Under the pieces are notes generated by a model. It was not told the origin of the DNA. It saw only the letters and a list, made by a program, of their open reading frames with translations, and made no database searches. Shown here piece by piece: positions 1 through 64,000 of a DNA stretch of 64,000 nucleotides. A program made the translations under genes and the position numbers. The DNA lies in NCBI GenBank assembly GCA_000310025.1, contig FN649736.1, positions 462,016 to 526,015 of the forward strand, read 5' to 3'. The DNA comes from Ectocarpus siliculosus (Eukaryota > Sar > Phaeophyceae > Ectocarpales > Ectocarpaceae). Position 1 is the stretch's first letter. Each line of letters begins with the position of its first letter.

Positions 1-3000
1 ACCCCCCCCCTCCCCCGCCGCCGCCGCCGCCGTAGCCCCTGGAACCACCGCGCCCCCCGCCGAGGGTTCCACCGCCGCCGCCTCTACCTCGCCCACCACC
101 GTAGCTCTAGAAGCGGCAGTAGGGGGTAATCGAGCCGAGGATGTCAGGGAAAGGTAATGGTGCAAGGAGGTGTCGGAATGAGGTGTGTATGCGACGACGG
201 GCTCAGGTGACAAGACGCCCTTTGCTATCTAGAAGACAATTTTCGTTGGGAGGTTTCCGGTCAAATTCAACGACCACTAACACCAGGAAAAACCGCTTCG
301 ATCAAGAAGCAAAAAGCCCGGGTGGACGTACGACTCTTTGGGCATTGGTTCAGTCCACTGGTCTTCTAAACACACCACATAATCCCCTGTACTCTTGGGA
401 CACAGGTGCAAGTTGATCAGGAGCATGTTCAAAAAATTACCTCAAGAAAAAAAAAAAGTTGTGATGAACGAAACAAGGTATTTTCCGTCCTACCCAGACG
501 GGCTGCTGGCACTAGTTGGTGCCAAATACGTGTACCGCGGGTTGAAGAAAAAACAAAAACCCTTAAATGCGATGTTCTTACCCCAAAATACCCACCGAAA
601 ACGGGCAAGAACCAGAACCTGTTCAAAGTCTTCTTTGTTTACGACAGAACCTACGCTCGAATAATGCGGCGCCCAAAAATGACACCAAACCGTCCACCCC
701 TCGCGGACGTTTCTTTGACTTTGTGTATTTCCTAGAGTGATGGGATGGCCGTTCTCCGTTCAATTTTCAGGTTTCCAACGACGATGCGATGCATTCCACG
801 CCTCCCGTGGACCCAACTATGCCCATTTCTGGCGAAACTCTGCATAGGGCAATGGCGGATTGCAATGCTCTTGTGCTCTACCGCCATACTGCTGTACGTC
901 CGAAAAGAAGCGGCCACCATGAAATTGGATACAACAGCAGTACGGCCAAACACGCGAAAAACCACACACACACACAAAAAAAAAAACGCCTCCACGTAAA
1001 CGGAAGCATGTCAGCACTCACGTCCCGCTTCCGCTTGGACTTGGCCATGGTAACCTCCAGCTTCCTGCAAAGGCGAAGACACGGCCGACATGAAAGGGTT
1101 TGCCACACAGCATCGATCAGCGGCACTTTACAAACTCACCGGCCAGCCGGACTCGTCACGGTCAGCCTGCCACATACCCGGCCGACACACGACGTCAGGC
1201 ACAACACCTCCCAAAGAACAAGCTTCAGCTGCAAAATCAAGAATGCACACCTAAGCCGGCGGAAAACAAACTCGGCCAGTCGGACAGCGCATCTTATCCG
1301 GGGTGGGGAGCGGTGCTGGTCTGTCTACTCGCTGCCTACTTGGGTTGCCTGACGAGAAAAAACTGTCCACCGGGTCCCTATTAGTGCCTGTGCCCGGAAT
1401 AGTGCCTGCGGTCTTGGCGGGCACGCACTGAATTTCCAAGTCATTCTCAATACTTTGAATGGTGCCGGTCCGGTAAAATGGCCGTGAATTTTCTGGTCAC
1501 ATGTACACTGACTCTAAACAGGGACCTCTACTGCTGTGTAGCCCGCGCAGCGCACTCGATGGGGTCGGCCGACTCACTTGCCCATGAAGTCGGTCCCGTG
1601 CATGGATTCGATGCAGGTCTTGGCAGCCTCCGCGGCGCTGTAGTTGATGATCGCGAAATCCTTGCGCTGGGCGGTGCCGACCTGGTTCCCCACCACCACC
1701 TGACGGAACGACCACAAAGGCACGAAAAATGTTGATTTCGTCGTCGTCGAAAAACAAAACGGTTCCGACCTCGACTTCAACTATGCTCTCATCTGTGATG
1801 CTGTCTGTACACGGCGCGTATTGCCTGCTTCTGTTGATGTCGTCGTTGTCACACAAAACGGTGCCGACCTCGATTGCAACTATGCTCTCATCTGTGATGC
1901 TGTCTGTACACGGCGCGTATTGCTTGCTTCTGTTGATGTCGTCGTTGTCACACAAAACGGTGCCAACCTCGACTGCAACTATGCTCTCATCTGTGATGCT
2001 GTCTGTACACGGCGCGTATTGCTTGCTTCTGTTGATGTCGTCGTTGTAACACAAAACGGTGCCGATGTCGACTTAAACTATCCCCCCATCAGCGAGGCTA
2101 TCCATAATCGGTGTACACAAATATCATTATTGCTGTCTTCGTCTTCCTGTCGTTATCGTCGCGCACATAACTTTCCGACCTCGAATCCCACCATGTTCTC
2201 GTCTATACCCTCCAAGGCCGATACAGGAACGCAAACACGCTTCAACCATGAATACCAAGGAGGCCATGAAAAGAGGACCCCATGAGGTGAAAAAATTACC
2301 ATGTGCAATCAAGATTGCCTCTAACCAATCACCGCCAGCGTGAAGATCCCCTCCATGAAGGGTACGATCTCCCCAAACGTCCATCGAGGACGATTCCCTC
2401 TTTCCACACTAGCAGAAATAACCAAGCGATGATTCTCTCTTTTCACACCAAGCAGATATAACAAAGTACAGACCCACGACGGTGGATCGATCGTAGAAAC
2501 ACAGGCCCACGACACTGGAATTACGGTCTGTCGCCCCTTTTCACCTTCACGATTGTGCCATAGGACCCGAAGTGCTTCCGCAAGCCAGCCTCGTCGACCT
2601 TCTCGTCTAGCCCCGTGATGTACACACCACGCTCGTCGTCCTGCTTGTTGCCGCGGGTCTCCGCCCAGTCGATCAGCACCTTGTTCTCCTGAGAGAGACG
2701 AAAGAGACCGGCATACGTTAGGCCGCACCGGCACAGCCGCACAAAAACAGGTTAAGCCGCAACAAGATCACGCTATTATAGTAACGAAAGGGAACAAAAC
2801 CGGTCATGGCGTAGATCGGGACCGGAACCGGAACCGTTGCCATGTGACAAGACATGCGAATATAAGAAGAGCATACGATACCACGAACAAACAACAGCAA
2901 CTTGCTCCATACCTTTGCGCCCCTCGCGGACTGCAAAACAAGAATGCAGCACTGAAAAAGCTCATCACACCCCAACCAATTGCTAATCGGTTCGATCATG

Positions 3001-6000
3001 CTGCCTGTTCGTGTAGGATTGTGACTCTCGCGTTTTCCCCCCCGAACATGAAAAAACGTTACCACAATATACACAAGGCGAACTGGATTGGCTGGCCACT
3101 GACCAAGATGGTGAGCTTGTCCTTGTAGTACTTGGCGTGGGCGGCCTTGCAGGAGTCCACGTCCTTGAACGTGGCGAAGCCGAAGCCGCGGTTGAGGTTC
3201 TTGTTGAGGGCGTCCATGGTCACCTCGAAGTTGACAATGCCGTCCACCTCCTTCTCGAACTCTTTCAGGACAGTTTCCTATTTGAGTCAACCCAAAAAGA
3301 AAAAAGAAAGAGAAAATAAGAGGTCAAGAGGGAAACAGAAAAAAAAAGTGAACGCGGGAAGGGAAAGCTCGAATAGAACATGTCAACCAGGAAACAGAGA
3401 CAAAGATAACAAGGCAACAGAAAAAAAAGCGAAGGATGAACGGGAAAAGGAAACTCCGGTAGTGATTGACGGCACACCACGATACAAGCATGCATGTATG
3501 CTGCCCCACTCTCCAGTCCTCTCCCGCCTCATTAATACCACGATACCAGCATGCATCTTCGTTTGGCAAAGTAAAACCGAGGACGCCGGTACTGCCGGGG
3601 ACTGATGACATGGTTGCGTTCGGGTTAGGGTGTGGCGTAAAGGTCATGCACCGGTACACTCTAGCTAGGCTTACATCGAGGCTCCGCATCTCTTGCACTT
3701 GGAGTAGCGCTCGTTCATCGTGCCAAGAGAACGATTCACCCAAATGAGTCCCAACGCCGAAAAATGTGTCCTTTCGAATGTGGTCCTTTTGGTTGGGGAA
3801 ATATCGTGCACTCGTGGAAATTGGACATCTCGCCTTCCAATGGAACACCCAGAGAAGCCATCTAATAGAGGCCAGAACCGCCGAGAAACCAAAAACAAAA
3901 CAGGTATGCACATACAAAACGAGGGGAGCAGCGCCCATGCCGCGACGGTTAAATTCTAGTACCAACCTACACTAATTCTCTTCATGTCCTGAGTGTCTGA
4001 AATACAGAATTCTCCCCGGATACAAGTACGCGACAGCGTTGCATGTGCGTGTACGCGCACGAGTTGTATGCTCAACGAGTTTTGAAGTCAGGTTCGCCCG
4101 AGTGGCAATCAAAAGGTCACCAGCGTGTCGAACCCTGCCCTGGAAGCAAGAAATCCATTTCTTAACCATGAGAACAGCACGAAAAAATAAGCGGACAAAA
4201 TACGTTTCCAAACACAAGACTAAACAAACAAACAAAAAATCGTCAGTTCGGGCCATGGACATCTGTCACGCCATTTCTCCCGCTGGTGTTGTTTCTGCCC
4301 TTCCGCGACGTGTTGTTGGGACTATTCCATGTTTCGCCGGAAGCACTTACCGTGGAAGGTCCCGTGACACGAAAAAAAAAAACTTGCCTTTTTCCACGTC
4401 CGGTTCAGGCCTCCAATGAACAGGGTGTTGGGGTTACCCGATGGGCGAGCCGTTAGCAACTGCTTGTCCATCTAGAATAAATACGGGTGGGTGTGGAAAA
4501 AAAAAAGGAGAGAATGCATGGTTGCGTCGAAAAATATGAAACACGAGGCAACCGACCTTGGTCCATGTCTTGTTGAGGTTTCCGATGAAGAGCGTGTTGG
4601 CATTGCTGGAAGAGCGAGCCTCGAGCTTGTTGCTCTCCATCTTAGTTTCAACAACAGAAGTTTTGCCCCCCCCAGCGTTGTCGCGAATTGAATCAACACA
4701 GACGAAAAAAACACAGACAAGCACGGCACGTGTACGTCCGCGCGAACATCAGTCAGCGAACAGGCATCAGTGTCACAAGCGTCGCGTCACAAAAGTACTC
4801 TGGCGTCGATATGCTAGCAGTACACTGGTGTGTGACTCCTGCCGAGGGTGCTTAGCTTACAACCTTCGCAACAACAAGCAAGCAAAGTCATGGAGAGTTT
4901 TCTCCACAGTTCGTGGGCATGTTCCATTGTGCACAATGGGAGTGGGAGTAGCCCTTAAAGGTACGCCGCCTCCATGAAACTGCAGAACAGTGTCTCAAGG
5001 CGATGCCTGCAAAGGACGGATCGGGGCTTGCGCAAAGCTCCATCGACACGCTAACCGCCACACCAGAGCAACACTTAAAAAAACGCCAAAATCATGTCGG
5101 ACTCCTTTGCTGGGCGGGTTCCAAGCACACACGCAAACGACGCCTGCGATTGTGTAACAGAATAATAAAATTCCCATCATCAACTCCCGTACCAACGTGT
5201 CCTCCTCAAGATCCCCAGGATATCGGGTTTCTGGACCCACTACAAACCCGTCCGAAGCTAGATCTCCCAAGACTGATCTCCGTAAGACCATCTATTGATG
5301 CCCCCTCATCTACGCAATCTACGAAATACTATCCTATTCTTCTCGCCGCACCTTAATCTCAGGGAGGCGCTCCAGCGCCCTGGCGGCGTGATCGCGGTTC
5401 TGGAACCGCACCAGGGCAAGGCCGGCGCACTTGGGCTCCTCATCCTTGGTCATCATCACGCGCATCGAGACCACCTGGGTATGGTACAGGGTAGCCACAC
5501 GACGCGTGCACCGGCACCGATTGAACAACTTCACAAAACAGACAGTCTGTACGCTTGGCCCCGGGAGAAAGTCCTGCTGTGTTGGTGTTGCTTGTCTTCA
5601 ACACAGGTATGATTGCCGCAGACACAACCAAAACGATTTAACATCGACCCTGCGACTACGAAGCTATTCGTAAGAAAACAGACCCAGCACTAGGGCTTGA
5701 CATGTCCCGGGTCCTCGGAGTGATGTCTGAGGGAGCACCATCGACGGCAATGGTACTAGCAGCAACGTCAGCGCGGAACATCAGCAACGGAGCCAAGACC
5801 AGGGCTGAACCTTGCAAAAAAAAACACCCACAAGTCTCGAAAAAAAAAAAAAAAAAGTTCGATAATACTTTTGCTCGCACGGTTGGCTGATAACGCCACT
5901 CGACGAAGTGCCTCAACAAGCGTTAGGTTCGTCAGATCTCTCGAAACAAACGTATTCCGGGCTTCTAGAAGCTTCTACAAGGTGTTCCTCACCTCGCCAC

Positions 6001-9000
6001 CCTGCTCCTCAGCCACCTTCTTGACGGTCTCCTCCGTGGCAGACGGGGGGAGGTTGTCGATGAAAATCTGACAACACCAAGACAAAGAGAAAATAAAACA
6101 GGGAGATGTAGGTGAAAGGAGAGCATGTACAGTGCCCTGGTGTTCTTTGACACAACAACAGGAAACGCGGGAGAACAGTTAACACGCCGGCCGAACGAAT
6201 GGGAACAGTCAGTATCAGCCTGCTCGAGGGTGGGCCACCCGGGGGTTGCGGCACCGCACCGTTTTGCTCTATTCGCTAAATTCCGTGAGTAACACAAGAG
6301 GGCGGGCGGGCGGTGCCGGGGATGGTCATCAAAGAGGCACTTCCAACATCGTACACCATGCGGACACTTTTGCTTCAAACTGTTGCACTCCATCTATAGG
6401 TGTAGTCCTCCTATCGCACGCGTGCAAACCTACGATGGTGTTACCTCTATCCTCCTTCGAAACCAATCGCGGCATAAAAACAAGCTACAGCTCGACAAAA
6501 ACAAGGGACCACGGGCCGCAGACTGGTCTCTCCGGCTAACATGAAGCTCCCTCTCCAATGAGATGATACCTTACCGAGCGGTTGGCGGCCACGATCAACG
6601 GAAAAGATCATCGAGAAACGCAGCTCAATCTTGCTGATATACTGTCCGCCCTAACACATCCCGCAAAAAAATAACCGGCACGATTCACGTCTGGAACAAC
6701 ACCGCAAGATATTGAACTTCGAACCCCTGTTGGAGATGCGATAGCAGCGCAGTACCGTCATGTTGAAGAAAACAAAAGAAGAACTCACCTCCTTGCCGCT
6801 GGGGTCACCCGAGACCTTGGGCTTGGGGGCATCTTTCTTGGCGGCGCTAGCGCCGTTGGCGGTCTGCAATCCAAACCAGGCGGCAAACAAACGACGAGCC
6901 AGATGCATGGGAGAGAGCGAGAGAGCGAGAGAGAGAGAGAGAGAGGGAGAGGGAGAGAGAGACGCACACAGGCGAAGAGAGAGAATCATTAGACAACGAA
7001 GACAAGAGTAGAGGCTAGAGGATCGTCAAGGCATCTTCATATTTTGCCGACAAAGGTCAAGGTTCAAGGATGTTTGGCGACGGGCACAACCAACATGTCA
7101 ATGATTTCCAAGAAGGGGGCAACCACACCCAACCCGGTAGCGACGCCACACGACAACCACAAAAGTGGACCCTGCATAAGGCCGCAAAGTGCCAAGGGGT
7201 TCTAGCCTGCCATATACCGAGCACCCAGCACGATTCAGAGTATGAGACAACTAAAAATCTCCTCAAAGTAACGCGATTTCAACGGCTATGTTTGAATCTC
7301 GGGACAACTACCGCTGTAGTGCATATTTTCCCCTCAACTCCCACGCGCACGTGGCCTAGCCGTATCACGACATGGCGTCAACGCTGAGCAAAAAACAATT
7401 GACACAGCTCGCGGTGTGCGCGAAAAGCCAAAGAGGAGCGCCGAAGCGCGAGCGATCGGAACCTCCCTGGGCCAACCTCTTTCAAAGCTTCTTTGCTCCA
7501 CAGCCAAGCAAGAGTGCACGAAAACCGACCGACACGAGGAAGGAAGGAATGCCATCGACGAGGACACACCTCTCCAAAACCACCCCTGGCACCACCCTCT
7601 CGGCTGTGGAGCAGCAGTCGAGCCTCCAAAGCCGGTCTACAAGTAGGGGGTGTCCGACAACTCACACACACTTCTTGCGGCATTGGCTCTGCGGCGGCCT
7701 GCAACAGCCGCATGGGAAACGCATAGCTGCTGCCTTTGTAGCTGTTCACCCACCTTGGCCTTCTTAGTCGGGGGCTCGTCACCCTCGTCGCCCGCGGTGG
7801 CAGCAGCATCGGCATCAGCAGGTTCCGCCGCGTCTCCTTCCTCCGCTGGTTTTGCCGGCTCCTCCTCCTTCACTGCCTCTTCAGGTTTCTCTTCAGCCGC
7901 CGCCGCAGCGTCAGCCTCAGGCTTAGACTCAGCCGCCGCTGTCTCGGTGTCAGGTTCCGCCGCGGCCGCTTCAGCCTCGGGTTCCGCCGCCGCCGCTTCG
8001 GCCTCCGGTTCTGCCGCCGCCGCTTCGGCCTCCGGTTCTGCGGCCGCCGCTTCGGCCTCCGATTCTGCCGCCGCCGATTCGGCCTCCGGTTCTGCCGGGG
8101 CCGTTTCGGCCTCAGGTTCTTCTTCCGTCGCGGGGGTCGCCGTTTCAGTTTCAGGTTCCGTTACCGGTTCAGCTTCCGCTTCGGGCGCCGTTTGGGCCTG
8201 GGGTTCCGCCGTTTCCCCGTTTCCCATTTCCCCTTTTTCCCCCCCTTCCGCGGGCTGGGGGGTAAAAATAGAGCGGTAAGGGGGGGGGGGGGGGGGGCAG
8301 AAAAAAATCGGATTAATTTGACAACACAAGAGGTTCAAGAAAAAAAATCGCTTGCTCAGCGTACTCATCACCACTATTTCCACAGCCGACTTGGAGACGA
8401 GCGTGCCAGTGCCGCAAGAACGAAAAAAGTGGGGGGTGTTCTACAAGGCACGCGCGTCCTTGACCGGTGTGTCGACGAAATCAGTAGCTATTAATCCTCC
8501 CACGCTCCTTAAGGGAATCGCGAGGCGAAAAAAGCCGTGTGGGGGGGGTGGCGCTCGCGCCTGGTACCGAAAAAAAGCAGTGCGTCTCTTACGCAAGGTA
8601 TGCGGTGGATAGGTACCTGGGCAGGCTCCTCCTCTTCCTCTGGACCCTTCGTCTCTGCCTCGCTCTGGATGTGCGAGACAAGCCTCTCCACCAGGACCGC
8701 CTAGTAGGGATGTATTCCGCGTTCCACGACCGGGATATGCACAACAAAAACACGAGTAAGGAGGCGACAAAGCGCGGAACACACACAGGCGGGGTGCACA
8801 CAACGCGTGACGTGAAAAATACGGGACGAAAATAAGCATGCTATATTGACTCCCTCCTCCCCCTCGCCGTAAACGCGAAGGTCTACACACAGCAATAGCA
8901 AGCGGGGAATGCTTTCGGCGGGCTTGCGGGTCGAGATCGTGGGGACACGACCACACGAAACGGCGACCAGGGACCCGGCGGGCGATCTGCAAAGACCGTC

Positions 9001-9888
9001 GAAGGACACGCAAGCCAGCGCGAGATACCTCAGCTGCTTGATCAGCCTTCTCGGATGCTAGCAAGAACGACTACCAGAGCTGCGCCACCGCCGTAAGCAG
9101 CAGTTTATGGAGCAGAGTAAGCGTACGTACGTGTGAGCATGCCCAGCATGTGTCTGCTCAGCAGGGGTCTATCGAAATCCGCCGTGTAACCGCTCTGTTC
9201 CTTACCGCAGTAAGGCCTGCCGTGGGCATGTACGTTGTACATCAGCTGTCCCGCAAAAATAAGACGAGCACGTAAAACTCCTGCTAGTGATTCGATATTA
9301 TTATCTGAGGGTGTTCCAGATGTGTTCACGAGCGTCATTTGGACAACCAGGTGACAGACAGGCCAGAGATGGTGATGCTGCGGCAACGCTGGCCTGCTCC
9401 CACCTTTCACGCTCGCCACTGGGCCCCTTTCAAATTGCAAGACAACCATGTTCCGGTCTATCTTCAAGTGCTTTTGCGCGCCAACGGCGGCGGCGGCGAC
9501 ATCACGCGGCAACAACACCACGACTACTTCTTGCATCAATCAGCAGAGCACAATCCAATGACGACAAGTCGAGCGCAGTTGGATCAGCGAGTCGGCGCCA
9601 TCCTAGACCCTACTTCCTTTGTCCGATCCCGCCCGTGTCGACCCGGCCCCCAGTGGGGCGGCAGGACCACGCGTGCGAGAGAGAGGGAGGGAACATAACT
9701 CTCTTCTCTCTCTTCACATCGATGCACAGCAGCAGTGCCCCCCCCCCATGATGCCTCGCGGCGCGCTCGAAGCTTAACAGAAGACTAGACCGCACCTTAA
9801 GTCCGTCTGAGGCCAGGCCCCGCTCGGTCAGCTCGTCTCTGAGCTTGGCCACGGTAAGGGACTTCGCCTTCTGAGGTGTGAGCTCCAT
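1..9888 (-). CDS. SAP domain plus three-RRM hnRNP Q/R-like RNA-binding protein (3' end outside window)
   Basis: Predicted nuclear RNA-binding protein of the hnRNP Q/R (SYNCRIP) type. Exons, in order: 9796-9888, 8617-8700, 7754-8254, 6789-6863, 5993-6067, 5352-5474, 4557-4640 (or 4388-4471), 3104-3277, 2545-2688, 1578-1699, 1022-1064, 1-106. All junctions keep frame. The visible protein is about 541 residues. SAP domain at 9-45; acidic Ala/Glu-rich repeats at 60-226 ending in the basic motif KKAK; RRM1 from 252 (IFIDNL, then GLALVRF); RRM2 from about 332 (LFIGNL, GFGFATF, ending near DWAETRG); RRM3 from about 424 (VYITGL, DFAIINY, ending KKLEVTMAK); basic KRKRD; then a Gly/Arg/Tyr-rich tail cut by the window edge. 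The start is the ATG at 9888, preceded by a GA-rich leader. RRM2-RRM3 spacing and the basic plus RGG tail are what is known for hnRNP Q/R; the SAP head is not usual there. The paralogue lies directly upstream. Confidence 0.85.
1741..2095. repeat. 99-bp minisatellite, about 3.5 copies, in an intron
   Basis: Copies begin at 1741, 1840, 1939 and 2038 with a constant 99-bp period. The core reads ATGCTCTCATCTGTGATGCT and similar. The copies are nearly identical apart from their first 25 bases; the last is partial. The array lies in the intron between the two RRM3 exons, 42 bp upstream (in gene direction) of the acceptor of exon 1578-1699. The period is a multiple of three and the array is stop-free in a frame on each strand. 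Confidence 0.85.
4388..4471 (-). other. Alternative RRM2 exon, copy b (84 nt, GC donor)
   Basis: Second exon of exactly 28 codons, also phase 0, starting with Met-Asp-Lys and carrying LFIGGLNRTWKK. The acceptor is TTCTAG and the donor is AAG/GCAAGT, a strong non-canonical GC-type site. It sits only 85 nt downstream of copy a. Either copy gives a complete RRM2; using both in tandem would also stay in frame but would duplicate the first strand. Confidence 0.75.
4557..4640 (-). other. Alternative RRM2 exon, copy a (84 nt)
   Basis: Exon of 28 codons, phase 0 at both ends, starting with Met-Glu-Ser and carrying the RNP2 core LFIGNLNKTWTK of RRM2. The acceptor ends in AAG and the donor is AAG/GTCGGT. 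It joins in frame to the exon at 5352-5474 upstream and 3104-3277 downstream. It shares 17 of 28 residues with copy b. Confidence 0.8.
6909..6962. repeat. GA-rich simple repeat
   Basis: Imperfect (GA)n tract. On the gene strand it is a CT tract about 45 nt upstream of the acceptor of exon 6789-6863, so it may act as an extended polypyrimidine tract. Confidence 0.8.
7950..8110 (-). repeat. Coding repeats of an Ala/Glu 9-residue unit
   Basis: Within exon 7754-8254 the protein repeats units of the type EPEAEAAAA at least four times (27-bp DNA period), flanked by degenerate units. This gives an acidic low-complexity linker between the SAP domain and RRM1. The plus-strand frame over this stretch is also open, which is a shadow. 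Confidence 0.8.
8281..8297. repeat. 17-bp poly-G run
   Basis: Uninterrupted G run; on the gene strand it is a C run about 26 nt upstream of the acceptor of the acidic repeat exon (7754-8254). It is likely length-variable. Confidence 0.8.
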
Positions 9889-12663
9889 CTCTCTCTCTTT
9901 TTCTCTCCTGTTTTCGCCTTTTTTTTGCCGACCGGGTAGCGGAGGACAACGCGCGTGTCTCTCAGGATCAGGCAAGATGCACTGCGTGCTAGGACCGCTG
10001 TGGAGTATAGATAGCAAAAAGGCGCTGTCGGCAAACGCGTCTTCGTGTTCGCGTCTGTCGGTTGCCTTGTTTCTTGCCCTCTTTCAGGGAGGCGTGCTGC
10101 GCGCGCGAAAATACGGGGGGCATTTTCAAACACCCCCGGTTTTCGGATGTTTTTCGGTTTCACAGGTGTGATGACGGACGGCATCATCACCAATTTTACG
10201 AAGATGTTCAAGGTCTGTCGCCGGTTGCGGGCCCTTCTGTGCGAGTGGATGACACACGGAACTAACTCTGTGGACTGGCCCAAGGCCAAGCGGGGAAACA
10301 TGTAGAAAGGAATGCATGCTGTCGCCTCTGCTACGTTGTTGTAGCGGTGATGGTGGTTCTAAGCACAGCACAGCAGTAGTATGTAGAAGTAAATATAGCG
10401 GGAGCTACATCAATCATCAGTCAGTGAAGACGACATCAATCAATTGTCCTCTCGACAACGGGGGGCGTGTACGTTCTCACAGCGAAGAGGGAACACCGAC
10501 AGGGCGGAAACCGGTGGAGTGGGGAGCGTAACGGCATGATAATACTATTGCCGCCGTAAATATATACAGGCCAAATGTTGCAACAGTTTTAGTTATTATT
10601 GTTGGAGTGATGGAAGTACAAGCGATCACAGCGCTTCTCGCCTTCCTTTGATTCGACACGTACTACGTGTCGTATTTTCGTATTTTCCAGTTTCTGCCCA
10701 ACGCACGACAGACAGTTCCTCCGCCCGGGTGGCCTTCAGTTGGTAAACTCGTAAACCTACTTGTCTCTGTTTAAGTTGTGGCTTTACCCTAGTTTGCTGA
10801 ACAATGCAAGTGCCAGTAGACGAGACAATCAATCTATCTGCACCCTTCTCGAGGAAAAATTCGACGGCAAGCATCACCACAATAAATAAGACGAAGAAAA
10901 AGGTCGAGGACCAAGCAAATATGTCCGTGTTTCCGTGTCTTGTCGTCTGTGACCACCGGCTGTCTGTGGTGGCGTTTTAACCGCGCCGAAAAAGTTTGGT
11001 CGACTGGCCGCCCAGGATAAAAAATGGAACAAAGACACATGATAACCCACATTGTGTTCAATCTTCTACAAGCTTGTGTGTGATGTTCTTCTTCGTTGGT
11101 TGTCGGCTGGATGGGCTCGTTTCTGGGCCTCGCAATATAGATAGGGTACGAGAAGGACGCGGTAGACAAGTAGGTGGTACAGAATCAACCGTCGGTTCGA
11201 CTCGTCAAGGCGACCACTACACGAGAGCAAAACCGCCAAAACTAATTCGCGACGGACCTCGCGTGCACGGCTATACTATTTTCCGGAACCCCATCCTCGC
11301 GGGATCACCCACCATGCCAAGAAAATAGACGTGATTTTACACAGACTCGCGCGAGTGAGGGCCGCCCGCTTTCGAGCGCGCCAAAGCGGGGATACACCAC
11401 CGTTGGCGAGGGGACTCACAATGTTGCAAAAATATGGTGTCTGTTCGATTATTGGTGTTGTCCGGTACAGCCATACTACGCTACAATCTCTTGACTGGAT
11501 GCTACAGCAGTACTACAAACGCTTGCAACGCGTCAGCCATGTCAAGAGCAACCAGCAAGCTGATTGATTGGCGTTCAACAGCGCAGGACGGACGCTTCAT
11601 AAACGAAACAAGAGGCCGACACCGCTACGGACGGCTGCAAGGAGGGCCTCTCTACGCGTTCGGCAAAAAGAAACACTTCGACGAAAAATACTATTCAAAT
11701 TTCAAATAAACTCAACCGAATGGACAAAACACTGCAACTCTATCCGTTGCAACACCCTCGCCGCAGTTCCTGGAAACATTGCGAAAACGCCAACAAACAC
11801 GATGGAAATGCAACGAGAAGGGCTCAAGAGAGAGGCTCACTATTCCATTGAGAAGCTCGAGATCCAACAGAAATTCAACATCATCCACTCTAAAAAACAG
11901 CGGGTTCTCGGAACCCAATATTCTAGTTAAGAGACTTTGTCGTGTACCCTCCGTCGCATGCATGTATCTGTACTAGAGATATCCACAAATCAACCAGATC
12001 GACCGTGTTTCCGACTGCACACAAGCTTTGTTACGTACATGCGCTTGCGCTCCGTTCCGTGTCGTCAAAGAAACACGGCGCTCTCGCCTCGCATAGGAGG
12101 AGCAGGCAGAATGCTCGCCAACACGTAGTTCTTCCCTCTTCGCCACAACCCATTCACGACCTAGGCGACGACAGCAACCCTTGACGTGGCGCTTCACTAT
12201 CTCCCCCGCTCCCGCCACGGCACTTGTATGAACAAGTGTCCGAAACCCCGGGAGCACACGCCTGCATATGCATGCCAATCTTGCACGAAACAGGGGGGAT
12301 ATTCTGCAGCCCCAAACGCTCGCCCCATGGGGCCGTCGGCAAGACGAGACAGCTACGCCGAGGCCCCCAGTTTCTAATCACACTATAAGCGGGGTTGGTC
12401 AAGGCCGTCACGGCCAACACAAGACAAAACGAAATTCAGAAAGAGGTGTGCCGGCGAGTTTGCAAACAGCGGCTCTGTAAACGAAAAATAATACGGGGGG
12501 CCGGAGGCCGATCTAAAATAACTCTCGCTACACGCCCCCCACCCCTTCCCCAACCTCACCCGGCGTGAAACGGAAAAAGCACCAACACTAATTTACAGCG
12601 CATCCGTTTCCCGAAGACCATCTACAGCCAGCATAGCCGATACAACCACCCGGTCGTCAAGCT
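9889..12663. other. Intergenic stretch between the two SAP genes; no gene seen
   Basis: No frame here has conserved domains, splice-linked exons or clear coding character. Its left end should hold the promoter and 5' leader of the three-RRM gene: directly before the ATG the minus strand is purine-rich (repeated AG). Its right end should hold the 3' untranslated region of the short SAP gene. No repeat family or RNA gene was recognised. Confidence 0.5.
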
Positions 12664-15600
12664 CTACTCGGCGGTGGCCGCGGCCGGCTCCGAAGCAGGA
12701 GCCTCCGTCGCGGTTTCGACAACCTTGGTAGGCTCGGCCGCCGCTTCCGGGGCATCCGCCTGCTGTCCACCACACGGCAAGAGGGTTTGTTTTAATTTTT
12801 GGGAGAAGGGGTCAATGTTGGGCAAGAGGCGGCGTCACATCAAACGGCTTGTAAAGGAAAGCGGACGCATCTTCCTACTGTCAAATTCTATTGTCACATC
12901 GTACCGTTTGAGAACGTAAAGTCGGAGACTTCGAAACAACTTCGAAACAACGTCGGACGTCTACAACACACCGAGTGCAGCCCATAGGCGGAAGCACTTT
13001 GGAGCTCAAGCAAGCACCGACAGCAAGACAAAAGCTTGAACAGCGCAAACGAAAGGACCCCACAAGTAATGTCAAAACTATTTTCTACCAGTCGCTTGTG
13101 CAACGTTGCTTGATTATCCGGAATCGTCTTTCCTCCATCACGCTTAACGCAGAGCTTGCGCCTACTCCTTCCAGGCAAAAAATGCCCCGCAAAACCGAAA
13201 AAAAAACTACACTCAATAGTACTGCCAAAAGAAGTCCCGAAACATACAACCCCGGCTGACATGTATGTAGACATCAACCAGGTACCGAAACGTCGAGATT
13301 GGTGCCCACAATACACGCGGGGTTCGAACAATGCGAGCTGGAAAACACACAACGCTCTCTTCAATGATCAGCCGGCTAGCGCGGTCGGGGCTACTTCGAG
13401 TCACCGGTGAGCACCGCAGTCAAACCACCCGAAACACATGTCGCTACTGTGCAAACGATGGTCAATTATTATTATTACCTTGGTGAGCACCGCAGTCAAA
13501 CCACAAAACATGCACGTCGCTACTGAGCATACGATGGTCTACTATTATTATTGTCAACAATTACCTTGGCCTTCTTGGCGTCGGGCTCCTCGGTCCCGCC
13601 CGAAACCTCGTCCACCGTCCGGGTGGTCGCGGCGGCCTCCTCCGTGGCAGCGGGGGTCACAGTGGCGTCTGATGCCGGTGCCGCAGCAGCAGGCTCCTCG
13701 GTGGCGGCAGGGGCTTCCTCGGTCTTCTCTGCCGTGGACTCCGCCGCCGGAGCCTGTTGTTTCACACAAACATGAAGCAAAGCGGGTACGCCTCCAAGTT
13801 AGTCAGCCGTCCTTTGAAGGTTTTCAAAACATCTAGATATCTGTTTTGGTGGAGTCGGGTTCGCCGCATTGCCAGCGAGAGAAACCTACACCACAGGTAC
13901 ACGCATAAGATGAGTGGCGTGAGCAGAGGTTCTGTCCGGACACGGAACGTGCCACGATTTGAGGACCTGGCGAGCAAAGAAAGTTGAAGTCACGCTACAT
14001 AAATGCGACACATATGAAAAAAGTTCACAATAAGCAATATGGGGTGCGCGTTTGGACAACGTACTCGGTGAACCCTCGTCGCTGTTGGAAAACCCGACAC
14101 AGATCATGTATACCAACGAGCGCCAAACGGGCTTGTACAGAAATGCCAGTCGACGCTGGAACTCGAAGAAATTCATCCCACCGTCTTTATTGTTTTCTTA
14201 CGACACAAGCAATCCACCTGTATCTAAAGAAAAGGTTCAATAGATAGACAAGCAATGAATTCATAGCGTTAGCGAAGGCTACCAGTAGTTGGGAGTCCAA
14301 GTTATTCAGCTCCCGAGAATCATTCTTCACTCTATAAAATCGAAGAGTCTTTGATTTATGGGACTCAGGAGATGGTTGAAATGGTTCCCAATAGAGGTGC
14401 GGGACAAGGTTATCCTACCGGTTGAAATGGTTCCCAATAGAGGTGCGGGACAAAGTTACCTACCTCCAGTAGTACCTCCAGTAGGCTCTTTCCATCCATG
14501 TGACTGTGGGTATAGTCTGTTAGAAAAAAACAGAAGGACTACCCATTCGGGTATAGTCTATACCCTAGACACGAACGAAACAACAGCGCGCGTTTTGTGT
14601 TGAGAGAAAACTTTTACTTGCTAAAACGATCACCACATTCCCTAGGTTGTAGTGTAGGATTGTAGACAAGTTTCCAGCCGGTTTCCCTCCACTCGCTGCA
14701 AAGACTTGAGCACATCCCTTTCTGCTGTGGATATATCTCAAACGGGTAGACTTGGAGGAGACTTTCTGTGTTTTTATGTGATTTCTAAAAGACTTGACCA
14801 CGGGTTGCTTGTTCAAGTTTGTATCGCATGTACGCAGAGATAGCTCTTCTGTTCTGCAATTTGACCTGAATTCCGTGACGTGTCTCCAGGGTTTTCAAGT
14901 GGTATCGTAGCAACGAATCTTCTGAAGTATATTCATCGCAGAGATCTACTGTATGTACACAAGGAAGTATTTAACAGGTATTTAACATCTCATCGCCTGG
15001 GTTGGACGTGGATTTAGCCGTGTGCAGGACCGTTGTTGTACCCCTGGAGCCCGTCACCGTTCAGTCTTGTGTCCTGCAAATCTATCTGTGGTTGTGTGAG
15101 TGATGAACAAAAAAAAAGACTTCACGATACGGCAGTGCGTACATACAGTAGTGTGAAGTGGGTGCGCGTCTGTATTCACGACCCCAATTCGCTTAAACTT
15201 CGAATGGACAACTAACAGCGGAGTGGCGTCCACGCCGGTCACTCCCCAGCGCACAAGTACCACGTAACGAATTCGGAACAGAAGGAAGAATCGCAATTTA
15301 ATACTCTTGTAGTAAAAGGTGCCAAGAGGTCGCTTGAGGGCGGCGCGAGGGGGGCCGAAGTTCAAAATCTCCCCCCTGAACAAAACAATACAATCGGTGT
15401 TACCGTAGATTTGGTTTACATGTATATCAATACACCAACAGGTAGAGACGATAACGACTCACTTCCGCCGGCGCCGCCGCGTCGTCCTTCTTGACCTCCT
15501 CGGCGGCCGTCTCCGCGGCCTTCTCCGCCGCGGGCGCCTCCGCCGCCGTCCCGTTCGTCGCCGCCGTCTCGAGGTGCTTCAGGAGAGTCTCCAGCATGGC

Positions 15601-16876
15601 GGGCTGCTGCGCTCGCAAAAATTTGAAAATGAAGGGCGCCGACAAACAACAAGCTTGTATGAGAACTTGAGACGATTTTATGTGAGACTGCGGGGGAGGC
15701 TCAGGAAAGGATCAGGGGGGGGTAGCGGTGATCGCCTCACACACTCTCTCTCTCGCTTGCGTCCCCGCGGCAAAGCGTGTGTGTGAGAGACAGAGAGCTG
15801 GATGATGGCTTCTTGGCTGCTGCTGCGACAATTTTTTTGAATCCCCCCAAAAATCTTGGCCTCGGGATGACGACAGACACGCAGGATATCAGAATCAAGC
15901 TCGCCACGGGACGATCAAGGTACGTTCCGGTGAGACCTGCACACACCTTTGCCCTCCGCGCGCATTCTATAGCATGCCACACCCACCCACGATCGCGGGA
16001 TTATTAGAATATGAAAGCCGGTGGGAAACCATACCCACTGCTGCCCTCGAGGCTTTTTCGCCGCCACAAGTCGGTCGGTCCGCTTTGTTTTTTTACCCCC
16101 GCCAAAAAGGCAAGGATTTCGATCGATCAGTAAGCGATCACCACGCCAACTGGCGACGGATCGGCGGAGAGCAGAGGTGCGGAGGGTACATGGCAATAGT
16201 CGGGGTGGATCGTCGCAGGGTTTCGGCGTGGTGGTCTGGTGTGGTACAAGGATCTCGGATGCTCTCCAGCCAGCCAGCTCTCTCTCTCTCTCTCTCTCTC
16301 TTGTTTCGCCTCTCGATTTTCGCGCGCTCTCCCAGGTGAAAAAAAGTACATACAGCAAGGACCAAACAGACTCGAATCACGCACAGATGCCGCCAAGCAA
16401 CAACAGCAACCGCACCGCCCGTACCAGACCCAACGGCTGTTGGGTGGATTGAGGAATCCCTCCACCATGTCAGGATTGGTGCGACAGACAGAGGCTACTA
16501 CCTAATCTCTCGCGCGAGTTTTCGGCTAGATTGCTGAAAAAAAGGCCCCAAGAGCGAGCCCAGAAAATCGGCGCACAAAACAACTCCCCACGGGGATCCG
16601 CTACAGCCCGCACACCAACACAACGACGCCGCCAGCGCTCGGGCGTAGGGCTACTCTCATCGAACCTCTCTACACTGGGCACGGGCTGCGCGCCCGAGAG
16701 AGAGCACAGAGCAGTCGGGGCTTTGATTTGGGCCAGCAACATCAGCAGTGGCGGAGAGAGCAGCGGTTAGGCAACCAACTGACCTTGAGACCTTCCGTTG
16801 GCAAGCCTCGCGAGGTCAGCTCCGTGGTGAGTTCCTCCACGCTCAGCGCCTCTGCCTCTGCCTTCGTGGAAACCAT
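12664..16876 (-). CDS. Short SAP-domain, Ala/Glu-rich nuclear protein (paralogue of the RRM gene)
   Basis: Four exons, all phase 0: 16784-16876, 15463-15606, 13565-13753 and 12664-12759 (or 12762), giving about 173 residues. Residues 1-48 form a SAP domain (EALSVEELTTELTSRGL, then a second helix MLETLLKHLE), a helix-extension-helix fold that binds DNA or RNA in chromatin and mRNP proteins. The rest is Ala/Glu/Pro-rich with a basic EPDAKKAK motif that ends exon 3 and could be a nuclear signal. Stop is TAG at 12664-12666. Exon 1 is 93 nt, as in the neighbouring RRM gene, the SAP domain is split at the same codon, and exon 3 ends in the same KKAK motif, so the two are tandem duplicates. Size and layout recall Tho1/SARNP-type proteins, but I do not see their C-terminal motifs, so that identity is open. 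Confidence 0.75.
14374..14465. repeat. 46-bp direct tandem repeat in an intron
   Basis: The block beginning GGTTGAAATGGTTCCCAATA occurs at 14374 and again at 14420, nearly identical. It lies in the intron between the second and third exons of the short SAP gene. Confidence 0.8.
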
Positions 16877-18560
16877 TGTGTCGAGTTGGGGGTGGAAGGA
16901 AGAGGAGAAGATTTGAGGGGGAGGAAGAGGAGGAGGCGGAGGAGGAGAGGAAGGCTGAGGAAGGGTGCTTGTGTTGTTGGGCGCGAGTTGCCCGCTAGGT
17001 GCCCGGTATAGGGGTGCTATTGTTTTTTTTTTAAGAGTTGCCCCGCCTCGGGAAAAACCAACCAATTGTCTTGGATAAACTAAGAAAAAAAAAATGGTTT
17101 TTGGCATTATTATTTTTACTATTCCTTAATTCCTTAATTTCCAATTGATAATTTCTCATAGGGATTCCCCGGAAATGATGGAGGCGTTTCTTTGGTTGGA
17201 TGGCGGAGAAGGGAGGGAGCGAGAGAGCAAGAGAGAGAGAGAGAGAGAGAGAGAGACAAACAGACAGACAAGCAGACCGCAGCAGATCCGTCGAGCACAG
17301 CGATAGATATCGAATAGATAGGTGTATGTAGAGAACGAATTTGATCTCTATAAACAATACGTAGGACAGCTGTGCTTCCTTATTATTTCCAACAAGCAGC
17401 AAACAAAGCAGCACGGCACCTCTGTTTTTTTTTTTTTAATGGGCGGCAGTGTGTGTGTGTGTGATGTTGCTGCTGCTGCGGCAGCGGCAACTCCTATGTA
17501 GCGACTGCTGTATGTGCTTTTATCTTCACATCGATCGACAAGAAGTCATTCTGGCCTCCACATCATAATTACACATGCATACACGGCAGCAAACGGCAGT
17601 TCAGTGTAGTAGAGTCTAGAGGAGGACTGCAGCAGCACCTTTCTCTGTGACCCCCCTCCAGTTCAAAAGGCGACCGACCATGGTCACGCCACGAACGAGC
17701 TCTTCAACAAAAAGTGGTAACCAGAATAATAACAACATTACGAAGTAAGGGGTCTCGGATCCTAAAAAAATGCATGTATATATGTACGACCATGTAGTTT
17801 AGTATGCTCCCCGCTAGAATACGCTCGCTCCCCGCTTGCGAGATAAAAGCTTCCTTGCTATTATTGTACAATAATACATGTACCGAGCAGGCAGAACAAC
17901 GCTCCCTCCAGGAAAGTACAGAGGTTGTTGCAGCCCGCCAGGAAGAATACCATGGAATCGCTCTCCTGGTGATGACGACGAGTAAAAATAGGATGCACGA
18001 AGTACCAGCCAAAGTACCGACTTGAATGCAATAATAAGAATAGACTATACAGAGGAAGCCCCCCCCCCCACTTCTGAACCCTCAAACTTGCGCGGGGGGC
18101 GTTTCTTGCTTTCTCCTTTGGGGTTACATCCACAACAGCAGTGACTTCTGTATAGGTTTTCATGACCAAACCATTGACGATGCTCCTCGCGGTGTTTGGG
18201 AAACGGCGCGAGACTTGCCACATGCCTTTTCTCCACGTTTTTTGTGGATGCCGATGTGGTCTTCTTGCGGCCACCCGAAACACAACAAATCCCAAGGATA
18301 CCCTAAAGATGTTATCTCTCCTGCATTCGGAAAACATGTGATGGTCCCTACGTCTTGTTCCGAACCGAGTAAATATTCTCGTTGCGCTGGTGAAAAGAAA
18401 CGCTCAAGAACACGGTCAACACTTACCACGTACGTGGGGTGCCACGGTAAAAAAAAAGGAGATATAGATATTGTTGGGGCTCTCTGCAACTCTCTGCAGC
18501 ATGGATTGTAGTTTGGATTCAGGGCCGTTCAGCGAGCAGCTTGCGCGCCACACGACGGAG
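16877..18560. other. Intergenic: promoter side of the SAP gene and 3' side of the C2-like gene
   Basis: No gene seen. Just upstream of the SAP ATG the minus strand is pyrimidine-rich (repeated CTC/CCT over about 16,890-16,970), which may be a leader or initiator. It also holds a (GA)n tract at 17,218-17,256, a short GT tract near 17,450 and an A/T-rich stretch at 17,080-17,160. Confidence 0.5.
17218..17256. repeat. GA simple repeat
   Basis: Nearly perfect (GA)n tract in intergenic DNA. Confidence 0.8.
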
Positions 18561-21500
18561 TCATCGACACGGAGTCAGGGCCAGCCTCACCATTCCCTTG
18601 ACCTTCTTCCCTCGTCTTCCTTTCGGATACCCGACCTCAAACCAACCGTCGAGGCTGGGAGAACCGGGCCGTGGAGGTGACCTGGATGGCATTCCATCGA
18701 CGACCCGAACGTCAGTTGCTCCCCGCACCAGAGGATCGTCCTCATCCTTCGCCCTTTTCTTTCTTGGGTTAAGACCAGGAACGCTCACTCCAAACACGGA
18801 CGGCGATCCCCTCCCACGTTCGCTCGTCGACGTTTGATCGGCAGAAATACCCGCGGTGGCCATGCCGGTGGTGACAGTGCTTCCGCCGAGCGCATGTGGT
18901 GCCGTTCCCGGACACTCGACGTTCGTGTCCGTTATTCCTTTTTCCCCCGTCTGCATCGTGTCCTCGACCGGTATCGTTAGTCGACCCCACAGAACCGGCT
19001 TCGCGCGTGGCGTGGATGTACTGCGGCCGGTCGATTGTCCTTGGGCTTCCCCGTCATCCTTCGGCAGTTGGTCAGGCGACTGGAGCTCGTAAGACTCCGC
19101 GAGATGGTGCTGCGTGCTCGTCGTGTTCGTCTTCCTGCTCTTGAATGACATCGTGAACACGCCCCCTCTTGCATTTTTCGGAGGCGAAGTCTCTATCGCC
19201 GCCGAAATCCCGCTAGTGAAGAAAGCTTGGGTCGCGACTGACACATCCTCGTCCTCGCCGTCATCGTCTTTTTCAGAACCACTTTCCTCCTGAAGGTCCA
19301 ATGCACTCGAAATATGGTTGGTGTCGTTGATGGCGCATTGGCGGCTCATACCGGAGACATCTGTCTCCTGCTCCCTGCCCTCGTCAACCGGGGTCTGCGG
19401 AGGGTCCTTGCCGCCATCCAGCCCCCCTGTGTCAACAGTTGCCTCTGTTTCGGACGACGTCAGTGGCGATTCTGATGGCGTCCACGACGACTGGCCCTTG
19501 TCTTTGTTTTTCCTGCCCTTGAACGGCGACGATAGAAGGGTCGGACTCCTTCGTCGCGTGTTTTTGGTCGTAGCCGCACTCGCCACGGAAGCTTCGTCGT
19601 CGGTTACTGAAACCCCACCATCTACAACCGACACGTGATCGTCGTCTGCGCACCTCCGCCGGGTCGACAAATCAGTATCAAGCTTCGCATCGTTACTGTC
19701 GTGTATTCCTCCCCGCTCTGTTCCAGAGTCACACAGATTGTCGGCACTCGTAGGGGATAAACCACCCCGTGATTTGTCCCCGGGCTCAACAGGCTGTCGC
19801 TTGTCTTGCGGGCATAGAGCGGGCTGGTCTGTATCCTCGGCGACGGCGTCGAGAGGTACGGACCTGTTGCTGTTGGTTTCCGTGCGGTCATGACTGTGGG
19901 TGGATTGAACACTCCGTTGGCGGCCGCTGCTGCCCTCCACGGGCGCACCGGTCGTCCGGTGTTGCGCCGTGTAGGGGCGAAGAGCCGCGGGGATAATTGT
20001 CTCCCACACCTCAAGCACTAGCACGTCCGGGGGAAAAGGCTCTTCCAACGCGGCAGGTCCTCCTGCTTGTTCTCTCCCGCGTACCTCGACGGAGTCGTCA
20101 TTTTTTCCGTTGGTATCACGATTCTTCCTTGTGGGCCCACTGCTGCCCTTGCTCCTCGGACTCCACAGGGACCCCCGCGCCCTCTTGAGCAAGCTTCCTG
20201 GGGCGACGCTGTCTGCCTCTCCCTGTACGTCACGGGCCTTCTGTTCACTTTCCTGGGGGTCGCTTGTACCCACGTCGGTGGATTCTTCGCGGTCACAGGC
20301 GCCACGTGGGGCGATGGCGTCCGATGCGATGTTCTTTTTTCGCTCTCCCCTTGGGCTCCAGAAACGGGCTCCTATTTTTCTTGTCGCCCCGGGGTCGGTA
20401 CAGTCTGCCACTGCCTCTCCTCCCACAGAGGCGTCTGCCGCCTTGACTGAAAATTCCGAACAGCTTTCGTCGGGGGGATCAGCATCCTTAGACGACTCAC
20501 CTCGGGCATTCTGCTCGCCGAATGATTTCAGCCAGGCTCGATCGGGACGGACATGTTTATCGATGACGGCAGAGCTCTCGTTTCCTGACTCGGTGTCATC
20601 GGAGTCTCTACGGGATTCGTCTTCACTCGATAACTTGTCCAGAACGCCGTCCGCGTTGTCGGCCGTGGTTGAGGCTGCCTCCTCACTGCCGCAGTTACTA
20701 GTGCCGACGTCGCTGTTTGGTATTGCAGTGATGGTCGCAGTTTGCTTTCGCCTACCTCTTCTGGGGCTCCAGAACGACAGCTTCCTTCTGTTCAAGATCC
20801 CGCCAGCAGGATTCATGGCGACGACCTCATCTCTGGCTGCTGTACTGCCGCCGTTGGTCCCGGGAGGCGTGTTCGGGCAGCTGTCCTCGGAGTTGACGGA
20901 GTCACCGGTAGACTCGCCACTCGCCTCTCCCGTGTCTTCCTTGTCTCCGCTCCTTGTCCGGTTTTTCCTGTGCGGGATCTTTCCATCGACTCCGCCTGGA
21001 ACACTAGAGTCGGTGTTGGGATCACCAGAGGATTTTTCGTTCCCCGGAATGCCGTCTGCGGCCGCCACCGTGACACGGGGCGTCGTTGCGTCTGCAGTGG
21101 CGCAATCGCTGATTCCGACGGCTTTCCCCCCCTCGGATGACACGTTTTTCTTCCCTCTACCTCTGGTGGGGCTCCAGAAAGACACCCCGCGCTTCAGTTT
21201 CGCCCCACCAGAAAAACTTCGGGGGAGTTTTGCTAGGACGGACGGTTTACTTGTTGTCTTGCCCTTCACGTTGGCCGTAGTGTCCAGGCAGTCGTCATCA
21301 GAGTTGATGGAGTCATCAGTAGACCCACCACCCGCCTCTTCCTTATCTTCGTGTTCTCCGTTCGATGTCCAGTGGATAGCTTGTGGGGTCGTCGTATTGA
21401 CTGCACCTGGAACATGTCTCTCGACACTTCTGTCGGTGTTGGGATTGAAAGAGGGTTCGCCGTCGCCCGGAATGTTGCCTGCGGCCGCCACCGTGACGCG

Positions 21501-24500
21501 GGGCGTCGTGGCGTCTGCGGCGGTATCATCGCTGCTGCCGACGCCGCTTCTTGGTGTCGCAGTGACGGTGGTGGTGGAGGTCGACTTTCTCCTGCCTCTT
21601 GTGGGGCTCCAGAACGACAGTCCCCGCTCACGAAACATACCGCCAGGAGATTCGGTGGCGTCGACTTCCTCTTCGCCAGCGGCGCTGCCGTCGTTGATCC
21701 CCGCTGGGGTGTTCGGGCAGCTGTCCTCGGAGTTGACGGAGTCACCGGTAGACCCGCCACGCACCTCTTCCGTGTCTTCGTTGTTCCCGTTCTTTGGCCA
21801 GCTTTGATCTTGCGGGATCGATGTGTCCACTACGCCCGGAGCATCCGTCTCGACACTATTGTCGGTGTCGGGGTGAGCAAAGGTTTCGACATCGTCCTGA
21901 ATGTCATCTCCGGCCGCCACCGTGACACGGGGCGTGGTGGCGTCTGCGATTGTACCATCGCTGCTGCCGACGTCGCTTCTTCGTGTCGCGGTGGCGGTGG
22001 TGGTCGACGCTTGCTTTCTCCTGCCTCTTCTGGGGCTCCAGAACGACAACCCCCGCCTACCAAATATTCCACCAGGAGATTCGGCGGCGTCGACCTCCTC
22101 TTCGCCGGCGGCGCTGCCGCCGTCGATCCCGGGAGGGGTGTTCAGGCAACTATCCTCGGAGTTGACGGGGTCATCGGTAGACCCACCACCCGCCTCTTCC
22201 CTGTCTTCCTTGTCCTCGTTCTTTGGCCAACTTTGATCTTGCGGGGTCGATTTATCGGCTGCGCCCGGAGCATCCGACTCGACACTGCTGTCGGTGTTGG
22301 GATCATCAGAAGATTCGACGTTGCCGGCAATGTCATCTGCGGCAGCCACCGTGACACGGGGCGTGGTGGCGTCTGCGGCGGTGCCATCGCTGCTGCCAAC
22401 GTCGCTTCTTGGTGTCACGGTGGCTGTGGTGGCCGAGGTTTGCTGTCTCTTGCCTCTTCTGGGGCCCCAGAACGGCAACCCCCGTTTGTTAAACTTGCCG
22501 CCGGCAGATTGGCTGACGTCTCCCTCCTCATCGATTACTGTGCTGCCGTCGTTGATCCTCGCTGGGGTGTTCGGGCAGCTGCCATCGGAATTGACGGAGT
22601 CATCGGTAGATCCGCCACCCGCCTCTTCCGATGTATCGACTACGCTCGGAGCATCCCTCTCGACACTGTCGGTGTTCGGATGACCAGACGATTCGACGTT
22701 GCCCGGAATGTTGTCTGCGGCCGCCACTGTAGCACGGGGCGTCGCGATGTCTGCGGTGCTGCCATCGCTGCCTCCGTTGGCACCGCTTCGCGCGATAGAT
22801 GCGTTTTTCTTTCCTCTACCTCTTGTGGGGCTCCAGAAAGATACCCCGCGCTTCGTTTTCGCCCCGCCAGAACCCCTCTGGGGAAGCTTCGCTAGGACGG
22901 ACGTCTTTCTCGCTATCGTGTCCTCAGCCTTTACCGGTGTGTCTAGGGAGCTGCTGTCGGACTTTGTCAAGTCGCGAGCGAACTCGACGCGCGCTTTCTC
23001 CTTCTTCTTGTCGCTTTCTGCCGTAGCGATGACGCTGGAGGAATCCATTTCCGAAGAACTGGCATCAGATTCGGTGTAACACGAGTCATCGTCATCCTGC
23101 AAGCCGTGCTCCGCGGTAGCCCTCGAATCAACGTCGTTCAGAGCCGAAGCCTCTTCTCTTGCCGAAGCCGTCCGGTTGGTATCTGGTGGTCCCGTGTCGC
23201 GGAATCCTGGACCCTCCTCTGCCTTGCTGGCCGCAGCGGAAAATGGGTCGTCCACCACGCCGTTCCCTGAATGTCCCTCGCCACCAGGCCCACTTTCCTC
23301 TTCCGGGCACGCCACCGTACTCTCGCCACCCTCATCTCCAGCTACCACCAGCGAAGGATCAAGCGGCACCCCTGCCGACGTTCTTGGTGGTGGTCCCGGT
23401 AGCGGTAACACTTCATTCCATCGCCAGACCCAGATAGCTCTGTCGTCCTCTGCGTTATTCATTATTTCGGTACTGACTTCGCCGCCACCGCCCGAGGGAA
23501 GCAAGCGGGAGGCCACGGCAGCGCTCTCGACCACGTGCCGCCCACGGGTGACTCGAACGAACAGTGACACAGAGGAAAAGTCCTTCGATACCTGCAAGAT
23601 AGGGAGGGACGGGGGGGGGGGGCGGGGTTCAATGTCGCCAGTGTTGACGCAACCCCCACGCGATTAGGGATTTTCCAGGACCAGGTGAAATAGTGACGAC
23701 GAACTGTCCACGCTCCGGAAACATGCTGCCTTTTCGCGGAAAATGTGCCTTGGCTGGCTGGTTGGCTGGCTGCCGAGTTCTTTTTGGATGGAGGCTCTCG
23801 GCACTTGCCACCATTTCCCAACTGCCCTCACGGCACATCTTGGCAAGAATGCTCAATCCGCGCACAGGAAACACAGCAGTAGTGAAGTATCCAACTGCTA
23901 CTTTCGACAGATATGCACCGGAACCATGCACACTTCACCTTCTTCCACGAGAACATCCCACTCCCAGACGAAGCGGCCTTGACTTGCAGCTCGTGCAGAG
24001 TCACAGCGATGCCCGAGTCGGGTTCCACGCCCTCGCCCCAACCGCTCCCCTGCTGCTCCGCTGCATGGCCGCCTGACTTCTCCCGAGGAAACGGCCACTG
24101 AAAGTCCGGCGGTCGTTCTGCGAATATCTCTAGCTCTCTCTGGGTAACGAGACCTGTCGGAAAATTGGCCGGTCGGGTGCAGGGTGATCCGGTTCACCCC
24201 CCGTGCTAGTTCAGCGGTATTCATTCAAGTAGGTCGAGAAATCTCATTGGAGCACCTGGTGTCCCGAGGCCATATACGTACTATCCCGCGGGTTTTGAAT
24301 GGAGGTACCGGTTTTTCCGGGCCCGGAAATACAGGGATAAATTCGGAAGGAAATAGAATACCCGCGAGAGTTCATTCGCCCAAGAAACTGCACCTACAGC
24401 GGGTATAGCTTCGTCTGCAATGTTTTAGCCTCTGCGATGTTTTAAAGGAAGAGACGAGCGGTTTCCGGTAGGCCGGTGTCAGCCAACTGCTGGCAATAGG

Positions 24501-24970
24501 TTGAGAGTCAGGAGGGGGAGAAATCGGCTCGAGACACTGAGAACGATGATTCAGCATGCTTTCCCATGCTCATGCTGCCGACAAAAACACAAGCTATGAC
24601 AACTATGACAACTATACGCAGTAGCTCTGCACAGTTCCGTGGAACCAGTACAATACTGTCCGTCATCACACCGCACAACGATACAAATAGGCCAAACGAA
24701 TGCTAGCAAACTACGGCAACCGGGGAGAAACACCGTATTGCCAGGGTGGCAATCATCCTGCAATCTCTGTTGTTCGGCACGGACGGATGCGATCTCCTTC
24801 ACCTGAAGGGTCTCTCGGTACCCTGTCGACAATCACGGCAATCCCTTCCTCAGAGAGCAGGCTTCCCATTCCAAGCCTGCTCGGGTTGTTGTTGATGTAC
24901 GCATCAAGGCAGGCCAGCGAATGAGCAGCAACAGGGGTCAGGAAGGCAACATATGGAAGTACGATCCAGT
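18561..24970 (-). CDS. Large C2-like domain protein with disordered, repeat-bearing inserts (5' end unresolved)
   Basis: Supported exons: 24803-24970 (weak acceptor), 23939-24153 and 18561-23591; phases 1, 1, 0 agree and give about 1,800 residues, stop TGA at 18,561-18,563. Short strand-like blocks appear in the order of a C2 domain: GIAVTLHELQVKAA, then SLFVRVTRGRHVVESAAV, then WRWNEVLPLP (like the PxWNExF strand), then DVLVLEVWETI near 20,000-20,035, then VLWGRLTIPVED near 18,950-19,000, and last GWFEVGYPKG with GMVRLALT. C2 domains commonly bind phospholipid, often with calcium. Between these blocks lie long Ser/Asp/Gly/Thr-rich inserts. The first, about 1,000 residues, carries tandem FWSP repeats. 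Acidic calcium-binding loops are not obvious, so lipid or calcium binding is unproven. The true start lies upstream, perhaps at the EF-hand exon at 25.3 kb. Confidence 0.65.
20350..22870 (-). repeat. About seven tandem coding repeats, period 405-435 bp (FWSP units)
   Basis: The motif (L/V)SFWSP(R/T)RGR(R/G)K is encoded at 22827-22838, 22461-22472 (Gly for Ser), 22032-22043, 21603-21614, 21168-21179, 20763-20774 and, degenerate, 20352-20363. Spacings are 366, 429, 429, 435, 405 and 411 bp. Each unit of about 140 residues also carries ADATTPRVTVAAA, an NSEDSCPNTP-like block and DVGSSDGT. The centre units are most alike, as expected from unequal exchange. A last remnant (LWSPRSKG) lies near 20,150. 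Confidence 0.9.
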
Positions 24971-25283
24971 CTTACGCTTGCCGCAGACCTCTGAATTGCA
25001 CCGGAGTCTACCGCCGGTGTAATGCAGCAGAGCGTCCTGCACGTGTGCCCACACGTGTTTTGTGGTGGACTTTCTCGGGCAAGGCTTCAAATGGGCACAC
25101 AAAACATTGTGGTTAACCTCCGGGAGCACCATGAACTTTGACCGTCTGACGACACCTCGACATCCAAAGTTAGCGCGAGACGCACGGCCGACACTCTACC
25201 GCCGATCTTGCCACCATATTTCGGGGGGTGCTTTGGGTTACGCGCGCGCAACATGGGATTCGTAACCTAGGTGTAGGGCACAC

Positions 25284-25374
25284 CTTATGAAAATCGAGTG
25301 AAGCTCATCCGGTGTTGCGTTTCCGTCGTGGTCCACATCGAAAATCTCGAAAGCCGCACTGTAGTCAAGGCTCC
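25284..25374 (-). CDS. EF-hand exon, gene assignment unresolved
   Basis: A 91-nt exon with acceptor GGGCAG and donor ATAAG/GTGTGC encodes SLDYSAAFEIFDVDHDGNAT followed by PDELHSIFI, a canonical EF-hand. The loop DVDHDGNATPDE has Asp at 1, 3 and 5, Gly at 6 and Glu at 12, so calcium binding is expected. The frame is open back to an ATG at 25,420, which could be a start codon instead of the acceptor. It lies 325 bp past the stop of the ankyrin gene and 5' of the C2-like gene on the same strand. Its exit phase (2) does not match the next supported exon (24,970, phase 1), so at least one exon is missing from the model. Confidence 0.6.
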
Positions 25375-25744
25375 CTGCCCGAATCGAAAGACGAAACGGG
25401 GTGTGACTGATATAGAGCATTGTGTGTGGCTCTAGCAGCTTTCCTCCGGGGGAGAGAGTTGGTGATGGAAGCAGTCGATGCCGACAATTGCCCCTGCGCT
25501 AGTACCGCACTTACTGGAGCCGTTCCAGCTGACCCGCCCTACCCCAGGCCCTTGTGACTCCCAGACGCGGCTGCCCTTGGTGCAAACAGTGTAGGAAACG
25601 GAACTTTTTCGACGCATGTGGCACGGCAGAGTTCCGTAAAGAAAGCGGAGATCTCACTAACGCGCTTCAAAAACAACAACCGCCGCAGAAAGGGGCAATC
25701 ATTTTTTTCGGAAATTCTGCATTCGTCCACGTTTGTTGCTGTCC

Positions 25745-28700
25745 CTATACGGGCGTGTAGACCTGTGTTTCGCTTGCATTCAAAAACTTGAACCTTAACC
25801 CACCGTCATCCTGTAGGGCATCTTCACGCAACAGTCTCTGAAGCTCTCGAGTTACCTCGTCGATCTTGTTCCTTGCCTCGAATAGCGGATCTACTTCATG
25901 GACTACAACGTCGCTCCCAGCGGATGTACCACCAGCTTCAACCCCGCGATTCAGCACCCCCTGAAGCAATCCGGCGTCATTTCCGCTATCTGATGAGGCA
26001 GTTCTACCGCCTGCAATCTGGTCCACAGTGCCATGGGGGAAACAGCCTAGCGTATCAATAGTGGGGGTCGATGGACCCTCAGCAGCAATTTGGTGGGCCT
26101 CGCCCGAGCCCGACCCTATCCGTCCATCGTTGTCCATACTCGGCGCAGCCGGAAACTCCCCGTGAGTCATTTCCTGATCGAGTGGTAGACGCGAGTGAGG
26201 GGGTATCTCGCGAAGATTCCTCCTTCCACCAGGCCGCTCGCCTTCGTTCCCTTCAACGATAACAAACACGGGAATCTCGGCCTCAAGGCGCTGTGTGCCT
26301 CTCGAGGCGGTTTGGAGATTGGCATCACCGGCGAAGCATCCTTGGGAAAGACTCGATCTGATGGCCTCCGCACCAGGTCCGGCTATCTGCAGTGCTTGAC
26401 CCACCGCTGGGGTAGTCGGGCGTCCGGTTTCAACATCTTCAGGCTCGGTTTGCACGGCGATGGCCCTCGTGCTACGCGGCGGCGGGTGCACTTCACACCT
26501 GTCCGGAGGGCATGAGTTGGTGCTTCTTATGTCGGCGCCCGCGCCTGGACCTTTAGCAGGTTCGAGTCCGTCGTGGACATCCTGTTTGTTGTTTTTTTGT
26601 GACGGATCGAGCAGTCCGGCTGGTTCTGGTGCTGCTGATGCTGCTTCATCACGTTCCCCGTTTGATGCAGCTTTCAAACTCTCCTCGTTCGCGTTTGTCC
26701 TCTGGTTTTCCCTGTTTTTGCTTCCCTCAGGAAGTCCTTCTGCTATCGTGCCTCTTGACAACATCTCGTCGGCGCCGGGGAGTGCACGGGGACTGTTTGA
26801 CGATGGCTCAGAGGAGAAGAATTCTGCGTGAGAACGTCCAGCTTCCGATATCACTTTGTCGTGAGTATCCATGCATGGACGTGGCTGTTTGCTTCGCCTC
26901 TGCAGTTTTCTTGCGCTCGGTCTTTGCTGCACCTGCCGCTTTCGTTGGCAGCGAATGTCGTAGCGCGCTTGTTGGCGTGAAATATGGGATTCGCGGCCAT
27001 ATCGTTCGGCGACAGCGGCCGCGTTTCGTCCCGAAGAGTTAAGGATCCCCAGGTCTAGAGCCCGGTGGTTGAGGAGATGCCTGGTGTGCTCCTGCAGTAT
27101 CAATAATTGATACAAGGGCCATTCAATGTCAAAATCCGCGCAGCGATGTCCCACGTGACAGAATACTATCGTGTTTCTGACCTGGGACAGTGTCGCCCAC
27201 ACGGCGATGCGCGCTACGACTCAAGATGGGGATTCGAAACACTTGCGTTATCTGCAACACGCACGACAGCGTGGCAGGTCAGCATGAGGCGGAAGGCTAA
27301 CGCAGATAAGCCTTCGCAGACGATTTCGATGTGAAAATGTGCTGTACGCGCGAAGGTAGCAGGAATTCTTGTGAAAGCTGTGTAGTTCTTGCCGAGAACA
27401 GCACACGTCCTCCGTTTCTTCGAAGTTCCAGATCCTAAATCAAAGTGCGCGAGTTGTTGCCGTCTATGAGACATCCCGTTCGGCATTTTGCAGGGTGAGG
27501 GTTAGTCCTTGGCCATAAATCTTGTTCCTTGGATCATAATCCGGGAGAAGGAGGTGTCTGACCCTGTGACCAGAACCATACCGATGTAATGCATACCAGA
27601 GCGTCACCGTTAAAGGGCGAGAGATCAAGGTCCTACCCTCAGAGGCAATTCAACGTGCAATGTGGCGAGTTCTCTCCGAAGCTACATGGTAACCCACCTC
27701 CAAACCAATCTTCAGAGATATCATGAGCAGGGTATCGCCCTGTTCTGGCTCTACTCCCGCAGGAGCACCCCAGCACAGCTCCAAGGCATCGCAAGCGTCG
27801 ACGCACCAGTACCACGGCCAAAGGTTGCCCCCTACGTGCTGGGCAGTTCTTGAGCTGAGCATGGCGCACCGGGCAGGCATCGGGACAGACATCGCCGGGA
27901 GTGGCCGACATCGCCAGAGACCGTAGGAAATCAAACACGATGGACACGAGGAGTTGGAGAACACGGTATGACAATGAATGTCCCTGCTGCTTCGTGCAGG
28001 TCGAGTTGACTTGTGGGAAGCTGCGCTACTTGCGCACACTCGGGGCTTCGAGGTTGTGACTGTGTCTCGTCGCGTATTTTTTTCATGATATTCACCGGAC
28101 TAGGAGGAGGTCACAGGCAACCAGATGTCCCCCGGTGGGTCTTCAGATCTGTTGCAGATGCTATTTGCGAGATTTCTCCCTTCGACTTTTGCTAGAGCCG
28201 CTTTCGTGCAGAGCTGAGCACCAGAGCAAGGGCGTCACGGAAACTCTCGTATACTAATGAGTACGATGGTGGGGCTTGTCCCGAAGATGTACTTACACTA
28301 GACTGCTACCTACTTCTTTATGAATGTCGGACGGAATCACGGTGAACGCTTGTACCTGGTAGTGGTGGTCGATTCACCATAACATACACCGAAATTCCCA
28401 ACGGCGGGCGGAAGGTTTACCTGGCAAGTTCAATATTTACTCATGGAAAAAGACAATGGCAATAATTCATGGAAAAAATAAAAATGTGACTCATGTTTGT
28501 TTACTGTTGTAGCTTTACCTGTACTGAAAGTTAATATTCGCTGCTCCCACTCTACGCTTCCGAAGGAGACGCTCGAATGACTTGGCCTCCCCATTTCTCG
28601 CCACATGGAACAAGCGTCTTGTGGCGTCAATCAGTTGTTGCTGCGCCGGGCACGCTTGTTCTGGAACGACGCCAACAGATACGTGGTCCAGGGCAATCGG

Positions 28701-28785
28701 TGGCTTCACTGCGTCGATACCTGAACAAGATCCAGCAGTATGTCGCGGGAATGGTGGCACTTCAGAATCGCTGGTCTGGTACACA
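25745..28785 (-). CDS. Ankyrin-repeat protein with long disordered C-terminal region (5' end unresolved)
   Basis: Exons 28519-28785, 27698-27854 (or 27848) and 25745-27091, phases agreeing, stop TAG at 25,745-25,747; about 590 residues visible. The first exon has an ankyrin-type helix pair (RRLFHVARNGEAKSFERLL). The second supplies GDTLLMISLKIGLE, which the splice joins to EHTRHLLNHRALDLGILNSS and GRNAAAVAERYG, together a typical ankyrin repeat. Ankyrin repeats act as protein-binding scaffolds. A basic stretch follows, then about 370 residues of polar low-complexity sequence and a short charged helix (NKIDEVTRELQRLLRED) near the C-terminus. The first visible exon begins at an acceptor, so the start codon lies beyond 28,785, close to or overlapping the start of the plus-strand gene. 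Confidence 0.7.
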
Positions 28786-28944
28786 CTAGTCTATAGACTT
28801 TATGGTACGCCCAGGCGTCATTTTGGGGAAGATTTTGAATTGTTCTATGTACAGTATGTTGCATACATAGACTACATGTACGTGTCGCGACGCTCGTCAT
28901 TATCTACAGTCGGACCCATCTACTGACGTAGCCCTATCGGATGC

Positions 28945-31900
28945 ATGGAAACTCTTTCTTTTCAGGACATGGATACGTACCGGCATGAACGAAACTTGGC
29001 AGAGCCGCACAAGGTGCATGATGGCCAACAGGAACCACCTTTCGGTGTGCTGGCATCGGATAGCAGTGTTGCCCTTGTCTCTCTATCGTACAGTTCAACT
29101 CGCGCCGGCCCCGAACGCGGTGAAATTATTTTTGAAAATGTTCCCGTTCGAATGAAACCGCCGCTTTTTCGACGAATTTCCCGAAATACCGCCAGCGCCA
29201 GTCAATTTTGCCTGTCCCGGCCGCACTCATCTCTCCCCTCTCATGCTACCCGCAAAGTCGCTGCACCCAGACTTTCGATGAACGGCGTAGATGACGAGCT
29301 GTGGAACATCTTCACGTTCTACTCGCTTCGAGGGAATCCCCTCGACCTCACGAGGCTCTCGGTGCGTGGACAGCAATACTGTAGTGCGACACGCAATACG
29401 TGCATTCTTTCCCCGCGTGCTCGTCGCCTCGCGATCCTTTTTTTATATCGGTAGCGTTTGTTTTTTATTAATAGTAAATACATGTGTCTGACAAGTATTT
29501 TTACATTTATTGGAGTACCGCGCGCAGCGTTCAGCTGCACATGTACTGGATATGCACCACATGATAACATCCCATGTCAAAACATACATGCTGCGTGTAC
29601 GTTACAGTATGTACCTCTGGGTCCAACTCCGCAACCTAAGGTCGCGTGGTATGAGGAGACGCCACGTCACATAGGTGCCCGTTATCATTTGTCATGCATG
29701 GCGCATTTCGACCACGCGTATTGCTTTCACCCTAGCCAGGCGATATCTATGTGCTCCGACGTCGCGCTACATGCCCAATGGGCAACACCTGATGGCTGTC
29801 ATCCATGTATATTCACTTCTACAGAACGGTCGCGGCACGAAGAATATTTCATCAGTTCTCACACCTCGAGAGCTACTGTACGTTATTACATGCCAGCATT
29901 GAAATGGATAGTCGCAGCACCGAAGAAATCCTCATATTAATAAGAATATCAGGTAGATATAGTCTGTAGATTGCTGTGCTGCGGCTACTTCCTGCCCTTC
30001 GCACAACTTTGTCTTTTTGTCTTGGTCCTATCAACTACTATTAATCGCGACGGCTTTCGGCGGCGAAAAAATATTTGTTGGTTTAGCCTCCTGTGATTCC
30101 CCAAAATAATCTGTTGCCTTGATTTGTAAGAATATTATTTGGTGCATTTACACGTACAACAACATCAAAGGCGTGATTGGACCCCAGGTTTGATCACTCC
30201 CTCCACTCTTCCTTTGCTCTTCTCTCCAAGGTGAACCAGTTTCTACGCCTAGCCAGGGACTGCCAGATTGTGAACGGGGGTGATGCTGCCTCTAATGGAG
30301 GTCTCCGGGCGGCAGAGGCTAATCTTGCGTTTGCTTCTGTTATCCAGGGAAGGACACAGGTGCATCGAAGTTGCCGTTTTTTTCGTGCTGAGAGTAGTGC
30401 TGTGCAAATAAGGACAGGAGAGGATGGTAGCGTTTGGAAGGCTCTAGGTTGCGTGTTCGAATCTCTTTGGGGGGAAAAAAGCAAGAAACTCGCTATGTGC
30501 AGGTGGAACGCGAACATTTGTAAGTCCGCAAGACAAGGAGGGAAGAGACTGCGGCATCCTTTCGCTTTGCAACGAAATGCACCGAATGCAGTAGGAAGGT
30601 GGCGAGTTCTTCCTGTGTGACCCCGGCTGGCGTGTCAGACCTAACCCGGAAGGGTTAGACTGGCGCCTACAATATATGGGACTGGAAATTCGAACAAACG
30701 GGAGGAAAACACCGTAACCAGAGAATATGCGAGTAGGCATAAGTTGTGGTCAGACTGAAAACGGCCAGCAGAGGAACTTGAAGTTCTACGCCGAAGGTTT
30801 TGTTAGTTCTTACAAAGCGTGATGATTCGATGATTGCAGTCATCGGACAGATATCAGTGGCTCTAGGCGGGGTTTGGTGGGAGCAGCGCCAGAACACCTT
30901 CAAACAGTCGCTTGTGGCCGTATCAGTCTCATGAAAACCCGCGCAATTCCTTTCACCGCGCGCGCACGAAGTAATTTCCCTCCTCTATCCAATGATGTCC
31001 GCTACAGGTGGTGTCGAAAGACCGTTGGGCTCGAACGCACCAAGGCATTGCCCGCCCACCCGAAGCAGATATCAAGGGTGCCACCGACAAGAGCAGGCTT
31101 ACCTATCCGGAGTTTCTAGACGCCCTTATGGTTTTAGGCGAACGCATGTATCAAACAGTGACTCCCAAGAGATCAGGACCAAATCCCTCCGCGGGTGGAG
31201 ATTCAACGTTGAGAAAAGCTCGCTGCAAGCGGAGTGTGGAGTCCACGTTTCAGCAGGTAAAGCTATTGGCGTCAGGCATTAGTGGTCGGAAATCTTGTCA
31301 CTGCCTATGATGTGTCGTGAGAACCTGGCCCGACCGGTAAAGATACACGCCCCCCCCTCCCTACGACCAACAATTCTGCCCAACGCAGCTGCTCATGGAC
31401 CACATCCTGCCTTTGGCGTCGCGGCGACGACTTACGTCAGCTGCTGCGGCCATGTGCGACCCGCTTGTGCGAGATCTTCTGCGCCACTTCGCCCCCGCGC
31501 TACGAGAAATTTTCAGGTGCGACGGTGTTAGTGATGTGCCCAAAGCGCAACCACGTTCGTTTTTAGGCTCTCTCTTTGTACACCTTGCTACTTCTTCACG
31601 ATGACGGCGACGAGGGTCTGATTGGACGTGCTAGATGGTGGTTGTGATGATATTCGACCCCCCGCTCCTGGTGACTTGCTTAACCAGGTTCTACGCGGTG
31701 TCGTCTTGTTCAACTGCTGCGAGAAAGACACCTCCCAAAAACGGCGGAAGTGTTAGTTGCAGGGGCGGGGCTAGGAGAGATGCACCACCGTCCAGTCTCG
31801 ACTGTATCGAGGAGCAAACCGAGCTACCACACAAGAGGGAGAACCTAAAAAATCAAACGCCATCCGAGTCTCCTAGCGTCGCCCCCACCGCCACTACCGC

Positions 31901-34398
31901 CGCCACCGGCACCACGACAGCTACCGCCACCACCATTGCCACTGCCCCCCCCCACCCTCCCCCCTCCGCCACCCCCAGCCCCACCAGTATGTCCACCACC
32001 GCCCCCGAGACCGCAACGGAGACTGGGTCCGTGGCTTCCTCCTCCCCCCCTTCCTCCTCCTCTACCCCTGCCTCCTCCCCCCCCTCCATCCCTGTCCCCG
32101 AAGCTACTTCCGACGCCAATGTTGTAGTCACTAGCGAGGAGACGGCTGTTGCTGGCTCCACCACCGACTCTTCCCCGCCACCACCTCCAACCAGCAGTAG
32201 CTTGCCGTGCCCATCCTCTATCTCGTGGTCCCTCCCGCAAGAAGAAACCACCTCCACCACACGCTTGCACGGGCGGGTCGCGGATGCCTTCGGTGTTGGC
32301 GACTGCGGGAGCGGCTGCGGTACTCCGAAAGACGGAGGCAGAAAGAGCACCAGGGGCAACCAGCGAGGGACTGCGCGGGTGGCGGCGATGAACTCCATGG
32401 CGGATGCCCTCTCGCACCAGTGCCTGCTGCGTTTCGCGGCGGACTTCGGCCTGTCGGGGGTTCTCTTGTCGGCCCTAGAAGTCGGCGAGATTTTCCTCTC
32501 GTGCGAGGGTGAGCAAGAGTTCCACCGGTTTCGTGTTGTGTTTTTTTCCCCACACCCAAGAGGTGAACGTATCTACCGAAGGGTAATTCGACATTTTCTA
32601 CTCGTTTTTTGCGCACGCCGGAGTTGACACTGTGAGTGCGCACGCATGCCAATCGGTTCCTTCGATTCGGTGTCTCAATCCTCGATCATCGTGTGCTTCT
32701 CATGCTGCCTCGCCGGCAGGAGGCCTTGCCGACAGCCCGTTCGGGGAGGCACTGGCAGGAAACGGCACGAATTGTTCGGGGAGCGCCCGTCGTAACAGCC
32801 TAGCGCGAGCGGGCAAGGGCGGCATAAGACCACTTGCGTTCCCCGAGTTTTTGGAGGTATGTGGATCCGGGCGTGGGGTAGGTTGAGCGGCGTCCTCGAG
32901 AATCCGGCCGGTTTCCTCGTCGTTGACGAGGTTTGACGGGATCGAGGACGCGCGCTGGAAGCAATGAACTTCACTCCGTCATCTGCTGGTGCCCCAATTT
33001 TCTGTAACAACAAGACGTTGACTCGAGTATTCGCAACAGTGTTTCCGATATTCGACAAGTCCCGGCCCTAGGGTTGCGTCAGATTGTATCGAGAAGAGGC
33101 GTAACAGCAAGATCGGCGAATACCCTTCAACCAAACGCCTTAGCGAAAAGCTTCTGTGTCGCGACTTGAAACCTTCTTGGACGTTTTTCTAAGAGAAAAC
33201 AGTTTTGGTCCAGAAGAACCCCCCGTGCACCTCCGGCTTGTGGGGTCTTCACGCCTTGGTAGCTGTTACCCAAAATTTGATTTGGCGTGGTAAACGCAAG
33301 TGGCAGACATCGTTGTGAATTGGAAATGAGCATTACTTTAGCGATGTCGTAACGTTTTCCCATTTCCTGCCGTCCCTCATCTCTCGGCGAACGATTTGGT
33401 GTTTCGTTAGGCCTTGGTTCGAATTTCATTGGAGTGTTTCCGCTCGAGGGGCAGCGGCGTTTGGGACGTTGGACGGGAAGACTGTTGTGAGGTTGTCGCG
33501 CCCGGGCACTGCTTGCGAGCTCTCTTGACGCACATGTGGAGAAGACTGCACGACTCCTCAGAGCTCGCCCTCAACGGGGTTCGAGCGGGGGGAACAAGAC
33601 ATAGATCGAGTATTCAGAAGGTGATATTTTGTAGGGGCCTGGAGGGTAAGCACGCAGGCTGCTGATACAGGACTATATTTAGCTAATTGTTTTCAAACAG
33701 AGGACACGATGCAATGAAGGGAGGTACCTAAACCGCCTAGGCGTTGTTGCTACATGGTGGATGCTCTTTGGCCTACCTTGAACATCGACAAATCCATGAT
33801 ATACTGCAGATAGAATAGTTGGTTCGCTGGATCGAAAGGGACCTGACCGGGCGATTTTCGGCAGAGTCTTCTTCGAGGTGTCTTTCTCAGGAAATGCCAA
33901 CACAAATGGATCTTAGCGTGAGGGTGGCTTCCAACATATACGAACACCACACAATGTGAACGCTAGCTCGCGAGAACCGCCACACCTGCACCACACCCGC
34001 CCCACGTTCCGTTTCACGACCACTTGGACGCACAGGGAGCGCTGCTGAAGGGCGTGCAACTGTTCAACGAACAGATGCTTTCCCGTTGTAGGGCGGAGGG
34101 TTTTCAGGACTTTGCCTCAGGTAGCGCCTCATCCACCACCTCAACATCAGCCGGGACGTCTCTTTTGTACTCTCCTCGACAAGGACATGCGATGGAACTT
34201 CTACGGACTTTGTTAGCTGCCGGTGAGGGCGACGACGCTGCCGGCGGAGATGGAGACGACGCGGAATCGACGGAGAGATACGACGGGGGGCGGGATCGGC
34301 ATACCAATGGGGTTGAGGGTGCGGGAGGGAGTGGCAGCGTCCCGACCGGGGAAGACCAGACAGAAACGTTGGCGTCGAGACGACCTCTTCTGGTATAG
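28945..34398 (+). CDS. Protein with two divergent EF-hand-like modules and a Ser/Thr/Pro-rich linker
   Basis: Eight exons with consistent phases: 28945-29361, 30231-30359, 31008-31256, 31389-31516, 31688-32508, 32720-32856, 33411-33620 and 34036-34398 (TAG). Together 818 codons. Module 1: ELWNIFTFYSLRGNPLDLTR then VNQFLRLARDCQIVN, AAEANLAFASV and SRLTYPEFLDALMVLGERMY. Module 2: MADALSHQCLLRFAADFGLS and RPLAFPEFLEALVRISLE, then two amphipathic helices. The helix-loop-helix pattern with xFxEFL exit helices resembles EF-hand pairs, but the loops lack full calcium ligands. A linker of about 190 residues, rich in Thr, Ser, Pro and Ala, separates the modules. The start could instead be the later in-frame ATG at 29,278, just before VDDELW. 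Function is unknown; a protein-interaction role is inference. Confidence 0.75.
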
Positions 34399-35412
34399 CT
34401 GTGGTGCTCGGGTTGCCGTCGAGAGGACCTCTCGTAGTATTTTATTCATAGCTTTGAAGCTCGGTATTGGAGGATGTAAACAAAGGGAGTGCTGACCTCC
34501 CACGGCTATTGCTTGTTTGTGTCGCCTGTCGGTAAATACGCTAGGTAACCAAGGCTTTCCTCTTGCCGAACCTCAAGGTCGGCGGCGAGAGACGTAAACG
34601 GTTACATATTTTCCTCTTGTACAAGGTCCTAACGGCGTCCATTGTCTTGCTCGTCAGATCCTAGTATGTACCTCGCCGTGCGTACGGTAGTCCGTTTGAG
34701 CGGTCACTGATCGAAATGGCCCTTGCCCTATATACATACACGCAACCTTTGGCACTCGAGGACTGAAACGGAACCACCGGAGACAGATGGCACACATGGA
34801 ATCTTAGGAGTGGGCGCCACAGGAGGCAACGCACCTCCGGCGGGAATATAGATGCCATGGAAGGCCAAAACACGAAGCAATGAATGGTGCTCCGCGAAGC
34901 CCATCTCGCGCAAGTAGTGGCGTCAGCGAATCCAATGCCATTGTATGACCTCGTGTTATGGTTTCGCTCTACTGAAGATGCGAAGGCGAAACAAATGCAA
35001 GGCAATTTTTTGCTGTCGACGATTCATACAGAAGTAGTAGGCCCAGATAAGGAGTATGCCGACCTTGTGGGGCTTGTCAACATAGCGAGCTCGCAATAGC
35101 ATCATGCCTATCGTGGAATTATTTTGTAAATCAACGAGCTCAATGCAACCCCGGCCGCTGTTACACTGGTGCCCAGGCATTGGCACTGGTAGGCTGTAAT
35201 CGTCCCATGACCAATTTCTTTGTAGATGCGAGACCCCTTCTCGCAAAGCCTCTCTCCGCGATCCATCCAGTGCCACCGAATAACGTTTCTGGAGACTTAC
35301 GTCAAAACTGAACAGACGGCCCTCCAAATAATATAATTCACCATGGCTACGGAAAAATGGATGTTGTGAGCCACTAGCGAGCACGGTAGTGGGGCGGTGA
35401 CTCTTCTCCTTG
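34399..35412. other. Stretch past the EF-hand-like gene with minus-strand open frames, no firm gene
   Basis: Plus-strand 3' region of the preceding gene, then minus-strand open sequence. The frame from about 35,380 down to 35,050 looks coding (for example SHGELYYLEGRLFSFD and GCIELVDLQNN) and ends at a possible donor, CACAAG/GTCGGC. It overlaps the last exon of the weak gene at 35.4-36.2 kb in another frame only at its open upstream end. I could not join it to a complete model. Confidence 0.35.
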
Positions 35413-36228
35413 CTATTGCAGCCGTATTCTGACACCCCGCCAAGTCCGTGCGCCTTCAATAAGGGGTGGGGACGACAAACAGTCGACAAAGACCGTTCGT
35501 TCTTCATCTTCCTCTGTTGATTGCAAATAAATGTGCGTTGATTGGCATGCTTTACTACGGAGCAATTCGTTCCCAGGGCCTCGTGGCCACCGCTATGCGG
35601 ACGAGGTATCGGGGGACAACCCACTCCACTGAAAGACAAAGTGTTGGGGCACGCGCAACGTTGCTTCTCTCTCCTCTCAACGACGAAGAGTAAGATACAG
35701 TAGTACTGTAGATATCGTACCGTAGGATCGGGTGGGCGGAGGCTTTCGTGTAGCGGGGACAATCGTGTTTTCGTCAAGAACCCAGTACAAAAAAAAAACG
35801 ACACGAAGGACAACAGACTCACCAGCCGCTTTGTGGGGGAACTCGATCTTCTGGATTGCTGCGATGGCTCTGCTGTGACGGCCCAGGTGAGACAATGTAG
35901 TGCCAGGGTAGAGGGATGGAAATCCTCCGTGGTGGGCCACCATCTTCCTCAGTTTCTCGGGTATAGTACAAGTATAAGACTGGTGTCCAGGGCTGCAACA
36001 TGATGCCATGCAGGTTGCTTGAAAAGCGGCAGCAGCGATTCTGCTGCTGCTGTGTATCAGGTCCTTGCGCTGGGGAGGTTGCCCGCACACAGGGCACCGT
36101 CCGCCCCGCGGCCTCTTGCCCAGAGACCTCTCCACCCAGGCTTTGGAACGCGCAGCGGTGCGCGGGAGACGACGCACATGTGCTCTGCAGCTGCACAAGA
36201 TGTCCCTTGGGTGGAAGCCGTTCAGCAC
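35413..36228 (-). CDS. Possible two-exon protein of unknown function
   Basis: Proposed exons 35823-36228 (upstream limit uncertain) and 35413-35513, ending at TAG. The donor is GGCTG/GTGAGT and the acceptor CAACAG; phase 1 matches. The first exon contains a Cys pair in RCPVCGQPP and later Cys residues, followed by IPEKLRKMVAHHGGFPSLYP and RAIAAIQKIEFPHKAA. The second starts EEDEERTVFVDCLSSPP. No family was recognised. Both strands are open over much of 36,000-36,300, so coding status rests mainly on the good splice pair. A possible further acceptor lies just upstream near 36,270. Confidence 0.35.
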
Positions 36229-37166
36229 ATGCCCAGAGACTCCTTCTTGCCTATCGTCTGTGCAGACCCCAGGGGAAGGGTGTGCGGAGTGTTTCTCTGC
36301 ACTCCTAGCTGCAAGTAAGACACATGTTCATCTGCACGCGAACCCACGCACAAGGGCAGAGAACAACGGGTGTTTCTATCCCTCTGGGTGGTGTATGGCA
36401 CACGTAGGTTGATCGTCTAGCGATCCCATCGTGGGTAAAACTCGTTCCGGCCAAATGCCCGTCTTGTCGTTAGCCCTGATCCTGGCGGAAAGTTTTTTTT
36501 TTTTTTTTTCCTTTCATCGGTAGACTGCAGTGCCGCGGTAGTAATGCATTACTTGACTACTGTTGTAGTCATCGTCTGGTCGACCAAGGACTGTTGACAG
36601 CAGCAGTGCGGGGTATGTAGCCCCCCTCCCTGCAATGTGCATTGTTATTTCTCCCGCAGGCGCACGCGTGGGAATAATCTTCCGATATTCAGGGGACGAG
36701 GGACGATAATCTAAAGCACCTTGGGCATGCAGTATTTGTGGGGACGAGGGACGATAACCTTGTTCTGGATACAGTACTAGCAGCGTGAAGTTTAGACCCG
36801 AGTGTAAGAGCAGGCGTAGGTCACTAGCATGGTAGCGGGCAAGCGGTGTGGTTGGTCGTCGACCTTGCCCACTAGAACGTTTGTGCAAACGAAGTACTAC
36901 GCCGTGTTGCATACTGCTGTTTCGTCACCACCCCTGTTCACCGCCGCGTGCCCTCCCTCCCTCCCTCCCTCGCTCTCTGCAAGCTTACAGCACTAACTCC
37001 GGCGACGCGAGTTCGACAACGTTATTGACAGCATGCATGCATCGAAGGCAAACCTGCCTCTCGCGTCCACATCCCCACCACTTTTTTCTTGCGTCCCTTC
37101 CAGCGAGAAAATTACATTATCCAAGAAGTATCTTCTGGCATCGGTTTCCGCACAAAGGCTTGAGCC
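36229..37166. other. Intergenic; promoter side of the WDTC1-like gene
   Basis: No gene supported. A run of T at about 36,491-36,510, a short duplicated GGGACGAGGGACGATAA block near 36,695 and 36,740, and CT-rich sequence at 36,953-36,978 lie here. The last few hundred bases should contain the promoter and 5' leader of the gene that starts at 37,167. Confidence 0.45.
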
Positions 37167-37746
37167 ATGCCGTCGAGCAACCACCCCTCTGGTCGCGGCG
37201 AGGCGTGGAAGGCACCACCACCAGGTGACGCGCAGAACGTGGCGCAGCTGCTGCGACGCCGCCGGGAAGGGAAGATTCCGGTGGGTGTTCCATTGCTTCT
37301 TTGCTTCCTGTCGCTGCCTGTCTCTCCTTTTTTGTCGCCCTTCGTTCTTGCTTGCAAGAAACTGACGTAATATCTGACTGACCGACTGTTACTTAGGCGT
37401 CGACGGGTGGCGGGGTCTTGGGAGGCAGCACCAGCGCCAGGGCGACGAGCGCCGCCCTTCGCGGCATCAGGGGTGTCGGAGGCAGAGTGGGGGCGGGAGG
37501 AGTCTCTATGCCGAGAGCTTTTGGCTTTCGTCGGAATCTGGGGCAGCACCCGTCGATGATCCAAAGGCTGAGGCACACCGCTACGCTGCGTGGCCACTCC
37601 GGTGAGTGTACCTGCTCGGTTACGGCCCTCGTTCGCCTTTCCTTGGTTGTCTTGTCCCGCCCTCTTTTCGAAGTTTCTCTCTCTCCCTCTCTCTCTCTCC
37701 CTCTCTCTCTCTCCCTCTGTCTGTCTGTCTCTCCCTGCCTGCCTAC

Positions 37747-37780
<34 letters not shown>

Positions 37781-40700
37781 CATGTCTCCGTCTCCGTCCC
37801 TTGCGCGGTTTCGATATCCCTGCGTCTCTCTCCCTCTCTCCCACCAACACACCCACCCCCAAGACAAGGAGGCGTTGTCTTTTGTTCCCCTCTGAGCTCG
37901 ACGCGTTTCCGCTAGTCAGCCCGTGAGCGCGGTCGACGTTGTTGCACCATTGCGGCGACACACACACACGCACACAACTGAGACTGACTTGTTTTCATTG
38001 GTCAGCCGCTTAGCGCAGTCGACGCCAAGTAACAAACACTCACACGCACTCACGCAAGACTGGCGCCTCTTCGACGGTAGCCGTCCGGTGTGCGCGGTGG
38101 AGGCTACTTTAGCAAACACACGCTCGGGCACACTTCGTAGGTATTTGATGTCCTTGTGGGTGACGACCATATCCTTCATGGTCCCCTAACCCGAGGATCT
38201 TGGCTTTGTTCCTGCTTTTTAGACTGGCGTCTCTTCGTTAGTTGACCGGATAGCTCGGATGCTGCTACAACGGAAGAAGCACCCCCACGGCCGTCCAGGC
38301 GTGCTATCTCCCCCCCTTCCCCACGCTCTTCTATTTTCCTTGTTGCGGTGCCTACCGCTTGGGCACACCCTTTCGTGATTCTCGTGGCTTGACCGACCGG
38401 TGTGTGCCGGTTAAGGGTGTGTTGTTTGGCTTCCCCTCCGTGCCCTCTCGCGGCTTGACCGACTGCTGTGTGCTCGTGCGCGGTCGCGCTTTTGTTGTTG
38501 TTTCTGCGCGCTGACCAATGAAAATGCGCCAGTCTCAGTGCGGCTCAAAGTCTGCGTATGTGTTTTTGCTTGGGTGTTCAGGGTGCGTCAACCGGCTGTG
38601 CTGGAACGACGCGGGCACGCGGATCGCCTCGGGCTCCGACGACACGACTGTCTGCCTCTTCGACGCGGCTTCGGGCAAGCGGGACGTTCAGTTTCAGACC
38701 GGCCACCGGAGGAATATCTTGAGCGTGAAGTTTCTTCCTTGCACAAACGACCAGGTAGATTCAACAACAGCTGCCGTGGACGCGAATCAAGAGGCACAGC
38801 AGGTTTCGTAAGATCCTAGGAATATCTTGAGCGTGAAGTTTCTTCCTTGCACAAACGACCAGGTAGATTCAACAACAGCTGCCGTGGACGCGAATCAAGA
38901 GGCACAGCAGGTTTCGTAAGATCCTCCCCCTCCCCCCTCGACCGTTTTTCACGGCCCGATTTACTCTGCAGCAGTAGCAGCAGAAGTGACGGTGTCGAGA
39001 AGAGCGGCGTAATAATCGTCTCGTCGAGGCCTTTTTTACGACACCGCATAATTTGTTTTTTGTCGTGCGTTTTTTTTTGTGGGGTAATCGAGCTTCGAAA
39101 TCAGTCCAGGGGGTGTGGTATCTAATGCGACGTAGGGGTACTTTTGTCTATCCACACTCATGTCGCGGGTGCACCAAGTATTGGTTTGACGAAGGGGAGG
39201 GAGAGAGGAAACGCACGGCGGTGGGTACACCCTGTCAGAGCAAAATCACACCAGGAGGACGTCGGTTGTTTGTTGGCGTGCGTATCGTGTTTTTCCTCCT
39301 TTTATCTTCTCCCTCTATCTCAAGCCTCCGGCTGCAAGCCATGCAAGTTTCCCGCGGGGAGGAATCTTGCTCCTCGACTTTTCCGTGGCTATCTGAATCT
39401 CATCGCGCGCAATTAGTGCCCGGCCACAGCGCTTTTTTGCAGTCCTGGGAAGGCAGATGTTTTGGGATTTGAGTACAAGGACCTCAGCGGTTGTTCCAGA
39501 TTACACTTGTAGGCTTGGCGGGGAAGTTGCAACTCCCTTGGAAGCTGTTCCTTCAGATTCTCCGACAAGCTAATCTACATCAGGGTCTTCAGGGATAGCT
39601 GCGTGTGTGCACCTCACAATAGAGGGTGGATGAGGTTGTGGGTGCTACAGTATCGCTGCCCCCTCTCCTGCGACGTCCTTTCGCTGTTTGCTGTCGAACG
39701 CTGGGGATGCGAAAGTCACACAGCACCGCGCATTACCCCCCGAGACTATCGTTGGAGCACACTGGTGGAACCCAGACGATCAACGGTCTACATTACATAT
39801 GTAGACAACGAGACAGCGCTACGTTTCCTCGGCTTGGTGCTGAGGAGGCAGTTTCGATGCTCAGAAACGCGGCTTTCGGAACCCCTGATATCTGCTCGTA
39901 TTCACATACAAGGAGAGCGGTTTGGCAGCGTGAAACAAAACGCGTAGAGATGGGATAGGAAAAAGCTTTGACGCATGACGGAGTAAGGGCGTCGGGAACA
40001 TGGGATGACCCCCCCCCCCCATCCCCGCACGTCTGCGTGGCGGGATGATGATCGATGCCGCCTTCTCTCTCGACAGATATTGGTTACCGGAGCGATGGAT
40101 GGGGAGGTCCGTCTTCACAAGGCGCCGTTCTCTTCACCCGAGCTGACCGAGTGCTTCTCATGCCACGACCAACGCGTCCACGCTGTCGAGGTGAGACTCA
40201 ACAAGACGGTGAAACCGCGCCACCAGACAGCAGCACCCAAGGCCTTTCAGTGGTTGTCGAGTTCGCTGTCTGATTTCTGGTTGGCACTCTTCATCCGGCG
40301 GTGCTCGTGTGGAAACCAACCGTGGTTCCGATTCGGGTGGCCATGGTGGTCTTCTCGACCCTACAATCCACCATGAAAGAACGGAGTTTTCTTCTGGACA
40401 ATTCCTATCAAAGGTTTAGCTTTTGCAAGCTGCTCGGATAGACGGGAGATGGCGCAGGGTTTGCGTTTGAAATTTCATCTTTATCTTTTCACCCTTTTCC
40501 CAACTCCCCCGTCCCGTGCAGGTGGAGCCGGGCAACCCGTTCATCTTCTGGTCCGCCAGCGAAGACGGGACTGTCATGTACGTACCGTTTGTAGATGCGT
40601 ACCTTCTCCCAGAACTCTGCCTTGTTTGTTGCTGGCTTTTCATGGCCGAGTTTCCTCGCGCAGGCCCTCCAGGTCTAGTTTCGTCGAAGGCCGGATCTCC

Positions 40701-43700
40701 GCGCATTTTCCTGACTTTGGGCTATGACGTATTACCTCGGAATTCGTGACCATGTCCGTTTTCTGTGGAGGTCATTTCCTCTATGTTGCGAACCAGTGGG
40801 GGACAGTCTCGAGTTTTGCACCTATTGCTTTGTCGCTCATTCGAAAGCGCTAACGACAACGGTACGAGCCAGGCCCTTGTACGTAGCCTCTCGATGCAAA
40901 GGGTAGCGGTTTTTATTTTTCAAGAAGGTCGTTGTGGCAATGTCTCTCTTGTTTCTCCATCTACTTGACGAGACCCTACTTGTATTACCGAGGAAGTGAG
41001 TTCGTTTCAGACAGCGTGTGTCAAGGCTCTCCCCCTGACGGAGCTGCTTGAAAATAGAAAAGAACAACGCTCACGCCGGGTTCGCTCCTGGTAGTTTTGT
41101 TTTGGTACAGACAAACACCACGTCTGCTGGAAGTCTACTCGTAGACTCGGGAGAGAGGATTGAAACCGCCACCCGTTTCTGCCAACCGGTACTTATGTGG
41201 CTTCTACTTGTCATAAATATCCGTTTTTCGGACGTTCCTCGTTTGGGGAGGCCATTGTCTGCCGGTTTTCTGCATGTAACGGCAAGACCCTGGGAGTTAT
41301 GACCTGGGAACCCAACAGTTGAGAACTTGACCAAAAGCACAGGTGCTCGGAATCCTGCTCTTTTGTTACATTCAAAGCCGTTGAGTTTGTTACCTCACGG
41401 AGTAGCTTGAGTGGTGGCGTGTTCTGTACGGTAGCTTGTGAAAACCGAGGGCAGATGTTCTCTAGTCCGGCGTAATGACCGTGGTCGACAAGCCCGCACC
41501 CTAGCCTTGTGTTATCTCGCTCTCGCTTCGCTCTCGCTTCGCTCTCGCTTTGCTGTCTCATCTACACGGTCGCGTGCATCCCATTGGCTGGCAGGCAATA
41601 CGACCGCCGTCTGCCGAACGCTGGCCTCGGGGAGGGGAGGGGGTGGGCGGACAGCGGGCAAGGCTCCCTCGCGGTACGTTCCACGGACACGTGCACGTTG
41701 TTGTCGGAATATCGCGGCATCGCCGTTCAGTAGGGCCAGCTTCGTTTCGATGACGTGTGCATGCCATCGCCGGCTCATGAGGATCAGGGGTTCGCTAGAG
41801 AACTGATACCGCCGCTAACAAGGCAGAGTTTTGAAGGTTGGTCCAGGGATTGTGGCACCTTGCGCAACCTGGGCTTACTTGTTGCTCGGGTTATCCGCCT
41901 GCGTTGGCCCGCTGGCCGCTGACCGTAGAGGTGCTATCCCTTGGCTGTTCTTCTCCCCGCACAGCTTTTTTCGTGCGCGTGGGGCATCCAGCGTCATCTT
42001 GCCGCTTGCGATAGATAGCGTACCATGATCTTTCCCACCGATAGAATGGTTCCGTTTTGCGCCGATCGGGCCGGGGGCAAGATTTTCAGTCACGGACCCG
42101 GAGCGGCAGGCAGATCGCAGCAGTCGTAGTGACTATTAGCATGGGTAAAGGCGTGAGTGTGGGTGGTGTTGCTTGCCCGACTGTCTGCCAGTCTTTCGGC
42201 AAGGGTGGCGTTCTCCCGCGTGTGGCCTCCCTCCTCATTGACCGAACTATTTTCCCCCTTCCCGCACGCCTGGTCCGGTAAGAACCCGGCATGCTCCGTC
42301 TCGGCTTTGATGGGAGGCGAGGTCAATGGTCTAACGACTACGGCATGCACGACTATGAGTATACCCCCCCCCCCCCCCCCCCCTTCCCGCACGCCTCAAC
42401 GACACGGAAGGGGCGACTCCGACGCAGAAGAAACTGGGGCAACTGTCTCATCAAGCTACCGTCGCAGGCTGACTACGCCGCCGGCGGTGGCGACAGCGGC
42501 CAAGGCGGGGGTGTTTCGCAACAGCAGCCACCATCAGGATGGGAGGCCCGCGGCAGCCGAGCGTTTCACCTCGCCTGCAACCCCGTCGACGTCCACTACC
42601 TCGCCGTGGCCTGCGGTGACTACGTCGCCAGGGTGTACGACAGGAGGTGCGACGGGGAATGAGGTTCAGTTTATTCGGGGCCGTTGGGCAAGGGGGCGAC
42701 GGTAGGGGACCGCATCTTCGCGAGATATAACGTTTATGAGGAAATAGAACGAGAAGCAGCTGACTCGCTCTCGTGAGTACCAAACTTGGACGTTAGCACC
42801 GTTGACGAGGGAACGGGGCGGCTCGACCCTTCATGCGATAAAGAATAGCTTTCAGCACAAACCGCAGGAAGAAGGTTGGGGCACCAAAAGCGAAAAAGAA
42901 GAAAAAAGCCCAGTGTTTACCCCCTCCTAGTTGACCCTGGATGGTTGTACATGTAGGTGCAAGGAGGGGGTACAAAGACCGCCCCGTTAATCCCGACCTT
43001 AACCCAAGTTGCCCGAATGCGTGCTTTTTCCAAAATGTTGACTTGGTAGAACATAAAGGATACTGAGGCTAGGCCAGGATGTCCTCTGAACGGCGGCTCA
43101 CGGGCGGCGGACGGCGTGGCATATGACCAGAAACTCGGTTGTTGATCGTTTGTGGAGTCAATGTCTGCGTAAGGGTGCCCGTGTTTTTCTTCGGGTTGTT
43201 CTCGTGCCGGGCATCGGGTCGATCTGCCACGGCGTCGTACGAACGCACCAAGAACACGGAAAAAGATGTCGCGAAGACTGTCACCCCCCTCTCGCACGGG
43301 CATGGCCTTTCGGTACCTCGACTCAGCCGAGACGCGGTTTTGGGACTCACGTGTCGCTCGTTTTCTCGACGACCGTTGTCACCATGTCCATCACCAAAAC
43401 CACGCCGCGCGACACTAATTGCCCCACGTCGACACCAGCCCCGACATGTTCACTTTTCCCGCTCGCTCTTCCCGTTCTCGAGGCAGGGTGCTCTCGACCG
43501 GGTATGTTGACACGTCCAGCGGCGGCAGCGGCGGCGGTGGCGGCAACCGCGGTCGACAGCCGCCGCCGGCCCTATCGTTCTGTCCGGCGAACGAACACCC
43601 GGCGGCGGGGAAGGCTGCTGCCGCCGCCTCGTCGTCTTCTTCTTCTTCCGGTAGGGGGGGCAGTGCCCGCGGAGGAAGCGTGGGGACGTTCGGCACCGCG

Positions 43701-46700
43701 CGCCACGCCACGTGCGTGGCGTTCAGCCCCGATGGGCGGGGGCTGCTGGTGAGCGCGGCGTAAGGGGGGAGGCTTTAGCCTCCGAAGTTGGCGGTGCTTT
43801 GATGAGGTGTTCTGTGATCGGCGGGTTTGGGTAGGAAATATGACGTCGAGGGAGGTGACGAGTTGTGTTTTGGGTGCCATTTCGTTGTGGGTGGCGAGGG
43901 TGCCCTTTGCTCCGGCACGGGTAAGTCCGGGGCTAGATGAAGGGCTGGCGCCGGTTGAATCGAAGAGGCAGTAGCGGTGGGGGATATATGGCGATCCCAC
44001 ACCGGTGTGGGGCGATTTCAACGTCAATACCCTCTTCGATGGGCATGGCAAACACCACCGCACTGTCGTGCTAGTTTTCACGACAGAAAACGACTCACGG
44101 AGGGAGTAAAGCACGTACATGTTGCAGCCAAGGAAAACTGAACTAACCGTTAGCTACCGCGGAACAGCGGTAGCACGTACACCTTTAGAGGCACAGCGTC
44201 TTACTCGTCAGTATGTTTCGCAAGGCGAAGGCGAGAATGACTTCGAGGATGTGTAACATGAAATCCTCGAATATCGTTTTCCCGAGAAAAACAGCAGTGG
44301 ACCCGATGTCTCTCGTCGCCGACACTATCTGGACATTCGGTCGACTTCTCACCTGCTGCCGGCGTTACCGACCCGTGCATCCGATCGGCGTTTATCCTCA
44401 CACGCGCTGCAGGTGTCGTACCACCGTGACCACGTCTACCTCTTCGACGCCACGGGGGCAAGACGGAATAGCTCGGCGGTCAGCGACCCCGCCCTCTCCT
44501 CCTACTTCATGCCCGCTCTCCCTCCACCTCTACCGCCGCCACCGACGACGCCGGAGTGCTCGTCGAACGCCGGTAGCGGCGTTGGTGGTAGGGGGGGTGC
44601 CGGAGATGAGGGGGGAGTCGCCCGTGGTCGGGGCTTTGAAGAGCCCGCTGATGGAATTCTGGATGCCCACCGTGCTCTCTTGGCGTGGGATGGCAAAGGA
44701 GGTGCGTGCAGCTCCTCAGAGAAGATTCATGAGAGTTTTTTTCGATTTTTATTCATGCTCTCACACTTTTCTTGCTTCCTTTGCGCTGCATGTTGGGCGT
44801 TACAATGCACAAAGCTCTGCGACAGTGTAGGTAGTACAGCCATTGCCACGCACAGGCGGTTCTGCTGGCCATTCCGAAAGGCACGTGGCTTTCTGCTAAG
44901 TTGGTGTTGTCATTGCAACAAGTAGGTGACTTGCAGAGTTCTACCATTACGATCCAAAGTTGGATTTGCATTCAGCACTTCTTTTGGTTGTGACATACCA
45001 TGGTATGGCTTGGCTGCTGCTACCAACTCTAGCCTTTCCGACCTCTGTGACAGAGGGCTTGAGGAATTTCTGTCGCTCGTATTCATAGGGATTACGTGCC
45101 ACCACGCTTCTTGGACGAGACCTTTCGAAGCAGACGGTTTGCATCGTTGTCGATCAGTGGCTTGCCAGAAACCACCCTGCCCCGCTTTTTGATGCTCAGG
45201 CGTGAATTCTCGCGGCTCAATCGTTTGTGCTCTTTTGCTCGTTGGTCCCGCGAACACGCCATATTTCGCCGAAACACCCGCCGCATTGTTGCAGCGACAA
45301 AATGTTCGGCGGCGTCGGCTCGCCGTCCTCCCGCGCTTCGCGAAGAACGTTCATTTTGTACTCCCCTGTCGTGCATCGCAGAGTAAAATATCGATGACGC
45401 ATCCTGTCTCCATTTGGCCCGGCTTGCGTTCCCCGTTTGCCTCTGGACATGCTATTCCCGTGGGCATCTAACTTCTACACGTGAATTAGACCGATCAAGG
45501 CGACCAACACTTGAACGTTCCAAGGCGTGGCAAGCTCGTCACACACTCTTTGTACTACCCCTCTAGAGTCAAGCCCTCCTACCGTCTCCGCAATAGTCGG
45601 TGACGCTTGCCGTGCACACCAATCGAACCACCCTGTTCACATGCCGCCGTGCTGACACAGGGCCACCGGTGTCCCTGGGAAAGCTGAGCACTCTCTACCG
45701 GGCGCGTTCGATGAACCTGCGGCAGCGTGGGTGGAAAGGCGACGGTTACATGGCTCTGCTCGACTCAGCTCGTGCCAAGGAGCTTGACCCTACCAAGCCG
45801 AGAACGCGCTGGGAGTGAGTTGCGATGGGGCGTGGGTGTGTGACAGAGACAAGCAGCGCCGGGCGGTTGGCTGAAGAGAGAGTGTGGGTCCATGTTGTTC
45901 AACACGCCGGCATATTTGGCGACCTGTTGATCGAGCTATTCACTGCGCCATAATGCATACCACCACACCACCCGCGAGTTTCCGTCCCGTCATTCGTGTA
46001 CCGCGGATAACACTGACGGCTCCAACCCGGTCCTTCTCTCCGCGACAATCCATCAGAATACGAAACAGACGCAACCGAAGAACATCAGACGTACCGCGCG
46101 AGAGACGATTACTAATGCTGTTTCCTTTCTCGACCTATTGCCACCACTCGCGTGAGCCGCACCTCTCTTTGCTGCTGTACCCTTTTTTCGGCCTTGTGTC
46201 ACCAATCGCTCTGGCCGAACCCCTCTGTCTATTTTTTTCGTTGACGCCGTTGCTCTTCCCAGGTACGTAAAGGCCCTGGTTCACGTCGGGCGCCGCGCCT
46301 CGGCGCGAGCGGAGGCGGTCAAGTGCCTCGTCGCCTTCCCCGATCTCCAACCGCTGTACGAGGCCGAGTTCTCGGGCGGGACCGAGGGGGAATCGCCACC
46401 GCGGTCGGACTTGGGCGGCAGAAATGTTGGGGGACGGAGTGCCAGTGGCGGCGGCGGCGGCGGCGGCGGGCGAGGGGCCGGTGATTCTGGTGGACCGGTT
46501 GAGGATGAGGAGGAAGAGGAGGAGGAGGGGGAGGAGGAGGAGGAGGAGGAGGAGGAGGAGGAAGGAGAGGAAGAGAGAGGGCGGGAGAGGAACCAGTCCA
46601 TGACGCCGCCGAGAGGGGCCGGAAAAGTTAGTGTCGTTTCTTGTCGATTGGCCCCCTGCAGAGTGAACACAGAGAATATCGTCCATCGAGGACGCGCTTG

Positions 46701-49700
46701 CGCTTGCTGTTGCAAGCGTGGCGTGTCGTTTTGGTTGCCGATTCGTCCCTGCTCGGGAGTGTACGGCCTGTGTTGCGGGTCGTTTCGTCTTCGTTGTTGG
46801 ATGCGGGTTCCACTGCCACAAGACAGACAATCAGTGTGCACCACGCGAAATCCGACACTTTCTATTTTTCGTTTGTTAATTGTGGGATCGGTTTTGTTCA
46901 TGATAAATGAAACAAAGGATGTTATAGATGTTGGACACTACCCTCACGAAAACCCTTGTATGCCCTCTTGGTTTGCCCACTGATGCAGGGAAAGAGAGGG
47001 GACAAAGAACGTCTTTCTTTTGTGGTGGCGTGTTCTTTGCCGCCTATGTCGGTGTTGATATTGATCTTGATGCCGATGTCGAAGTTGAAGCTTTTGGTTT
47101 CTCAAATCAAGCTATCAAGCTAAATCAGGATTCTGATCGCGGCGCCGAAGTCGTGCGCTCGCTTTCTGCTAAACCAACGTCAGCATGTGATCCCACGATT
47201 TCCAGAGGAGATGTCCACCGCACATGACCTCCCCGCGCTCGTTGTACCCTTTTATTCCCCCCACGCTCTGTTCTATTTTCCTTTGGCTCGTAGACAGCGC
47301 GCTCTTCTTGCGGAAGCGCCCTCGCCAATGACCTCGCCCTCACCGCGGAGCTTGCAACGGCCCGCGCGTGGCATGAGATGCTGTCTCGAACTGGGGACGT
47401 CGGGAGTGATCCCCGTTGCCCCGATAGGGCTACCGACTCCGCGGGGAGAGAGAAGGGTGCGGCTTCGGCGAAGGGGCCCGCGGCCGAGAAAGATTGGACC
47501 GAAAGCGAATGTGGCCAGGGGTGAGTTGTGTGGTGGCGCTCGTTGCCAGACTGTGGAAGGGTCTGGTAGTTGGCTGTATGCTTGTTGGCTTAGGGCGCGG
47601 TAGATGGAGCATCCCTCCTGTGCTGACCCAGCTCGGTTCTAACAGAAACATGATTGCATAGAGGGCACATGTAGAGCGTCTCCCGTGTCTGAGCCCGCTT
47701 CTATCGCAGAGTTTTCACCAGATGAGAGAGGGCTCACGAAAGCGTGTCAACGTTGGGGGCGGTGTTGCACGTCATGTCCCGCCGCAGCAGGCGCGCGCTG
47801 ATGCCGTTTCATCTTGGATGAGGTGTTTTTCAAGTTCTTCATAGAAACAAAGCGCACGAAAAACAAGGAATCGCGCCGTCTTGGGATAAACGCCTCGGTT
47901 GCAGCGGACCTTGCGACATTCATTCCGCAGGTGCATCTCTCAAACACCTCGCCAAGAGCGACCATCAGCACCAAAGAACACAAAACGGCGACCCCAATGA
48001 TAACGAAACCGAGGAAGGATGCCTCAAGCCGCCAAATACGGATCCACCTCCCTCATAACCCCTTTAAAATGCACGTTTCAGATCGTCGGACATGCTCAGC
48101 TGCTCGCCACGGGCAATGATCCAGCGGTACACCGGCGCTTGCAACGTCCAGACTGTCATCAAGGAGGCGTCTTTCCTCGGGGATGGCGGGGGCTACGTGA
48201 CTTCGGGCAGCGACGACGGGAGGTGCGGCGAAGCGAACGAAAGGCTCGCCACAACGCTGTGATGCAGACGCGCGCTTGTAAAGGCGCTAATCGCCGAGAC
48301 CTGGGTCCATTCTTTTTTCTGTTGATTTGCGGAGGCCCGCCATTGTTTGTCCTGTAGTGTAGTTGGTGGTCTTGGCAGACGCTGAGTCAAATGATGGAAC
48401 CGAAATCGACATTATTCAGCTCTCAAGACAGTGACAGTGCGAGTGTCGCACCGACATAATGAATGTCGTTGTTTGCTTTTGCAACCGTTTCACTCGCTCT
48501 CTCTAAGAAGGGCATGCACGTCGCCGGAACACCCAGGTTCTCGTGCCTATGTTTTTTGTTTATTTTTTCGTTGCGTTGAGCATTTATCAAGGGAATGTTT
48601 CTGGAAATACACCAGGATGACATGGTAGCTTGACGACGTGTTGACTCGCCTTAACCTTGCTCAAATGACGAGTTTAGATGATGTTTGGCGTTTAACGTGT
48701 GCTTCTGTTTGCTTGCCTGTAAATGCGTGCGGTGGACCTCATCCCGAACCGCAGAGTGTTTATCTGGGAGCGCTCCTCCGGGAGGCTGGTTCGGGCGATT
48801 AAGGCCGACGACCAAATCGTCAACTGCGTTGCGCCGCACCCTTCCCTGCCGGTGCTCGCCACCAGGTACGTGCGGTGTTTCAACCACTGTCACTGTTGCG
48901 GAATTACCATATCGTATGCGGTATAACCAAGTGGCCGGCAGCGGTATTCCGCACCCCTCCCTGCCGGTGCTGGTCACCAGTTACCAGTCCTGGCCTTTCT
49001 GGTCGGTAGGCAAGCTCACGGCCACCTTCGGCTCTACTGTGGAATACCCGGAATAACGCCGAACGATCGGGGGTTTTCGCCTCGACTGCTACATGCAGGC
49101 TCGTGAAACGTCGGATTCATTCGTGGTTGGTCTGTAGCCTGGAGAACGTTGTTCGTGCGAATGGGGATGTCGATGGTACCGACTTTCGGTGACTCGTTGA
49201 TGGAACCACCGCTTTCTGGAGCGGGTTAGCCACGCGCTCTCGGTTTCCGGTACCCTCTGGGGGATTCTCCCAAGGCTTGGTTGAGGGCACAGTTTTTTGC
49301 GGTTCCACATCTATCGCTTAATTGTTTTCGTTTTTTTTTTTGTTTCACTTGTTTGTGTTTCGTTCGCGTTGTTTTTTCTTCGTTGTTGTTTTCAAGATTA
49401 TCGTCGGCTCGACGAACGGGATTTTGACGTTGCCGCTGGTTCACTTCGCGAGGTATATCCATTCGTAGATGCGTTGAACGCGAAGGCGTATGTCTGAGAT
49501 GTGCGAGAACCATTACCTATAGACCGGTTCTGACCTCTGGTTCTTTCGTTTTCACAAGTCTCTGACCAACCTTGACCCAACCGCTCCCCACTTCGAAGGG
49601 GGCAGGCAGAGCACCAGTGGAAAGAACCATTTTTTGACATGTTAACAGGCGTGGGCACTAGTTGGCCAATACTGGAACAAATTCAATTGCCTCGACCACG

Positions 49701-51032
49701 ACGGCCTATCTGTCGTTCGCCTCGAGCTAGTGCCGTTCGTCTTCACTGTCCTATTCTCCAATGTTTGAATTTAGTTCGCGGACCTTGGTCGTCGTTGCCG
49801 TTGTGCGTGCCTTTCGACGGACACGTGCCCCCCCACGCCTCCAACTTGTTTTCCGGCAAACGTTCGCACGCGTCCGGCTACCCCGTCGCCGATCTTGCTG
49901 CGCCGCCTAGCGGCCTCGAAAGCGTGGCCAGGATTTGGAGTCCTCGCGGAGAGGAAGAGGAAGTTATCGGGGACGACGAGGCCGCCGACTCAGACCCAGA
50001 CTCTCGCTCCCTGGAAGACATCGCCCAGAGCAACCAGGGCAACATGGATTCTGGTGAGACCCTCTCTCGGGCAACCTTAGCCTCTCTGCAGCGGTGGTGC
50101 TACGGTTGACGGCCGGTCGAATCGACCTTGCCGGGCATGTTTCTGATGGCCACGTACACGTTCATGCCAATGAACGCGGTGTGTGCTGCCAGACTGAGAG
50201 AAGAGTCCGCATGAGACCCCACGGCTGCCGTCGTCGCTCGCGCGGTCGGTTGCGCTCCTGCACCTTGACGGATGCCTTACTTGTCGTCAGCAAACGCCCG
50301 GGATCGGATCTGGCGTTTCGTATGGGGGAAAAGTGTCAGCAGTTGCGCCGGTGTTTTGGTGGGCATCGAAGATAGCAATATTTTGTTCTTGCGACCCAAC
50401 CCCATGGTCAGGTCCTCCCACGCAAAATATGGCACGACCACATAAGGGAACGCCGCTCCAACAAAAAACATCGCACCCGGCGGCGAATACTTTCATGGGC
50501 CAGCACGAGTCCGAATAATATACCCACTCCCAGATCAGCTACCATGGCGACATAAGGTACCCGACCGCCCCTACACAGCTACAATTCTCCTGGTAATTTT
50601 GTCTTCGAGACAAGTTTTGTTCACCAGTATTTGGGTGTCCGCACGGTGCAAGACTGACTGGTATCCTCCATCCCTCTTTTCCCGCGCTGGGCTTCTCAAC
50701 ATTTTTTGCTTCGTTTTTTGCTTGCCGATACGTCCATGTCCAGCTTGTATTGGCTTTCGAACTCGATCACTTCCCATTGGAGATGGAGCCCTGGTGAATG
50801 AATCAACTAGATTCCACCGAACTACCGAGCCTTACATTGTGAAGCCTGACCCCCTGACTCGGACTTGTGACTGATGACCGTCGCATGCTTCCCGCCCTGT
50901 CGCTTCCTTCTCTTGCCTTCAGTGGGAGTGAACTTAGGGTTCCAGCCTTTGATGCACCAGCTCGTTCTCCAGCTTGCCGCGACGGAGAATATGGGTGACG
51001 ACAGAGGGCCCGGGGAGTGCGTCCAGGCATAA
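37167..51032 (+). CDS. WDTC1: WDTC1/ADP orthologue: WD40-TPR-WD40 DCAF substrate receptor
   Basis: Fifteen exons: 37167-37280, 37397-37601, 38582-38754, 40077-40190, 40522-40577, 42428-42646, 43487-43748, 44413-44701, 45661-45814, 46263-46626, 47294-47520, 48100-48222, 48755-48865, 49911-50053 and 50923-51032 (TAA). All phases agree and total 2,664 nt, 887 residues (the human protein has about 677). WD repeats: CVNRLCWNDAGTRIASGSDD, ILVTGAMDGEVRLHKAPF, FIFWSASEDGTV, NPVDVHYLAVACGDYVARVY, HATCVAFSPDG with HVYLFDATG. TPR: STLYRARSMNLRQRGW, YVKALVHVGRRASARAEAVK. Terminal WD: YVTSGSDDGR, VFIWERSSGRLVRAIKADDQ, IVNCVAPHPSLPVLAT, SVARIWSP. The order matches WDTC1, known in animals to recruit targets to CUL4-DDB1 and to restrain fat storage. 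Extra length comes from Gly/Ser-, Glu- and Pro-rich inserts. A small exon between 40,577 and 42,428 may be missed. Confidence 0.88.
37675..37780. repeat. CT and TCTG simple repeats in intron 2
   Basis: Long pyrimidine tract of CT units followed by (TCTG)n, starting 74 nt after the donor of the second exon of the WDTC1-like gene. Confidence 0.85.
38710..38925. repeat. Perfect 108-bp tandem duplication across a splice donor
   Basis: Bases 38710-38817 are repeated without a mismatch at 38818-38925. The unit contains the last 45 nt of the third exon of the WDTC1-like gene, its donor (CAG/GTAGAT) and 63 nt of intron. The second copy therefore carries an intact spare donor. Confidence 0.95.
42292..42386 (-). 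repeat. Dispersed repeat copy 1 (intron of the WDTC1-like gene)
   Basis: The minus strand matches 63,285-63,395 on the plus strand over about 95 bp, sharing CTCATAGTCGTGCATGCCGT, then AGTCGTTAGACCATTGACCT. It begins with a G run (20 C on the plus strand at 42,364-42,383). The C run ends 44 nt before the acceptor of exon 42428-42646. An internal box of the GTTAGACCATTGACCTCGC type resembles a tRNA D-arm/anticodon arm, so a tRNA-derived origin is possible. Confidence 0.75.
44910..45400. other. Intron segment with antisense open frames; possible relic
   Basis: Within the 959-bp intron after exon 44413-44701 the minus strand is open in two overlapping frames with basic, coding-like stretches (for example KRLSRENSRLSIKKRGRVV). 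No domain is recognised and frames shift, so this could be a decayed mobile element or chance. Confidence 0.25.
46501..46580 (+). repeat. In-frame GAG repeat (poly-Glu) in the WDTC1-like gene
   Basis: Imperfect (GAG)n in exon 46263-46626 encodes an acidic run, preceded by a run of GGC codons (poly-Gly, about 46,449-46,470). It lies between the TPR part and the last WD repeats, so length changes would alter a linker only. Confidence 0.9.
48948..48986 (+). repeat. Decayed copy of the end of exon 13
   Basis: CGCACCCCTCCCTGCCGGTG and following bases repeat the end of exon 48755-48865 (coding PHPSLPVLAT) about 120 bp downstream, inside the next intron. The copy has lost the donor: ACCAGGTACG has become ACCAGTTACC. 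Confidence 0.75.
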
Positions 51033-51397
51033 CGACTCGTGCCGCCGCCTGCGACACGCGACGGAGCTGTGCATGCTTCTTCACGCCCTGCACGGCTGTC
51101 ATTCCAATTCTGGACTGTTGGCTGGGCACGATTAGCAAGGTCTTTTTGGTGATTGTTTTCGGTATGATGTGGTCCGACCGACAAACCGTGTTATTGAACG
51201 AGTTTGTACGTGTGGACGCAATTCGGTTGTTTGGGATCTGTTCGTCGTGTTTGAGTCCATGCCGTCGCTTCAGCCTGCACGACTGAACAGGACACCCTTG
51301 GATGTTTTGTTTTCTTTCTTCTTGTTTTGGTGGCGAGGTTCGTGCGTATGATTTTTTTGTCTCTACCCGTAGTCCTGGGGGAAACCGGGGGATGGGA

Positions 51398-51400
<3 letters not shown>

Positions 51401-51434
<34 letters not shown>
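51401..51434. repeat. TG dinucleotide repeat
   Basis: (TG)17, uninterrupted. Confidence 0.95.
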
Positions 51435-51435
<1 letters not shown>

Positions 51436-54400
51436 CGAGGCACTTACGATTTCTGCACCGCCACTGGAGCGCCATCGGAAAGAATGAAGTTTATGCCCTT
51501 CAGCTGACGAGCCATTACCATTTCAGATGCAAACAAGCCTCCGTAAACCACCGATCATTCTAGAAGACCCGCATCAGTTGTTTTTTTCAGAACGATTGGT
51601 TTATTTTCACAGTAAGTATTTATCCTTAGATTTCTTTCGTGGAATGGGGAGTGACTTTTGGAGTCAACTCTCGCTGTATTTCATCTACCCGGTACTGCAC
51701 ATGGCTTCATCTGCGTGCGGCTATTTTCAACCATCTTTTCGACATCGTAAGAGCCGAGACTCTGCATAACCCACGCTATCCATGCTTCATGAGTGATCGG
51801 TAGCACTTTCACAACACACAACACATTACTGGAGCGTTGCGTGGCCGTAACGTACCGCATTTTACTGCTCACACGTGTAAACCGCTGTAAAAATAAGGTC
51901 ACCACGGGCGCAAAGAATCTTCACATTCTCTCCAACGCACAGGCATCACCACAACAGCGGCATAATTCGGCATGCGCCTCTCTCGCAGATCTCTACGGGC
52001 GTGAAACATGTCATGTTGGTTTCAGCCAACAGCTGTCTTGAAATTTCTTGCCGCCCGCCACCAAATCCCCGCCACCTGCTCGTTACGCTGCCTCGGGATG
52101 TGTATTCATCGAGTCTCTTTCGTCTACTGTCGTCCTCTCGCTTGCTCTCCTATTGTGCCCGCCTCTTTGCGTGTCCAGAGAAATACCTGCTTGTTGTGTC
52201 GTGTGGTTTGGATAAAATGCGTCACCAAAGTGCCGCCGTCCCTCTTCCTTGACGTGGACGGCGGTATTAGCAGCTACCGAATAGAGCTACCATATAGCAA
52301 ACTCAACCTCCCATTGGTATGCAACTTCGTGAACGATTCCATTGAGCGATCAGAACAGCGATGGTCGAAACGCGACTTCCTTATGGCCAACCCTGCCTGC
52401 GTAGGAGCTACTCAGAATGTGGGCAAACAAGGTGAACAAAGAAGGGTTGTGGTGGTCGACGACCTTCGAGGTGAGACGTGTGGTCCGTGGGGGATCCGTT
52501 TCGAAATGCATTTCATGCGTGCAACACATGTTGTGTAGTGCTCACTGTTGAGCTGTCTGCCAGGCCAAGCTGTTGATTCGACATACGTGTATAGTCTATG
52601 TAGAAGAATAGAAAATTTAGTTGACACCGTGAGCGCGCTACAGAAGGTCCGGATGCTGTAGAATCAAGATGATTATGGCACTCGAGAAAGGGACGGTTTG
52701 TGGGTTGGATTGCTCAAGATGAGACTTGGATGTGAAACGGCCGAGCGGTACGCGTTCATTACCAACCAACTGACCGTGGGTGACCTACGCCTACTAGCAT
52801 TCCCAGCAGAAGGGGTGCCCGAAATAATCGATGGTACGGTCTTTCTTCCCAGGCCAGCTACCATATTGACATGGGCAATCCCTGTAAAAGACTGGGGTGG
52901 TGCCCCGGGTCGCAAAACTGGAACAGATTTGTTGGGTCTTGCGGGTTGAAACCGGCCGTACCCGGGAGGGGTTGCCACGGATGGATATCACCATGTACCG
53001 CCCTAGTTTGGGGTGCCGTGTATCAAAAACCAAATAACCGCGGGTACAACATGGGTGGAACCGGAACCGACCGGATATTCCCAGAATCAGTTAACTGGTA
53101 GCGGGTACTCGATGCTGCCCCAGTCGGGGCACCACCCTTCAGTACAGGTCCAGGACATCCATAGCCAAGCGTTCTGAGGACAGGGGGGCTCTGTGACTGG
53201 GGATATAGCCCATACACCGAATGTCCGAAACTTCTGGGATCTCCGTGTATCGGCTCGGCATCGGCAAGCAGCAGTAGCTAGCAGACGCGGTGCAGTGTTA
53301 GATGTGCAGTGTGACACGTCCTAGTCTGTCCACGTATGGCCGGAATAATTGACATTACCGTAGGTAGGCGGTTGACTATTCGCGTCCGTCGCAACAATTT
53401 GTGGAAAAGGGTGTGTAAGGATGCTACGCACGGGGGCCCTTCCCAACCTTGTCTGCGAAGCACAAGGGAGCGGAGGGGGGGGGGGGCGGGGTTTACACCC
53501 GGAAGACATTCATCGTCTTACATGTAGCGTTCAGAGCTGGCCAGCGCGGCGCCTCTCTCTCACTCTGACCTCTCACCTCTCACTCTTATCATCTGCCATG
53601 AGAAACAGGGGCGGCGTGGAGTCATTCAGGAACAAACGACATGTTTTTTAATTCCCATAATTCCGAGGGTTACCGAGATGCCCGACCGCATGCAATATAT
53701 GTGGTGTAATAGTTTTACTCTACCTATTGTACATTTACTCTACATATTGGTACATTTCCCTGTTCTTTTTCCCTCTTGCATGTCACATGCAAACCGCATA
53801 CGAAACTTCACTCCAAAGGGCGTTGTAATGGGGTTTTTCATATCGTGCTTTTTTCTATAGCTCCGCCTCGCCTTGTCTCTGGGACATACAAAGCGGCACA
53901 CGCACAAATCCACTCCTCTCTAGCGACTGCACTCTACTCATCACATGATCATGCCTGCCGTAGTTTTTATATTTCAGCTATAAAGTACATGTAGCACATG
54001 GGATTGATAGTGTTTTTCTCGCCGGTTAAGTGCTAGGTTTCACAAGGATGAATCAAAACCTGCCGCCATCATTCTTGTGGTTGCTATGCTTCACCAAATA
54101 TACGATGGGTTGAATGAGCACCCCGGCTAGCCAAACGCTTCGCATTCAGCAGGCATGACTGACTACTCCAAGTCCCGCAAGTGAATCCGATCTTTGCGCG
54201 CTTGCAAGCAACGACACTCCACGCACAGGGAGAACATGTCACTTCATTTGTGGCAGGCGGGGTGATTCTTGTTAGTTTTATTATGGTGGGGTGTGAGAGA
54301 CAGCACAAAGAGAAATATTGCAAACGATTTTGTGTGATCACTAGTATTTTCCACCATGATTTCAAAAAGCGCAGCTGAAAGATGCCCCCACATCATATAT

Positions 54401-55619
54401 ATACTTGCCGAAATGGCACCGAAGGCAGAGCGGGTGTGAGAACATTGCGTCCCAAAACCGAAAATTATTATCTCCAAGACGAAACACACCCAGCACTAAC
54501 CTCATAGAAATCGCCCTTATAAGCATCCTGGTCCTGGTTTGGTACATGGGGAACCACCACCGTTCAGTACTGCTTCATGCATGACGCACATACACCAGAG
54601 AAGAAAGGCAAAGAAAACAACCACAGAGAATCCACAAGAGTGAATGAGTGCGCGGAAAATAGAGTGCGATCGTAGGGTGGAGTGAATTCATTCGAGAGTA
54701 TTATGTGTGCCAGGGGCAAGGCGAGGCGAATATACTAAAAGCAGCATGTTTTTAGTATTCATCACGCCATTCGGTGTTTGTATGATTGAACAGGATGTAA
54801 CGGAAGAGAGGGGATTAGAGAGGAATAGTCTGTGTGGAAAGAGCACCAATAGAGATATATACTTAAAACTAATCTGTCCTAGACTTTTTTCTTAGATAGA
54901 GCTGGATTCGTTGGGTCATATTCAGAAATTTCAAGAAAACTCGATTCATTCACCGACGGGGTGGACGTTTTTGGGCGTTTTCGCGCTTCATGCATTTTTT
55001 GGTCCCACACCCCCCTCATTTAAAACTCAAAAGTAGTTATTCACAGGATAAAAACACAAAACCGTTCGCCTGTTCCAATACAAGACAAGCCAGCTGGTGT
55101 TGGGGCAGGGGGGCTGCCGTGGTTGTCCCAGCCAAATTTTCAGCGGAACAAGCCAATACCTGAGGATCTCTTTTGATGTTGTGGTGAGGACATTCGTATA
55201 CATACCCGTATGTAGTAAACGAATAGCTGACAAGGGGCGCTCTGCTAAGAGGACACCTGACCCACGCTAGCTTGGCATTGAATGTTGGCGCCATGGTGCT
55301 TCGCGGTCGCCACTTAGTCACAGGCAGATGATGATAAAAAGCCGTTGTCCTTCATTTTTTTGTCAATCAAAAGAGAGGAGATGAGAGAGACACACACACA
55401 CATCCTACACACAACATGTACACACACGCAGCACAACGGCAACAACAACAACAGCCTCTAGCCTCCCGATGTCTCGACTCGGAAGGACTGCCCTTACTCA
55501 CCCACAGGTAGCGGGACAACCCATAAATTTCCCGGCCAGCCTTGTGGAACTGGTTTCTGTTCGGTCGTCCGTGCTTGCTCGCGACGGCATCAGACAGAGA
55601 GCGAGGGGAAAATAAAACA

Positions 55620-55668
55620 TCAGCAGCAGTCGCAGCAGCAAGCAGCAGCAGCAGCAGCAGCAGCAGCA
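55620..55668. repeat. CAG/CTG trinucleotide repeat
   Basis: Imperfect (CAG)n. The poly-Leu, poly-Ala and poly-Cys open frames over it are artefacts of the repeat. Confidence 0.9.
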
Positions 55669-55927
55669 TGCAGCGGTATATATGGCGGCAGCACAACAAA
55701 TATCGCCAGGGCAGTGCCCGAAAGCTTTGGGGGCTGGCGGTGATGGTTGCTGCGAGATAAGAGGGAAGCAACGCGAATCAGAGACGAGAGACACAGGAGG
55801 GGGAGAGAGGGTGAGGGAGAGAGGAGTCTGTTCGTCTCGGAACAAAAATCATATACTTGGAGCTCTGGAGCCCCAAACATAAATTTGCTCACGATTCATG
55901 CATATTGGCCCAAAAGTGTCCTCCGAT

Positions 55928-56730
55928 CTAAAACTCGATTAATTCTCTTTTCGGGATCTGCCACTGGAATTGTGCATTTTTACTTGTTTTTGGATCTGCC
56001 AATTTTATACAAAATACAAGACTCCCCTTCGGAATGTAGGTGCAATGGCCTCCCGGGGTCGAAATTAATTTAGGGGTTGTATCGTGGTGTGCGGTAGGGC
56101 TGGTGGCCGTATAATAAATCCCACGTATCATCGGACGGTGGAGGCGGGTGGGTACGGTTGACCAACGAGTGTAATTTTGATGTTAATGTTGTACAACTGT
56201 TGGGCAGATACAATCTCTATTCCCGTTCCGTATGTGCTTGGGTTTGCCATGAGTTGAAGGTAGTGTGCGACACTTCGATAGGTTTGCTGAGGATGACCGG
56301 CTATTTGAACGTGTTCTGAATTTATTCCCGCTGAGATGCTCTGGAAGAAGGTATTTTGACCTGAGCCTGGGATGGGGATATGAAGGTTGTTCGTTATGTG
56401 GTCGATGAGTTGCCCTCGGACCGAAGAGTGCATGCTGGGATCATGGAAGACGCGACGGGCGATATATCGCAGTAGGCATGCACCATCACCAATTTCGTCG
56501 ACAATATGCCAGGACCCGTTGCTGCCAGAGCCACTGGAAGGGGTATTGCCGTGGTCATTTCCGTTGTTGTTGCCGTTGTTTTGGTCATCAGGGTCGCCTT
56601 GGTTATTGTCATTGTGGCTGTCGTTGGTGCAACGGTGACCAGGTAGTTGAATGTCGAACACTGGTGGTCGTTGCGCACTCTTCTGGGCAGCTACCCACCA
56701 TACCCCTCTGTTACCCGGGACTGGCTGCAT
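55928..56730 (-). pseudogene. OTU-family cysteine protease ORF, frame-broken (probably from a mobile element)
   Basis: From the ATG at 56,730 the frame runs about 200 codons to a stop at 56,128. It has the OTU Cys motif DEIGDGACLLRYIA (catalytic Cys after Asp-Gly-Ala), the helix HSSVRGQLIDHITNNL, and YGTGIEIVSAQQLYNINIKI, the usual conserved core. The C-terminal block with the expected catalytic His, within GIYYTATSPTAHHD, lies immediately downstream in a different frame (55,928-56,131). A single small indel near 56,130 therefore separates the two catalytic parts. A Gly/Asn/Asp-rich linker precedes the domain. OTU proteases occur in host deubiquitinases and also in eukaryotic transposons. Isolation in a repeat-rich area and the broken frame favour the latter. 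No reverse transcriptase or transposase was seen beside it. Confidence 0.65.
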
Positions 56731-57229
56731 TAGCACTTCATTTCAGCTACAAATGTATGGGAGCGGCATCATTCACAAACAACGTCCTCATTTTTGTGTG
56801 AGCTTCAAAGATTCAACCCCAACGAAGTGCGAAAGGTTCACCAACAATTTGGAAAGATTCGCTCCGAAATGAATATTCGGAAGGAAGGTCGAACGGTTCA
56901 CACAACCAAAACCTCGAGCGGAACTCCACTTTTTTTAACGTACTACACACATCGCTATGTATGCTGTGACGCCTTCCTGTATTCCTGACTGACTGCTATT
57001 ACTTCCACCGCTGATTGCATCGTCGGTGATCGGACAAATGGGGACCAACCTCCTCCTGCCTGCAAAGACACGGCAGTAGATCCTCGGCATTTAACCAATG
57101 GTGTCACGATCTATTTCTCTAGAACGTAAAAGATTCAACGAACTCCAGGATCTTTAAGAAATGAATACGAACGTGCAGAATTTGCGTGGAACTTACTCCA
57201 TGGGCGGTGTATTTTTTGTTTCTCACAGC

Positions 57230-57525
57230 CTGCTGTTCGCCTATACGTGAGTTCGCGTGTGCTTTAGCGGCGTCTTTGTTGCAGGTCCTGCTGCTGCTTA
57301 AATCCGCTGCGTAAGACCACTCGCTCTTGTGTAGTCATACGGTGTTGCTGTTCGCGTGTACGGTAGTTTGTGTGTGCATTAGTAGCCTCTTTTCTGCAAG
57401 TCCTCCTCCTGCTGCTGCGACCGCTGTTCGCGTGTACGTTGATTCGTTATGTTTTAGCGGCGTCTTTGATGCAGGTCCTACTGCTGCTGCTTTAATCCGC
57501 TGCGTTGATCACTTGCTCTTGGGTA
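57230..57525. repeat. Degenerate tandem repeat, about three units of 85-110 bp
   Basis: Units share CTGTTCGCGTGTACG, a TTTAGCGGCGTCTTTG-like block and a GCAGGTCCT/CTGCTGCTG block, near 57,231, 57,348 and 57,425. They are diverged. Confidence 0.6.
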
Positions 57526-59949
57526 TTACAGTGCTGCCCATGCTCTGTGGGACTTGTATGCTCTAATTCTTGTGTTTTTTCGAAAGCAGTAAATGTTTTT
57601 GTATTTCTTCGGGGAACGCCTTCTTCCCGCGGAACACGTTCCCGGGGTATAGAGCCATTTTTTTTTGAACTTTGGGCGTCAAGCACACGCGCCAAGGGTG
57701 GGTTGCGGTCCTCGGGCGTGCGCGGTAATGTACCGACGACTCTCGTGCGTGCCCATGAGAAATAACCGTGAGAAATGATTGACTTACGCCGGCGAAATAT
57801 GTCCCGAAGCACAAAAACAGGCGAAATGATACATACACATACACATATATTCGTTCGCTGAGTGCAGTGAATATTTTCGTGGTTCAAGTATGTCAGCCTC
57901 GCCAGAAGTCACCATACACCAATACAGGGTCTGTGGAGGCTCGCTCCACGGGTGGGTTAGGTGGTGTACATAGTCGGCCCGCATGGCGACAACGACGAGA
58001 TTGTCTGCGATCCAGCGACAGTAGCTGCAGTACTGAGAACCCTCCCGATTCCCGGCATTAGAATTATCTCCTACATTGTGCCACATGAATACATGATCTG
58101 TCTCGTGCGCACGTGTACTGTAGTTTGCTCTCTCCTCGACCCGCATTCATTCGTTCATCCGTGTTACCTTGACCTCACAAACATGGCGTTGTGCATGGCA
58201 CCCTTCATGCTCAGCGATATCTCGAGTTAGCTACAACAAACCCCCGAGTACAATAATGGCGGACACAATACTGAAACAACGGCTGCCCCCGAGGAGTCGC
58301 CCGTTTCTCCTTGTTCGGAATGATCTTGCCCGTCTTGTTGAATCTGACACGAGAGACCCTTAACAATCCACCCGATACTTTTTTTTTTCTCTTGGGGATA
58401 TTTTCGTGGCTGGCTGATTTTGGTTGTTTCGTTTTGTGGTACTGTATGTGCCAAGCAGGCACAACAGGCTGTTTAACACGATGTATACCATGATCTCCAC
58501 AGCAGTGGCAAGCAGTGGCAAGACATCCGTGCTAAATTTCCCGAAACTTCAATGGCTACGGCAACGGTTTGGACTTCGGAGCAAAGGTCTTGAGAGAAAC
58601 ACCGGATAGACTAAAACAGAGGATACGGATTGCCCGACCCGTAGCCACCAACCGTACAGATTTGATCATTTTTCTTTTTGGTTCTTCGAGATTCACCAGG
58701 GGGCTGCTCGAGTCTAACACACGCTGCTAGAACCGTTGAGCTTGGGAAGCGTCGCACCTCAGCAGCTGGAGCAGCAGGAGCTGATGGCAGCTGTGAGTTA
58801 GTCCTCCTGCTACTGTGTCTATTCCACGAGTGGATTATGTAGCGGCGGAATGATCCCATCAACCGTGGCACCACCAAAACTGTGCCGTGTCGGCCTACCG
58901 ATGGGTCCAATGATAGCCCTGCAACGCAGCAACACATTCGTTGAAGTCCTGTGCTGCTTGGAGTCTTGTAGAGCGAGATACAGCTGGTGGGGTGTTTGGC
59001 CGCGCCGTTTATTTATTTTATCTTACATCACCACCTACTTGCTGGCGCTGCTGTGCTCTCATGAGCCTACTCCGGCCGGAGGGCTCACGAATTGTTCTCT
59101 CCCGAGCTGCTAGTCGCACCGCTCTGGAGAGACGAACGGTGTTGTTTACTCCGGCCTTGGGACAATAATACCGGTACAATACGGTAGGCTATGCACCGCA
59201 AAGAGGCATGGGTAAGATGCGGCGGCGGGGAACTGGTGGGGTTTTTGTGATTGGTGGGGGCATACAGTCCACTCCTATTGGTTGATTCCCCATTGTTCGC
59301 ACAGTCCAGCTGGAAGGACTCCTCCGCCAATCTGCATAGTTTTCCCTCTATACATGCGCATGTTAGAGGCTGCAGGCACAGGAAGAGAGCAAGAGAGAGG
59401 GCGATAGACACGAGGGACTCGAGGATCAAGGAACACAGCTGCTATCTCTGTCGGGGGAAACTGGTGAGACTGAAACTGCGGTAAATCGGGGAATTAACTT
59501 CAGAGCAGAGTCTACAGAACCGTCTTCTTAGATCCCCGCCTTCACGCCTCAAATTCACACCCACTTAAAATGCACGACGCCCACCCGCAGGAGTAGCATC
59601 ATGTACAATCTCGGGGGTTTGGGTGAAAGGGGAAAGAGTCTAGGGTAGGAACGAGTTGTACAAAGTGCGTGTCACCGGTGTGGAAAGAACCTTCAACCAC
59701 TTTTTGTATTTTCTTATTTTCTTCACTTCAAATCGGCGCTCACAGCATTTGTGCCGGGTCCGGCGCCGTTTACTCCAACCCGGGGCCACACAGAGGGGTC
59801 CCTCTCCCTGACCCCGCTTACTCACCCCTCCTGCGGTGCCTTGCCTTCGACTTTTATTTGCGAGAAGAGTGCAGCACTCTCTCCTCCCCTCTGTGTACAC
59901 ACGAACTGGCGCTCTGCACCCAGGCCAGGAACGGAAGCGAGAGGACTTG

Positions 59950-60012
59950 CGCCGGGATTCGAACCCTGACCCTTGGCCACTATTTACATAGAAGGTTTTC
60001 CCGGGAGCCAAC
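59950..60012 (-). other. tRNA-like B-box/T-arm, possible SINE relic
   Basis: On the minus strand GGGTTCGAATCCC (59,954-59,966) fits the RNA polymerase III B-box/T-arm consensus, followed by GGCGCAAG. About 40 nt upstream GTTGGCTCCCGGG weakly resembles an A-box. No full cloverleaf could be folded by eye, so a functional tRNA is not claimed. Confidence 0.3.
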
Positions 60013-60424
60013 TACTGTTATAGACTACGGGGGCAACCGGCTGCTTCCAGAGAATAAGCATTGTAAACTGCTGCAGTATTCCCTGTTCAACACGTTCACT
60101 GTACACAATACTCTCGACCGACGTAAAACATGAGTGCGATGGAACATCATCAATTTGTAGTTCTATTTGATGTTCATGAATACAAGGGCTCCGGACGCGG
60201 GGGGCTACCGCCCCCCCCGTCCTTCGTTTTGGCTGGTGCTCTATGCGGGGAGGGAAACGTCGGGGCGTTGAAACACATACCATGTGGGACGTGCTTGATG
60301 TGGTCAGAATGTGATTTAATTATTTTCCCGAAGAAGGCAGCTCGTGGAACACGAAAGAACAACCACCACAAACTGAAGATTTGACCGGAACCAAACTTCG
60401 GCGCAACGTGAAGTACATACAATC

Positions 60425-60835
60425 TCGATATGCGAGATTTTCGGACTTGCGATGTACACCGGAAGCATTACGCGGCGTACCGTGTGAAAAAATTTTGCCG
60501 TTAAGGAGAGTTTAGAAGGTGGCTCTTATATGTTGCAAAGGAAACGACACAAGTCGAAACTCTACTGTGATATTCTAGTAGTACTCGAATGTGATATTCT
60601 AGACTACGGTCTTACAATATCGATACGCGAGATTTTCGGACTTGCAATGTACACCGGAAGCATTACTCGGCGTTCGGTGTTCAAACCATTACCGTGAAGT
60701 AGAGCTCAGAAGACGGCTGATACATGGTAAGAAGGAAACGACACAGTCCCAACTCGAACGTGATACTCTATGAAGTCTAATGTGATACTCTAGACTAAGG
60801 CGCAATCTAGGTATGTATTGATGCAAAGTTGAAAA
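60425..60835. repeat. Degenerate tandem repeat, period about 195 bp
   Basis: GCGAGATTTTCGGACTTGC followed by ATGTACACCGGAAGCATTAC occurs at 60,432 and again at 60,627, with the later parts (GGAAACGACACA, GTGATATTCTAG) also repeated. A weaker third unit starts near 60,800. Confidence 0.75.
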
Positions 60836-62594
60836 TGTACAACTTACAATGTAGAGCGACGGCATTGTCAGACGCAATCGGGAACGGCAAACGGGTCCCT
60901 TGGGAACCAATCGTTAGCGTACACTCAAAATGTAGCCAACACTTACACTCACTCTCATCTTGAAAGTGGTAGCCGACACTCTAAATGTACTTGGCATCTA
61001 CACGTGCATGTCTAAGCCGCTTGTCTAATTGTGGTACGTGGCAACATAAGGTACTCTGAATGTGATGTATTTACGTGGCAACTTTCATGTCTAAGTCGCG
61101 GATAAATCGTTCGTGTAGAAGATAGGTGGTAGTACGCAAAGCTAAGAGGGAAACCGAACGACACCGAGAGGCATTTAATTTGCACAAAGAACTAAACACG
61201 AAAAAGAAAGATCAGGCAGTGACACGGCGTGCCTGGAGTTTACATGGCTACATACGTGTTGCGAAGCCGGAGACATGCAACACCGAAAGACACAGAAAAA
61301 CGAAGATCAGGCATGTCACACAGCGTGCGTAGCGTTGATGGTCTACTTCCTTACTGTTGAAGAGGATTCCTGCCTTGGTAGCAGGAGCGGGCCATAATGT
61401 ATGTGTGTGCACCTGTCTGTCTTTAGTATAAGCAAGCATCTGACCGCGCTAACCGGCTGACCAATGAAGACGTCAGTCTCAGTGCGGTGGAAACACACAA
61501 TGCGCTTCTATGGTACACAATCTGGGATCCTGTGACCGAGTGACACGCGGGAGTCTACGCTACTCTCGGGATTAAAGACAGAGAGATACCGTACAGCAAC
61601 AGAAGAAGAAAACTGCACTTGTTTGCTATATATGGCTGCTACTTTTGGGTGCGCGTGACGTGCGCTTTGACCTGTCTGTCTGTGTGTGCAAGTGTGGCCT
61701 GTACCATAGCTATTTGCAGCTGTGAGACTACATACAGTACAGCAACATACACCAGTCAGACTCCGTAAATTTTAATGTCAGCACATACACACACACCCGG
61801 TGTCTGTGTTGTCCTCCGGACCACATACATACCGCAGAGAGATCCAGCACACAGAGCTGATCATGAGAAACAAACATGAGCGAGATGCATGCGATGTGTT
61901 CCGAGTTCAGACAGACACTTTTTCAGTTTTTCTGTCACAAATGCCGCAAGTTTTCCGCCTTCCGTCTTCTCATTTACTTCCGAAAAAAGTGTTTGCCCGC
62001 TACCGCACGCGCATACAGGGGTGGCGTCAGCGTTACAACACCACCCCCCCCGTGGTAAAAACAGTAAACAGTCCACCAAACACACTCCTCATGCACCATC
62101 GCTTAAGTAAGTGCACGAAAGGTAGGAACATGGGGATGTACTCCATGTATGTATGTGTATATTACCTGCTATAGATATACATGCACGATCCGCGGTGCAT
62201 GCATGCAGTAACGTGCGTCACGTGCACGCGGTTGTCAATTCTTCTTCAAAATTCATGTTCCGAGATAGGTTGAAATTATAAAAAAACACCGACAGCATGG
62301 TAAAGAATGAATTGACACACGTCTGTCTGGCAGGTATTCTTTGAGGTCAACAGCTTGCCGCACGCGCAATCCCAGCAGTATCGATCAGCTGCAGAAAAAA
62401 ATGCCGGCAGCACCACTCACAGTAGAGTTGCATCTCTCAACGCGCCATGCCTAAATAAAGCGGTCACACAACAACATATTTCTACATACATTGCTTACAA
62501 TGCACAGATGCGTGTTGCAGTGCACAATGCACAACAACAGCAACAACACACCACGCACGTCACTTCAAGTTCTCAAAAACACGGAAAGACGTTA

Positions 62595-62920
62595 GCCACC
62601 AATCGGATCGCTGATTTGAGCGACAGTCCCGAGCGGAGGGGTCCGAGGTGGAGAGAAAAAGTGCCACGACGAGGTTTTGACCCGTCCCGCCGGCGCGTGC
62701 AGCTCGCCCGTCGCTGGACGCCCGGAGCCCCGCGCGGCGGCGTCTCGCTGAGAGAGGGCTCCCGGCGGGCTCCGCGGAGCGGGAGGGTGAGCGGCGGCCC
62801 CTGCGTCGCGCGCCAACACTCGACGCTATCGTGTCGACTTGAGAGTGGGCGCAATCCCGCCGCTTCGCTCTCGGGCACCGAACGGAGGCCTGCGGCGCGC
62901 CCTCAGCCTGAGTTATTTTT
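62595..62920. other. GC-rich island in AT-richer repeat DNA
   Basis: About 320 bp rich in CGG, CGC and GCC, sharply bounded. The minus frame is open for 101 codons, but this follows from the base composition. No RNA gene or domain was recognised. Confidence 0.4.
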
Positions 62921-63284
62921 TACCTACACTACGAAGAGTATGACGCACAATCAGGTAATGTAGATTGGGCATTGCACATACACACACCATGTGTGCTCTA
63001 CACACACCACGTGTGCTCTGAAAGGCACGTTCAACCACAGGCTGAAGTTATGCTGCACCCCTCTTGACCCCTCCATTCAAAATCTTCCCGACATTTTCCT
63101 CTACAACCCCCAGGTAGAACAAGCAAGATGACCACCGAACTGCCCGCTTGAAGCTGTCACCCTAAGTTAAATACTCGAGGAAGTGGTTTACGTTGCACTA
63201 CTTGAAAATAGAGTACTGTGGACAAGGGTGCCGGGAAAAAATATTTTCTGACACCTAGATCTATGTACCCTCCAGAGGCGATGA

Positions 63285-63400
63285 GGGGGGGAGGTGTACT
63301 CATAGTCGTGCATGCCGTAGTCGTTAGACCATTGACCTCGCATCCCTACAAAGCCGGGAAGGAGCACGCCGGGTTCTCACCGGACCAGGCTCTCACATCA
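63285..63400 (+). repeat. Dispersed repeat copy 2
   Basis: Plus-strand counterpart of the repeat at 42,292-42,386: a G-rich start, then CTCATAGTCGTGCATGCCGT, then the D-arm-like GTTAGACCATTGACCTCGC, then CCGGGTTCTCACCGGACCAG. The two copies are clearly diverged at several positions, so they are not recent duplicates. Confidence 0.75.
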
Positions 63401-63754
63401 CCAAGCGCGAAGCGCCGTGAGGTGTTCGGCGAGTCGCATGAAGGGTGAGCCGCATTCTGCTAAGTGTGTTCGGCATCTTGTGCTTATTGCGTACGGATGA
63501 CAGCTGCGTATGACTTAGTTTATTTTCTTGTGCTTTCATTTCCAGAGACAGTTGTAAGCACTGTGCAACTGCCTCGAGGATGCTTGACCATTTTAACACA
63601 ACGTGGGTCGATCATCCCCTTTGCGCGGAGTGAGGGTTCTCCACCCCGCACAACATGATCTACCCGACCACCATTATGGTTACCGCCAAAAAAAAAAAAA
63701 ACGTACAAAAAACCCCGGTAACCTGGTTGCCGAGTTCACGAAGTGAATTGGTTT

Positions 63755-63880
63755 GTTTTACAACGTCGTTGCCAAGCGACGGAAACCCAATCCCGATGGC
63801 AAACACCGAGGGGGGGGGTTGCTTTACAACGTCGTTGCCAAGCGACGAAAACTTAACCCCGATGGCAAACACCGGGAGGG
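63755..63880. repeat. 66-bp tandem repeat, two copies
   Basis: TTTACAACGTCGTTGCCAAG and the following GATGGCAAACACCG block occur twice, offset by 66 bp, separated by G runs of variable length. Confidence 0.8.
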
Positions 63881-64000
63881 GGCTGAGGGGGGGGGAGGGG
63901 GGGTTATGCGAACATCAAGTAAAAAAAGATCCAATAAACTTTATTTTTTGAACTTTTCTCGCAATTACGGCACCACGAATATTTTTCATTTCGACTTCTC

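Follow-up and report, generated by a model that had tools for sequence, protein, structure and literature searches.

Whether a single C2 domain can be interrupted by far more chain than it contains, and still fold as one, is the question raised by this locus of Ectocarpus siliculosus. In an earlier note on the window, which is the whole stretch of 64,000 nucleotides analysed here, short hydrophobic blocks were read as the successive strands of one C2 domain separated by more than 1,500 residues of disordered inserts.

Coding frame and a probable EF-hand pair

All the claimed blocks were found on the minus strand and in the order proposed, across the exons at 24153-23939 and 23591-18561 (Table 1). 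The frame of exon D is coding, being open over 1,676 codons (a chance of about 10^-24.7 from base composition), and the other five frames of the exon contain 13 to 70 stops. The exon with VTLHELQV, exon C, has 24153 as its first base and joins exon D in phase 0, and the small exons A and B lie upstream of it with in-frame joins. Exon borders were inferred from genomic DNA rather than from RNA, and the protein, with provisional N-terminal exons, would be about 1,800 residues or more in length.

A probable EF-hand pair is encoded just upstream of the C2-like region. Joined together, exons A and B with the beginning of exon C matched Pfam EF-hand_7 (PF13499) over positions 7-65 of 67 with 28.7 bits (E 1.7e-6), which is below the cut-off of 30 and was reached with an exon B join picked after a first, different join giving 23.3 bits. 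Elsewhere in the genome the stretch from the EF-hands to strand 1 gave six matches, three of them to itself and three weak others (E 0.2 to 1.0).

Table 1. Position of the exons, proposed strands, inserts and repeated motifs in the window.
Feature	Position	Strand	Remark
Exon A	25284..25374	-	GT-AG borders, in-frame join; first EF-hand
First EF-hand loop, DVDHDGNATPDE	25339-25304	-	exon A
Exon B	24803..24876	-	GT-AG borders and frame; link between EF-hands
Second EF-hand, PRDPSGLVTQRE	across exon B/C join	-	degenerate
Exon C	23939..24153	-	degenerate second EF-hand and block VTLHELQV
VTLHELQV	24004-23981	-	proposed strand 1
Exon D	18561..23591	-	1,676 codons and stop (18563-18561); proposed strands 2-8, three inserts
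SLFVRVTRG	23567-23541	-	proposed strand 2
SLFVRVTRG, RHVVESAAVA	23511..23567	-	proposed strands 2 and 3, or instead strand 1; strand 3 by eye
WRWNEVLPLP	23397..23426	-	proposed strand 4
Insert 1	20028..23396	-	1,123 residues, strand 4-5 loop; mostly tandem array, unit about 143 residues
Motif 1, KTKRGVSFWSPTRGRGKKN	22803..22859	-	
Motif 2, FNKRGLPFWGPRRGKRQQT	22437..22493	-	
Motif 3, FGRRGLSFWSPRRGRRKQA	22008..22064	-	
Motif 4, FRERGLSFWSPTRGRRKST	21579..21635	-	
Motif 5, KLKRGVSFWSPTRGRGKKN	21144..21200	-	
Motif 6, LNRRKLSFWSPRRGRRKQT	20739..20795	-	
Motif 7, TRKIGARFWSPRGERKKNI	20328..20384	-	
Motif 8, LKRARGSLWSPRSKGSSGP	20133..20189	-	
Best-preserved array portion	21280..22630	-	period 429 bp, 3.2 copies, 80% matches
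DVLVLEVWE	20001..20027	-	strand 5; aligned to KIMIEVWN of L016
Insert 2	18987..20000	-	338 residues, strand 5-6 loop
GRLTIPVED	18960..18986	-	strand 6; aligned to C2s of L016, L041 and L043
Insert 3	18648..18959	-	104 residues, strand 6-7 loop
GWFEVGYPKG ... MVRLALT	18573..18647	-	strands 7 and 8, then PCR and stop
GWFEVGYPKG	18647-18618	-	
MVRLALT	18593-18573	-	

Inserts and the repeated basic-aromatic motif

The inserts are as long as had been claimed, measuring 1,565 residues in total (1,123 + 338 + 104), and are rich in S, G, D, T and A. Insert 2 lies at what we take to be the place of Ca2+-binding loop 3 of C2 domains. Their description as plain disordered loops proved only partly right, because insert 1 consists mostly of tandem repeats in which a basic-aromatic motif, present eight times, is under constraint. 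Among the array units the strongest constraint is at this motif, the pooled dN/dS over six repeat units being 0.31 for the motif versus 0.62 for the rest of the unit. Windows of 24 residues at the eight motifs have a charge of +5 to +8, the net charge of exon D is -82, and SP sites occur in seven of the eight motifs. A search of the genome for this repeated motif gave eight matches, six of them self and two weak others (E 1.26 and 1.45).

It is very improbable that splicing yields a compact C2 as the functional product and that the inserts represent retained introns or exitrons. A single open frame runs through blocks and inserts and would stay open if whole codons were removed, but the dN/dS of the repeats is below 1 and 5 kb are free of stops. 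The scan of exon D for a pyrimidine tract before YAG found no strong acceptor either, an argument that is weak because the filter caught only one of four proposed acceptors.

Hydrophobic blocks and strand assignment

Hydrophobic islands, defined as at least 5 of VILMFYWC in 9 residues, numbered eight over the 1,721 residues tested; six are the claimed strands 2, 4, 5, 6, 7 and 8, and the stretch from residue 129 to residue 1,229 contains no island. Their number was not above that of shuffles (8 versus 5.8 ± 1.9), and at a threshold of 4 in 9 there were 17 islands versus 19.6 ± 2.6 in shuffles, five of them inside residues 129-1,229. Permutation of the island order gave p 0.11 and 0.32. When C2 strand blocks were searched for in order with free gaps, 33, 45 and 31 of 500 shuffles matched the score of the protein and the chain picked blocks other than the claimed ones; in this free search the strand-1 profile matched LFVRVTRGRHV best.

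The seven blocks were also scored against strand profiles built without L016, a compact relative treated below. For its own strand every block scored at least 1 s.d. higher than random, and of 5,040 assignments the claimed one was in the best 1.75% (p 0.0175), with other assignments scoring higher and the own strand giving the best score for one block of seven (block 5). For strands 1-4 the register is uncertain, since hhalign placed block 2 on profile strand 1. Without guidance, the C2 of L043 aligned its KWNEPLSF at WRWNEVLPLP, with a total score that does not beat shuffles.

Direct searches and a compact relative

For direct searches the claimed blocks were joined without the inserts into a chimera. 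The search of C2 profiles suggested in the earlier note was negative with Pfam, which reported no family and no C2 (PF00168) for exon D and two chimeras, and with phmmer, by which the chimera found no C2 in the PDB; it was positive only with a profile containing L016. An HMM from 14 C2s ranked the chimera 305th of 5,001 (5,000 shuffles), and 921st without L016. Compared by hhalign with an alignment of C2s headed by L016, the chimera gave P 2e-4 and a probability of 46% over its residues 84-161 (strands 4-8). With L016 in the profile the score was reached by none of 200 residue shuffles and none of 200 block-order permutations; without it the corresponding counts were 2 and 34 of 200, and the C2 signal of the chimera is then weak. 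A search with six peptide patterns, five of them drawn from the inserts, gave 5 matches in viral_contigs and 63 in genome_contigs, none of which was confirmed as an orthologue.

L016 was obtained by searching the genome itself with the chimera, which gave eight candidates, six self and two others (L016 and L017). The best non-self match (E 0.41, residues 79-148, 33% identical) lies inside L016, and the reversed chimera, used as a control, gave one candidate (E 0.73) away from the C2 places found in the genome. L016 appears to be a compact C2-like domain: when trimmed it matched Pfam C2 as the sole family, with 16.9 bits (E 0.0077) and thus below the cut-off of 22. The 48 matches to PF00168 found across the genome do not include it, and no C2 was found in the PDB by its sequence. 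An AlphaFold model with a 10-row C2 alignment reached pLDDT 75 and pTM 0.71 (a single-sequence model with pLDDT 37 was set aside), and in a Foldseek search of this model against the PDB the best 50 of 689 matches (E up to 10) were all apparently C2 or C2-containing, with E from 2e-6.

Strands 5-8 align nearly without gaps to L016, and the joints of the chimera were fixed before L016 was known. The final MVRLALT and PCR have their counterpart in VALKPCR of L016. Smith-Waterman scores against the chimera were 83 for L016, 71 for L017 and 53 for the best of the remaining windows, and hhalign of the chimera gave 43 for L016 versus 12.3 ± 2.4 (highest value 21.5) in 150 decoy windows out of 377, all pairwise scores of L016 being selected ones because the chimera search had found it. 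Free-gap alignment of the full protein with L016 recovered strands 5, 6 and 8 and placed the first half of L016 mostly in the repeats. Its significance depends on the gap cost, the score being reached by 7, 3 and 0 of 200 shuffles of the protein at costs of 7, 9 and 11, and by 6, 27 and 177 of 300 at 15, 20 and 25.

That the blocks form one C2 domain is by these comparisons moderately supported and not proven, the case resting on the strand-assignment test and on L016. From the original claim of a single split domain, strands 5-8 are supported by L016 and the block-order tests, strands 1-4 are tentative, and a direct profile match failed to appear. It is unlikely that the blocks are not one domain and that the protein is a disordered scaffold with basic-aromatic repeats behind the EF-hand pair, its hydrophobic segments being separate binding motifs of chance likeness to C2 strands. 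Such a scaffold would fit the Pfam and PDB results, the non-significant free block search and island-order tests, the ordinary HMM rank and the confusable strands of the assignment test, but not the near-gapless alignment at joints fixed beforehand, the order dependence with L016 in the profile or the p value of the strand assignment.

A proposed anchor with sticker loops

With slightly better than even confidence, we favour an EF-hand pair and a C2-like anchor with phospho-switchable sticker loops. Directly after the EF-hand pair would come a single C2-like beta sandwich with the type II order of strands. It would fold with three enlarged loops, of which the strand 4-5 loop would have reached its 1,123 residues mainly through tandem duplication of the unit. 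By eye, LEVWET stands at the loop-3 position, where D.D is usual, and no matching Asp was seen in loop 1; Asp ligands for Ca2+ are not essential to the C2 family. As the loop-3 Asp is missing, we infer that the core may be a Ca2+-independent anchor or a protein-binding module, and Ca2+ would be sensed by the EF-hand. The eight motifs in their acidic loop may bind weakly and multivalently, as stickers, to acidic lipids or to a partner that is acidic, tethering the protein to a membrane in the former case, and proline-directed phosphorylation of the SP sites would turn them off.

Closure of the loops was roughly estimated to cost 9-14 kcal/mol, and the stability of typical C2 domains is near or below this. 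Descent from a compact C2 whose folding was ruined by loop growth, leaving the repeat array as the conserved functional part, is quite improbable: this cost, the constraint on the repeats, the weak matches to general C2 profiles and the poor alignment of the first half with L016 are in keeping with it, but all seven blocks retain scores at least 1 s.d. above random for their own strands. A bolder form of the favoured anchor, which we regard as doubtful, has the C2 strands spread over about 1,700 residues and assembling only at a membrane or partner, because the energy spent on closing the loops roughly equals that gained by folding. The largest loop would then form a closed ring carrying the eight basic-aromatic stickers, the majority of them phospho-switchable, which would couple folding to multivalent binding at the membrane.

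Comparison with known C2 domains and implications

The locus resembles type II C2 domains in the proposed order of its strand-like blocks and in its ending GWF...G.V.L.L, and L016 models as a C2 fold with PDB matches that include cPLA2, PLC-delta1 and PKC-epsilon, whose C2 domains have the type II strand order. It differs from these in loops of 1,123, 338 and 104 residues, in the absence of a Pfam C2 match and, by eye, of the loop-3 Asp. The C2 domain of VPS34 likewise has a functional insert, but this is a helical hairpin (residues 170-210, about 41 residues; PMC13218723). Loop inserts also occur in other C2 domains of the same genome (L033, L032 and L020), where by eye they measure about 60 and about 33 residues between strands 4 and 5 and about 85 between strands 6 and 7; Pfam recognised L033 and L032 in part. 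The insert between strands 6 and 7 is close to insert 3 in length, whereas insert 1 is 19 to 34 times as long as the two between strands 4 and 5. In the literature on split, interrupted or long-loop C2 domains, no inserts of this size were found among the matches listed. The MARCKS effector domain, likewise basic-aromatic and set in a disordered protein, contains Ser that can be phosphorylated; the motif here is like it by analogy only, with eight copies and with SP (proline-directed) rather than PKC sites.

If it still folds, this would be an extreme case for a C2-like domain, stretching the known limit on the chain that can be carried in the loops of a small beta sandwich and providing an example of a tandem repeat that expands in coding sequence within a folded domain. 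Loop-entropy limits could then be tested directly by comparing the full protein with a compact version and with the compact relative, and the locus would be a warning that profile-based domain searches can miss such split domains.

The block series and its gene

An earlier note had proposed one C2-like domain divided by disordered inserts, and its blocks VTLHELQV, SLFVRVTRG, WRWNEVLPLP, DVLVLEVWE, GRLTIPVED and GWFEVGYPKG with MVRLALT were all located in the stated order. The inserts in the proposed strand 4-5, 5-6 and 6-7 loops (inserts 1, 2 and 3) measure 1,123, 338 and 104 residues, in agreement with the claimed excess over 1,500. Charge and hydropathy place inserts 1 and 2 on the disordered side, together with the short strand 7-8 piece; insert 3, at 0.430, just passes the boundary of 0.413 to the ordered side.

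The window occupies C11:462016-526015 of a 189-Mb genome. Its minus strand carries the gene, and each other frame over exon D contains 13 to 70 stops. No stop interrupts the four predicted exons when they are joined, and the Pfam EF-hand pair aligns to this join along almost the full model at 28.7 bits (cut-off 30), the stretch of the first exon by itself scoring 13.2. This join replaced an earlier one, which scored 23.3 bits for the pair and 25.7 for the single model EF-hand_6 (cut-off 25). The EF-hand match supports the predicted splice model, but the join was picked with the EF-hand in view. The upstream 485-residue frame, with a coiled-coil-like end by eye and zero Pfam matches, could belong to this gene as an earlier exon, or else to a separate gene.

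Features of the window, with one locus elsewhere in the genome
Feature	Position	Strand	Remark
Exon A	25374-25284	minus	small, predicted; in-frame join
Exon B	24876-24803	minus	small, predicted; in-frame join
Exon C	24153-23939	minus	VTLHELQV; precedes exon D, phase 0 join
Exon D	23591-18561	minus	1,676 codons without stop; coordinates include the stop
Clearest DNA period	21280-22630		429 bp
Open frame	20110-21807	plus	565 residues, antisense to repeat array
Open frame	21351-22895	plus	514 residues, antisense to repeat array
Open frame	25745-27202	minus	485 residues
OTU-like cysteine protease ORF	56128-56736	minus	weak match, 20.7 bits, cut-off 23.3
Protein start, SAP domain	about 16870-16740	minus	weak match, 18.6 bits, cut-off 23.9
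L020	G000:C4:72000-81900	minus	2,054-residue frame

Tests for a C2 domain

Pfam found no C2 on the exon, and the profile match expected of the blocks joined without inserts failed to appear when two such chimeras were run against Pfam; phmmer of the chimera against PDB gave no C2 either. A free-gap scan for strand blocks, with profiles from the genome's and PDB C2 domains but with the compact C2-like locus L016 left out, scored 46.3, where local shuffling of the sequence gave 40.4 +/- 3.8; the score was reached by 33/500 local shuffles and by 45/500 and 31/500 wider ones, and the scan favoured blocks other than those proposed. In the best register tested the proposed blocks ranked 4th to 26th for their own strand among about 1,710 positions, block 5 ranking 2nd in a shifted register, and permutation of hydrophobic islands gave p 0.11 (9 islands) and p 0.32 (17 islands).

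The chimera chain score was equalled in 3 of 1,000 residue shuffles, every block lay at least one standard deviation over random for its own strand among the seven strand profiles, and the claimed assignment was within the best 1.75% of permutations. Only for block 5 was its own strand top-scoring, and the best permutation reached 15.7 versus 11.4 for the claimed assignment. Poor recovery of strands 1-4 and own-strand scores that are mostly not the best make the favoured explanation slightly less likely, and slightly raise the likelihood both that the blocks resemble C2 strands by chance without forming one domain, which we consider unlikely but of real weight, and that a domain of compact C2 ancestry has decayed and lost its fold, which appears rather improbable.

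When other C2 domains were aligned with free gaps, L043 selected the proposed strands 4, 6 and 7 and L041 strand 6, neither beating shuffles. At gap cost 20, only L001 (5/300 and 7/300) and L016 (27/300 and 16/300) of 14 C2 domains were reached by fewer than one tenth of both shuffle kinds. By eye, L020 encodes a multi-C2 protein in which the C2-like domains number about six; several of them contain inserts tens of residues long, and other regions resemble EF-hands and a SAM domain. Its frame gave a single PF00168 match. In the genome, PF00504 (chlorophyll-binding family) had 87 matches, with genes of identical score clustered at G000:C92, C232 and C488; the count points to a photosynthetic alga, perhaps a brown one.

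L016 as a proposed bridging domain

The chimera retrieved eight candidates from the whole genome, six of them self and two others, on C17 (E 0.41; L016) and C24 (E 2.0). L016 belongs to an open frame of 1,194 residues that by eye is rich in Ser, Glu and Gly; IQ motifs follow downstream. The compact domain of L016 alone matched Pfam C2 at 16.9 bits (E 0.0077, cut-off 22); Pfam showed no C2 on a 1,067-residue stretch, and the 48 PF00168 matches from the genome search did not include L016. Its strand-block score (z 6.3) was equalled by none of 1,000 shuffles and its strand assignment had p 0.0008. AlphaFold with a 10-row alignment gave pLDDT 75 and pTM 0.71, and the 50 Foldseek matches listed were apparently all C2 structures; because the input alignment consisted of C2 domains, the model shows compatibility with a C2 fold, short of independent proof. 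From the single sequence, AlphaFold gave a poor model.

When L016 is aligned by Smith-Waterman with the chimera, whose joints were set prior to the discovery of L016, the match extends from the strand 4-5 loop as far as the C-terminal PCR, contains gaps of just one and two residues, and is limited to strands 5-8. One hhalign comparison added strand 4 and another placed block 2 on strand 1, as the strand-1 profile likewise prefers; the register of strands in the first half of the proposed domain is therefore tentative. The main weakness of the argument is that the same chimera served to select L016; in favour of the argument, a random match in a 189-Mb genome would rarely be a C2 domain. A profile comparison leaving L016 out was weak.

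The proposed giant loop and a possible mechanism

A tandem array makes up most of insert 1, with eight motif variants, most commonly RG[LV]SFWSPxRGR, spaced by 65 to 145 residues; elsewhere in the genome the motif gave two weak matches and nothing more. Among the first six units, dN/dS was 0.37-0.63 (15 pairs), and pooled values were 0.31 in the motif versus 0.62 elsewhere, the units not being independent and the estimate assuming no gene conversion. Insert 1 holds seven matches to the pattern [ST]Px[KR], where 2,000 shuffles averaged 1.9 and reached at most 9. The plus-strand open frames are probably a by-product of the array's composition.

Other C2 domains of the genome carry shorter inserts in the same loops (about 33 to 85 residues by eye), which suggests that the lineage tolerates growth of these loops. 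Plasmodium proteins have folded domains with long low-complexity inserts. The earlier note knew of no C2 domain with such loops, and none near this size appeared among the open-access papers listed. The best comparison among them is the VPS34 hairpin insertion at residues 170-210 (PMC13218723).

The explanation we somewhat favour is an EF-hand pair and C2-like anchor with giant sticker-bearing loops. For its function we infer that the EF-hand and C2-like part would anchor the protein to a membrane or partner, and that the giant loop would present eight basic-aromatic stickers, all but one of which include an SP site. Because closing the three loops would cost 9-14 kcal/mol relative to 10-residue loops in a simple polymer estimate, folding may need a binding partner, and this partner-dependent folding would be the most interesting testable point of the mechanism.
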